A stretch of DNA of 41,048 bases from Moorella sp. Hama-1 (GTDB lineage Bacteria > Bacillota > DSM-521 > Neomoorellales > Neomoorellaceae), in the NCBI RefSeq assembly GCF_023734095.1, contig NZ_AP024620.1, positions 3,283,570-3,324,617 on the forward strand, written 5' to 3'. Shown piece after piece: positions 1-41,048 of the stretch (positions are counted from its first letter, which is position 1; each line of letters starts with the position of its first letter). A program made the translations under genes and the position numbers. The notes beneath the pieces were generated by a model. It was not told where the DNA came from, searched no databases, and worked only from the letters and a program-made list of their open reading frames with translations.

Positions 1-162
1 GGTAACGATTATGATTTCATCCACCAGGGGGGAAGGGCCGGCTACAGCCAGGCTATAAGCCAGCATGGCTTTGCCGGCCAGGGGTAGAAAGACTTTATTA
101 TCCCCGCAGCCCAGGCGTCTTCCCTGGCCGGCGGCGGCAATAATCAGACTCAAGAAAGGCAC
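1..162 (-). CDS. ispD: 2-C-methyl-D-erythritol 4-phosphate cytidylyltransferase, N-terminal part (cut by window edge)
   Basis: Only the first 54 codons are present; the gene runs off the left edge. The translation begins [18 protein letters not shown] and carries the glycine/arginine-rich CTP-binding loop ([10 protein letters not shown]) and a downstream K (DNKVFLPL) typical of IspD, which transfers CMP to methylerythritol phosphate in the non-mevalonate isoprenoid pathway. The GTG start overlaps the last 13 bases of the PIN-TRAM gene. The order yacL-ispD is common in Firmicutes, which supports the call. A general sugar-nucleotide transferase is a less likely alternative. Confidence 0.8.
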
Positions 163-1298
163 TGGTACTCGCTCCGTTCCAGGGTCTGATGATGGGTGCC
201 CAGCTTGCGTTCGGCACCCTTCGGCCGAGCGAAGATCATTCTCCCGGCAGCCGTCTGCAGGACACTGGTTACCAGGACGGCCACTGTCTGGCCGATGAAA
301 CGCCGGCCGTTCTCCACGACAATCATCGTCCCATCATCTAAGTAAGCTACTCCCTGGCCCATTTCCTTACCGTCCTTAATAACCTGGACGGTCATTTCCT
401 CCCCCGGCAGGACAACGGGTTTAACGGCATTGGCCAGTTCATTAATATTCAAAACCCTGACGCCCTGAAGCTCGGCCACCTTGTTCAGGTTATAGTCATT
501 TGTGAGTACCGGGGCGCCCATCTTCTGGGCCAGGCGGACCAGTTTGCTGTCAACTTCCGCCAGATCGTCAAAATCGATTTCGGAGACCTTCACGGTGATA
601 TTATTTTCCTTGCGGATCTTATTGAGGATATCCAGGCCGCGTCGGCCGCGGTTGCGTTTCAGCAGATCCGAGGAATCCGCTATGTGGCGCAGTTCCTCCA
701 GGACAAAGGCCGGAATAATGACTGTTCCTTCTATAAAGCCGCTCTTAATAATATCAGCGATCCGGCCGTCAATAATGACGCTGGTGTCCAGGATCTTGGC
801 CCCCCTGGCAGCCTCGGCCTTACCTTTATCCCGCTCTTTGCCCCCCCAGCGGGGGAAAATATTGAAGAGGGCCCACATTTCATCCCGGCGCTTGGTTCCC
901 AGGCTCCAACCCAGGTAACCGAAAAGGAGACTCCCGGCCATGGGAATATAGGGTCCCACCAGGGGCAAATGAATAAAGGACGCCCCTAATAAATTAGCGA
1001 TTATAAGTCCGCAGATTAATCCCAGGGCCCCGCTGATAATCTCCTGCGCCGGGGTGCGCTGCAACCTCCCTTCCAGCCAGTGCATGGACTGGGTAACCAG
1101 GTTAATTATATGCTGGGCCAGGCTGTAGCCCAGGAGGGCCGCCACCAGAGTCACCAGGGCCAGCAGGGTCCAGCTAACCCCCAGGGGCGGGCTCACCCCG
1201 CGGCCTACCTGCCACAGGTTTAGCCCTACCTGGCCGGCATAGAAGCCCAGGGCCGCACCCAACAGGCCGACAACCCCACGCAAGATACGATATAACAT
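150..1298 (-). CDS. PIN/TRAM-domain integral membrane protein (YacL family)
   Basis: This 382-residue protein has about four hydrophobic segments in residues 1-135, then a PIN nuclease domain (about 168-300) and a C-terminal TRAM domain (about 300-365). The PIN domain has the expected acidic residues in [20 protein letters not shown] and LTNDYNLN. The family is conserved in Firmicutes next to ispD/ispF and radA/disA. It is presumed to be a membrane-tethered ribonuclease or RNA-binding protein, but its substrate is not established. It lies between carD upstream and ispD downstream on the same strand. Confidence 0.85.
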
Positions 1299-1379
1299 CT
1301 CTTCACCTTCTTTTTACATCCTTTCCCTTGGATTCTGCCTCAGGGGCCGGCATCTTATACCATCCCAACTTTAGGAATC

Positions 1380-1856
1380 TCAGGCTAAAAGTTTTTCGAG
1401 CAGGTTTTCTACTTGATGCTTTTCTGCATTGCGAGCCAAGACCAGTTCACTAATTAACATCTGCCGGGCGCTCTCCAACATTTTCCTTTCCCCTGTAGAA
1501 AGACCCCGGTCGTGATCCCGCCGGGCCAGGTTACCCACCACCTCGGCTACTTGATAGATACTACCGCTGCGCATCTTCTCCAGGTTGGCCCGGTAACGCC
1601 GGTTCCAGTTGCCACTGCCGCTCCCTTTGGGCTCCTTGAGGATCTTGATTACTTCCTGGATGCCTTTTTCGTCAATCACCTCCCGCAGGCCTACGGCCCG
1701 TTCGCTTTCCAGGGGAATCATCACCTTCATGTCCCCCAGGGGGAAACGCAGGATATAATACTTCCTTTTACTGCCCAGGACTTCACGATCTTCAATGGCC
1801 TCAATAACCCCGGCCCCGTGCATGGGATATACTACTTTATCGCCGACTTTAAACAT
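1380..1856 (-). CDS. CarD/CdnL-family transcription regulator
   Basis: The protein has 158 residues, the usual length for CarD/CdnL. The N-terminal RNA-polymerase-interacting (TRCF-like) domain starts FKVGDKVVYPMHGAGVIEAI and includes the tract KYYILRFPLGDMKVMIPL. A helical C-terminal domain follows with the conserved W-N-RRYRANLEKMRSG segment. Family members bind the RNA polymerase beta subunit and stabilise open promoter complexes. The ATG at 1856 is preceded by GGAGGG. A TATAAT-like hexamer lies about 40 bases upstream of the start, without a clear -35 box. The gene is the likely first member of a carD-yacL-ispD operon. Confidence 0.9.
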   Translation of the reverse strand: MFKVGDKVVYPMHGAGVIEAIEDREVLGSKRKYYILRFPLGDMKVMIPLESERAVGLREVIDEKGIQEVIKILKEPKGSGSGNWNRRYRANLEKMRSGSIYQVAEVVGNLARRDHDRGLSTGERKMLESARQMLISELVLARNAEKHQVENLLEKLLA

Positions 1857-1960
1857 TATGCAACCCTCCTATTATAGACCTTCAGTATTTATTATAACAG
1901 ATTAATTTCTTTCATGCTGCCCGGTGCTAGCTATTTTATCCACTTTTATACATCTACCCT

Positions 1961-3328
1961 TTAACCCCGGGTATTGACTAGAGCCAGTCCCAGGGCTTCA
2001 CCTACTGTATGCACATCATATACTTCGTAACCGGACCGATCTTTCAGGCCCTTGCTATTGCCCGCCGGGACGATAAAACGGTTAAAACCCAGCCGGGCGG
2101 CCTCTTCAACCCGCCGTTCCAGTTGCGCTACGGCCCGGACTTCCCCCGCCAGGCCGACCTCCCCCAGGACCAGGGTCCGGGATTCCAGGGGGCGGTCCTG
2201 GAGGCTCGAGGCTATGGCCAGACACACGGCCAGGTCCGCCGCCGGTTCGTTGATGGCAATGCCCCCGGCGACGTTGAGGTAGATATCATAACCCCCCAGG
2301 GGCAGGTTGGCCCGCTTTTCCAGCACAGCCGCCAGTAACAGGGCCCGGTTGAAATCTATCCCCGTTGCCAGCCGGCGGGGATTACCAAAGTTGGTCCGGC
2401 TCACCAGGGCCTGGATCTCCAGCAGCAGGGGCCTGGTCCCTTCCAGGCAGGCCACCACGCTGGAACCGGCCACCCCGGCCGGCCTCTCGGCCAGGAGCAT
2501 GGCCGAGGGATTACGAACTTCTTCCAGGCCGGAACCGGCCATTTCGAAAACCCCAATCTCGTTGGTGGAGCCGAAACGGTTTTTGACGGCCCGGAGGATG
2601 CGGTAGGCCTGGTAACGTTCGCCCTCCAGATAGAGGACACAGTCCACCAGATGCTCCAGGACCCGGGGACCGGCCAGGAAGCCCTCCTTGGTAACGTGGC
2701 CCACCAGCAATACCGCCGGGCCGCCACCCTTGGCCAGGCGTAAAAAACGGGCCGCTCCTTCCCGCACCTGGGAAACACTGCCCGGGGCGGCCTGGACCTC
2801 AGGGAGGATCATGGTCTGGATGGAATCAATAATAACTGCTACCGGTTGCAGTTTTTCGATTTGCTCGATGATGGCCGCGATATTTGTCTCAGCCAGCAGG
2901 TAGATGGCGCCGTCCAGCGCTCCCAGGCGCTGGGCGCGGAGGCGGGTCTGCCCGGCGGATTCCTCCCCGGTGACATAGAGGATACTACCATACTTGCAGG
3001 CCAGCAGGTGAGCGACCTGCAGGAGCAGGGTGGATTTGCCGATTCCGGGGGCCCCGCCTACCAGGACCAGAGAACCTGGTACCAGGCCGCCGCCCAGGAC
3101 CCGGTCCCACTCGCCCAGGGAAGTTACCAGCCTCCCGGCGCTGATATCGTTAACTTCAGCCAGCAGGACCGGAGTGGAGGCCGGTGCAGCGGAGCTTTGG
3201 GGACCCCCGGGTATTCCTGGTTCTACCACCAGGCTGTTCCAGCTGCCGCAACCGGGACAGCGCCCCAGGAAGCCCAGGGATTCATAACCGCACTGCTGGC
3301 AGACATAACGTTCCTTGAGCTTGGCCAG
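1961..3328 (-). CDS. radA: DNA repair protein RadA (branch-migration ATPase), probable CTG start
   Basis: RadA processes recombination intermediates. The protein shows the N-terminal C4 zinc finger (CQQCGYESLGFLGRCPGCG), a RecA-like ATPase with Walker A GGAPGIGKST, the RadA-specific KNRFGS motif, and a C-terminal Lon-protease-like domain ending near the stop. The open frame continues upstream to 3646, but that part is translated interspersed repeat. Family members usually begin M-A-K just before the zinc finger, and here that position is CTG (3328), 8 bases after GGAGG. No ATG, GTG or TTG lies between this SD and the zinc finger. From the CTG the product is 455 residues, matching known RadA lengths (~455-460). 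Confidence 0.88.
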   Translation of the reverse strand: MAKLKERYVCQQCGYESLGFLGRCPGCGSWNSLVVEPGIPGGPQSSAAPASTPVLLAEVNDISAGRLVTSLGEWDRVLGGGLVPGSLVLVGGAPGIGKSTLLLQVAHLLACKYGSILYVTGEESAGQTRLRAQRLGALDGAIYLLAETNIAAIIEQIEKLQPVAVIIDSIQTMILPEVQAAPGSVSQVREGAARFLRLAKGGGPAVLLVGHVTKEGFLAGPRVLEHLVDCVLYLEGERYQAYRILRAVKNRFGSTNEIGVFEMAGSGLEEVRNPSAMLLAERPAGVAGSSVVACLEGTRPLLLEIQALVSRTNFGNPRRLATGIDFNRALLLAAVLEKRANLPLGGYDIYLNVAGGIAINEPAADLAVCLAIASSLQDRPLESRTLVLGEVGLAGEVRAVAQLERRVEEAARLGFNRFIVPAGNSKGLKDRSGYEVYDVHTVGEALGLALVNTRG

Positions 3329-3432
3329 TGCTTTTTCCTCCGCAAATAGACTTCTAACAAACCGGTTTCTGGGGGAGCCCCGCATGGGGGCTGACGCGCC
3401 CGTCACGAAAGATGAAAACGCAGGTGGAGGCA

Positions 3433-3675
3433 GGGGCTGGCGGATACAGGCGGAAGGCGACTTGGTTCGAGGCGTTAGCAAACTCAGCGAAGCCGCGGCG
3501 CGGCGGCGGTGAACGGGATGGGGATCGTAACGTAAATTAAGGAACGAAAAATTACGTTCTCCGCTACGCTTATTCGATGGGGATAAAGTCAAGCCACCCT
3601 CGCCGCCGAGGAAGGCTGAGCGTATAGTTTGCTCGCCGAGAACCACCGGAGCCTGGAGCCTGTACCGCCAGCCCC
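3433..3675 (-). repeat. Interspersed repeat family A, copy 1 (243 bp, inverted termini, MITE-like)
   Basis: This 243-bp unit begins and ends with inverted copies of GGGGCTGGCGG-(n)-TACAGG. A second copy of exactly the same length lies at 18316-18558 in the opposite orientation and matches over the whole length with scattered substitutions and compensating small indels. The interior is itself partly palindromic (CGAGCAAAC... pairs with ...GAGTTTGCT), so a transcript would fold into one long hairpin. It has no transposase gene. It sits immediately upstream of radA and is the source of the false N-terminal extension of that frame. Confidence 0.75.
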
Positions 3676-3722
3676 GCGGCTGTTACTGTAAGTTGCAACC
3701 ACTTTTGGCCGAACCCTATTTT

Positions 3723-3863
3723 AGGAGGAGCCCCTCATGGGGGCAAACTCCACCAGCGAACGGGAGAAATGAGAGGCAAGGCTTTAACCTGAAACTGGCG
3801 TAGCCAGTTTCGACGAGCCTCCCACCTCTCACCTCCAACCTCACACATCTCATTTCGGAGGAG
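3723..3863 (+). repeat. Interspersed repeat family B, copy 1 (~140 bp, SD-like termini)
   Basis: The unit starts with AGGAGGAGCCCCTCATGGGG and ends with CATCTCATTTCGGAGGAG. Its centre carries the small palindrome GAAACTGGCGTAGCCAGTTTC. Near-identical units occur at 18611-18705, 24361-24500 and 26718-26856. Here no plus-strand gene follows; the stretch between radA and the PHP gene (3329-3951) holds only repeat A, this repeat B copy and about 80 unassigned bases. Confidence 0.75.
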
Positions 3864-3951
3864 TGGCTCCGCACCCCTGCAGCACACCGCGTGCCTCTAG
3901 CCTCCGGGGTCATTATATCACCAGAAAACCTTCTTGGGAAGTCCTGCCATC

Positions 3952-4698
3952 TTAGACTCTGCCTTCCTGGACTGTTTCCCGGTGGCGGCGGTGCCAGCCC
4001 AGGTACTCCTTGACGCGATCGGCCGTTTTATTAATCACCTGATCCTCGCCGATCCCGGCACTGCGGGCTACCTGCCAGGCGCGGGTAAAGTTTCCTACTG
4101 AAGTAAAGATATGGGCATCGCTATTTAAAGCCACCTGCACTTTATGCTTCTGGGCCAGTTTGGCCAGTAACTGGCAGTGCGGCAGGCTCCCCTGGCGGCT
4201 GACGCTAAAGGAATTGTTGTTGATTTCCAGGGCTTTATGCTCACTGGCCGCAGCCAGGACCAGCTTTTCGATATCCACAGGGAATTCGGGGTTCCCCGGG
4301 TGTACGATAAGGTGAACCCGGGGGTTAGCTATGGCCGCCAGAACGGCCCGGGTATAATCTTCCGCGGAGCGGCCGTCAAAACCGGTCAGGGCGTGAAATC
4401 CCGCCAGGACGATATCCAGTTCTTCCAGGAGGCGTTCCGGCAGATCCAGGTGTCCCTCGGTATCAATGATGTTGGCCTCAACACCCCTGAGGATTTCCAC
4501 GCCGCCAATCTTACGGGGTAGGGCTGCCAGGTTGCCAAAGTGGTACTCATGGGGACCACCGGGCATCTTCAGACCGTGGTCCGTAATGGCGATCATTTTT
4601 AAACCGCGTTTTTCCGCCGCCTCAGCCATCTCTTTAACAGTGCTGTAGGCATGGCCGCTGGCGATGGTATGGGTGTGGAGATCGGCTTCAAATAACAC
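3952..4698 (-). CDS. PHP-domain metal-dependent hydrolase (YcdX-like phosphatase/phosphoesterase)
   Basis: The protein has about 248 residues. The PHP metal-ligand motifs appear in order: DLHTH near the N-terminus, ITDHG, a Glu in RGVEANI, H in AGFHA, IVHPGNPEF, and the final LNSDAH. This arrangement fits the stand-alone YcdX-type PHP family, trinuclear-metal phosphatases or phosphoesterases; the substrate is unknown. The GTG at 4698 is chosen because it lies 9 bases after GGGAG. A TTG nine bases further upstream directly abuts the SD and is less likely. The gene appears monocistronic and is preceded by a long non-coding region. Confidence 0.85.
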   Translation of the reverse strand: MLFEADLHTHTIASGHAYSTVKEMAEAAEKRGLKMIAITDHGLKMPGGPHEYHFGNLAALPRKIGGVEILRGVEANIIDTEGHLDLPERLLEELDIVLAGFHALTGFDGRSAEDYTRAVLAAIANPRVHLIVHPGNPEFPVDIEKLVLAAASEHKALEINNNSFSVSRQGSLPHCQLLAKLAQKHKVQVALNSDAHIFTSVGNFTRAWQVARSAGIGEDQVINKTADRVKEYLGWHRRHRETVQEGRV

Positions 4699-5040
4699 TA
4701 GCTGCAACTCCCTTCTTTATTCCTCTTGATAACCTTTTTGGTTCTCCTATAGTATAGCAACAGGTTATTAATCTAATATTAAAGACCCCTTAGAGAAATT
4801 TTAAGCTGCTCCCCGGCCGCTAATCCCTGTGGATACCCGCTAAAAACTCCCCGAAAAATGCTCCTATATAAATAATAAATAATATCCTCCCGGGGGGGGC
4901 ATAATACTACCAACAGGGTCGGCCAGGGCTGAGCCCAGAAAATTATCGGGTCTAACAAAAGGGCTCGGTAATTTTCGGCCAAAGGTCATCAGCAGGTCAT
5001 ACGGCTTGTTGGTCGGCCGGCGGGCAGATTAGTAACCGCC
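4699..5040. other. Gene-free stretch with hairpin GAGCCC...GGGCTC
   Basis: I see no credible gene. The notable structure is an imperfect inverted repeat at about 4930-4965 (GAGCCCAGAAAAT ... GGGCTC); its core resembles the GCCCAGAAAATCTGGGC hairpin at 5360-5376. The left half is AT-rich with several TATAAT-like words on the minus strand and probably contains the promoter and leader of the PHP gene, but no convincing -35/-10 pair could be picked. Confidence 0.4.
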
Positions 5041-5348
5041 CGTCATGGCTTGGCTTTAGTCTATAAGGATTAACGTTGGGTCGGTAAGGGTAGTTGCTGG
5101 TCGAGCAAAGATGGCTGCAGGTGCCGCAGGCTTTGAAACAAAAGCTCGAGGTTCGTGGGGGTCGCGAGGTCGCTACGGGCTTCTCAGGTTCTTGTGGCCA
5201 TCGAGCAAAGGTTATTGTAGTTGCCGTAATGGTCTGTAGTAGCCGGTGGGTTGCTGCAGGCTATGCAGGTAGTAGCAGTAGCCGGAGTTAAGGTCCTGGT
5301 CGGCTCTTGAAAATGGAGGCTGCTCCCCCGAGTGGCCTCCATTTTTAC
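5041..5348 (+). ncRNA. Candidate structured non-coding RNA ending in an intrinsic terminator
   Basis: The plus strand here is G/T-rich and C-poor and has no protein-like frame. It contains nested pairings: CGAGC (5102) with GCTCG (5144), inside which CAAAG pairs with CTTTG and CTGC pairs with GCAG; also GCGAGGTCGC (5164-5173). The words TCGAGCAAAG and GTAGTAGC/GCAGTAGCCGG recur. It ends in a strong hairpin plus U-run (5309-5346). I do not recognise the family; it does not match tmRNA, SRP RNA, RNase P RNA or a riboswitch I know. A TATAAG at about 5061 could be a -10 box but has no good -35. Confidence 0.35.
5309..5346 (+). terminator. Intrinsic terminator of the candidate ncRNA
   Basis: AAAATGGAGGC pairs with GCCTCCATTTT around a 14-base loop and is followed by a T-run on the plus strand. 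The A-run on the other side could also let it stop minus-strand transcription coming from the HD gene at 5523-6092. Confidence 0.8.
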
Positions 5349-5522
5349 CTAAAAAAGTGGCCCAGAAAATCTGGGCTGTAAAGTGATATATATTAAGGAG
5401 GTCAGAGGACACCTGGTTGGAGAAATCAGGTTTTCCTTTTAGTGATATTATAACTCATTACTGTTAAAAATCAATAACCGGCCTGTTAAGGTTAGATTAA
5501 TTTTCCCGGCTTGCTTGCAGGG
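5349..5522. other. Spacer with hairpin GCCCAGA-AAA-TCTGGGC
   Basis: A 7-bp hairpin lies at 5360-5376. AAGGAGG occurs at about 5396 on the plus strand but is not followed by a meaningful frame. Nothing else is recognisable. Confidence 0.4.
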
Positions 5523-6092
5523 TCAAACCAGGGTTGTTTTTAAAAGGTGGAGGGCCATGGTAAAAAAGATTGGCACCAGTTCAGGGTCGAACTGGACTCC
5601 GGCATTATTCTCGATCTCTTTTAGAGCTGACGGTAATGGACGGCATTGCTGGTAAGGGCGGGGAGAAGTCATAGCTTCAAAGGCATCCGCTAAGGCGATA
5701 ATCCTGGCTCCCAGGGGTATGGCCGTGCCTTTTATACCATTATAACCCTGCCCATCCCAGCGTTCATGATGGTAGGCTACCAGTTTTAGCACCATCTGGC
5801 TGGTACTGGTAGAGGCCAGGAGCTTAACCCCCGCCCGGGGATGGTTTCGTATAACCTGCCATTCGTCCGGCGTCAGGGGGGTCCTTTTATTCAGTATAGT
5901 GTTGGCGATGGTTAGCTTACCAACGTCATGTACCAGTGCTCCTTTATAGATAGCCTGGCAATCATCGGCCTCTAAACCGCAGGTTTGAGCCAGGTTCAGT
6001 GCCAGGCCGGCTACGCCTAAGGAATGCCGGTAGGTAAAGGGGGAATGGGCTGCCAGCCGGCCCAACCAGATCCTGATCTCCTGCCACTCCAA
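5523..6092 (-). CDS. HD-GYP-like domain protein (putative c-di-GMP phosphodiesterase)
   Basis: The 189-residue protein is essentially one HD-GYP domain. It has an early His (YRHSLGVAGLAL), the HD pair at about residues 55-56 (ALVHDVGKL), HHERWDGQGYN, the D-rich IIALADAFEAMTS and the terminal QFDPELV. HD-GYP proteins hydrolyse c-di-GMP using two or three metals. The GYP signature reads GYN here, so activity is likely but not certain. The start is a TTG behind AGAGG. A c-di-GMP-I riboswitch with terminator lies directly upstream on the same strand, so the presumed degrading enzyme would be controlled by its own substrate. Confidence 0.8.
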   Translation of the reverse strand: MEWQEIRIWLGRLAAHSPFTYRHSLGVAGLALNLAQTCGLEADDCQAIYKGALVHDVGKLTIANTILNKRTPLTPDEWQVIRNHPRAGVKLLASTSTSQMVLKLVAYHHERWDGQGYNGIKGTAIPLGARIIALADAFEAMTSPRPYQQCRPLPSALKEIENNAGVQFDPELVPIFFTMALHLLKTTLV

Positions 6093-6132
6093 GAAACGTT
6101 CATCCTCTTCCCTCCAGGGCTGACTGTAAGAT

Positions 6133-6163
6133 AATAAAAAAAGCCTTGCTCCTCAACAAGACT
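6133..6163 (-). terminator. Riboswitch expression-platform terminator
   Basis: On the minus strand AGTCTTG pairs with CAAGGCT around an 8-base loop, followed by seven T residues. It lies between the c-di-GMP aptamer and the HD-domain gene, where transcriptional control would be exerted. Confidence 0.75.
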
Positions 6164-6171
6164 ATGCCGCC

Positions 6172-6280
6172 ACTACGAGCCGGCAGCCTGGCGATCATAG
6201 CTTCCCGCTGGTTTCTGTTAATCAGGAAGCCTTAGACCCATGGCTTTGTGCCCCCGCCTTTCGACGGGTTTACCCTTGAG
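6172..6280 (-). ncRNA. Cyclic-di-GMP-I (GEMM-I) riboswitch
   Basis: Read on the minus strand, the GEMM-I landmarks occur in order: GTAAACC, a GAAA tetraloop within CGTCGAAAGGCG, GGGGCACAAAGCC, a GGTCTAAGG element, and a second arm with AAGCTATGATCGCCAGG and CTGCCGG. GEMM-I RNAs bind c-di-GMP between the two docked arms. The aptamer is followed by a terminator and then the HD-GYP-like gene at 6092-5523. It lies between that gene and the small AbrB-like gene. Exact aptamer ends are approximate. A cAMP-GMP-sensing variant of the same architecture cannot be excluded by eye. Confidence 0.8.
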
Positions 6281-6315
6281 CAGCCCTGGTTATAAAAAAA
6301 TATGCTTTTTAACCT

Positions 6316-6678
6316 TTACTTCGACATCGGAGGGAATTTCCCTTTCGTTTTGTTTAAATTCCCACTTGTCCCCACCTCCCCTAGCCCCAGTTTTTGTACC
6401 AGTGCCCGGTAGTATTTCTCCGCACACCGGCGGCAAAGGGTATCTTTACCGATGGTTACCAAATCTACTTGCAGGCCGCAGTAGCGGCAGCTGGGCTGGG
6501 AGTCGGCCCGCCGCAGGTACCACTCCCCACTCTCCTTCAGCAAAAACTCGACCTCAGCACCGGGGTATAAATCCAGCTGCTGACGTAACTGGGCCGGCAG
6601 GGTTACCCGCCCCTTGTTATCAATTATCCGCCTGTTGCCAGGAGCCTGACCCCCGGGTATTCTGCGCTTCCCAATAAT
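6316..6678 (-). CDS. AbrB/SpoVT-like DNA-binding domain fused to a small zinc ribbon (ATT start)
   Basis: The frame encodes an AbrB-type swapped-hairpin segment (RRIIDNKGRVTLPAQLRQQL then LYPGAEVEFLL), followed by a C4 zinc ribbon (CRYC ... CRRC) and a short basic tail, about 120 residues in all. No ATG, GTG or TTG precedes the AbrB core in frame: a TAA, which is the stop of the kinase gene, lies directly upstream, followed by ATT ATT. GGAGG sits 8 bases before the first ATT, so an ATT start coupled to kinase translation is the best reading; ATA further in is an alternative. Starting at the first in-frame TTG would remove the DNA-binding half. Probably a sporulation- or transition-state-type regulator; targets unknown. 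Confidence 0.65.
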   Translation of the reverse strand: MIGKRRIPGGQAPGNRRIIDNKGRVTLPAQLRQQLDLYPGAEVEFLLKESGEWYLRRADSQPSCRYCGLQVDLVTIGKDTLCRRCAEKYYRALVQKLGLGEVGTSGNLNKTKGKFPPMSK

Positions 6679-8124
6679 TTATTCCGCCTCCCCTCCCCCG
6701 GCAGCGATAGGAAGGGTAAAGAAGAAACAGCTACCCTGTCCGGGTCTACTGGTCACATTGATGCTCCCGCCATGGGACTCGACAATATGTTTAACTATAG
6801 CCAATCCCAGGCCGGTGCCGCCCATTTCCCGGGAACGGGCTTTATCCACCCGGTAGAAACGCTCAAACACCCGGGGCAGGCTCTCGGATGGAATGCCAAT
6901 CCCGGTGTCTTCCACTTCTACCTGAACTAAATCCCCTTCCGGGATGGCCCGCACCGTTACCTTCCCGCCAGCCGGTGTATACTTGATCCCATTATCAATA
7001 AGATTAAGCAATACCTGGTTTAAATAACTCTCACTAATAGCCAGCTCCGGTATGCCCCCGGGGATTTCCGTTTGCAGGTCAACGCCTTTATCACTAGCCA
7101 AAGGGGTTACCGTAACCAGGACCCGCTCCAGGGTGCTCGCCAGGTCAGCCCGGTCCGGGATCTGGCGCTGGGGCTGGTTCTCCAACCGCGATAGGGCCAA
7201 AAGATCCTCAATTAACTGTTGCAGGCGACGGGCTTCGTTATTAATAATGCCCAGAAAGCGCCGGCTCACCTCCGGGTCTTCCAGGGCTCCTTCCAGCAAC
7301 GTCTCGACAAATCCCCGGATCGAAGTTAGGGGGGTACGCAATTCATGGGAGACGTTGGCCACGAATTCCGTCCGCATCTGCTCCAGGTGGCGGATAGTGG
7401 TAATATCACGAATGGTCAGGACGGCGCCTACTACCCGGCCTTGTTCGCTGGTAATGGGCATGCCGTGAACCTTAAATAACTGGCTGGTAGTAGGAAAGAG
7501 CCTGACCTCCTGTTCCAGGGGCAGGCCGCTGGCCAGGATCTCCTTGACCATTTCATCGATCTCATGGTTACGGATAACCTTGAGGAGGTATTTATGCACA
7601 ACTTCAGGGCCTTTTTTGCCGATCATCTCCTCAGCCGCCGGGTTCACCATAATCACCCTGCCGACCTGATCGACGGCCACCAGGCCGTCCGTCATACTGG
7701 CCAGGATAGCCTCCATCCGGTTACGCTCGGCCGCTATCTCCCGGAAATTATTGCGCAGGTTTTCCACCATGACATTTAGATGGTGGCTTAATAACCCTAC
7801 CTCGTCGTCGCTCTGGATCTCAATCCGCTGTTCCAGGTCCCCGGCAGCAATCCGGCGGGTGAGGGGTAATAGCGCCCTGAGGGGGGTGATTATACCACCG
7901 GCCAGGATAAAAGTACCTCCAGCCAGCAACAGGAAAACCACTAACATAACCTTCAGCAGCTCCCCTTCCAGCTTACCGGCCAGGGGCCCCGCCGAGAAGG
8001 GAGGGAGCAGGGGTAGGCTCAGGGCCTTCAGGATAACCAGGTGGAGGTAAAGATAAGCCCCCAGCAAGGTTAAAAAAAGGAGGGCTACGAAGTTCAGGGT
8101 GATTTTCCAGCGTAAGGAGTGCAT
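6679..8124 (-). CDS. Sensor histidine kinase (HAMP-PAS-HisKA-HATPase, PhoR/WalK type)
   Basis: The protein has 481 residues. Two membrane segments (about 9-35 and 57-80) flank a very short extracytoplasmic loop. Then come HAMP (about 78-130), PAS (about 135-245), HisKA with the phosphorylated His near residue 260 (NVSHELRTPLTS), and the HATPase with N box (LNLIDNGIKYT), G1 (VEDTGIGIP) and G2 (GGTGLGLAIV). The domain order resembles PhoR. No response-regulator gene is adjacent: its downstream neighbour is the AbrB-like protein and its upstream neighbour the double HD-GYP protein. The small external loop suggests a membrane-internal or cytoplasmic (PAS) signal. Confidence 0.92.
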   Translation of the reverse strand: MHSLRWKITLNFVALLFLTLLGAYLYLHLVILKALSLPLLPPFSAGPLAGKLEGELLKVMLVVFLLLAGGTFILAGGIITPLRALLPLTRRIAAGDLEQRIEIQSDDEVGLLSHHLNVMVENLRNNFREIAAERNRMEAILASMTDGLVAVDQVGRVIMVNPAAEEMIGKKGPEVVHKYLLKVIRNHEIDEMVKEILASGLPLEQEVRLFPTTSQLFKVHGMPITSEQGRVVGAVLTIRDITTIRHLEQMRTEFVANVSHELRTPLTSIRGFVETLLEGALEDPEVSRRFLGIINNEARRLQQLIEDLLALSRLENQPQRQIPDRADLASTLERVLVTVTPLASDKGVDLQTEIPGGIPELAISESYLNQVLLNLIDNGIKYTPAGGKVTVRAIPEGDLVQVEVEDTGIGIPSESLPRVFERFYRVDKARSREMGGTGLGLAIVKHIVESHGGSINVTSRPGQGSCFFFTLPIAAGGGEAE

Positions 8125-8178
8125 AATCCTGATCCCTCGCCTTCATTTCATCCAGTTTACCAGGTTATGTAAGTTATG

Positions 8179-9375
8179 TTAGCAGACAGGGGGCAACAGC
8201 CACAACCTCCGGGTCGAATTGGCTCCGGCACCCCCGGAAAGGATCTGGACAGCCTCAGCGGGAGTGCACGTACGCTGGTAGGGTCTGTTGGAAGTCATGG
8301 CATCAAAGGCATCGGCAACGGCAATAATCCTGGCTCCGGCCGGAATCTCGCCATCATGGAGGCCATAAGGATACCCTTTACCATCATACCGTTCATGATG
8401 CAAGCCGGCATCCCGGGCGAGGTCCTTCAGGCCGCTCACCCCGCTTAATAACTCTATTGTCCAGGCCGGGTGACGGCGCACGACCTGCAGTTCATCCCTG
8501 TCAAGGCGCCCGGGTTTATCCAGAACAGCCCGGGGTACGGCAATTTTACCGAAGTCATGAAGCAGGCCGGCAACCTCCAGGCGCTGTAATTCCTCTTCCC
8601 CGTACCCCAGACAGCGGGCCAGCCTTAAGGCATAGGCCGCCACCCGGTGGGAGTGCCCGGCAGTATAGGCATGTTTGGCGTCGATAATCTCGGCAAAGAG
8701 ATCGATAGTTATTTTCATCGGATCCGGTACCCGGAAGTTAACCGGCGGTAAAGCCATAATAACCTCGAACATCTTTAGTTCCAGGGCTACGTTGGTGGCT
8801 ATGTCCGCATAGCAAGGACCCTGCAGCATTTCATCCAGGGTAGCCAGCAGTTCCGGGGGAAACCCTCCTCTAACCTTCCTGAGAAGTGTACCCCTGAGGC
8901 TGGACCAGGGGGCGCCGGGATGGGCGCGTAAAACCAGGTCCAACTCATCTGCCAGGCCCAGCAATATGGCTCCCTGGGCCAGGTCCTGGCCTTTGATACC
9001 CCGGGGGTAACCGGAACCATCCCAGCGCTCATGGTGATCCCGGATCATGGCTGCCGCCTCGTCCCCCAGGCCGGGAATGGCCGTTACCATGGCCGCGCCC
9101 CTTTGCGGGTGGTCCAGAATCGCCGGGTTACCCCTGGCTTCCGGTTTCACGACGAGATGGACCAGGTGATCGTCCAGGCCTATGGCGCCCAGGTCGTGGA
9201 GCAAGCCGGCATAAAACACCAGGTTCGCCAGTTCAGGCAGTTCCCTCCGGGCCAGTTCCTGGGCCACCAGGGCTACCCGCCAGGCGTGATATAGTTTGGT
9301 TTCTTGTTCAATGTCCAGGATAGTCGATAAAGCTACCACCAGTTCGCTAAAGGTCCGGTCCGGCGAGTATATCAT
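8179..9375 (-). CDS. Protein with two HD-GYP-type domains, C-terminus frameshifted
   Basis: The product is 398 residues with two tandem HD-GYP-like domains. The first (about 10-190) has LLHDLGAIGL and HHERWDGSGYPRGIKG but a degenerate final helix. The second (about 200-385) has LLHDFGKIAVP, HHERYDGKGYPYGL and VADAFDAMTSNRPY. HD-GYP domains hydrolyse c-di-GMP; the second looks catalytic. The last residues (ANSTRRLWLLPPVC) are unrelated to the family, while the next frame encodes SQFDPEVV, the normal HD-GYP ending, up to a TAA at 8174. A one-base loss near 8220 explains this. The gene leads a unit with the kinase and AbrB-like genes downstream. Confidence 0.85.
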   Translation of the reverse strand: MIYSPDRTFSELVVALSTILDIEQETKLYHAWRVALVAQELARRELPELANLVFYAGLLHDLGAIGLDDHLVHLVVKPEARGNPAILDHPQRGAAMVTAIPGLGDEAAAMIRDHHERWDGSGYPRGIKGQDLAQGAILLGLADELDLVLRAHPGAPWSSLRGTLLRKVRGGFPPELLATLDEMLQGPCYADIATNVALELKMFEVIMALPPVNFRVPDPMKITIDLFAEIIDAKHAYTAGHSHRVAAYALRLARCLGYGEEELQRLEVAGLLHDFGKIAVPRAVLDKPGRLDRDELQVVRRHPAWTIELLSGVSGLKDLARDAGLHHERYDGKGYPYGLHDGEIPAGARIIAVADAFDAMTSNRPYQRTCTPAEAVQILSGGAGANSTRRLWLLPPVC

Positions 9376-9410
9376 GATTTTTCCTCCCCCGGTTAAAACT
9401 CCGTACTACA

Positions 9411-9446
9411 AAAAAATCGCCCTTTACGTTTAGGCAAAGAGCGATT
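9411..9446 (-). terminator. Intrinsic terminator after the DUF1858 gene
   Basis: On the minus strand AATCGC and GCGATT pair, extended by AAAG/CTTT across one mismatch, with a T-run immediately after. It ends the transcript that contains the DUF1858 gene and possibly tRNA-Sec. Confidence 0.75.
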
Positions 9447-9473
9447 CCTTTCCCTGGATCCTTGATTGCCTTC

Positions 9474-9683
9474 CTATTCAGCCGCCTGTTGCACCTTCTT
9501 GTTCAGGTCGGTAATAAGGCTATCGACGTCAATACCGTGGGCCAGGGCTCCCTGCTCGATATTCTCAAAGCGAGCCGCGGCGCAACCCAGGCAACCCATA
9601 CCGTGCTCCATAAACACAGGTACAGTTTGGGGATATTTGCTGACAACTTCCGTGATGCTCATTTCCTTAGTTATGGTGGTCAA
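9474..9683 (-). CDS. DUF1858 domain protein (hybrid-cluster-associated redox disulfide type)
   Basis: This 69-residue protein contains the DUF1858 pattern: an N-terminal TTITKEMSITEVVSKYP segment, then HGMGCLGCAAARFENIEQGA with a CxxC pair, and a helical end. Small proteins of this family are frequent in anaerobes and are thought to have a redox or metal role; no reaction is established. The start is TTG behind AGGAGG (spacing about 9). It lies 47 bases downstream of tRNA-Sec on the same strand; a TATAAT at 9708-9713 may give it its own promoter. Confidence 0.8.
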   Translation of the reverse strand: MTTITKEMSITEVVSKYPQTVPVFMEHGMGCLGCAAARFENIEQGALAHGIDVDSLITDLNKKVQQAAE

Positions 9684-9730
9684 ATATATTCACCTCCTGT
9701 TTTCCTTATTATAGCTGCCCACACAAAAGC

Positions 9731-9828
9731 TGGCGGGAGTGTGTGGGAATCGAACCCACCGCGCCCGGGTTCGCCGCGCGCCAGCTGGATTTGAAGTCCA
9801 GGCAAGCCACCAGGCCCGATCCACCCCC
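9731..9828 (-). tRNA. selC: tRNA-Sec (anticodon TCA), CCA encoded
   Basis: The 98-nt gene has selenocysteine-tRNA features: an 8-base acceptor side, a 6-bp D stem with four-base loop (CGGGCC-TGGT-GGCTTG), anticodon stem CTGGA/TCCAG with loop CTTCAAA (anticodon TCA, complementary strand 9792-9794), a long variable arm closed by CGCGC/GCGCG, T arm GTGGG-TTCGATT-CCCAC, discriminator G and encoded CCA. The eighth acceptor pair is G-A, a mismatch. It decodes UGA with SelA and SelB, both encoded 7-10 kb upstream on the same strand. Confidence 0.95.
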
Positions 9829-9833
9829 AGAAC

Positions 9834-9863
9834 ATTATACAATCCCCGGGCATACCCAGTCAA
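9834..9863 (-). promoter_or_regulatory. selC promoter
   Basis: TTGACT (9858-9863 complement), an 18-base spacer and TATAAT (9834-9839 complement) place the start site within a few bases of the tRNA 5' end. This is a near-consensus vegetative promoter. Confidence 0.75.
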
Positions 9864-9984
9864 GGTACTGGTAATCAGGCCTTATCTGGTGCGTATACCC
9901 GCCAGCGCCGGTGTCCCTGGAGTGGCACCACTGATTGGCACCATGGCCCTTAGCTGGCCCGATTGGTATCCGGTGTCCCTTTTC

Positions 9985-10692
9985 CTACCCGCCCAGATAG
10001 GCCCGCCGCACCGCCTCATTGGTAGTCAGTTCCTGCGCCTTACCCTGGAGGGTGATGCGCCCGGTCTCCAGGACATACCCCCGGTGAGCCACGCTCAAGG
10101 CCATATTAGCGTTCTGTTATACCAGCAGGATAGTCGTCCCCTGGCGGTTAATCTCGCGGATAATATTAAAGATCTCCTGTACCAGCAGGGGGGCCAGGCC
10201 CATGGAGGGTTCATCCAGGAGCATGAGGCGGGGCCGGGACATGAGGGCCCGGCTGATGGCCAGCATCTGCTGCTCGCCGCCGCTTAAAGTACCGGCCATC
10301 TGTTTCCGGCGCTCTTGCAGGCGGGGAAAACGCTGGAAAACCTCGGCCATGCTTTTACTGATACCCTCCCGGTCCCGGCGCAGGTAAGCGCCCAGTTCCA
10401 GGTTTTCCTGCACTGTCAGGTTGGGGAAGATCCGCCGGCCCTCGGGAACCTGGGAAATGCCCAGCTGGACAATGGCCGGCGCCGGTAGACCCTTGAGGTC
10501 CCGCCCCTGGTAGGTAATGCTGCCATTACGCGGGCGTAAAAGCCCGCAGATGGTATTCAGGGTAGTACTTTTACCGGCGCCGTTGGCGCCAATCAGGGAT
10601 ACAATCTCGCCTTCCTCCACTTCCAGGGAGATCCCCTTCAAGGCATGAATGGCACCGTAATAAACATCCAGATTCTCAACCTTGAGGAGCAT
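9985..10692 (-). pseudogene. livF: Branched-chain amino-acid ABC transporter ATPase LivF, interrupted by an in-frame TAA
   Basis: The frame carries Walker A (GANGAGKST), the signature LSGGEQQ and Walker B (LMLLDEPS). At 10117-10119 the codon after TTILLV is TAA where LivF proteins have Glu (LLVEQN). Translation continues in the same frame after it as [19 protein letters not shown] to a TAG at 9985; without the stop the protein would be 235 residues, the normal size. The truncated product has 191 residues and lacks the C-terminal part that follows Walker B, including the switch region. It overlaps livG by 17 bases and is last in the liv operon. Confidence 0.85.
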
Positions 10693-11470
10693 CGCCGTTC
10701 ACCTCCCGGCCGAGATAAGCCTCAATCACCCGTTCGTTAGTGCGGATATCCTCCGGGGATCCCTCGGCGATAACCTGGCCGTAATCCAGAACGTAGATAC
10801 GTTCACAGATACCCATGACCAGGGACATATCGTGTTCGATTAAAAGGATGGTCAGCCCGAACTCGCGGCGGATCCAGCCGATCAGATTCATTAGTTCCCT
10901 GGTTTCCTGGGGGTTCATCCCGGCGGCCGGTTCATCCAGCAAAAGGAGACTGGGCCCGGCCGCCAGGGCCCGGGCTATCTCTAACCGACGTTGTTCCCCG
11001 TAGGGGAGGTTGCGGGCCTTTTCATCCCGGTAGGCGACCAGCTTGAATACCCGCAGGAGTTCCTCGCTTTCCTTGAGGATCTTCTCCTCGCCCCGGTGAA
11101 AGGAGGGCAGACGCAAGAGGGCGCTGGTGACCCCATAATGGTTACGACAGTGATAGGCTATGCGCACGTTATCCAGGACACTCAGGTTACTGAAGAGACG
11201 AATATTCTGGAAGGTCCTGGCAATACCCTTCCGGGTAATCTGATAAGGCTTTAACCCTACCAAACTCTGGCCGGTAAAAATAATATCCCCTCTGGTAGGG
11301 CGATAAACTCCGGTAAGGAGATTAAAGATGGTCGTCTTCCCGGCGCCATTGGGGCCAATGAGGCCGACTAGCTCCCCCGCTTCCAGGGAGAGATCCACGT
11401 TGGCTACCGCCGTCAAGCCACCGAAGGAGATGGTCAAATCCTTAGTTTCGAGCAGGGCCACTGGCCGCAC
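10676..11470 (-). CDS. livG: Branched-chain amino-acid ABC transporter ATPase LivG
   Basis: The 264-residue cytoplasmic ATPase has Walker A GPNGAGKTT, the LivG-specific ARTFQNIRLF segment, signature LPYGEQRRLEIARAL, Walker B LLLLDEPAAGMNP and the switch His in LLIEHDMSL. It would energise the LivH/LivM permease together with LivF. Start: GTG at 11470, or the GTG three codons later, which has better SD spacing. It overlaps livM upstream (29 bases) and livF downstream (17 bases), so translation is probably coupled. Confidence 0.93.
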   Translation of the reverse strand: MRPVALLETKDLTISFGGLTAVANVDLSLEAGELVGLIGPNGAGKTTIFNLLTGVYRPTRGDIIFTGQSLVGLKPYQITRKGIARTFQNIRLFSNLSVLDNVRIAYHCRNHYGVTSALLRLPSFHRGEEKILKESEELLRVFKLVAYRDEKARNLPYGEQRRLEIARALAAGPSLLLLDEPAAGMNPQETRELMNLIGWIRREFGLTILLIEHDMSLVMGICERIYVLDYGQVIAEGSPEDIRTNERVIEAYLGREVNGDAPQG

Positions 11471-12404
11471 CCCTTTTCTTCAGCCACCGGTCCAGGCTAA
11501 ACTCCCAGTTACCCATTAACCCCTGGGGACGGAAGATCATTACCACAACCAGGAGGACAGCGTAAATGACCATCCGCAAAACAGCCAGTTGCTGCAGGGC
11601 GGCATTAATGAGGGTAATTCCTGCCGCGGCGATGATGGAGCCGGTTATGCTTCCCAAACCGCCAAAGACCACCATGACCAGGATGTCAAAGGAACGGAAA
11701 AAGGTGAAGGTAACTGGTTGAATCAGGAAGAAGTAATGGGCATAAAGAGCGCCGGCTACACCGGCAAAAAAGGCGCCCAGGGCAAAGGCCAGGACCTTGT
11801 AGTAGGTGGTATTGATCCCCATAGTTTCCGCGGCGATTTCATTTTCCCGGATGGCTACACAGGCCCGGCCGTGGCTGGAATTAATTAAGTTAGCCGTTAC
11901 CAGCACCGTGAGAACAATCATGATATAAAGCCAGGTCCAGTTGGCCAGGCGGGGGATGCCAATCATCCCGGCCGCACCACCGATGTAATTAATATTATTG
12001 GCGGCGCCCCGGATAATCTCGCCGAAGCCCAGGGTGGCGATGGCCAGGTAGTCTCCTTTCAAGCGCAGGGTGGGTAAGCCAATAATAATCCCGGCGACAG
12101 CGGCAGCCAGGGCCCCGGCTACCAGGGCCAGCAGAAAAGGTTGGTGTAATTTCATGGTCAGAATGGCGGCCACATAAGCTCCCACCGCCATAAAACCGGC
12201 ATGACCCAGGGCCAATTGACCGGTAAAACCGACTATAAGGTTCAGGCTGACGGCCAGGATAATATTAATCCCCAGCATCATCAAATTGATTTCCTGGAAC
12301 TTGCTAATCAGCCCCCCTGACTGCAATCCCAAAACCAGGAAATAGACAAGGATCACACCGGCCAGGGCGATGAGGTTTTTTTTGCTGAAGCGCACCACAG
12401 TCAC
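11442..12404 (-). CDS. livM: Branched-chain amino-acid ABC transporter permease LivM
   Basis: This 320-residue integral membrane protein has about nine hydrophobic segments and the LivM hallmarks GQLALGHAGFMAVGAY, LRLKGDYLAIATLGFGEI (cytoplasmic coupling helix region) and VFGGLGSITGS. It pairs with LivH to form the channel. The GTG start directly follows the livH stop codon, and the end overlaps livG. Confidence 0.93.
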   Translation of the reverse strand: MTVVRFSKKNLIALAGVILVYFLVLGLQSGGLISKFQEINLMMLGINIILAVSLNLIVGFTGQLALGHAGFMAVGAYVAAILTMKLHQPFLLALVAGALAAAVAGIIIGLPTLRLKGDYLAIATLGFGEIIRGAANNINYIGGAAGMIGIPRLANWTWLYIMIVLTVLVTANLINSSHGRACVAIRENEIAAETMGINTTYYKVLAFALGAFFAGVAGALYAHYFFLIQPVTFTFFRSFDILVMVVFGGLGSITGSIIAAAGITLINAALQQLAVLRMVIYAVLLVVVMIFRPQGLMGNWEFSLDRWLKKRGAASGPARN

Positions 12405-13298
12405 CTACACCTTCTCCGCGTTGTTCTTGCCCAGCAGGCCGGAGGGCTTGACCAGCAGGATTAAAATCAATAAGAGAAAAACAATGGGGTCGCGCAGATT
12501 GCTGCTCCAATAACCGCTGACCAGGGCCTCAAAGATGCCCAGGGCAAAACCGCCCAGCATAGCTCCGGGGATCAGGCCGATACCGCCGATGACGGCCGCT
12601 ACAAAGGCCTTTAGGCCGGGCATGATACCCATGAGCGGCCAGATAGTGTTGTAATAGAGCCCCAGCATAATCCCCGCTACGGCGGCAAAGGCCGAACCCA
12701 GGGCGAAGGTAAAGGAGATGGTACTATCAACGTTAATCCCCATGAGCCTGGCGGCATCAGCATCGTAGGACACGGCCCGCATGGCCTTACCCCTCCGGGT
12801 GTAGTGGACAATATACTGCAGGATGAGCATCATCAAGATGGTGATCGCCAGAATCAGAATCTGCAGGGTGGTGGCCGTGAGGGGTATGCCCAGGATCATC
12901 AGGGGTAATTGCTTGTTGGTAATCAACCCTCCCGGGTAGGAGCGGATATCTGTACCCAGGACCATCAACCCCCCGTTTTCCAGGAAGAGGGACACGCCGA
13001 TGGCCGTAATCAGGGGGGCCAGGCGGGTGGCGTTACGCAGGGGTTTATAGGCGACCCGCTCGATAAGAACGCCCAAAAGGGCGGAAGCAGCCATGGAAAT
13101 GATAAAAGCCCACCAGATGTTAAGCTTCCCATAAACTACGACAAAAAAGCCAATATAAGCCCCCACCATCAGAATATCGCCATGGGCGAAGTTAATAAGT
13201 TGAATAATGCCGTAAACCATAGTATAGCCCAGGGCGATGAGGGCATAGATACTCCCCAGGGATAAACCGTTAATTATTTGCTGGAGAAATACGGCCAT
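12405..13298 (-). CDS. livH: Branched-chain amino-acid ABC transporter permease LivH
   Basis: The protein has 297 residues from the ATG at 13298, which is 8 bases after GGAG; a longer frame to 13382 has no support. It shows the LivH start QQIINGLSLGSIYALIALGYTMVYG, INFAHGDI and the ending family motif VKPSGLLGK. About eight membrane segments are present. It is the second gene of the operon, separated from livK by a stable hairpin. Confidence 0.93.
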   Translation of the reverse strand: MAVFLQQIINGLSLGSIYALIALGYTMVYGIIQLINFAHGDILMVGAYIGFFVVVYGKLNIWWAFIISMAASALLGVLIERVAYKPLRNATRLAPLITAIGVSLFLENGGLMVLGTDIRSYPGGLITNKQLPLMILGIPLTATTLQILILAITILMMLILQYIVHYTRRGKAMRAVSYDADAARLMGINVDSTISFTFALGSAFAAVAGIMLGLYYNTIWPLMGIMPGLKAFVAAVIGGIGLIPGAMLGGFALGIFEALVSGYWSSNLRDPIVFLLLILILLVKPSGLLGKNNAEKV

Positions 13299-13334
13299 GG
13301 TGCCAACTCCCATCCTAACCCTAAATATAAACTC

Positions 13335-13364
13335 CAATGAGGGGGTTAGAACCCCCCCATTGGA
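13335..13364 (-). terminator. Intergenic hairpin between livK and livH (partial terminator or RNA stabiliser)
   Basis: CCAATG-GGGGGTT pairs with AACCCCC-CATTGG with small bulges. There is no clear T-run, so it more likely protects the livK message or causes partial termination. That would give more binding protein than permease, as is common for such operons. Confidence 0.6.
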
Positions 13365-13391
13365 TGGTCTGGCTCGATTCAAGCCAGGGTT

Positions 13392-14600
13392 TTAATGCGT
13401 AATCTTCTTCTTCAGGGTCTGCTTGCCGTCGACCATGGCAATAATGGAGACGTCTTTAATCGGGGTATGGGTCTCATCAATGGTCATTTTACTGGTGATA
13501 CCATCAAAATCCTTGGTGGCGGCCAGGGCCTTGCGAATAGCCTCCGGGTCGGCGCTGCCGGCCCTGTTGATGGCATCGGCCAGCATATAGGCTGCATCAT
13601 ACCCCAGGCAGGCAAAGGCATCTGGCTCTTTATTATACTTGGCCTTAAAGGCCTTGATAAAGGCCTGCAGCCGCGGGTTGGAATCGGTGGCAGCATAATG
13701 GTTGGTGAAGTAGGTGTTATTCAGGTTGACCGCCCCGCCGGCATACTCGGCCAGTTTGGGCGAATCCCAACCGTCGGCGCCCAGCATAGGTACTTTAATT
13801 CCCAGCTCCCGGGCCTGGTTGACAATCTTACCGACATCACCGTAATAGGCCGGAACGTAGATCAGGTCGGCACCGGCGTTCTTCACCCGGGTCAGGGCCG
13901 GGCGGAAGTCCTGGTCACCGGAATTAAAGCTCTCCTCGGCCACTATCTGGCCGCCGTCTTTGGGGAATTCCGTTTTGAAGACCTGGTACAAGCCTTTGCT
14001 GTACTCGTCCGAATTGCTATAAAGGATGGCCGCCTTTTTGGCTCCCAGATCCTTGGCAGCAAACTGGGCGCCCACAATGGCCTGGGTGGGGTCAATAAAG
14101 CAGACGCGGAAGACGTAATCCCGCACCTTTTTCGTCTGGGGGTCTACTGTCACGTCGGGGCTCGTGGCTGAAGGGCTAATGATGGGGACCTTATATTCAG
14201 TGGCCATGGTGGAAGCTGCCATGGTGGCCCCGGAAGTAGCTGGCCCCAGGAGGGCGACGACTTTATTCTCGGTAATCAATTTGGCGGCCGCGCTCATGGC
14301 CTCTTCCCTTTTACCGCCGTTATCCAGGACGATGGGATTAATCTTCTTGCCCCCCAGGACGCCGCCTTTCTGGTTGATCTCCTCAAAGGCCAGGAGGATC
14401 GCGTCCTTGGAGTTGGTACCATAAGTAGCTACATCGCCGGAGAGTTCATAGTTAACACCAATGTTGATGGTGTCACCACTGCTGCCACCGGCTGCTCCCT
14501 GTTGCCCGGTCCCTGATTTGTTCTGGCCGCAGCCGGCAATCATGGCCACCGTCAGGATCAGGGCCAGGGTTAAGAAGGCGATCTTTCTGATACTCCCCAC
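13392..14600 (-). CDS. livK: Branched-chain amino-acid ABC transporter substrate-binding lipoprotein
   Basis: The product is about 402 residues. A lipoprotein signal peptide ends in the lipobox IAGC, followed by a Gly/Ser-rich linker and a type-I periplasmic binding domain (INIGVNYELSGDVATYGTNSKDAI start; GPATSGATMAAS ligand-site loop; PSATSPDVT). It would bind leucine/isoleucine/valine or a related amino acid at the cell surface. The GTG at 14600 sits 9 bases from AGGAGG; the GTG two codons upstream is too close. A near-consensus promoter lies upstream. It is the first gene of livKHMGF. Confidence 0.92.
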   Translation of the reverse strand: MGSIRKIAFLTLALILTVAMIAGCGQNKSGTGQQGAAGGSSGDTINIGVNYELSGDVATYGTNSKDAILLAFEEINQKGGVLGGKKINPIVLDNGGKREEAMSAAAKLITENKVVALLGPATSGATMAASTMATEYKVPIISPSATSPDVTVDPQTKKVRDYVFRVCFIDPTQAIVGAQFAAKDLGAKKAAILYSNSDEYSKGLYQVFKTEFPKDGGQIVAEESFNSGDQDFRPALTRVKNAGADLIYVPAYYGDVGKIVNQARELGIKVPMLGADGWDSPKLAEYAGGAVNLNNTYFTNHYAATDSNPRLQAFIKAFKAKYNKEPDAFACLGYDAAYMLADAINRAGSADPEAIRKALAATKDFDGITSKMTIDETHTPIKDVSIIAMVDGKQTLKKKITH

Positions 14601-14648
14601 TCTCACAAACCTCCTCCGATTTTTGCCTCCTCGGGCATATTTAAAATA

Positions 14649-14677
14649 ATTATAAACCTGTCCCCTAATAACGTCAA
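14649..14677 (-). promoter_or_regulatory. Promoter of the liv operon
   Basis: TTGACG (14672-14677 complement), a 17-base spacer and TATAAT (14649-14654 complement) lie about 50 bases upstream of livK. The insertion sequence begins within a few tens of bases of the -35 box, so sequence upstream of the promoter has probably been replaced. Confidence 0.75.
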
Positions 14678-14751
14678 TTGCCCGCGATCACTCAGTTAAA
14701 ATATAACCGAAGGGGGATCGGCTCACTCACGGCGAAATATAACCGAGGGGA

Positions 14752-15930
14752 ATGATCTTGAGGATGTCTCTTAAAAGCCGCCGTGAGTATCTAAACTCCA
14801 TGCACCAGCGCTATCGCCAGGCCAATTCCCGGGCCGAAAAATCCCAGATTATCAATGAGGTTACCAGCATGCTAGATTATAACCGCAAGTATGCTATTCA
14901 GGTGCTAAATGGGCCCCTTCTGCCGGTGGCCAAGCCACCTGCTAAGCGCAGCAAGTCATTACTATACTTGGAGGCTATGCCGGCCATCCAGCGGGTGTGG
15001 GAGGCTCTGGATTATCCTTGCGCTGAACGTCTTCAGCCAGTTCTGCTCTCTACCGCGGGGCACCTGGCCAGCCACGGTGAACTTACCCTTACACCTACGG
15101 TGCGGGAACAACTGGCTCAAATCAGTCGTTCCACTTTAGCCAGGCGCTTGGCTAAATGGCGTTCGCCTAAGCCCAAATTTACCCTGGCTAATCAAAAGCG
15201 CCTTTCCCGGCTTCGATCTGAGATCCCTATTTCTCATTACGATTGGCAGGAAGACCGGCCCGGAGCCCTGGAGATTGACCTGGTCGAACACAATGGCGGT
15301 TCTTCCCTCGGCCACTTCGGTTATACTTTATCTGTTGTTGATGCAGTTTCTGGTTATAGTCGCCGCCGGGCCCTGCTGTGTCGTGGCCAGGCGGGTGTCT
15401 TTCGGGAGCTGAAGCTTATCCTCTCGGCCTGGCCTTTTCGACCCTGGGGGTTACATTCGGATAATGGCGTCGAATTTCTTAATGACCAGCTGCTACGTTT
15501 TTGTGCGGGTAATAATCTTACCTTTACCCGGAGTCGCCCTTACCACAAAAATGATAATCCCCACGTTGAGCAGAAAAATCGCCAGTTTGTCCGGGAAATC
15601 GTGGGTTACGAGCGCTATGATACGCCGGAGGCCATTGCCTGGCTCAACAGTGTCTATGCTTGCCTGGATATCTACGCCAATCTTTTTTTACCTATGCGTA
15701 AGGTGATAGCTAAGGAGCGTCGTGGCGCCCATGTTCATAAAAGCTATGACCTCGCCAGGACACCCTTTGAACGTTTAAAAGAGGCTGGTGTCATTGGGGT
15801 TCAGACCTTGGCTCAGCTCGAACAGCAACTACAAAATACTAGCCCCCTGGCGCTTCATAAAGAACTGGAAGATCTTATTGCCATGGGGCCTGCTAATGAA
15901 GCTGCAGAAACAGAAGCCATTGCCAAATAG
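14752..15930 (+). CDS. Transposase with integrase core (DDE) domain
   Basis: The 392-residue protein has an N-terminal helix-turn-helix region and an rve integrase core. Catalytic residues are visible as ALEIDLVEHNGG (first Asp), LHSDNGVEFLN (second Asp) and NDNPHVEQKN (Glu), in the usual D-D-E order and spacing. It is intact, so the element may be active. The start could be the ATG at 14752 or the one at 14764. It is the only large plus-strand gene between the two sel/liv blocks. Confidence 0.88.
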   Translation: MILRMSLKSRREYLNSMHQRYRQANSRAEKSQIINEVTSMLDYNRKYAIQVLNGPLLPVAKPPAKRSKSLLYLEAMPAIQRVWEALDYPCAERLQPVLLSTAGHLASHGELTLTPTVREQLAQISRSTLARRLAKWRSPKPKFTLANQKRLSRLRSEIPISHYDWQEDRPGALEIDLVEHNGGSSLGHFGYTLSVVDAVSGYSRRRALLCRGQAGVFRELKLILSAWPFRPWGLHSDNGVEFLNDQLLRFCAGNNLTFTRSRPYHKNDNPHVEQKNRQFVREIVGYERYDTPEAIAWLNSVYACLDIYANLFLPMRKVIAKERRGAHVHKSYDLARTPFERLKEAGVIGVQTLAQLEQQLQNTSPLALHKELEDLIAMGPANEAAETEAIAK

Positions 15931-16112
15931 CCTGTGGATATGCCGCGACTGTGGACTTGTGGACAACCTTTTAAATTTCGTAAAAGCCGTGCCCTTTACC
16001 ATGCGTGCTGAAGCCCTTTGGGATATTATTCTTCGCAAGGGGTTGCCCACAGGGTCCACAGCCGCTTGGACAATCCTTCGCTTCGCTGCGGATTGCCCAC
16101 ATATCCACAGGC
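15930..16112. repeat. Imperfect palindrome with TGTGGA words inside the insertion sequence
   Basis: GCCTGTGGATATG at 15930-15942 is perfectly inverted as CATATCCACAGGC at 16100-16112. Between them lie further inverted words: TGTGGACAACC near 15959 and GGTCCACAGCC near 16056. TGTGGATAT matches the DnaA box (TGTGGATAA) at 8 of 9 positions in both arms. Confidence 0.6.
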
Positions 16113-16347
16113 TCGACGACTATGGAAAGGAGACGATGATGAAGAACTATTTCCAGTTATTAACTCTTTTAGGTTAGGTTTTTATTTGAGTGAGCTACTC
16201 ACCTTCGGTTAGGTTTTTATGTGGGTTGACACGTTGCCAATAGAACCCTTATCCGATCCTGGCACAGGCGCGAGGCCGGCTAAATAAACACTCCTGGCCC
16301 TCCGGGTCACCGGCAGTGGAAACGCCCGCGGCGCCTTCAATGCGGGC

Positions 16348-18249
16348 TCAACCGATAACCACCCGCTTATCGCCTATACGCCGGGTGAACCTTACCTGAT
16401 CCAGATACTCCAGCAGGGGCAGGACGTATTTACGGGAACTACCCAGGGCGTCCCTGGCCTCGGCCAGGCCAAAGGGGCCATTGGCCCCCAGCTTTTTAAT
16501 GGCCTCCCGGGCTGTATCCAGGGCCTCCCGGTGCCAGTAAAACTCCTCGCTAATTTTTACCAGGACCCCTTTCCGTACCAGGTAATGGAGGAGTTCTTCC
16601 AGTTCCGCTGGAGGAAGGTTATAAGCCTCGAGGAGCTCTTTATATGTCGGCGGCTGCCAGCCAAAGGTGCGGTATTTCTCTTCCAGGCTTCGGGCTAGTC
16701 GCTCCTGTTCGGCGCTAATACGGGGGGTAAAGCCCGCCAGGGATACCGTGTTGGCCGCCAATTGTATACGGCCCTCCCGGTCCCAGTTCTCCAGTAAAGC
16801 CTGGAAGACCCGCGCCGGTAAAAGCGAGAAATACCGGGAACGCAGCTCCTCTCTGGTCAGGCCGGCCCGTAGGGGATAACGGCGGTGAAAATCCGCCAGG
16901 GCCCGGGCCACCTCCTGCCACCAGTTCTGGTAGCGACCGGCATCGACGACATAGAAGTCGTTATCCCCGGCCAGCAGGACAACCTGCCCCGACCTGGCCA
17001 TATCCTGCAGCAGGGCCCTGGTTTCCTCCAGGGGTAAGGAGGCCCTGGCTGCCGCCTCATGCCAATCCAGGCCGTACCGGTGTTCCCGCACCACCTGGGC
17101 GAGGATCTTTTCCGGGGATCCTTCCAAGCGCCGCTGCAGGGAAACCAGGACTTCAGGCTGAAAACGCCGGTGCCGCGGTGGTATGGGATCGATGATCAGT
17201 CCCCCGCCAATAGTTTCCATGGGGGAGTAACTCCGCAGGATGAAACGGTCTTCCCGGTTGGCCACCACCGGTTCCTCCATCAGCAGTTGCAGCAGGGCCT
17301 CTTCGCCACCGGTTAATTCGTCGCGATCGAGGAGAACTACCCTGCCCAGGGCCTCGCTGGTGCCCAGGTAAAAGTGCACCCGGCTGCGGTTGGCCAGTGG
17401 GCGGGCTCCCGCCAGGAGCTTAAAGCAGGCATCAATGCGCAGGGTAGGCTTAAGAAAACCGGGTGTTAGCAGGGAACTGCCCCGGTGGATGGCCCCCGTT
17501 TCGATGCCCGCCAGGTTCACGGCTACACGCTGGCCAGCCCGGGCCTCCTTGACCGGGTGGCCATGGACCTGCAGGTTCCGGGCCCTGGTCTTGAGGCCTT
17601 CCGGCTGGATCTCCAGCTCATCACCAACCTTGATGCTCCCTGACCAGAGGGTGCCGGTAACCACAGTACCAAAACCGGTGACTGTAAAGACCCGATCAAT
17701 GGGTAACCGGACCCGACCGGCAGCCGGCCGGGGCGGGGTTGCTGCCGCCAGGGTCTCCAGTTGCTGCCGCAGCTCCTCGATCCCTTCCCCGGTGAAGGCT
17801 GAGACAGCGACCAGGGGCGCATCCGCCAGTACCGTTCCCTTTACCGCCTGGCGGACCTCCTCCCGTACCAGTTCCAGCCAGTCGGCTTCGACCAGGTCGA
17901 TCTTGGTAATAACAATAATCCCCTTCTTGACCCGCAGGAGATCGATAATGGCCAGGTGTTCCCGGGTCTGGGGCATGACACCTTCGTCAGCAGCCACCAC
18001 TAGCATGACCAGATCCATACCGCCGACGCCGGCCAGCATCTGGCGGATGAACCGTTCGTGGCCGGGCACGTCGACCAGGCCCAGCTGGCGGCCGCTGGGA
18101 AGGGTCAGGGGCGCAAAACCGAGTTCGATGGATATGCCCCGCTCCTTTTCTTCCTTCAGCCGGTCAGTGTCCACTCCAGTTAGAGCTTTGACCAGCACAG
18201 TTTTACCGTGGTCAACATGGCCGGCAGTACCGACAATAATGTAGTCCAC
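16348..18249 (-). CDS. selB: Selenocysteine-specific elongation factor SelB
   Basis: SelB delivers Sec-tRNA to UGA codons marked by a SECIS element. From the GTG at 18249 (10 bases after GGAGGA) the protein has 633 residues and starts [18 protein letters not shown] motifs are [14 protein letters not shown] and TKID. EF-Tu-like domains 2 and 3 follow, then a C-terminal region (about 375-633) of winged helices that binds the SECIS hairpin. The open frame extends to 18453, but the extra 68 residues are translated repeat A and unrelated to SelB. selA lies upstream on the same strand, separated by repeats. Confidence 0.95.
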
Positions 18250-18315
18250 TGGGATACGCTCCTCCGAAAATAGGGTTCTGGCAAAAATGGATTCTTGTGG
18301 TAAGTATTTGGCTCG

Positions 18316-18558
18316 GGGGCTGGCGGTACAGGTCTCCAGGCTCCGTGGTTCTCGGCGAGCAAACTTAGCGCTCAGCCTTCCTCGGCGGCGGGGGTGGCTC
18401 CACTTTATCCCTTTGAATAAGCGCAGCGGGGAGCGGAACTCTTCGTTCCTCAATTTACGTTTCGATCCCCATCCCGTTCACCGCCGCCTCGGTGCGCCTT
18501 CGCTGAGTTTGCTCTGCGCCTCAAACTAAGTCGCCTTCCGCCTGTAGCCGCCAGCCCC
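18316..18558 (+). repeat. Interspersed repeat family A, copy 2 (243 bp, inverted termini)
   Basis: It begins GGGGCTGGCGGTACAGG and ends CCTGTAGCCGCCAGCCCC, and has the same length as the copy at 3433-3675 but lies in the opposite orientation. It sits in the leader of selB. A third, decayed right end (CCTGTACCCACCAGCCCC) occurs near 18708-18725. Confidence 0.75.
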
Positions 18559-18773
18559 TTCCCTCAGCCTACATTTTCATAGTCCGTGGAGGGGGGCGTT
18601 AGCCCCCCATGAGGGGCTCCTCCGAAATGAGATGTGTGAGGTGGGAGGTGAGAGGTGGGAGGCTCGGCGAAACCGGCTGCGCCAGTTTCAGATTAAAGCC
18701 CTGCCTGCCTGTACCCACCAGCCCCTCGCCTCAGCCGGCATTTTTATAGTTCTCCAAAGGGGCATCACGTCCA
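18559..18773 (-). repeat. Composite repeat region including family B copy 2
   Basis: On the minus strand the family B core (CTTTAATCTGAAACTGGCGC, then GCCTCCCACCTCTCACC) ends in CATCTCATTTCGGAGGAG at about 18611. It is followed by GCCCCTCATGGGGGGC and a GC-rich palindrome (about 18583-18608). Together with repeat A this fills the 520-base gap between selA and selB; no gene is visible. Confidence 0.65.
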
Positions 18774-20195
18774 CTAAGGGCTCCCTTGGAAGTATCTCTT
18801 GTCTCCTCCCTCCAGGGCCTGGACCAGGGCCCGGGCCAGTTCCTCCCCCTCACCCGGCAGCAGGGTCCGGACATCTAAAATCAGGAGGTCTTCCTGCACC
18901 CGCCCCAGGACTGGGGGATCCGTCCGGCGGAGGGCCAGGGCCAATTCTGTCACCCCCAGCTGCGCCGGCTGGATGGTCACTCCCCAGGATGGTAATTCTG
19001 TCAGTGGCAGGGCACCGCCGCCAGCCTGGGAGGTAGTAGCTATCAAGCCTACCCTGGCCCTGGTCCCCAGTACTCCGGCCACCAGCACTTGCAGTTGTTC
19101 GGCCCGGCGGCGCAGCTCAGGCGCTGTAAGGGTCAGGGCCGCCAGGGTAGGGATCTCCTGCCGGGCCCGGTCCGGGTTCCGGTAAGCCTGCAGGGTGGCC
19201 TCCAGGGCGGCCAGGGTCATCTTATCAACCCGCAGGGCCCTGGTTAAGGGATGCCGGGCCATGACCGCCACCAGGTCCCGGCGACCGACGATTATACCTG
19301 CCTGGGGCCCGCCCAGGAGTTTATCGCCGCTAAAGGTAACCACATCCACTCCCTGCTCTACCTCCGCCTGGACGGTGGGTTCACCGGTAATGCCGTGGGA
19401 CTCCAGGTCGCAGAGAAAACCGCTGCCCAGATCCTCCATCACCGGCAGCCCCACCCGGCGGCCCAGTTCCACCAGTTCGGCCGTGGTGACCTCCCGGGTG
19501 AACCCCTGAATGCGGTAATTACTGGGATGGACCTTGAGTAGCAGGGCCGTTTCCGGACCCAGGGCCTGTTCGTAATCCCGGAGGTAGGTTTTGTTGGTAG
19601 TCCCCACCTCGACCAGTCTCGTGCCGCTCTGGGCCATAACCTCTGGTATGCGAAAGGAGCCGCCAATCTCCACCAGCTGGCCCCGGGAGATTATGGTTTC
19701 CCGGCCCCTGGCCAGGCTCGAAAGGGCCAGCAGGACGGCGGCGGCATTATTGTTGACCACCAGGGCGTCTTCAGCCCCGGTAAGTTCCTGTAATAACCCC
19801 GTCACGTGGCTGTACCGGTTACCGCGCTGGCCGTTCTCCAGGTCAAATTCCAGGTTGGTATAACGGCCGGCAGCCTGCACGGCCGCCTCCCTGGCAGCCG
19901 GGCTCAAAACGGCCCGTCCCAGGTTGGTATGTAGGACCACGCCGGTGGCGTTGATTACCGGCCGCAGACTGCTGCGGCTGGCGGCGCCATACCTGGTCTC
20001 TATCTCCCGGGCCAATTGGTCCGGAGCCGGCAGGGTGGTGGCCCCGTTTTTTATTCTCTGCCGCCAGTCATCCAGGACCCGGCGGGTAATGGTCAGGATC
20101 ATCTGGTGGTCCGCCTGGCTTAAATCCCTCAGGCGGGACTGTTGCAGCAACTGGTCCACGGCCGGCAATTGCCGCAGTAACTCCTTCTGCTCCAT
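18774..20195 (-). CDS. selA: L-seryl-tRNA(Sec) selenium transferase
   Basis: SelA converts seryl-tRNA(Sec) to selenocysteinyl-tRNA(Sec) using selenophosphate and PLP. The protein has 473 residues, the usual size. Visible motifs are the N-terminal LPAVDQLL, NATGVVLHTNLGRAVLS, VNNNAAAVLLAL, the PLP-lysine region FSGDKLLGGPQAG and the C-terminal catalytic half. The ATG at 20195 lies 5 bases after GGAGGA. Its SD is embedded in ATCTCATTGCGGAGGAA, resembling the repeat B terminus. The last residues (YFQGSP) run into repeat-derived sequence, so the C-terminus may have been altered by repeat insertion. Confidence 0.95.
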   Translation of the reverse strand: MEQKELLRQLPAVDQLLQQSRLRDLSQADHQMILTITRRVLDDWRQRIKNGATTLPAPDQLAREIETRYGAASRSSLRPVINATGVVLHTNLGRAVLSPAAREAAVQAAGRYTNLEFDLENGQRGNRYSHVTGLLQELTGAEDALVVNNNAAAVLLALSSLARGRETIISRGQLVEIGGSFRIPEVMAQSGTRLVEVGTTNKTYLRDYEQALGPETALLLKVHPSNYRIQGFTREVTTAELVELGRRVGLPVMEDLGSGFLCDLESHGITGEPTVQAEVEQGVDVVTFSGDKLLGGPQAGIIVGRRDLVAVMARHPLTRALRVDKMTLAALEATLQAYRNPDRARQEIPTLAALTLTAPELRRRAEQLQVLVAGVLGTRARVGLIATTSQAGGGALPLTELPSWGVTIQPAQLGVTELALALRRTDPPVLGRVQEDLLILDVRTLLPGEGEELARALVQALEGGDKRYFQGSP

Positions 20196-20224
20196 AACGT
20201 TCCTCCGCAATGAGATATACCATT

Positions 20225-20253
20225 ATTATAACCTGCAGGCGTAAAAGTTGGAA
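20225..20253 (-). promoter_or_regulatory. Putative selA promoter overlapping a 16-bp-stem hairpin
   Basis: TATAAT (20225-20230 complement) with TTCCAA as a weak -35 box, 17 bases away. The -35 box lies inside the perfect inverted repeat at 20245-20279, so a DNA-binding protein or cruciform there could affect selA. Confidence 0.45.
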
Positions 20254-20279
20254 CCGGGCTTCCAGCCCGGTTCCAACTT
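20245..20279. other. Perfect 16-bp inverted repeat with a 3-base loop
   Basis: AAGTTGGAACCGGGCT-TCC-AGCCCGGTTCCAACTT sits between the divergent selA and hsp20 genes. On the minus strand it is followed by TTTTAC, on the plus strand by AAACTG, so it is at best a weak terminator. It may be an operator or an insulator between the two promoters. Confidence 0.65.
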
Positions 20280-20363
20280 AAACTGCACCAAGTTGTATAA
20301 ACCCCTGGCCCTTGATCTAAAATAAGTGATAGACATTTCATCAATTCTGGAGGTGTTTCATCC

Positions 20364-20780
20364 ATGAGTATTGGACCTTGGCGCCCCTGGCGCGAACTGG
20401 CCAATGTCCCCAATGAAATGTTCCGCAACTTTTTTTCCGGCTTTGGGGAGATGGGCCCCCGTATTGATGTCTATCAAACAGACCGGGAGGTAGTCGCTAC
20501 CGTTGAATTGCCCGGCCTGGTCACCAAGGATGACGTGGAGATCACGGCTACAGAGGATACCCTGACAGTACGGGGGGAAATCCGCCGGAGCGAGGAAGGG
20601 GGGGAACGCAATTACTTCCACTCCGAACGCTTTTATGGTAATTTCTCCCGGACGGTAAGCCTGCCTGTCCAGGTGCAACCGGAGAAAGCCACTGCTACCT
20701 ATAAAAACGGTATCCTCGACATTCGTATCCCCAGGGCCGAAAACCAGAAACAACGGCGTATACCCATTGATCTTCACTAA
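20364..20780 (+). CDS. Small heat-shock protein, Hsp20/alpha-crystallin family
   Basis: The 138-residue protein has an alpha-crystallin domain (about 33-125): PRIDVYQTDREVVATVELPG, the DDVEITATEDTLTVRGE strand pair, and the YKNGILDIRIPR ending typical of IbpA-like chaperones. It binds unfolding proteins in an ATP-independent way. The start ATG is preceded by TGGAGGTG. No CIRCE element is visible upstream. It is transcribed opposite to its neighbours and its end overlaps the convergent GerMN gene by 4 bases. Confidence 0.93.
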   Translation: MSIGPWRPWRELANVPNEMFRNFFSGFGEMGPRIDVYQTDREVVATVELPGLVTKDDVEITATEDTLTVRGEIRRSEEGGERNYFHSERFYGNFSRTVSLPVQVQPEKATATYKNGILDIRIPRAENQKQRRIPIDLH

Positions 20781-21835
20781 TGGTTCAGGGGATTGAGGGC
20801 CTCCGGCTTGCTTAGGGGTTTATTGATGGCAGTGCCTTCGGGTAAATACTCCCGCTTTTTCCCTTCAATAAGAATCTGGACCCGGTCCAGGCCAGAAAAC
20901 TGGGTCAGGGTAAAGAGAAGGGATTTTAGTAAAGCCGTCTCCGCTGCGCTGCCGCCACCATAACCGATTACCTGGCTGCTGAGGTCGACGGTAGCCAGGT
21001 TGCCTTCGACCTTCAAATCCAGGAGCCTGGTTCCGGGCCAGATGGTCCGGGTCAGGCCGCTATCTGCCGGCGGTCCTGCCAGCAGGGCCAGGACCGCCGC
21101 CCGGGGCAGATTATCCTCCCCGGCACCAGGCGGCAGGGCTACCGTCACCGGGACCAGGTACTGGGCATCGGCGTCGCTGAAAAACACCTGAACACCCTTT
21201 TGTCCCTCATCCTTCAGGAGGCTGTTCACGTTCCCGGGGCGCGCCAGGGGAGCATCCAGTTTTACCCCGGCTACCTCAGGTACCTTATTGCCTTCCACCA
21301 GGATCTGAACCTCTTTAACTCCGGTGAGGTTCGTCATGGTCAGGACCAGGGCCTTAACGGCCAGGTCCGCCTGCCTGGCGTCCTTAATTTGCAGGAATTC
21401 CCGCGTTAAATTAACGTACACCGTTTGCTGATCGTTGAGAAGATAGATATCCCGGAGCTTGACGCCCTCGGGGAATACCGGCTGCAGGCTATCTCCCTGG
21501 GGTCCGGCCAGGAGCTTCTCCACGGCTACCTTCGCTACTTCCCTGGTGGGGTTAAAGCTAACCGTCACCGGTACCAGGTAACGGCCGTCACGGGTCAGAA
21601 AATAAACAAGGACCCGATCCAGTTCCCGGTCGTACAACAAAGGCCTGGTTTCCTTGGGTTTCTCACCTGGACCCGGTACATTGCTGCCCACATTGCTTCC
21701 CGGTGAACCTCCGGCTGGCGTTGGCGATTTGCGACCGCAACCGCTGGCCACCAGGACCATCAACAACAAAACAAAGCATAATAAAACTATCCGGGGCCGC
21801 CCCCTGTGCCAGTAACCCGGGGGGGCTGCTACCAT
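20777..21835 (-). CDS. Lipoprotein with two GerMN domains
   Basis: The protein has about 352 residues. A signal peptide ends in the lipobox ASGC, a Pro/Gly-rich linker follows, and then two tandem GerMN (sporulation/germination) domains: about 70-200 (LVPVTVSFNPTREVAKVAVEK; VYVNLTREF) and about 210-335 (LVPVTVALPPG; ATVDLSSQV). The two domains share the RYLVPVTV / QYLVPVTV start, indicating duplication. In B. subtilis GerM has the same two-domain layout and acts in engulfment and germination; the same role is plausible here. The ATG at 21835 follows GGAG at 8 bases. Confidence 0.85.
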   Translation of the reverse strand: MVAAPPGYWHRGRPRIVLLCFVLLLMVLVASGCGRKSPTPAGGSPGSNVGSNVPGPGEKPKETRPLLYDRELDRVLVYFLTRDGRYLVPVTVSFNPTREVAKVAVEKLLAGPQGDSLQPVFPEGVKLRDIYLLNDQQTVYVNLTREFLQIKDARQADLAVKALVLTMTNLTGVKEVQILVEGNKVPEVAGVKLDAPLARPGNVNSLLKDEGQKGVQVFFSDADAQYLVPVTVALPPGAGEDNLPRAAVLALLAGPPADSGLTRTIWPGTRLLDLKVEGNLATVDLSSQVIGYGGGSAAETALLKSLLFTLTQFSGLDRVQILIEGKKREYLPEGTAINKPLSKPEALNPLNH

Positions 21836-21913
21836 ATCCTTCACTCCTTTCCACTAGGCTTAGGACTTTACTAGACTTTTTCGACAAGGTGGGGCCAGAA
21901 TCCTGCCTAGGTT

Positions 21914-22942
21914 TTAAATCTTAAACACCCTGGCCAACCTTCGCCCGAGGGCGAGGAGCAGCAGGAGCAGGCCCAGATAGCCAAAGAAGGGGTAAATTAA
22001 ACCAATCAGGTAGGCAAAGCCGCCGCCTGCCAGGGGTATGACCAGGATCAATATAACCACTGCCACCAGGGCGGGTGGAAAGCGGGAATCCCGGCCCAGC
22101 CTCTCCACCAGGCCGAAGAGGTTGCTGGCGGCGGTGGTAATCATAGCCAGCAGTAAGGCCAGGGCATACCAGCCCCGTAGTTCGGGGTGATAGCGGCTGA
22201 CCAGACTTAAGAGGGGTAATTCAGTTAGTAAATCCTCCCGGGGCAGCTGGCCCAGGGCCTGCACCAGCAAGTAGATCAGGAAGCCCAGAAAAAGCCCTCC
22301 CAGGGCCGCCCCCAGAGAACCCCGCTGGTAACCGGGCAGGGAAACCAGTAAGACTGTAATACCTACCATATTATAGGTTACATAGAGACAGGCATTGAGG
22401 ATCCAGCTATTGCTGACCAGAAAACCTGCCGGGACTGGTTGTAAGGGACCCCCGGCCAGGGGGCGGGCCAGCAAGGCGATTAAAACCAGAATCCCTGTCA
22501 TTAGCGGTACCAGCAGGCCATTTAAAAACAGGACGCCCCGGCCCCGGCCCAGACTCCCCATAAAAGCCAGGCCGGCACAGGCGAGAATACCGGCTCTTTC
22601 GGGGCAGCCAAAGTATTGCCGGGCCACGGCGCCGGCGCCGGCGAACATAATGGCCAGCCCGCCAAACAGGAAAACGGTGACAGCTATATCCGCCGGCCGG
22701 TACCAGCGGCCCAGCAACCGGATGAGAAAATCATCATAGGAGGTCGTCTCCCATTGCCTGGCCAGAAAGCGCACCAGGAAAGAGGCACCCATTAACAAAC
22801 CGGTCATCAACACTACAGCCCCCCGTGCCCCGGCACCCAGGCTGAGAAAAAACTGCACCAGTTCCTGGCCGGAAGCAAAACCGGCGCCGATCATGGTCCC
22901 CATGAGGGCTCCGGCAACCGCGAGCTCGCGCAACAACGCCAC
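21914..22942 (-). CDS. YkvI-like multi-pass membrane protein (APC/LeuT-fold transporter)
   Basis: The 342-residue protein has about ten hydrophobic segments. The N-terminal MGTMIGAGFASGQELVQFF, with its GAGFASG unwound-helix signature, is typical of the YkvI family and related to amino-acid/sodium symporters. The substrate is unknown. It is divergent from yyaC, and its upstream region is shared with that gene. The C-terminal part is very Leu-rich (GLLLLLLALGRRLARVF). Confidence 0.8.
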   Translation of the reverse strand: MALLRELAVAGALMGTMIGAGFASGQELVQFFLSLGAGARGAVVLMTGLLMGASFLVRFLARQWETTSYDDFLIRLLGRWYRPADIAVTVFLFGGLAIMFAGAGAVARQYFGCPERAGILACAGLAFMGSLGRGRGVLFLNGLLVPLMTGILVLIALLARPLAGGPLQPVPAGFLVSNSWILNACLYVTYNMVGITVLLVSLPGYQRGSLGAALGGLFLGFLIYLLVQALGQLPREDLLTELPLLSLVSRYHPELRGWYALALLLAMITTAASNLFGLVERLGRDSRFPPALVAVVILILVIPLAGGGFAYLIGLIYPFFGYLGLLLLLLALGRRLARVFKI

Positions 22943-22994
22943 AGGCCGCCCCCCCCTACCTGTACATCATATGAAGGGGAGACAGCCCTTTAGT

Positions 22995-23021
22995 ATAAAA
23001 AAAAACAATCCGGCATATACT
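22995..23021 (+). promoter_or_regulatory. Possible sigma-E-like promoter of yyaC
   Basis: ATA (22995-22997), a 16-base gap and CATATACT (23014-23021) resemble the mother-cell sigma-E pattern (ATA-N16-18-CATACANT). The fit is to a loose consensus, so this is suggestive only. Confidence 0.35.
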
Positions 23022-23051
23022 CTAGCCACAAGGATTTCCAGGAGGTTAAGG

Positions 23052-23696
23052 ATGGCAACCATGCCCTTTATTAGCCGCACTTCTAACCGTGATACTTATA
23101 GCGAGGTGAATCTACCCCCGAAGCTGAAATATAATTACCAGGACCCCCTGGCGGTAGAAAAACTGGGGGAAGCCCTGGCCGAACACCTCCAGTGGCTCAA
23201 CCCCGACGGCTGCCGCCCGATAGTGGTGGTTAGTATTGGTACCGATCGCTCTACCGGGGACTGTCTGGGCCCCCTGGTCGGCAATAACCTCTTGCAGCAG
23301 CCTGCTCTGCCCTTTGCCGTCTTTGGGACCCTGGAAGAACCAGTTCACGCCAGCAACCTGGCGGAAAAGATAAACCAGATTAAAACCCTTTACCATGACC
23401 CCCTCATCATCGCCGTTGATGCCTGCCTGGGGCAATCAGAGAACGTCGGGGCCATCACCCTGGCCCCGGGGGCCTTAAAACCCGGCGCCGGGGTTAATAA
23501 GAACCTGCCGGCGGTAGGGGATATCCATTTCACCGGCATAGTCAACGTCGGGGGTTATATGGAGTATTTTGTACTGCAAAATACCCGCCTGAGCATTGTC
23601 ATGAACATGGCGCGGCAGATCGCCGCCGCCATTTACCGGGGTATAAGCCTGGTTTACGAATATCGCCACCAGGCTGTTGCCCAGGGGGTGCAGTAA
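23052..23696 (+). CDS. yyaC: Sporulation protein YyaC (GPR-endopeptidase-like fold)
   Basis: The protein has 214 residues from the ATG at 23052, which follows GGAGG closely; the frame extends upstream to 22893 without support. YyaC motifs are visible: VVVSIGTDRSTGDCLGPLVG, GTLEEPVHASNL, IIAVDACLGQSENVG and KPGAGVNKNLPAVGD. The family resembles germination protease GPR and its members are sporulation-associated. In B. subtilis it is also encoded beside the soj-spo0J region. Exact function unknown. Confidence 0.9.
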   Translation: MATMPFISRTSNRDTYSEVNLPPKLKYNYQDPLAVEKLGEALAEHLQWLNPDGCRPIVVVSIGTDRSTGDCLGPLVGNNLLQQPALPFAVFGTLEEPVHASNLAEKINQIKTLYHDPLIIAVDACLGQSENVGAITLAPGALKPGAGVNKNLPAVGDIHFTGIVNVGGYMEYFVLQNTRLSIVMNMARQIAAAIYRGISLVYEYRHQAVAQGVQ

Positions 23697-23726
23697 AGTA
23701 CCAAAACCGCTCTTCAAACCGAGGGG

Positions 23727-24356
23727 TTAATTTAAACCCAGGCAGGCCCGCACCTCGGTATCGGTAACCTGACGAAAGTCTTCATAAAATTGACCTACAG
23801 CATAGAAGGGCTCGGGACTGGCTAGGCAAAGCAAGTCATCAACCAGGGGTTCCAGGGTCGTCAAGCTCTCTGGCGGCGCTACGGGCACGGCCAGGACCAG
23901 GCGGCGCGGTTTTTTACTACGCAGGGAAGTTAAGGCTGCCGCTATAGTTAACCCGGTGGCAATACCATCGTCGACAACTATAACCAAGCGGCCCCTCAGA
24001 TCCGGGTAGAGCCGGGACCCCCGGTACAGGGCCTGGCGCCTTTTAATCTCGGTCAGTTCGTCTTCTATAGCCCCTTTTAAGTCGGCTAGCGTCACGTTAT
24101 AGGCCTGCAAGACCCGGTGGTTATACAGGACGGTACCATCGGGAGCAACCGCGGCTGCAGCTAACTCCGGGTTGGCCGGCAGACCTACCTTGCGGGGGAT
24201 TAGCAAATCCAGTTCGCCGTCCAGGGCTCTGGCCACCGGCAGGGCTACGATCACTCCGCCCCGGGGAACAGCCAGCACTACCGGATCTTGCCCGCGGTAG
24301 CCCTGCAGGGCAGCAGCCAACTGCCGGCCCGCATCCTGTCGATCTTGAAAAAGCAT
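23727..24356 (-). CDS. Phosphoribosyltransferase family protein
   Basis: The 209-residue protein has a type-I phosphoribosyltransferase fold. The PRPP-binding motif is VIVVDDGIATGLT, and the N-terminal VLAVPRGGVIVALPVARALDGELDLLIPRKVG is typical of the subfamily often annotated 'predicted phosphoribosyltransferase'. No substrate can be assigned. The ATG at 24356 follows GGAGGAGCCACC. That SD is the terminus of repeat B copy 3, and the upstream extension of the frame to 24509 is repeat sequence. Confidence 0.85.
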   Translation of the reverse strand: MLFQDRQDAGRQLAAALQGYRGQDPVVLAVPRGGVIVALPVARALDGELDLLIPRKVGLPANPELAAAAVAPDGTVLYNHRVLQAYNVTLADLKGAIEDELTEIKRRQALYRGSRLYPDLRGRLVIVVDDGIATGLTIAAALTSLRSKKPRRLVLAVPVAPPESLTTLEPLVDDLLCLASPEPFYAVGQFYEDFRQVTDTEVRACLGLN

Positions 24357-24360
24357 GGTG

Positions 24361-24500
24361 GCTCCTCCGAAATGAGATGTGTGAGGTGGGAGGCTCGTTG
24401 AAACTGGTTGCGCCAGTTTCAGATTAAAGCCTTGCCTCTCATTTCTCCCGTTCGCTGGTGGAGTTTGCCCCCATGAGGGGCTCCTCCGAAATGAGATGGC
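24361..24500 (-). repeat. Interspersed repeat family B, copy 3, supplying the SD of the downstream gene
   Basis: Read on the minus strand: CATCTCATTTCGGAGGAG (about 24500), CCCCTCATGGGGGC, the core with TGAAACTGGCG-CA-ACCAGTTTC, and a second CATCTCATTTCGGAGGAG that ends 6 bases before the ATG at 24356. The unit is thus bracketed by direct copies of the same 18-base word, as after a duplication of the leader. Confidence 0.75.
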
Positions 24501-24581
24501 GAAAGTCATTTATGGTAGCAGTAGTATAGCCAGAGGATTGTGAAGTTATGTGTGAATCCTCTGGCTACCCGAGTTACCCGC

Positions 24582-24980
24582 CTAATGTTCCCCGTCCCCG
24601 TTCCTACCATCCCCTGGCTTCGTCCCATCCTCCGGCAGGGGCATCTGGCAATGGCCCTGGAGCAGGCCCCCGGGTTCGACTATTAACCTGCCCGTCTGGA
24701 CATCGCCATCTATCCTGCCTGTAGGGGCGATCTCCAGCTGGCCGCCGGCTATTACATCCCCTTTAATCCCCCCCACTACCAGAAGATTACGGGCCCGGAC
24801 GCTGGCAACCACCTGGCCGGTTTCCCCAACTACCAGATCGCCTTCAGTAACTACCTCACCCTCAAAGGTACCATCAATGCGTATGGCCCCGCCGGAGACA
24901 AGCTTGCCGGTTATCCTGGCCTCTTTACCGATAACCGTATCTACTGTCGTTGGATCAGCATTATTCCTTTTTCCCAGCAC
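24582..24980 (-). CDS. Bactofilin family cytoskeletal protein
   Basis: The 132-residue protein has a central beta-helical bactofilin (DUF583) domain (about 14-112) with repeating G-x-(I/V) strands: ARITGKLVSGGAIRIDGTFEGEV, GDLVVGETGQV, GGIKGDVIAGGQLEI, TGRIDGDVQTGRL. Termini are charged and disordered. Bactofilins polymerise without nucleotide and often work with M23 peptidases in cell-shape control. Here the gene overlaps the M23 gene by 20 bases on the same strand, fitting that partnership. Confidence 0.92.
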   Translation of the reverse strand: MLGKRNNADPTTVDTVIGKEARITGKLVSGGAIRIDGTFEGEVVTEGDLVVGETGQVVASVRARNLLVVGGIKGDVIAGGQLEIAPTGRIDGDVQTGRLIVEPGGLLQGHCQMPLPEDGTKPGDGRNGDGEH

Positions 24981-25890
24981 CGGTTGCTTTTTCCCCTTCC
25001 TCCAGGTAATTTAACGGGTCGACCAGTTCCCCGTTTAGTTTAATCTGAAAATGAACGTGGGGCCCGGTGCTGCGACCGCTGCTGCCCGCCCGGGCGATAG
25101 CCTGGCCCCGCACCACCTGGTCCCCTTCTTTGACCAGGAGTTCGGAATTATGGCCGTACAGGCTCGTAAACCCGTAACCATGGTCGATGATTACGGCCTG
25201 GCCGTAAACCGGCATCCAGCCGGCAAAGGTCACCCGGCCGTTACCGGCAGCCTGGACCTCAGCCCCGTAGGCAGCCGCAATATCAATTCCGTCGTGAACC
25301 TCTTCCCGCCAGCTAAAGGGGGAATCCCGGCGGCCGAAGGGTGAAGTGACGGGTCCCTGCACCGGCCAGTGGGAGGGCCGGGCCGCCTGGTAGGCCAGGT
25401 GTTGTTCCAGTTCCCGGGCCAAATTCTGCAATCTGAGCTGCTGCCGGGGCGCGTCCCTGTCCACCTCCGCCAGGGCCTCCTGGACCCTGACCAGGGTCCG
25501 GGATTGTTCCGCCGGCCTCAGTCGGCCGCCGCGGGAAGCCCCGCCGGAAAGCTGACCACCGCCCTGACCCAGGCCCGCCAGGGAGCGCACCTGCTGGTCC
25601 AGGCGGTCCAGGGACTGCATCTTATCCTGAAGTAACCGGGCCTGCTCCTCTAGTTGCCGGATCTGCCGGGCCTGGGCGGCGTTCAACTCGTCGATTTGAT
25701 GTAATTCAGCTACCCTTTTTTGATAATGGTAAACCCCCAGCAAGGCGCCGCCCAGGGTAACCATAAGGGCTACCAGCACAGCCGCCAGGGCATGAAAAAA
25801 CCACAGGGGTAGTAACCACCGGTGTACTTCCTGGCGTCCCCCCGGAATTAGCATCAAGGTAAAGAAACGATCGCGCCGGTTCTTTGGCAC
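24961..25890 (-). CDS. Membrane-anchored M23 (LytM) family peptidase
   Basis: The 309-residue protein has one membrane segment (about 25-53), a coiled coil (about 58-100), a Gly-rich linker and a LytM domain (about 175-290). Zinc ligands are visible as H199/D203 (HDGID) and the HVH pair at 278/280 (GPHVHFQI); YGHNS is the other conserved loop. It would cut peptide cross-bridges of peptidoglycan outside the membrane. It is co-transcribed with the downstream bactofilin gene. Confidence 0.92.
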   Translation of the reverse strand: MPKNRRDRFFTLMLIPGGRQEVHRWLLPLWFFHALAAVLVALMVTLGGALLGVYHYQKRVAELHQIDELNAAQARQIRQLEEQARLLQDKMQSLDRLDQQVRSLAGLGQGGGQLSGGASRGGRLRPAEQSRTLVRVQEALAEVDRDAPRQQLRLQNLARELEQHLAYQAARPSHWPVQGPVTSPFGRRDSPFSWREEVHDGIDIAAAYGAEVQAAGNGRVTFAGWMPVYGQAVIIDHGYGFTSLYGHNSELLVKEGDQVVRGQAIARAGSSGRSTGPHVHFQIKLNGELVDPLNYLEEGEKATGAGKKE

Positions 25891-25916
25891 CCCTGCCCCC
25901 CCTTACCGGCTCTTGA

Positions 25917-26492
25917 CTAACTGGCTGCCTTTTCCGGCGCCAGGAGTCCCAGGGCCATGGCCAGGGCTTTTTCCTCTTCTTCACTCAACCGGTACCGGGA
26001 TCGGCCTTCTCGAACCGGTTTGATAAAGACCCGGGTCTCATCCCGGGCATAGAGACTGGTAAGAATAAAACCGTTGCCTTCACGGTTAAGGAGGGCCAGG
26101 GCAAAACTGAGATCACTGCCCGTATCCGGAAAAGCGTTAAAACGAATAAGTCCCATCCTGCTCAGGCAACCTTCAAAACCCACCTGCAGGTCAGCAACCT
26201 TCTGTTGTACCAGCTCAAGGGCCCCCTGGATATCTCCCAAATCATGGAAACGTTTCAACACCTCAGCAAGGTCCTGGCCTTCACCAGTTTCAGCCAGCCG
26301 GCGGATACGCCCGTTTAAGCGCCGTAATTCTGCCTGGCTGTGCCAGAGCCAGAGCAGCAACACCACCTGGAGGGCCAGTAAACCTGCCAGGATAGGCGCG
26401 TAATAGGGCGCAAGCAAAGAATTTAGTGATTGCAAATAAAAAGCCTCCCCACCATAATACAGCAACAGATATATTTCCACGCCAAACGCCAT
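25917..26492 (-). CDS. DUF4446 membrane protein
   Basis: The 191-residue protein has an N-terminal membrane helix (about 30-52), a helical linker and a C-terminal domain with the DUF4446 features GLIRFNAFPDTGSDLSFALALL and SLYARDETRVFIKPV...YRLSEEE. The family occurs in Firmicutes near parAB and sporulation genes; no function is known. It lies just upstream of the M23-bactofilin pair (26-base gap) and probably starts that operon. Confidence 0.88.
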   Translation of the reverse strand: MAFGVEIYLLLYYGGEAFYLQSLNSLLAPYYAPILAGLLALQVVLLLWLWHSQAELRRLNGRIRRLAETGEGQDLAEVLKRFHDLGDIQGALELVQQKVADLQVGFEGCLSRMGLIRFNAFPDTGSDLSFALALLNREGNGFILTSLYARDETRVFIKPVREGRSRYRLSEEEEKALAMALGLLAPEKAAS

Positions 26493-26870
26493 TTTCCTCT
26501 CTCCTAATGCATTTTTTTCACCAGAAACCCTGGAGTCAGGGGGGTAATATTTCCTGATTTAAAATAGCCCCTCCAGGAAGGATTTATAGCCTCCGGAAGA
26601 GAAAAGATCTAAATTTGCCAGGCCCGGGGCCTGGCCGAAGCCCGGAGCCTATACCACCAGCCAATAGCAAAATGCTGGCCATTAGTGTCCCTTTATGGTA
26701 GAAGTCTATTTTCGGAGGAGCCGACCATGGTGGCGGGCCGCCACCAACGAAGGGAAGAAATGAGAGGCGGGCAAGTTTTAATCTGAAACTGGCGCAGCCA
26801 GTTTCGACAAGAATCCCACCTCTCACTCCCACATCTCAATATCTCATTTCGGACGAGGAGATGCTTCACT
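26493..26870 (+). repeat. Leader region of larE containing family B copy 4 (26718-26856) and a decayed family A end
   Basis: AGAAGTCTATTTTCGGAGGAG (26701-26720, first base omitted) opens the unit. The core has TGAAACTGGCGCAGCCAGTTTC (two halves of a palindrome), and it closes with ATCTCATTTCGGACGAGGAG shortly before the larE ATG at 26871. A short word CCTATACCACCAGCC near 26650 resembles the family A terminus. No gene is visible in this gap. Confidence 0.65.
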
Positions 26871-27701
26871 ATGTTATCTTCTGAATTAAACACCAAGCTG
26901 GCCACCCTCCAGGGGAAACTCCAAGAATGGGAAAGCATCCTGATTGCCTATTCTGGAGGCGTGGATAGCAGCCTGCTCCTTAAAGTAGCCAGTATGACGC
27001 CGGTTAAGGTCCTGGCCGTGACCGCCGTTTCCCCTACCTACCCGCAGGCCGAAATCGCCGCTGCCACCGACCTGGCCCGGAAACTGGGGGTCCAGCACAT
27101 GGTAATTAATTCCAAAGAGATGGGTAACCCGAAATTCTGTGCCAACCCCCCGGAACGCTGTTATCACTGCAAAAAGGAGTTATTCGCCGACCTGCAAAAG
27201 CTAGCGTGGGAACACGGACTCAAGGTTATAGTTGACGGGGCCAACATCGACGATTGCGATGACTTCCGCCCCGGTAGAAAAGCCGCCCGGGAGTGTGGCG
27301 TTAAAAGCCCCCTCCAGGAAGCCGGCTTGACCAAGGCCGACATCCGCCAGCTGGCCCGTCACCTGGGATTACCCAACTGGGATAAGCCCTCTATGGCCTG
27401 TCTGTCTTCCCGCATACCTTACGGACAGATGATAACCCCGGCCAAGCTTGGGCAGGTTGCTGCCGCCGAAGCCTACCTGCGCCAACTCGGATTGCAGGAG
27501 ATACGAGTGCGCCACCACGGCAGCATCGCCAGGATCGAAGTTAACCCGGCCGCCTTTGCCCTTCTTATTGACAACCAAGTGCGGCAGGCCATGGTTGACC
27601 GTTTCCATGAAATCGGGTTCACCTACGTTACCCTGGATCTGGAAGGCTTCCGCAGCGGGAGTATGAACGCCGTTCTATCGGCAGAAGAACGAAAGTTATA
27701 G
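26871..27701 (+). CDS. larE: LarE, ATP-dependent sulfur transferase for the nickel-pincer cofactor
   Basis: The 276-residue protein is a PP-loop ATPase with SGGVDSSLLLK near residue 28. LarE adds sulfur to the pyridinium dicarboxylate precursor of the nickel-pincer nucleotide used by lactate racemase and related enzymes. Cysteines occur in NPPERCYHCKKELF and PSMACLSSR. Whether sulfur comes from a sacrificial Cys or an iron-sulfur cluster cannot be decided here. larC follows 213 bases downstream; larB and larA are absent from the window. Its leader is repeat B. Confidence 0.92.
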   Translation: MLSSELNTKLATLQGKLQEWESILIAYSGGVDSSLLLKVASMTPVKVLAVTAVSPTYPQAEIAAATDLARKLGVQHMVINSKEMGNPKFCANPPERCYHCKKELFADLQKLAWEHGLKVIVDGANIDDCDDFRPGRKAARECGVKSPLQEAGLTKADIRQLARHLGLPNWDKPSMACLSSRIPYGQMITPAKLGQVAAAEAYLRQLGLQEIRVRHHGSIARIEVNPAAFALLIDNQVRQAMVDRFHEIGFTYVTLDLEGFRSGSMNAVLSAEERKL

Positions 27702-27914
27702 ATGTTGACCCGGCCTGGCGCCCTGGCTGTTCCGGCAGGGACCGGTACAAGCAGGGCAGGCTAATTCAGGAGTAAAAGAAAGACAAACATGCCTCTGGAA
27801 GCGAAAATCCAAACACGGGAAGCGTGGGAAATCCGCCGGCGTTCCCTGCAAGCCGATTCCGGGGACATTGCCCGTAACTTCCATAATTGTACAGGCAGAC
27901 AGGAGATGACAGGA

Positions 27915-29108
27915 ATGCGCGTCGCTTATTTTGATTGCTTCTCCGGTATCAGTGGCGATATGTGCCTGGGGGCCATCCTGGCCAATGGCCTGAGCCAGGA
28001 CGTACTGGTAACCGGCTTAAATGAACTGGGGCTGACAGGCTGGGAATTAAAGACTCAGGAGGTAAAACAGCATAGTATAGCGGCTATGGATGTAGAGGTA
28101 CGGGTCATTGGCCATCAACCCCATCGCCACCTGGGCGACATCCTGGAACTTATAAATAAAAGCTCCCTGCCGGCCCCGGTCCGGGAAAAGGCTACAACTG
28201 TATTTACCAACCTGGCCCGGGCCGAAGCCCGGGTCCACGGCATCGACGCCGGCGAGGTCCACTTTCATGAGGTGGGGGCCGTTGATGCCCTCGTCGACAT
28301 CACCGGTACTATCCTGGGTCTCCACCTCATGGGGATCGAACGAGTAATCTCCTCGCCCCTGCCCATGGGTTCCGGCTGGGTCGAGTGCCAGCACGGCCGT
28401 CTCCCGGTCCCGGCGCCGGCCACCCTGTATCTCCTTCAGGGTTTCCCTATTTACGGCACCTCCGATCAAGCCGAACTGGTAACCCCAACAGGTGCGGCCT
28501 TGATCACCACCCTGGCCGATAGATTCGGCCCCTTCCCGGCCATGAACCTGCAGAGCGCCGGCTTCGGGGCTGGAAAAACCAAGCTATTGCATCCTAACCT
28601 CTTGCGCCTGGTCATCGGCGAGGTTACAGCCGGGCAACTGGAGGGGGAGGAGAGTAGCCTGGTCATCGAAACGACCATTGACGATATGAACCCGGAATTC
28701 TTTCCCGCCCTTATAGAGGCAACCATGGCCGCCGGCGCCGTTGATGCCTACTGTACCCCCGTGCAAATGAAAAAGGGCCGGCCGGGTACTCTCTTTACGG
28801 CCCTCTGTCCGGAAAATAAGTTGGCGATGGTAGCGGCAGCCATCTTTCGCCATTCCACCACCCTGGGGTTACGCTTCCGGCGCGACGGGCGCCTGGTCTG
28901 CCGGCGCCGCACCGGTGAGGTCATGACCCCCTTTGGGCCGGTAATCGTTAAATGGGGGCTCTATCATGACGCTGATGGCCAGGCCATAACCCAGGTAGCG
29001 CCAGAATACGATTCCTGCCGCCAGGCAGCTCATAACGCCGGGGTGCCGGTAAAGGAGGTCTACGCTGCCGCCCTGGCCGCTGCCCGGGCGCTGCCGGGGA
29101 TTGAATAA
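27915..29108 (+). CDS. larC: LarC, nickel insertion protein for the pincer cofactor
   Basis: LarC is a CTP-dependent nickel insertase. The frame starts [16 protein letters not shown] (family N-terminus) and contains [26 protein letters not shown], the hinge [12 protein letters not shown] and a complete C-terminal domain, about 397 residues. It is a single continuous frame, unlike the split larC1/larC2 of L. plantarum, which needs a frameshift. The ATG at 27915 follows AGGAG at 9 bases; an upstream ATG at 27789 gives 42 extra residues without family support. A terminator follows. Confidence 0.92.
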
Positions 29109-29210
29109 CCCCATTTCCCTTCGAGGTCGCATATCGCATTACCTGCTTATGATAAGCAACAGAACTATTCCCAACAGGGCATAACTTTAGCGTCAGACTA
29201 TTGAAAGCCA

Positions 29211-29250
29211 AAAACACCCCGCACCTGCAGTACAGATGCGAGGTGTTTTT
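29211..29250 (+). terminator. Intrinsic terminator after larC
   Basis: AAAACACC-CGCA pairs with TGCG-GGTGTTTT across one C-A mismatch, followed by T-run. It lies about 100 bases after the larC stop. Confidence 0.8.
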
Positions 29251-29373
29251 ATGATCTCATCAAGTAGGATATGTCCCGCCACGAAGGTTCACAAATCCGT
29301 GCTGGGGCAAGGAGAACCATCTTAGAGCAAGCAAAGGCCCGAGAAATCGTTGGCAAAATACCCCCATAGAAAC

Positions 29374-30054
29374 CTATTGCCATTTTAGCGCCAATAGGGC
29401 CGCCAAAAATATGGCCGGCAAAAGGTTACCCACATTGATCTCCTTAATTTTCAGCACGCCCAGAGAGATGGCGATAATCAACAAGCCGCCGGTGGCCGTG
29501 ATTTCTGTTACTACCGCCGGCGTCAAGTAGTTCTGCAACCAGGCAGCCAGGAGAGTAATACTGCCCTGATAAAATAAAACCGGTAGGGCCGACAGGGCAA
29601 CGCCCCACCCCACGGTAGAAGCCATGGTAACAGCTAAAATACCATCTAATAGGGCTTTAGCATAAAGAGTACTGTAATTCCCCCGCAAACCGGCGTCCAG
29701 GGAGCCCATAATGGCCATAGCCCCTACGCAATAGAGGAGGCTAGCGCTGACGAAGGCCCTGGTAATACGGCTACCCCCGCCCCGGGTAAGGAGGGCTTCC
29801 AGGCGCCGTCCCAGTCCCGCCAGGTGGCCTTCAATATTCAGCAACTCACCGCAAATACCCCCACCTACGAGGCTGACAATCACCAGTACGATATTTTTAC
29901 TCTGGGTCGCCATGGCCATGCCTGCCAGCAAAATACCCAGGCCCGTAGCCTGGGTAACAGTTGTCACCAGACGCTGCTCTAAACGCCGGCCGACCATGCT
30001 CCCCAGCAGGGAACCGGCAATAATGGCCAGGACGTTAACAAATGTCCCCCACAA
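29374..30054 (-). CDS. DUF554 membrane protein
   Basis: This protein has about 226 residues and six or seven hydrophobic segments. It has the DUF554 start WGTFVNVLAIIAGSLLGSMVGRR, the tract GILLAGMAMA and the late GGLLIIAISLGVLKIKEI motif. The family is possibly a transporter; substrate unknown. The TTG at 30054 lies 8 bases after GAGG and gives the usual family N-terminus; a GTG three codons upstream overlaps the SD. It follows the small membrane protein gene on the same strand. Confidence 0.85.
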   Translation of the reverse strand: MWGTFVNVLAIIAGSLLGSMVGRRLEQRLVTTVTQATGLGILLAGMAMATQSKNIVLVIVSLVGGGICGELLNIEGHLAGLGRRLEALLTRGGGSRITRAFVSASLLYCVGAMAIMGSLDAGLRGNYSTLYAKALLDGILAVTMASTVGWGVALSALPVLFYQGSITLLAAWLQNYLTPAVVTEITATGGLLIIAISLGVLKIKEINVGNLLPAIFLAALLALKWQ

Positions 30055-30089
30055 ACTATCCACCTCGATTAAAATCTACCGTATATTAT

Positions 30090-30290
30090 TCACGGTCTAT
30101 TCTTTAAGGCTCTGATAATTGCCATTGTGCAACCTATGGTAGTCCCTACCAGCAAAGCAAGGAGTATCGTAATAGTGGCGTAGTAGGCATCACCTAAATA
30201 ACCTGTACCGGCGACCTGATGGGCAAAAAAGAAGGAAGCCACCGTCACAAGAAGGCCGGTCAACATCGCCGTCGGCATAACCTTCACCAT
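30090..30290 (-). CDS. Small two-helix membrane protein, unrecognised
   Basis: The 66-residue protein has two hydrophobic helices (about 8-24 and 38-58) separated by a loop containing HQVAGTGYLGDAYY, and a short basic tail (RALKNRP). I do not recognise a family. The ATG at 30290 is preceded by GGAGAGAG. It lies 18 bases after the pyruvate-kinase-C-like gene and 35 bases before DUF554, all on the minus strand, so it is probably part of the parA-parB operon tail. Confidence 0.6.
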   Translation of the reverse strand: MVKVMPTAMLTGLLVTVASFFFAHQVAGTGYLGDAYYATITILLALLVGTTIGCTMAIIRALKNRP

Positions 30291-30308
30291 CTCTCTCCAT
30301 AGTTAATA

Positions 30309-30863
30309 TTAAAACTCCCTGGGCTTGCAAATTATTTCTTTAATCCTGGTGGCAAAGAAGTCCTGGGAGTGGGCCGGCCGTAAAACCAGCGCCGTATCAA
30401 CTCCTTCATTGCTACCGCCCAAGGCGATAATATCCACCCCAGCCGGTATCAACCCCGCATCCAGGGCCATGCCGGCTACCTCCACCGCTACCTTGGTCCC
30501 TTGACCAAATAGGCGCAGGGTATTGGCTATAATCTCGGCCGGGTAGACCCCCTGGAAGGTGAAGCGCAGGGCCCGGTCCAGGCCGGCCAGCAGGTGCGTA
30601 GTGGTAAAAACTTTAATCCCGCCATCTTCCAGCCGCCGGCGCGTGGCCGGATCCATCTCGATTTCCCCAGGGTTTTTAAAGCCGGCCTGGTGGGTAACGC
30701 AAACGATATTTAGTTCTTGATGGCCCAGGCACAGGTTGGCGCTATAACCTGTAGCCGAGGCTACCACTATGTCCTTCAGGCCGAGTTCCCGGGCCCGGTC
30801 CAGAGCCAGTTTTATCGTGCCTCCCGTATTCTGCTTGCCTTTTTCTGGCCAGTAAGTAGTCAT
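30309..30863 (-). CDS. Stand-alone pyruvate kinase C-terminal (alpha/beta) domain protein
   Basis: The protein has 184 residues from the ATG at 30863, which follows GGAGG by 8 bases. It resembles the pyruvate kinase C-terminal domain: NTGGTIKLALDRARELGLKDIVVASATGYSA, a central VCVTHQAGF, and the ending IIALGGSNEGVDTALVLRPA. There is no catalytic TIM barrel. Such proteins are common in clostridia and archaea and have no proven function. It lies 23 bases downstream of parB; the upstream frame to 30908 would read through the parS site and is rejected. Confidence 0.8.
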   Translation of the reverse strand: MTTYWPEKGKQNTGGTIKLALDRARELGLKDIVVASATGYSANLCLGHQELNIVCVTHQAGFKNPGEIEMDPATRRRLEDGGIKVFTTTHLLAGLDRALRFTFQGVYPAEIIANTLRLFGQGTKVAVEVAGMALDAGLIPAGVDIIALGGSNEGVDTALVLRPAHSQDFFATRIKEIICKPREF

Positions 30864-30885
30864 AATATTCGCCTCCATCAAAGCC

Positions 30886-31767
30886 CTAAAATGTTTCACG
30901 TGAAACATTTTCTCCGGTAAGGACAGTAATAATCCTTTCCAGATCCTCGGGACCGAAATAATATATTTCTATCTTGCCGCTGTTTTTACCCGCCTTCAAT
31001 TTTACCCTGGTACTCAATACTTGCTGCAGGCGTTCCTCCATCTGGTGGGTTTCGAAGTTTACTGCGTCAGCCCTTTGTCTTTTGGGTGCTGTTGGTCCGC
31101 CAATGAGTTTTTTAATTATGTTCTCTGTTTCCCTTACGGAAAGGTTTTCGGCAACAATTTTTTTGGCTAACTCCACCTGCATTTTTTTGTCCTTGAGGCC
31201 TAATAATGCCCGGGCGTGGCCGGAGGACAGCTTATTCTCCCGCAACATACCTTTAATTTCCTCCGGCAGTTGGAGCAGGCGCAGGGCATTGGCGATCACC
31301 GGCCTGCTCTTGCCAACGCGCCCGGCCACATCTTCCTGGGTCAGGCCATAATCTTCCAGGAGGGTCTGGTAGGCTTCAGCTTCTTCCAGGGGATTAAGAT
31401 CCTCCCGTTGGAGGTTTTCAACTAAAGCAATCTCGGCGGTAGTCCTGGCATCCAGGGATTTAATAATTGCCGGGATCTCCTGCAGCCCGGCCTGCCGGCA
31501 GGCGCGCCAGCGTCGCTCGCCGGCAATAATTTCATACCTCTCGTTGCCTGCCGGTTTAACGACTATGGGCTGGATGATACCGTGGGCTTTGATGGACTGG
31601 GCCAGCTCTGCCATTTTAACATCGTCAAAATCCCGGCGGGGCTGGTGTTTTCCTGGCTCAATCCGATCAACGGCTATGCTTGTAATTTTTGCGTCTTTAT
31701 CTTCCATGGCAATTTCCTTTTGAGGTAGCAGGGCCTCCAGTCCCCGCCCAAGGCCCCTCTTAGCCAT
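30886..31767 (-). CDS. parB: Chromosome partitioning protein ParB (Spo0J)
   Basis: ParB loads at parS and spreads as a CTP-dependent clamp. The 293-residue protein starts MAKRGLGRGLEALLP (ParA-stimulating N-terminus) and has the CTP-binding GERRWRA motif with ENLQREDLNPLEEA, a helix-turn-helix (GLTQEDVAGRVGKSRPVIANALRLLQLP) and a C-terminal dimerisation domain. Its last codons contain a perfect parS site. It overlaps parA by 8 bases. Confidence 0.96.
   Translation of the reverse strand: MAKRGLGRGLEALLPQKEIAMEDKDAKITSIAVDRIEPGKHQPRRDFDDVKMAELAQSIKAHGIIQPIVVKPAGNERYEIIAGERRWRACRQAGLQEIPAIIKSLDARTTAEIALVENLQREDLNPLEEAEAYQTLLEDYGLTQEDVAGRVGKSRPVIANALRLLQLPEEIKGMLRENKLSSGHARALLGLKDKKMQVELAKKIVAENLSVRETENIIKKLIGGPTAPKRQRADAVNFETHQMEERLQQVLSTRVKLKAGKNSGKIEIYYFGPEDLERIITVLTGENVSRETF
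30892..30907. promoter_or_regulatory. parS centromere site
   Basis: TGTTTCACGTGAAACA, a perfect 16-bp palindrome identical to the bacterial parS consensus. It lies within the last codons of parB, where it encodes VSRET. Confidence 0.95.
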
Positions 31768-32521
31768 TCTTGATCACCTCCCGGGCCAGCTCCTGGTAGG
31801 CTTCGGCACCCCGCGAGCGGGGGTCGTAAAGGCTGATAGGCTGGCCATAGCTGGGGGCCTCGCTCAAGCGAACGTTACGGGGAATGATAGTTTTAAAAAC
31901 CTTTTCCGGAAAGTGATTCTTGACTTCATCGACTACTTGCAGGGAGAGATTCGTCCTGGGATCAAACATTGTTAAAACAACTCCTTCTACCTCCAGCTCG
32001 GGATTTAAATGCCGGGCTACCAGTTGAATGGTGTTCATTAACTGGCCCAGCCCTTCCAGGGCGTAATACTCACACTGGATAGGAATAAGGACCCTGGAGG
32101 CTGCCGTCAAAGCATTGAGGGTTAAAAGGCCCAGGGAAGGGGGGCAATCGATGATTATGTAGTCATACCTCTCCCTGACCTCATCCAGGGCCCGTTTGAG
32201 TTTTTGTTCCCGGGCAATGGCCGTTACCAGCTCCACCTCGGCCCCGGCCAGTTCGATTGTAGCCGGTACCAGATCCAGGTCGGGTATCGAGGTGGCGATG
32301 ATAACACTGCTCAAGGGGGCGCTGTTGATGATAACATCATAAATACAATGTTCGATTTTAAACCGGTCTACGCCCAGCCCGCTGGTGGCGTTACCCTGGG
32401 GATCAATATCCAATAAGAGAATCCTTTTTCCTTCCTGGGCCATAAAGGCGCTCAAGTTTACGGCAGTAGTGGTTTTGCCCACACCCCCCTTTTGGTTAGC
32501 AATGGCTAATACCTTTCCCAT
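31760..32521 (-). CDS. parA: Chromosome partitioning ATPase ParA (Soj)
   Basis: The 253-residue protein is a deviant Walker ATPase. It has the motif KGGVGKTTTAVNLS, the A' motif LLLDIDPQGNATSGLG, Walker B YDYIIIDCPPSLG and the Soj-type ending RSRGAEAYQELAREVI. It binds DNA nonspecifically when ATP-bound and works with ParB in origin segregation and DnaA control. It directly precedes parB, and the split rsmG lies just upstream. Confidence 0.96.
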   Translation of the reverse strand: MGKVLAIANQKGGVGKTTTAVNLSAFMAQEGKRILLLDIDPQGNATSGLGVDRFKIEHCIYDVIINSAPLSSVIIATSIPDLDLVPATIELAGAEVELVTAIAREQKLKRALDEVRERYDYIIIDCPPSLGLLTLNALTAASRVLIPIQCEYYALEGLGQLMNTIQLVARHLNPELEVEGVVLTMFDPRTNLSLQVVDEVKNHFPEKVFKTIIPRNVRLSEAPSYGQPISLYDPRSRGAEAYQELAREVIKNG

Positions 32522-32598
32522 GAACCGGCCTCTCTCCCTTTGTTTTTTCTTTTATTCGTCAGAAGATGGGTTACTTCCTTCTAAAGAGAATAATATCT

Positions 32599-33217
32599 CT
32601 AAGCCAGGGGGCGTTTAGCCGGCATGCCCGGACGCCGGGGATAAAGGGCCGGGGTAGGGGTTTCCTTTCTGATAGTAATGAGCATCCTTTCTTCGAGCCC
32701 CCCTGGCAGACGGCCACGCCATACTGCCCCAGTCTTCCCCCCTAACATCCTGATGGCACGGGCTGCGGCTTCTAACTCTTCTTCACCCCCTGGTCCCTTG
32801 TAAGCGACCATGGAACCACCCACCCTTACCAGGGGAAGGCAGTATTCTACCAGGGTATTCATGCCGGCCAGGGCCCGGGCTACAGCAAGGTCAAAACTCT
32901 CCCGGTAACCCTCCTGCCGGCCCAGCTCTTCGGCCCGGCTCCAGAGACATTCAATATGTTGGAGGCCTAATTTAGCGACGACCTCTTCCAGGAAGGTCAC
33001 CTTTTTTCGTTGTGACTCCACCAGAACTACCCTCAGGTCCGGGCGGTAAATCTTCAGCAACAGGCCGGGAATCCCCGCGCCGGTGCCGACATCGACCAGC
33101 CTGGCACCTGCCGGTATCTCCAGGGCCAAAAAAATAAGGAGGGAATCCAGGACGTGTTTGCGCCAGATTTCCTCCTCTGCCGTTATAGCTGTCAGTTTAA
33201 CCTTTTGATTATATTCC
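32599..33217 (-). pseudogene. rsmG: rsmG, C-terminal part (disrupted by IS1634-like element)
   Basis: This fragment encodes the SAM-binding core of the 16S rRNA m7G527 methyltransferase (VDVGTGAGIPGLLLKI, VVLVESQRKKVTFLEEV, FDLAVARALAG, LVRVGGSMVAYKG). Its first family residues are LQEYNQKVKLTAIT; everything upstream to the ATG at 33249 comes from the IS end. Joined to the fragment at 35164-35267 after removing the element and one target copy, the frame restores EDYIRLLQEYNQK and a 240-residue RsmG. A truncated 216-residue product could start at 33249 but would lack the N-terminal region. Confidence 0.92.
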
Positions 33218-33223
33218 TGCAGC
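33218..33223. repeat. Target-site duplication, left copy (TGCAGC)
   Basis: TGCAGC is repeated at 35164-35169 on the other side of the element. Confidence 0.85.
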
Positions 33224-35163
33224 CCGAGTTCGACAGTCCGAGGGCACATAAAAGTGCCTCAAATGTAGGCGCCAGAAGGCTTTTCGGTTCGTTCTGTGAA
33301 ACATACCGTGTAACTACATCGCCTGGCGTGGGTCCAGCTTGAAGAAGCGCGGGGGCTCTTCCACGCCCAGGGCGGAAAGGATCTGCCGCTGGAAGGTGGT
33401 GGTTTCGGTACGCTGCCAGACGGTGCCGGCAGGGCCAGCGAAGATGCCAAGGTGCATTCTATTCAGCTCATCCCTCAGCCGGGGCCAGGTGTAACGCTGG
33501 CCCAGCCTTCCTTCCACCCGCGTCTCGGCTACGCGGATGAGCAGGAGGGCCAGCCAGCATAAGAGGACGTGCGCCTCGATGCGCCGCGAGAGGCGGTGGT
33601 AGATAGGCCGCAATTCCAAGGCTTGCTTGAGGGTACGGAAGGCGGCTTCCACTTCCAGGAGTTGCTTGTAGCCCAGGGCGACGTCCGCGGGACTCAAGGT
33701 GTCATCGGAAGTGCGCAGCAGGTACTTGCCATCCAGGCGCTCATCCGCCTTGACCTTGGCCCGGTCGATCTGTGGCCAGCCTCTCTTGTCGAGCTTTAAG
33801 TAGCGGCCGTAGGTGGGGTGGGAGACCAGGCGGCAGACGGCCTTGCCGTGTTCTTTTTTATCCAGGCGGGCGAGCCCTTGCAGTTCCTGTTCCAGTTCTT
33901 TGAGCATCCGTTCCCGCTGTTCCCGGTCCCTGGCTTCTTCGTAAGGGTTGCGGACCAGGATATAACGCTTTCTGGCTTCCCCGTCGCCGACGATGATCTC
34001 TTTAACTTCCACGTTATCCTTGACCTTCTGGTAGCGGCCGGGACGGGAAAGAGCTTCTTCCACAGACGGTTTGCCAGATTGCATGCGTTCCCCGGCGATG
34101 TAATGGCCACCTGCCCGCTGCAGGGTGCGCAGGTTGTCCTCGGAGACGAAGCCCCGGTCCAGGACAGTGATTACCCGTCCCAGTTTCCAGCCCACCAGGT
34201 CCTTTTTCACCTGGTCGATGCGGGTGACGTCCGCCGTGTTGCCGGGCCAGACCCAGCAGCGGATGGGGATGCCTTCCCGGGTGACGGCCAGGCCAATCAC
34301 TATCTGGGCAAGATCCGGCCGGTGGTCCTTGGAGTGCCCCCGCCGGCGGAGGAAGTACGCGGCGTCTCCTTCCTCCGGGTCCTCCCCCTCGACTTCGAAA
34401 TAGGTACTGGTGGTGTCAAAGAACAACAGGTCAACCTCCAGGTTCAAGAGATGGGCCACGGAGAAGAAGACCTCTTCTTGCAAGGCGTCGCCGGCTTCCA
34501 TGAGGACGTCCATGGCCCGGTAGAGCTGCTGCACTGCGATGCTTTCCAGACCAGGGATGGCGACGTCTCGTTCCACCCATGTCTCCACCGCCAGCTTGCT
34601 CTGCGGGTCCAGCGCCCGGTTGGCCGCCATGGCGAAGATGGCCCGCTCTACGGGGGTACGGAAGGCGCGGTCCTTGATCACCTTCCCGATGGCCCGGTCA
34701 ATCCCAAGTTCGCACCAGAGAGCATCCAAAACCCAGGCGCCGCCCAGGGGACGACTCTCCTTGAAAAGGAGTGGAGCATCACCCACCTTGGCCTGCTGCT
34801 GCAGCACGTCCTCCGGCCCCAGGAAGCGGTTGATGCTGTCCACCAGCCGGCGCAAGGAATCCTTGTCTATCTCCTCTTCCCGGCCGAAGGACCAGAGGAC
34901 CTGCGCCTGGGGCTTACGGGTTTCGGGGTCGCGGAAGTTGTGGGCCAACTGCACATAGCGGACGACAGACCCGTCCTTGTTCTTGCGTTGCACGATTCGG
35001 ATGTACATGCTTACGTTATTCGACGTATATTAGTTAATTCCTGCTATAACATCCAAAATCGTGTGCCTACGGATTTTTGCATTTTCTCTACTTTTAAGCC
35101 CGGAAAGCCTTGATATTGCTAGATCGGGGTCCTGGCATGTGCCTCAAAACTGTCGAACTCCGG
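33224..35163 (-). mobile_element. IS1634-like insertion sequence (1940 bp) inside rsmG
   Basis: The terminal inverted repeats are about 26 bp: left CCGAGTTCGACAGTCC..., right complement CCGGAGTTCGACAGTTTT..., both continuing to a GGCACAT word. The element is flanked by the 6-bp direct repeat TGCAGC and carries one intact transposase gene. The left end also has a small hairpin (GGCAC/GTGCC). It interrupts rsmG after codon 34. Confidence 0.92.
33314..35008 (-). CDS. IS1634 family (IS4 supergroup) transposase
   Basis: The 564-residue protein has an N-terminal region with RYVQLAHNFRDPETRKPQAQVLWSFGR typical of IS1634/IS1549 transposases and a DDE core: LLFFDTTSTYFEVEG (first Asp), VITVLDRGFVSEDN (second Asp) and the late AFRTLKQALELRPIYHRLSRRIEAHV segment containing the Glu. 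It is uninterrupted, so possibly active. It is transcribed in the same direction as the disrupted rsmG. Confidence 0.92.
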   Translation of the reverse strand: MYIRIVQRKNKDGSVVRYVQLAHNFRDPETRKPQAQVLWSFGREEEIDKDSLRRLVDSINRFLGPEDVLQQQAKVGDAPLLFKESRPLGGAWVLDALWCELGIDRAIGKVIKDRAFRTPVERAIFAMAANRALDPQSKLAVETWVERDVAIPGLESIAVQQLYRAMDVLMEAGDALQEEVFFSVAHLLNLEVDLLFFDTTSTYFEVEGEDPEEGDAAYFLRRRGHSKDHRPDLAQIVIGLAVTREGIPIRCWVWPGNTADVTRIDQVKKDLVGWKLGRVITVLDRGFVSEDNLRTLQRAGGHYIAGERMQSGKPSVEEALSRPGRYQKVKDNVEVKEIIVGDGEARKRYILVRNPYEEARDREQRERMLKELEQELQGLARLDKKEHGKAVCRLVSHPTYGRYLKLDKRGWPQIDRAKVKADERLDGKYLLRTSDDTLSPADVALGYKQLLEVEAAFRTLKQALELRPIYHRLSRRIEAHVLLCWLALLLIRVAETRVEGRLGQRYTWPRLRDELNRMHLGIFAGPAGTVWQRTETTTFQRQILSALGVEEPPRFFKLDPRQAM

Positions 35164-35267
35164 TGCAGCAGTCGAATATAATCCTCCAGGCGTGACACCT
35201 GCTCCCCTGGCAGGGTTATCCCTGTATCCCGGGTAAAGTTTGCCAGTAAACCTTCCCTATCTAGCAC
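35164..35267 (-). pseudogene. rsmG: rsmG, N-terminal part
   Basis: The GTG at 35267 starts [21 protein letters not shown], then QVSRLEDYIRLL, the normal RsmG N-terminus, and overlaps the mnmG stop by 11 bases. The frame enters the IS end after codon 34. The two parts sum to 723 bases, exactly in frame. Confidence 0.9.
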
Positions 35268-37149
35268 AGGCTGTAAATCCCTCCCGCCTTTTCTGCTCCA
35301 GGTAGAAAAGGAGAACGTTAATGTCGGCCGGTGTGACCCCGGGGATACGCAGGGCTTGACCCAAGGAACGCGGCCTGACCCTTTCTAGGTGGTCAATACT
35401 CTCCCGGGAAAGACCCCGGATGTCCCGGTAGTTTAGATCCGCGGGTAAATTCCTGTTTTCTAGTTTTACTAGTCTTTCGGCCTGGATCTTTTCTTTAGCG
35501 ATATAACCGGCATACTTTATCATCATTTCAATCTCGTTGGCTACGTCCGCCGGCAATTCCGGCACCAGACCGGCTTCCTCCAGGTCCTTATACTTTAACC
35601 CGGGTCGCTTCAAAAGGTCGTGGAGGCTGGCCGTTCCCTTTAAAGGTGCTTCATCGCGCCGGCTTAGAATTAATTGCACTTCTTCATTATCGCTACCAAT
35701 ATGACTGTTCTTCAACGCAGCGACGCCTTCGCTAATGGCCTTCTGCTTTTGTTCCAGTTTCCGGAAGCGGTCGGCATCCAGCAGACCTATTTCATAGCCA
35801 ATTCCCCCCAAGCGCAGGTCAGCATTATCTTCCCGTAGCAGCAAGCGATGTTCAGCGCGGGAAGTCAAGAGTCGGTAAGGTTCAGTAACCCCCCTGGTTA
35901 CCAGGTCATCGATTAAGACACCGATATAGGCCTGATCCCGCCTCAAAACCAGGGGTTCCTGCGCCTTTACCAGGCGGGCGGCATTAATGCCCGCCATTAA
36001 TCCCTGGGCTGCTGCCTCTTCATAACCGGAGGTGCCATTAATCTGGCCGGCAGTAAAGAGACCACTTATAGCTTTTACCTCCAGGGAGGCCTTTAACTGG
36101 GTAGGGTCAATATAGTCATACTCAATGGCATAACCGGGCCGCATCATCTCCGCCTGCTCCAGCCCTGGTACACTATGAAGGACTGCCAGCTGCACATCCT
36201 CCGGCAGGCTGGTTGACAGGCCCTGGACATACCATTCCTCAGTTCCCAGTCCTTCCGGTTCCAGGAAAACCTGGTGGCCGGGCCGGTCGGCGAAACGAAC
36301 CACCTTATCCTCAATGGATGGACAGTACCGGGGTCCCTTACCCTCAATTAAGCCGCTAAAGAGGGGCGCCCGGTGGAGGTTGTCGGTGATGATTTTATGG
36401 GTTTCCCTGTTAGTATGGGTTAACCAGCAGGAAACGTTGGGCCGGCCCGTTTCTTCTACCCAGAAGGAGAAATTTAAAGGTCCGGGATCGCCTGGTTGTT
36501 CGGCCAGCTTATCCCAGTTGATGGAACGCCCGCTGACCCGGGGTGGTGTCCCTGTCTTGAAACGTCCCATGCGTAGACCGAGTTCTTTCATGTTTCCGGC
36601 CAGTTCAATGGCCGGGAATTGCCCGTTGGGGCCCCCGGTGTAGGCTACCTCGCCAATAATAATGCGGCCGCGCAGGTAGGTTCCCGTAGTTAATACCACC
36701 GCAAGGGCAGCAAAAAAAGCCCCCGTCCGGGTCAAAACGCCCTTTACCCGGCCCCCCTCGGTTAAGATACGGGTGACCTCGGCCTGTTTGACGTCGAGAT
36801 TTTCCTGGCGCTCCATGTTCAGGGTCATGACCTGTTGGTAAAGTTTTTTATCGGCCTGGGCCCTTAAGGCCCTAACCGCTGGGCCCTTGCCGCTGTTCAA
36901 GCGCCGGATCTGGATGCGGCTGCGGTCGATATTGATACCCATAATACCGCCCAGGGCATCAATCTCCCTTACCAGATGCCCCTTGGCCGGACCACCAATG
37001 GAGGGGTTGCAGGGCATCATGGCAATACTCTCCAGGCTGATGGTCAACATGAGGGTCCGGCAGCCGAGCTTGGCCGCCGCCAGGCCGGCCTCACAACCGG
37101 CATGACCGGCGCCGATGACAATAACATCGTATTTACCTGCTTTGTACAT
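35257..37149 (-). CDS. mnmG: tRNA uridine-5-carboxymethylaminomethyl modification enzyme MnmG (GidA)
   Basis: MnmG, with MnmE, modifies the wobble U34 of several tRNAs. The 630-residue protein has FAD-binding [21 protein letters not shown], the family motif [53 protein letters not shown] and the C-terminal helical domain ending in the [13 protein letters not shown] region. mnmE lies about 100 bases upstream on the same strand, as in many bacteria. Confidence 0.97.
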
Positions 37150-37253
37150 TCCTTTTCACCTTCCTTTCTTCGTAGAAAATTTATCTAGTAGCGAGCATCG
37201 TCTACGTCTTACACCGCTTTAACGTCCTTCAAGTATGGCTTCCTCCATAGAAC

Positions 37254-38630
37254 CTATTTACCGATACAAAAGTCGCTAAAGATTCGGTCCAGGAGATCCT
37301 CCCTTGTAGTAGTACCCGTAATCTCACCGAGGTAATTTACCGCCGCCCAGAGGTCAACGGCGATTAAATCCTCGGGCAACCCCTTCTCCCAGGCTTCTAT
37401 AGCGCTTCGCAGGTGCTCTTGGCACTTTTCCAGGGCATCCCGGTGGCGGACCCTGGTAATCAAGGGTTCATCTAGCTGCCTGGAGGCCCTACCGCCCAGG
37501 ACTAACTCCTTGACTTGTTGCGCCAGGGCATCCAGGCCCGCACCTGTAAGGGCTGAGATAGCCACGTAGGGATAATCGCCGGCAAAGGTGGCCAGTTCGT
37601 CATAATTAGCACCGACCAGATCCTTTTTATTGCCGGCAATTATTACATATTTATCATTTACGGCATCCAGAATGCGCCGGTCCTCTTCCTGGATGCCAGT
37701 CTGGAGATCGACGACCATTAACACCAGGTCAGCGGTAGCAATAGCCTCCTTACTCCTGGCCACCCCAATGCTTTCCAGGGAGTCGGCTGTTTCCCGCAGG
37801 CCGGCTGTATCAATCAAACGACAGGTAAATCCCCCCAGCTGCAGGGTCTCCTCGATGGTATCCCTGGTGGTCCCGGGAACGTTACTGACAATGGCCCGTT
37901 CCTGGTTTAACAGGGCATTGAGGAGGCTGGATTTACCTACATTGGGCCGGCCAACAATAGCCACCTTTAAGCCCTCGCTCAACAGGCGTCCTTCTTCCCA
38001 GGAAGAGAGGAGCCCCTCTACCCCGGCCAGGATCTGGCGCAGGTCCTGGATTTTTTCCTGGTCGACCGGGCCTACTTCTTCCGGGAAATCCATACTGGCT
38101 TCGAAGGCCGCCAGGACGCCGGTTAAACTCGTACTTAGCTCGTTAATCCTACGGGATAGTTGGCCCTGGAGGTGAGCCATTGCTGCTTGCAGGCCCTGAC
38201 TGCTGCGGGCGCGAATAACCTCCAGAACCGCTTCCGCCTGGGCCAGGTCCAACCGCCCGTTGAGGAAGGCTCGCCGGGTGAACTCTCCCGGTTCTGCTAA
38301 CCTGGCCCCATACCGTAAGACGAGCTGCAGTACCCTGGCTGTTGCTAAAGCGCCGCCGTGGCAGTTTATTTCTACCACGTCTTCTGCTGTATAGCTGTGG
38401 GGGCCATACATTACGCTCACTAAAACTTCGTCAATGGTTTCCCCCGAGCCCGGGTCCCGGATTAATCCCAGGCGCAGGGTATGGCTCCGGCAAGCTGCCA
38501 GCCCGGTCCCTTGCCGGGGATTAAAAATCTTACCGGCTATAGCTACAGCCTGGCTGCCGCTCAAACGTATTATGCCGATACCGCCTTCCCCAGGCGGGGT
38601 CGCCAGGGCGGCGATGGTATCCTCGATCAT
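37254..38630 (-). CDS. mnmE: tRNA modification GTPase MnmE (TrmE)
   Basis: The 458-residue protein starts DTIAALATPPGEGGIGIIRLSG (formyl-THF-binding N-domain). A helical domain follows, with an inserted G domain: P-loop GRPNVGKSSLLNALL, the potassium-loop motif VPGTTRDTIEE, DTAGLRE, NKKD. It ends with the catalytic Cys motif (FCIGK). It is the partner of MnmG. The ATG at 38630 follows GGAAGG. Confidence 0.97.
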   Translation of the reverse strand: MIEDTIAALATPPGEGGIGIIRLSGSQAVAIAGKIFNPRQGTGLAACRSHTLRLGLIRDPGSGETIDEVLVSVMYGPHSYTAEDVVEINCHGGALATARVLQLVLRYGARLAEPGEFTRRAFLNGRLDLAQAEAVLEVIRARSSQGLQAAMAHLQGQLSRRINELSTSLTGVLAAFEASMDFPEEVGPVDQEKIQDLRQILAGVEGLLSSWEEGRLLSEGLKVAIVGRPNVGKSSLLNALLNQERAIVSNVPGTTRDTIEETLQLGGFTCRLIDTAGLRETADSLESIGVARSKEAIATADLVLMVVDLQTGIQEEDRRILDAVNDKYVIIAGNKKDLVGANYDELATFAGDYPYVAISALTGAGLDALAQQVKELVLGGRASRQLDEPLITRVRHRDALEKCQEHLRSAIEAWEKGLPEDLIAVDLWAAVNYLGEITGTTTREDLLDRIFSDFCIGK

Positions 38631-38666
38631 ATCCTTCCGGGCACACCTTTCTCACATAATAAGACC

Positions 38667-38692
38667 CAGTAATACAGGGGTATCACTGGGCC
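38667..38692 (-). other. Hairpin between jag and mnmE
   Basis: CCCAGT-ATAC pairs with GTAT-ACTGGG with opposed G-T mismatch. The following sequence (TCTTATTAT) is only weakly U-rich, so partial termination or message processing is more likely than full stop. Confidence 0.5.
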
Positions 38693-38721
38693 GGTGGCAT
38701 TTCTATTTTAACGCAAATAAA

Positions 38722-39342
38722 TTAATGACGCAAGGCAATGACCACTTTACGATTGGGTTCCTGCCCTTCGCTGAAGGTTAAGATCTGGCTGTCGTTTTGC
38801 AGGGCGGTATGGATGACCCGCCTTTCCTGGGGATTCATGGGTTCCAGGACAATCCGGTTACCCGTTTCTTTCACCCGGTTAGAGAGACGCCGGGCTAAAT
38901 TGATCAGGGTCTGTTCCCGGCGCTTACGATAACCCTCCACATCCAGGATAATCTTTATTTTATGTTCCAGGATCCGGTTAACGGCCAGGTTGGTCAAATA
39001 CTGCAGGGCATCCAGGGTCTCACCCCGGCGGCCAATCAGAATACCCAGATCCTGACCATGAAAACTAACAAAGTAATAACCATCTCGGGGCCGCAGTTCC
39101 ATCCCGGCCTGGATATGCATATCGGCCAAAACCTTACTTAAAAAATCGTTAATTACCTTTTCCGGGCTGTCAGGTAGGACTACCTTTACCCGGGCCTGGC
39201 GTGAACCCAGGAGTCCTAAAAAACCCTTGCTGCCTTCTTCTAAAACTGTAACCTCAACTTCCTCCCGGGTTGCCTGCAGGGACTTCAGCGCAGTCGCAAT
39301 AGCCTCTTCAACACTCCTACCACTTGCTTCAATCTCTTTCAT
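38722..39342 (-). CDS. jag: RNA-binding protein Jag (KhpB)
   Basis: The 206-residue protein has an N-terminal Jag-N domain (EASGRSVEEAIATALKSL, FLGLLGSRQARVKV), a KH domain with the GxxG loop in ILIGRRGETLDALQYL, and an R3H domain (NPQERRVIHTALQND). It binds RNA with KhpA and affects cell elongation in other Firmicutes. Its ATG overlaps the yidC stop (ATGA), showing translational coupling. Confidence 0.95.
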   Translation of the reverse strand: MKEIEASGRSVEEAIATALKSLQATREEVEVTVLEEGSKGFLGLLGSRQARVKVVLPDSPEKVINDFLSKVLADMHIQAGMELRPRDGYYFVSFHGQDLGILIGRRGETLDALQYLTNLAVNRILEHKIKIILDVEGYRKRREQTLINLARRLSNRVKETGNRIVLEPMNPQERRVIHTALQNDSQILTFSEGQEPNRKVVIALRH

Positions 39343-40037
39343 TTAGCGCTGACATCCTCCTTCACCAGATGCGGCTGGCGGCGGATCAACCATTGTTCTA
39401 AAATGCCCATCAAGCTGAAGGTTACCCAGTACAGGGAAAGGCCGGCTGAAAAATTGCGGCTCATCCACCCTATTACCAGGGGCATTACATAAAGCATAGT
39501 TTTTTGGGTTTGATCCTGACCACCGCTAACCATACTCACCTTTTGCTGGAAAAAAGTCCCGATAGCTACCAATACCGGCAGGATGTAAGGATCGGGTTGC
39601 CCCAGGTTGGTTACCCAGAAAAAGTTGGCATGGGCCATGTCCACCGCCGGATTCAGGGCCGGATCAAAAAAGTTCCTTAAGGCACTAAATAAAGCAAAGA
39701 GAATGGGCATCTGAATCAGCAGGGGTAAACAACCGCCCAGGGGGTTAACCCCTTCCTTCTGGTAGAGTTCCATCATGGCCTGCTGGGCTTTCTGGGGGTT
39801 GCCTGTATATTTCTTCTGTAACTCCTGGACCTTGGGTTGTAGTTCCTGCATGCGGCGCATGGAGCGCAGCTGCCTATAGGTTAAGGGATAGAGAATAACC
39901 TTCACTAAAACAGTGAATAAAATAATGGCCAGGCCATAATTGGGTATACCAATGGTCCTGGTGATATTATATAAAAATTGTATTGATTGTGAAAGGAAAT
40001 CAACTAATATACTCAAACGCAACCAGCCTTTAACCAT
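39339..40037 (-). CDS. yidC: Membrane protein insertase YidC (Oxa1 type)
   Basis: The 232-residue protein is a short Gram-positive YidC with five to six membrane segments. Visible motifs are NYGLAIILFTVLVKVILYPL, the charged cytoplasmic hairpin QLRSMRRMQELQPKVQELQKKY, GCLPLLIQMPILFALFSAL, and SAGLSLYWVTFSLMGILEQW. It inserts proteins into the membrane. No lipobox is visible at the N-terminus, unlike SpoIIIJ of B. subtilis. The ATG has only a weak SD (AGAG). Confidence 0.93.
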   Translation of the reverse strand: MVKGWLRLSILVDFLSQSIQFLYNITRTIGIPNYGLAIILFTVLVKVILYPLTYRQLRSMRRMQELQPKVQELQKKYTGNPQKAQQAMMELYQKEGVNPLGGCLPLLIQMPILFALFSALRNFFDPALNPAVDMAHANFFWVTNLGQPDPYILPVLVAIGTFFQQKVSMVSGGQDQTQKTMLYVMPLVIGWMSRNFSAGLSLYWVTFSLMGILEQWLIRRQPHLVKEDVSAK

Positions 40038-40087
40038 CTCTCTATCTTATTTTATGGTTAAGACGGGTTTTCACCTCCGCAATTTTT

Positions 40088-40309
40088 TTAAGGGACCGGG
40101 TCATAACCGCCGGTGTGCCATGGATGGCAATGAGTTATTCTTTTCAGGGCCAGCATACCTCCCCGTAACAGGCCATACTTTTGCAGGGCTTCAATGGTAT
40201 ACTGGGAACAACTGGGGTAAAAACGGCAATGGTTACCCCATAGTGGTGATATACCCTTTTGATAGGCACGGATCAGTAAAATAACCAGTTTTTTAACCAA
40301 GGGGCTCAC
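40088..40309 (-). CDS. yidD: Membrane protein insertion efficiency factor YidD
   Basis: The 73-residue protein shows the YidD pattern: LIRAYQKGISPLWGNHCRFYPSCSQYTIEAL (conserved Cys pair), LLRGGMLALKRI, and CHPWHTGGYDPVP. It sits at the inner membrane face and assists YidC. The GTG start overlaps the rnpA stop by 17 bases. Confidence 0.95.
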   Translation of the reverse strand: MSPLVKKLVILLIRAYQKGISPLWGNHCRFYPSCSQYTIEALQKYGLLRGGMLALKRITHCHPWHTGGYDPVP

Positions 40310-40655
40310 TTTCCCCGTTTACTAAAATTTTCTCCCCGCGGCTCAAATTTAATACTTCTTTTTCCAGTTCACCGTAAGAAGCGTCAACAGCCCTCTCCCT
40401 GGCTACCAGCACCACATCTATACCCGGCTGGAAAGAGGCTAGATGCTGCCGGCAAATGGCGCGCAAACGACGTTTTAAGCGATTACGGATTACCGCTTTG
40501 CCTACCTTTTTCGAAATCGAATAACCAAAACGGGTGCTACCATGCTTGTTTACCAGATAATAGAGTTTAAGGAACCTGCCGCTTTTTTTATTGCCGGAAC
40601 GATAGACCCGGCGGAAATCCCTGCTGGTGGTGATACGACCTTCCTTTGCTAACAA
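40293..40655 (-). CDS. rnpA: Ribonuclease P protein component
   Basis: The protein has 120 residues from the TTG at 40655, downstream of GGAGGAG. Motifs include SRDFRRVYRSGNK, the RNA-contact helix IRNRLKRRLRAICR and GIDVVLVAR. It binds the 5' leader of pre-tRNAs with the RNase P RNA. The open frame extends to 40841 across rpmH in another frame, but this 62-residue extension is a shadow and is excluded. Confidence 0.95.
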   Translation of the reverse strand: MLAKEGRITTSRDFRRVYRSGNKKSGRFLKLYYLVNKHGSTRFGYSISKKVGKAVIRNRLKRRLRAICRQHLASFQPGIDVVLVARERAVDASYGELEKEVLNLSRGEKILVNGESEPLG

Positions 40656-40687
40656 TACCTCTCCTCCTGCAGGGGGAAAGGCCTGCC

Positions 40688-40825
40688 TTAAGCAGACAGG
40701 CGCTTCCTGCCCTTCTGGCGACGCTTCTTTATAACCACGCGGCCAGCATGGGTCCGCATCCTTTTTAAAAATCCGTGTACCCGCTGGTGGCGCCGCCTTT
40801 TGGGTTGATAAGTCCGTTTCAACAT
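40688..40825 (-). CDS. rpmH: 50S ribosomal protein L34
   Basis: The 45-residue basic protein reads [19 protein letters not shown] then [19 protein letters not shown], the invariant L34 pattern. The ATG at 40825 lies 3-5 bases after GGAGGG. A near-consensus promoter lies about 45 bases upstream. It is first in the rpmH-rnpA-yidD-yidC-jag set. Confidence 0.97.
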
Positions 40826-40871
40826 TTTCCCTCCTACACAACTGTATCTATGCTCCCAGCCTATCAGTCCA

Positions 40872-40901
40872 ATTATAGCCGAGTTTTTTTCCATCTGTCA
40901 A
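40872..40901 (-). promoter_or_regulatory. rpmH promoter
   Basis: TTGACA (40896-40901 complement), an 18-base spacer and TATAAT (40872-40877 complement). Both boxes match the vegetative consensus perfectly. Confidence 0.85.
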
Positions 40902-40921
40902 GGAAAAGGAATTTCTTTGCC

Positions 40922-41048
40922 TGTTGATAGTTATCCCCAAACCTGTTATGATAAAAATACCAATTTTATCTGGGCCGATCACCCTTTTCCCCAGGATCAC
41001 TCTTATCAACAACCTAATTTTTGAACACTTTGCAAGGAGGTCGCCTTT
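40922..41048 (+). promoter_or_regulatory. Edge of the replication origin / dnaA leader
   Basis: DnaA-box-like sites are TTATCCCCA (40931-40939), TTATCAACA (41003-41011) and the inverted TGTTGATAG (40922-40930), each one or two changes from TTATCCACA. AAGGAGG at 41034-41040 is a strong SD just before the window ends. With rpmH divergent on the left, the expected next gene is dnaA on the plus strand. Confidence 0.7.

Follow-up and report, generated by a model that had tools for sequence, protein, structure and literature searches.

The window, that is, the whole 41,048-nucleotide stretch of the Moorella sp. Hama-1 genome analysed here, carries radA, selB, selA, larE, and a phosphoribosyltransferase-like gene whose family assignment is weak (E about 1e-6), and copies of two small repeats, elements A and B, lie in the leaders and spacers around them (Table 1). 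The window is the end of a single contig of 3,324,617 bases. A preliminary description of this DNA had recognized four B units, and all four were found, one of them as a chimera that at its 5' edge runs into the 3' end of selA. It had also placed the phosphoribosyltransferase copy between two direct copies of the end word, both of which are exact, and had seen in front of selA a shortened version of this word, which is real and looks like the tail of a lost B copy. The words before selB and radA, which it had taken as relatives of B, are present, but they are the tail of element A and not of B; the short A tail before radA is the probable Shine-Dalgarno (SD) sequence of that gene. Within the window, the 17-letter end word ATCTCATTTCGGAGGAG has five matches at zero or one mismatch (exact at 3847, 18617, 24362, and 24481, with one mismatch at 26841), and seven at up to three mismatches, compared with 0.06 expected from shuffles. 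The preliminary description had missed that A is a second family, that a start codon is conserved after the left SD, and that tail scars exist, as well as the exceptions to gene-proximal placement, which make up about a quarter of the chains. Elsewhere in the window are a selenocysteine tRNA gene (9731-9828, minus strand), in the same region as selA and selB, and a c-di-GMP-I riboswitch aptamer (6179-6284, minus strand). The longest-ORF starts of radA (1961-3646) and selB (16348-18453) read through element A, and the true starts lie downstream.

Table 1. Element copies, short element tails, and associated genes in the window (window positions)
Feature	Position	Strand	Remarks
A tail without body (putative scar), GAAGTCTATTTGCGGAGGAA	3335..3359	-	Before radA
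Element A, full	3375..3730	+	Points away from radA
Element B	3716..3863	+	Chained behind A 3375..3730; no sense start codon downstream
selB	16348..18249	-	TIGR00475; start moved from 18453
Element A, full	18259..18619	-	Before selB; longest selB ORF reads through part of A
Chimera, A head joined to 3' half of B	18617..18794	-	Upstream of the selB A copy
B tail without body (putative scar), ATCTCATTGCGGAGGAA	20200..20216	-	SD of selA
Phosphoribosyltransferase-like gene	23727..24356	-	Start codon 5 nt past right SD of B copy
Element B	24362..24500	-	Ahead of phosphoribosyltransferase gene, with CATCTCATTTCGGAGGAG on either side
Element A, 5'-truncated (its positions 247-359)	26606..26720	+	Directly ahead of larE B copy
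Element B	26704..26857	+	Before larE; left SD 26714-26720
larE	26871..27701	+	TIGR00268

Beyond the window, profiles applied to 334 kb of the 3.32-Mb genome gave 67 scored pieces of element B (about 140 bp) and 63 of element A (about 360 bp), grouped in 97 chains; as the 334 kb are stretches selected by element hits and the end word, these counts are not a census, and as the search scores only about 40 candidates per genome, they are lower bounds. Together, the two elements have more than 100 dispersed copies in this genome. A pattern search added 14 further heads, nearly all of them extra A or B copies or their remnants, some internally deleted, and one head match in this genome had no A or B body. 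The two elements have the same ends: the common 5' end is CCCCTCATG, A begins with the same GGAGCCCCTCATGGGGGC as B, and the 3' ends are CTATTTTC in A, which terminates in CTATTTTCGGAGGAG, and CTCATTTC in B. No terminal inverted repeats were found, the 5' CCCCTCATGG having no match to the reverse-complemented 3' end of A (GAAAATAG) or B (GAAATGAG). In many chains, A and B follow each other (A-B or B-A) and share one SD word between them, the tail of B varies in length mostly by 7-nt steps (26, 33, 40, and 47), and 5'-truncated copies of A occur. Short A or B tails without a body precede several SDs (rplL, fba, radA, and selA) and are most simply explained as scars of deleted copies. The RNA of both elements is predicted to fold better than shuffled sequences (z of -4.2 for B, and of -6.9 for the A copy before selB). 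A claim of covarying base pairs in these folds was dropped, as the pairs are mostly invariant.

The copies are not placed at random relative to genes. The start codon of a coding-like ORF lies 2-18 nt, mostly 7-10 nt, past the intact 3' end in 69 of 91 chains, compared with 4 of 97 for the antisense control at the left edge, 12% for random positions, and 8% for random intergenic positions; gene starts came from a simple codon-usage caller, whose first pass rewarded SDs, whereas the 69/91 test did not. The earlier claim that B sits directly before start codons stands for most chains but not for all: the B copy at the radA end of the window is directed away from radA, faces a PHP gene from its 3' side, and precedes the start codon of neither neighbor. 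Overall, a nearby sense start is lacking for about one-quarter of the chains whose 3' end is intact; some of these reflect missed small genes, and others are true exceptions (window 3375-3863 and genome positions 632147, 951727, and 1525773). The word TTTCGGAGGAG occurs 89 times in the genome, compared with 4 times for its reversed control, and 84 of the 89 occurrences lie at same-strand borders of A or B pieces; therefore, the end word is not simply the general SD context of this organism. Replication-strand bias was considered as the cause of the orientation and rejected, as lagging-strand copies before a gene keep the direction of that gene (10 chains). The genes behind the copies are functionally unrelated and include rplL, obg, efp, glyA, folD, glmU, fba, ftsW, carA, larE, and selB, where names outside the window were read from translations without family searches.

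To locate the insertion points, 14 loci were compared with up to five relatives. In the nearest relatives, G009 and G010, the element is absent at every locus found except obg, which has remnants of A, and empty sites in these and other genomes include efp, yajC, lysC, rplL, glyA, metF, selB, glnB, and folD. With the insertion point written as a slash, the ancestral sequences are GTAGGAG/GTATT (efp), GAAGGAG/TGGTGG (yajC), AAGGAG/GAATTT (rplL), TTCTGGAGGAG/GTTACTATG (lysC, SD word GGAGGAG), GAGGAG/GTTTAGCTT (glnB), TTCCAAGGGAG/CGTAT (selB), TTTTCGAAGGAG/GCCT (glyA), and TTTCAAAGGAG/GCAA (metF). Thus, A or B is placed immediately 3' of the ancestral SD. The leaders of larE and the phosphoribosyltransferase gene are too diverged in the relatives for a base-exact insertion point. 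The left flank of the lysC copy (G000:C1 1571093-1571450, G000 being this genome) has a tandem 12-bp duplication, ATTCTGGAGGAG, absent from the relatives.

An SD word stands on both sides of the copies. At efp (GTAGGAG), yajC (GAAGGAG), and metF and rplL (AAAGGAG), the ancestral non-consensus word now flanks the element on both sides, and two-sided non-consensus words are also present at the copies at 2611870, 267398, and 573390. When the left and right words of 85 copies are compared from position -7 to -1, they match 512 times, versus 495.6 +/- 3.4 after permutation (0 of 10,000 permutations reach 512, p<1e-4); the signal comes from positions -7 and -6, and none is clear at -8. In many copies, for example at selB and folD, a host-like word on the left is paired with the consensus on the right. 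It seems, therefore, that the two-sided word of about 7 bp is in part a target duplication and in part borne by the element, and a simple target duplication is not general because the left word often differs from the consensus right word. The earlier proposal that the element enters or duplicates leaders at the SD while the gene stays translatable is thus supported as regards entry immediately 3' of the SD, and as regards duplication in a subset only.

The left SD acquires a start codon from the element. In 91 of 99 copies, a start codon lies exactly 6 nt past the left SD, and in B the ATG is retained in about 95% of copies, although positions +2 to +5 are variable. Of the 91 short ORFs opened in this way, 90 terminate ahead of the right SD, with predicted peptides such as MGANSTSEREK, MTAYRRQRTGEMRVR, and MGADAPTTKI, each followed by a stop codon. 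A coding function for this peptide was considered and rejected, as the start codon is conserved but the peptide and the frame are not. Sequestration of the SD by the element was likewise set aside, as predicted accessibility shows no clear effect when the element is compared with the reconstructed empty site (0.33 versus 0.40 for B, p 0.05; 0.36 versus 0.40 for A, p 0.35).

Within the genus, 10 of the 11 genomes compared contain A, as does 1 of 11 genomes of the same class outside it, and the copies in relatives with an intact 3' end are nearly all before the starts of other genes (fabD, recA, glmU, pgk, and rseP). B is abundant in this genome, G004, and G006 and nearly absent elsewhere; Moorella sp. 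UBA4076 and one Clostridia MAG contain a match to its 26-base core. Different species have sites in common, namely flhA, fabD, rseP, and rsmB for A, and ftsW and carA for B. Either some insertions are therefore old, or a site has been hit twice.

From these observations, we consider it probable (roughly 0.8) that A and B represent two families of small mobile elements, non-autonomous and targeted to SD sites, and the two probably share one mobilizing machinery, an enzyme that would act in trans. Insertion would occur in one orientation, immediately 3' of an SD-like NNRGGAG word, and would leave an SD word of about 7 bp on both sides, which some copies would owe to duplication of the target and others, apparently, to the element itself. 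The resulting leader would read SD, 6 nt, ATG, short ORF, stop codon, structured RNA, SD, and gene, so that the upstream SD would be given the start codon of the element and translate the short ORF, and the downstream SD would still drive the gene. Since the right SD keeps its spacing to the start codon, the host gene should remain translatable, and insertions could therefore survive, even inside operons such as rplJ-rplL. Among the heads searched in this genome, none is followed by a longer element with coding capacity for a protein, as expected of an autonomous copy, and a comparison of reverse transcriptase (RT), Y1 transposase, and IS110 genes with element numbers found no enzyme tied to the elements.

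How such elements would move could be explained in two ways: (i) they are MITE-type derivatives of a DDE transposon with a 7-bp target duplication, and the SD position is mainly the class of survivors after other insertions were lost, or (ii) they move through a single-strand or RNA-based route, such as an IS200/IS605-like or bridge-RNA IS110-like mechanism or retroposition via SD pairing. The first is somewhat less likely than not. Size and copy number are MITE-like, and words resembling target duplications exist at several loci, as in the two-sided words of about 7 bp at efp, yajC, metF, and rplL and the left/right covariation; however, most copies whose left word departs from the consensus do not show this trait, terminal inverted repeats are lacking, the sense orientation is strict with antisense placement rare, and insertion is always at the same RGGAG edge. 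The second, which we regard as no more and no less likely than the first, would account for the asymmetric ends, the hairpins, the single orientation, the 7-nt steps of the B tail, and the 5'-truncated A copies. IS200/IS605-derived palindromic elements (PATE and REP) resemble A and B in their asymmetric hairpin ends and their insertion 3' of a short fixed word, but they make no target duplication, and two-sided target words are not expected for IS200/IS605. In addition, no Y1 transposase (PF01797) was found in this genome, although it could have been lost, and the numbers of RT and IS110 genes do not track those of the elements: one intact RT is present in this genome, whereas the B-rich G004 and G006, both incomplete, show neither RT nor IS110.

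Explanations other than mobility fit less well than mobilization in trans into RGGAG words in one orientation. If A and B were conserved cis-regulatory RNA leaders, riboswitch- or thermometer-like, copied to many genes with the SD in the expression platform, their strong folding and the sites common to several species (carA, ftsW, flhA, fabD, and rseP) would be explained; yet neither matches an Rfam covariance model at gathering or permissive thresholds, the associated genes have no common pathway, SD accessibility is barely changed relative to the empty site, and G009 and G010 lack the element at almost every one of the 14 loci compared, which together make this reading very improbable. The spread of immobile leader cassettes by SD-word-mediated recombination or gene conversion, which would suit the 7-20 bp words common at borders and the A-B and B-A chains and chimeras, is scarcely credible given that the empty sites are clean and the shared sequence amounts to just about 7 bp, and given the more than 100 dispersed copies.

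None of the bacterial repeats treated in the parts of the reviews considered here (ERIC, Correia, RUP, BOX, and YPAL) is described there as SD-targeting (PMC2229807, PMC10969869, PMC3049150). YPAL/RU-2 of Yersinia (168 bp) comes nearest, being small and non-coding, without TA ends, and having internal inverted repeats and target duplications of variable size, but it targets areas of dyad symmetry, and the cited portion describes neither SDs nor start codons at the ends of the repeat (PMC2229807). ERIC, Correia/NEMIS, RUP, and other bacterial MITEs are also about 100-150 bp, multicopy, structured when transcribed, and near genes (PMC10969869, PMC2229807), but they have terminal inverted repeats and mostly TA targets, and the sections consulted describe no fixed-sense placement at SDs. 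Similarly, BOX of pneumococcus is modular, measures a few hundred bp at most, lies close to genes, and can create ORFs, but it has terminal inverted repeats, and no SD targeting is described in the portion cited (PMC3049150). The open-access literature searched held no relevant description of SD-targeting repeats or of Moorella repeats.

As a rule, mobile elements stay clear of expression signals or impair them, whereas here the ribosome-binding site appears to be the landing site. Taking the evidence for the whole reading together, we propose tentatively, at somewhat less than even odds, that A and B are genus-wide mobile elements with the SD itself as the target, perhaps recognized via nucleic-acid pairing, and that the start codon they carry opens a short ORF at the captured SD and so keeps ribosome traffic on both sides. 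This architecture would explain why essential operons (rplJ-rplL) tolerate copies within them and why copies are also tolerated in front of genes such as obg, efp, glyA, and folD. If true, safe-site targeting would gain a new example, and more than 100 genes would have a natural source of structured leaders; the reading also raises the questions of which enzyme reads the SD and whether the short ORF is translated.

A third element type was observed in the relatives G005 and G001 (L232, L252, L223, and L243; upstream of obg, folD, rplL, and glyA), with the head ACCCTCATACCGCTAA, the tail AGTTATTTTC, and the stem GGCTGGCATT/AATGCCAGCC. It does not lie at the SD before glyA, but it does lie at the SDs before obg and folD.
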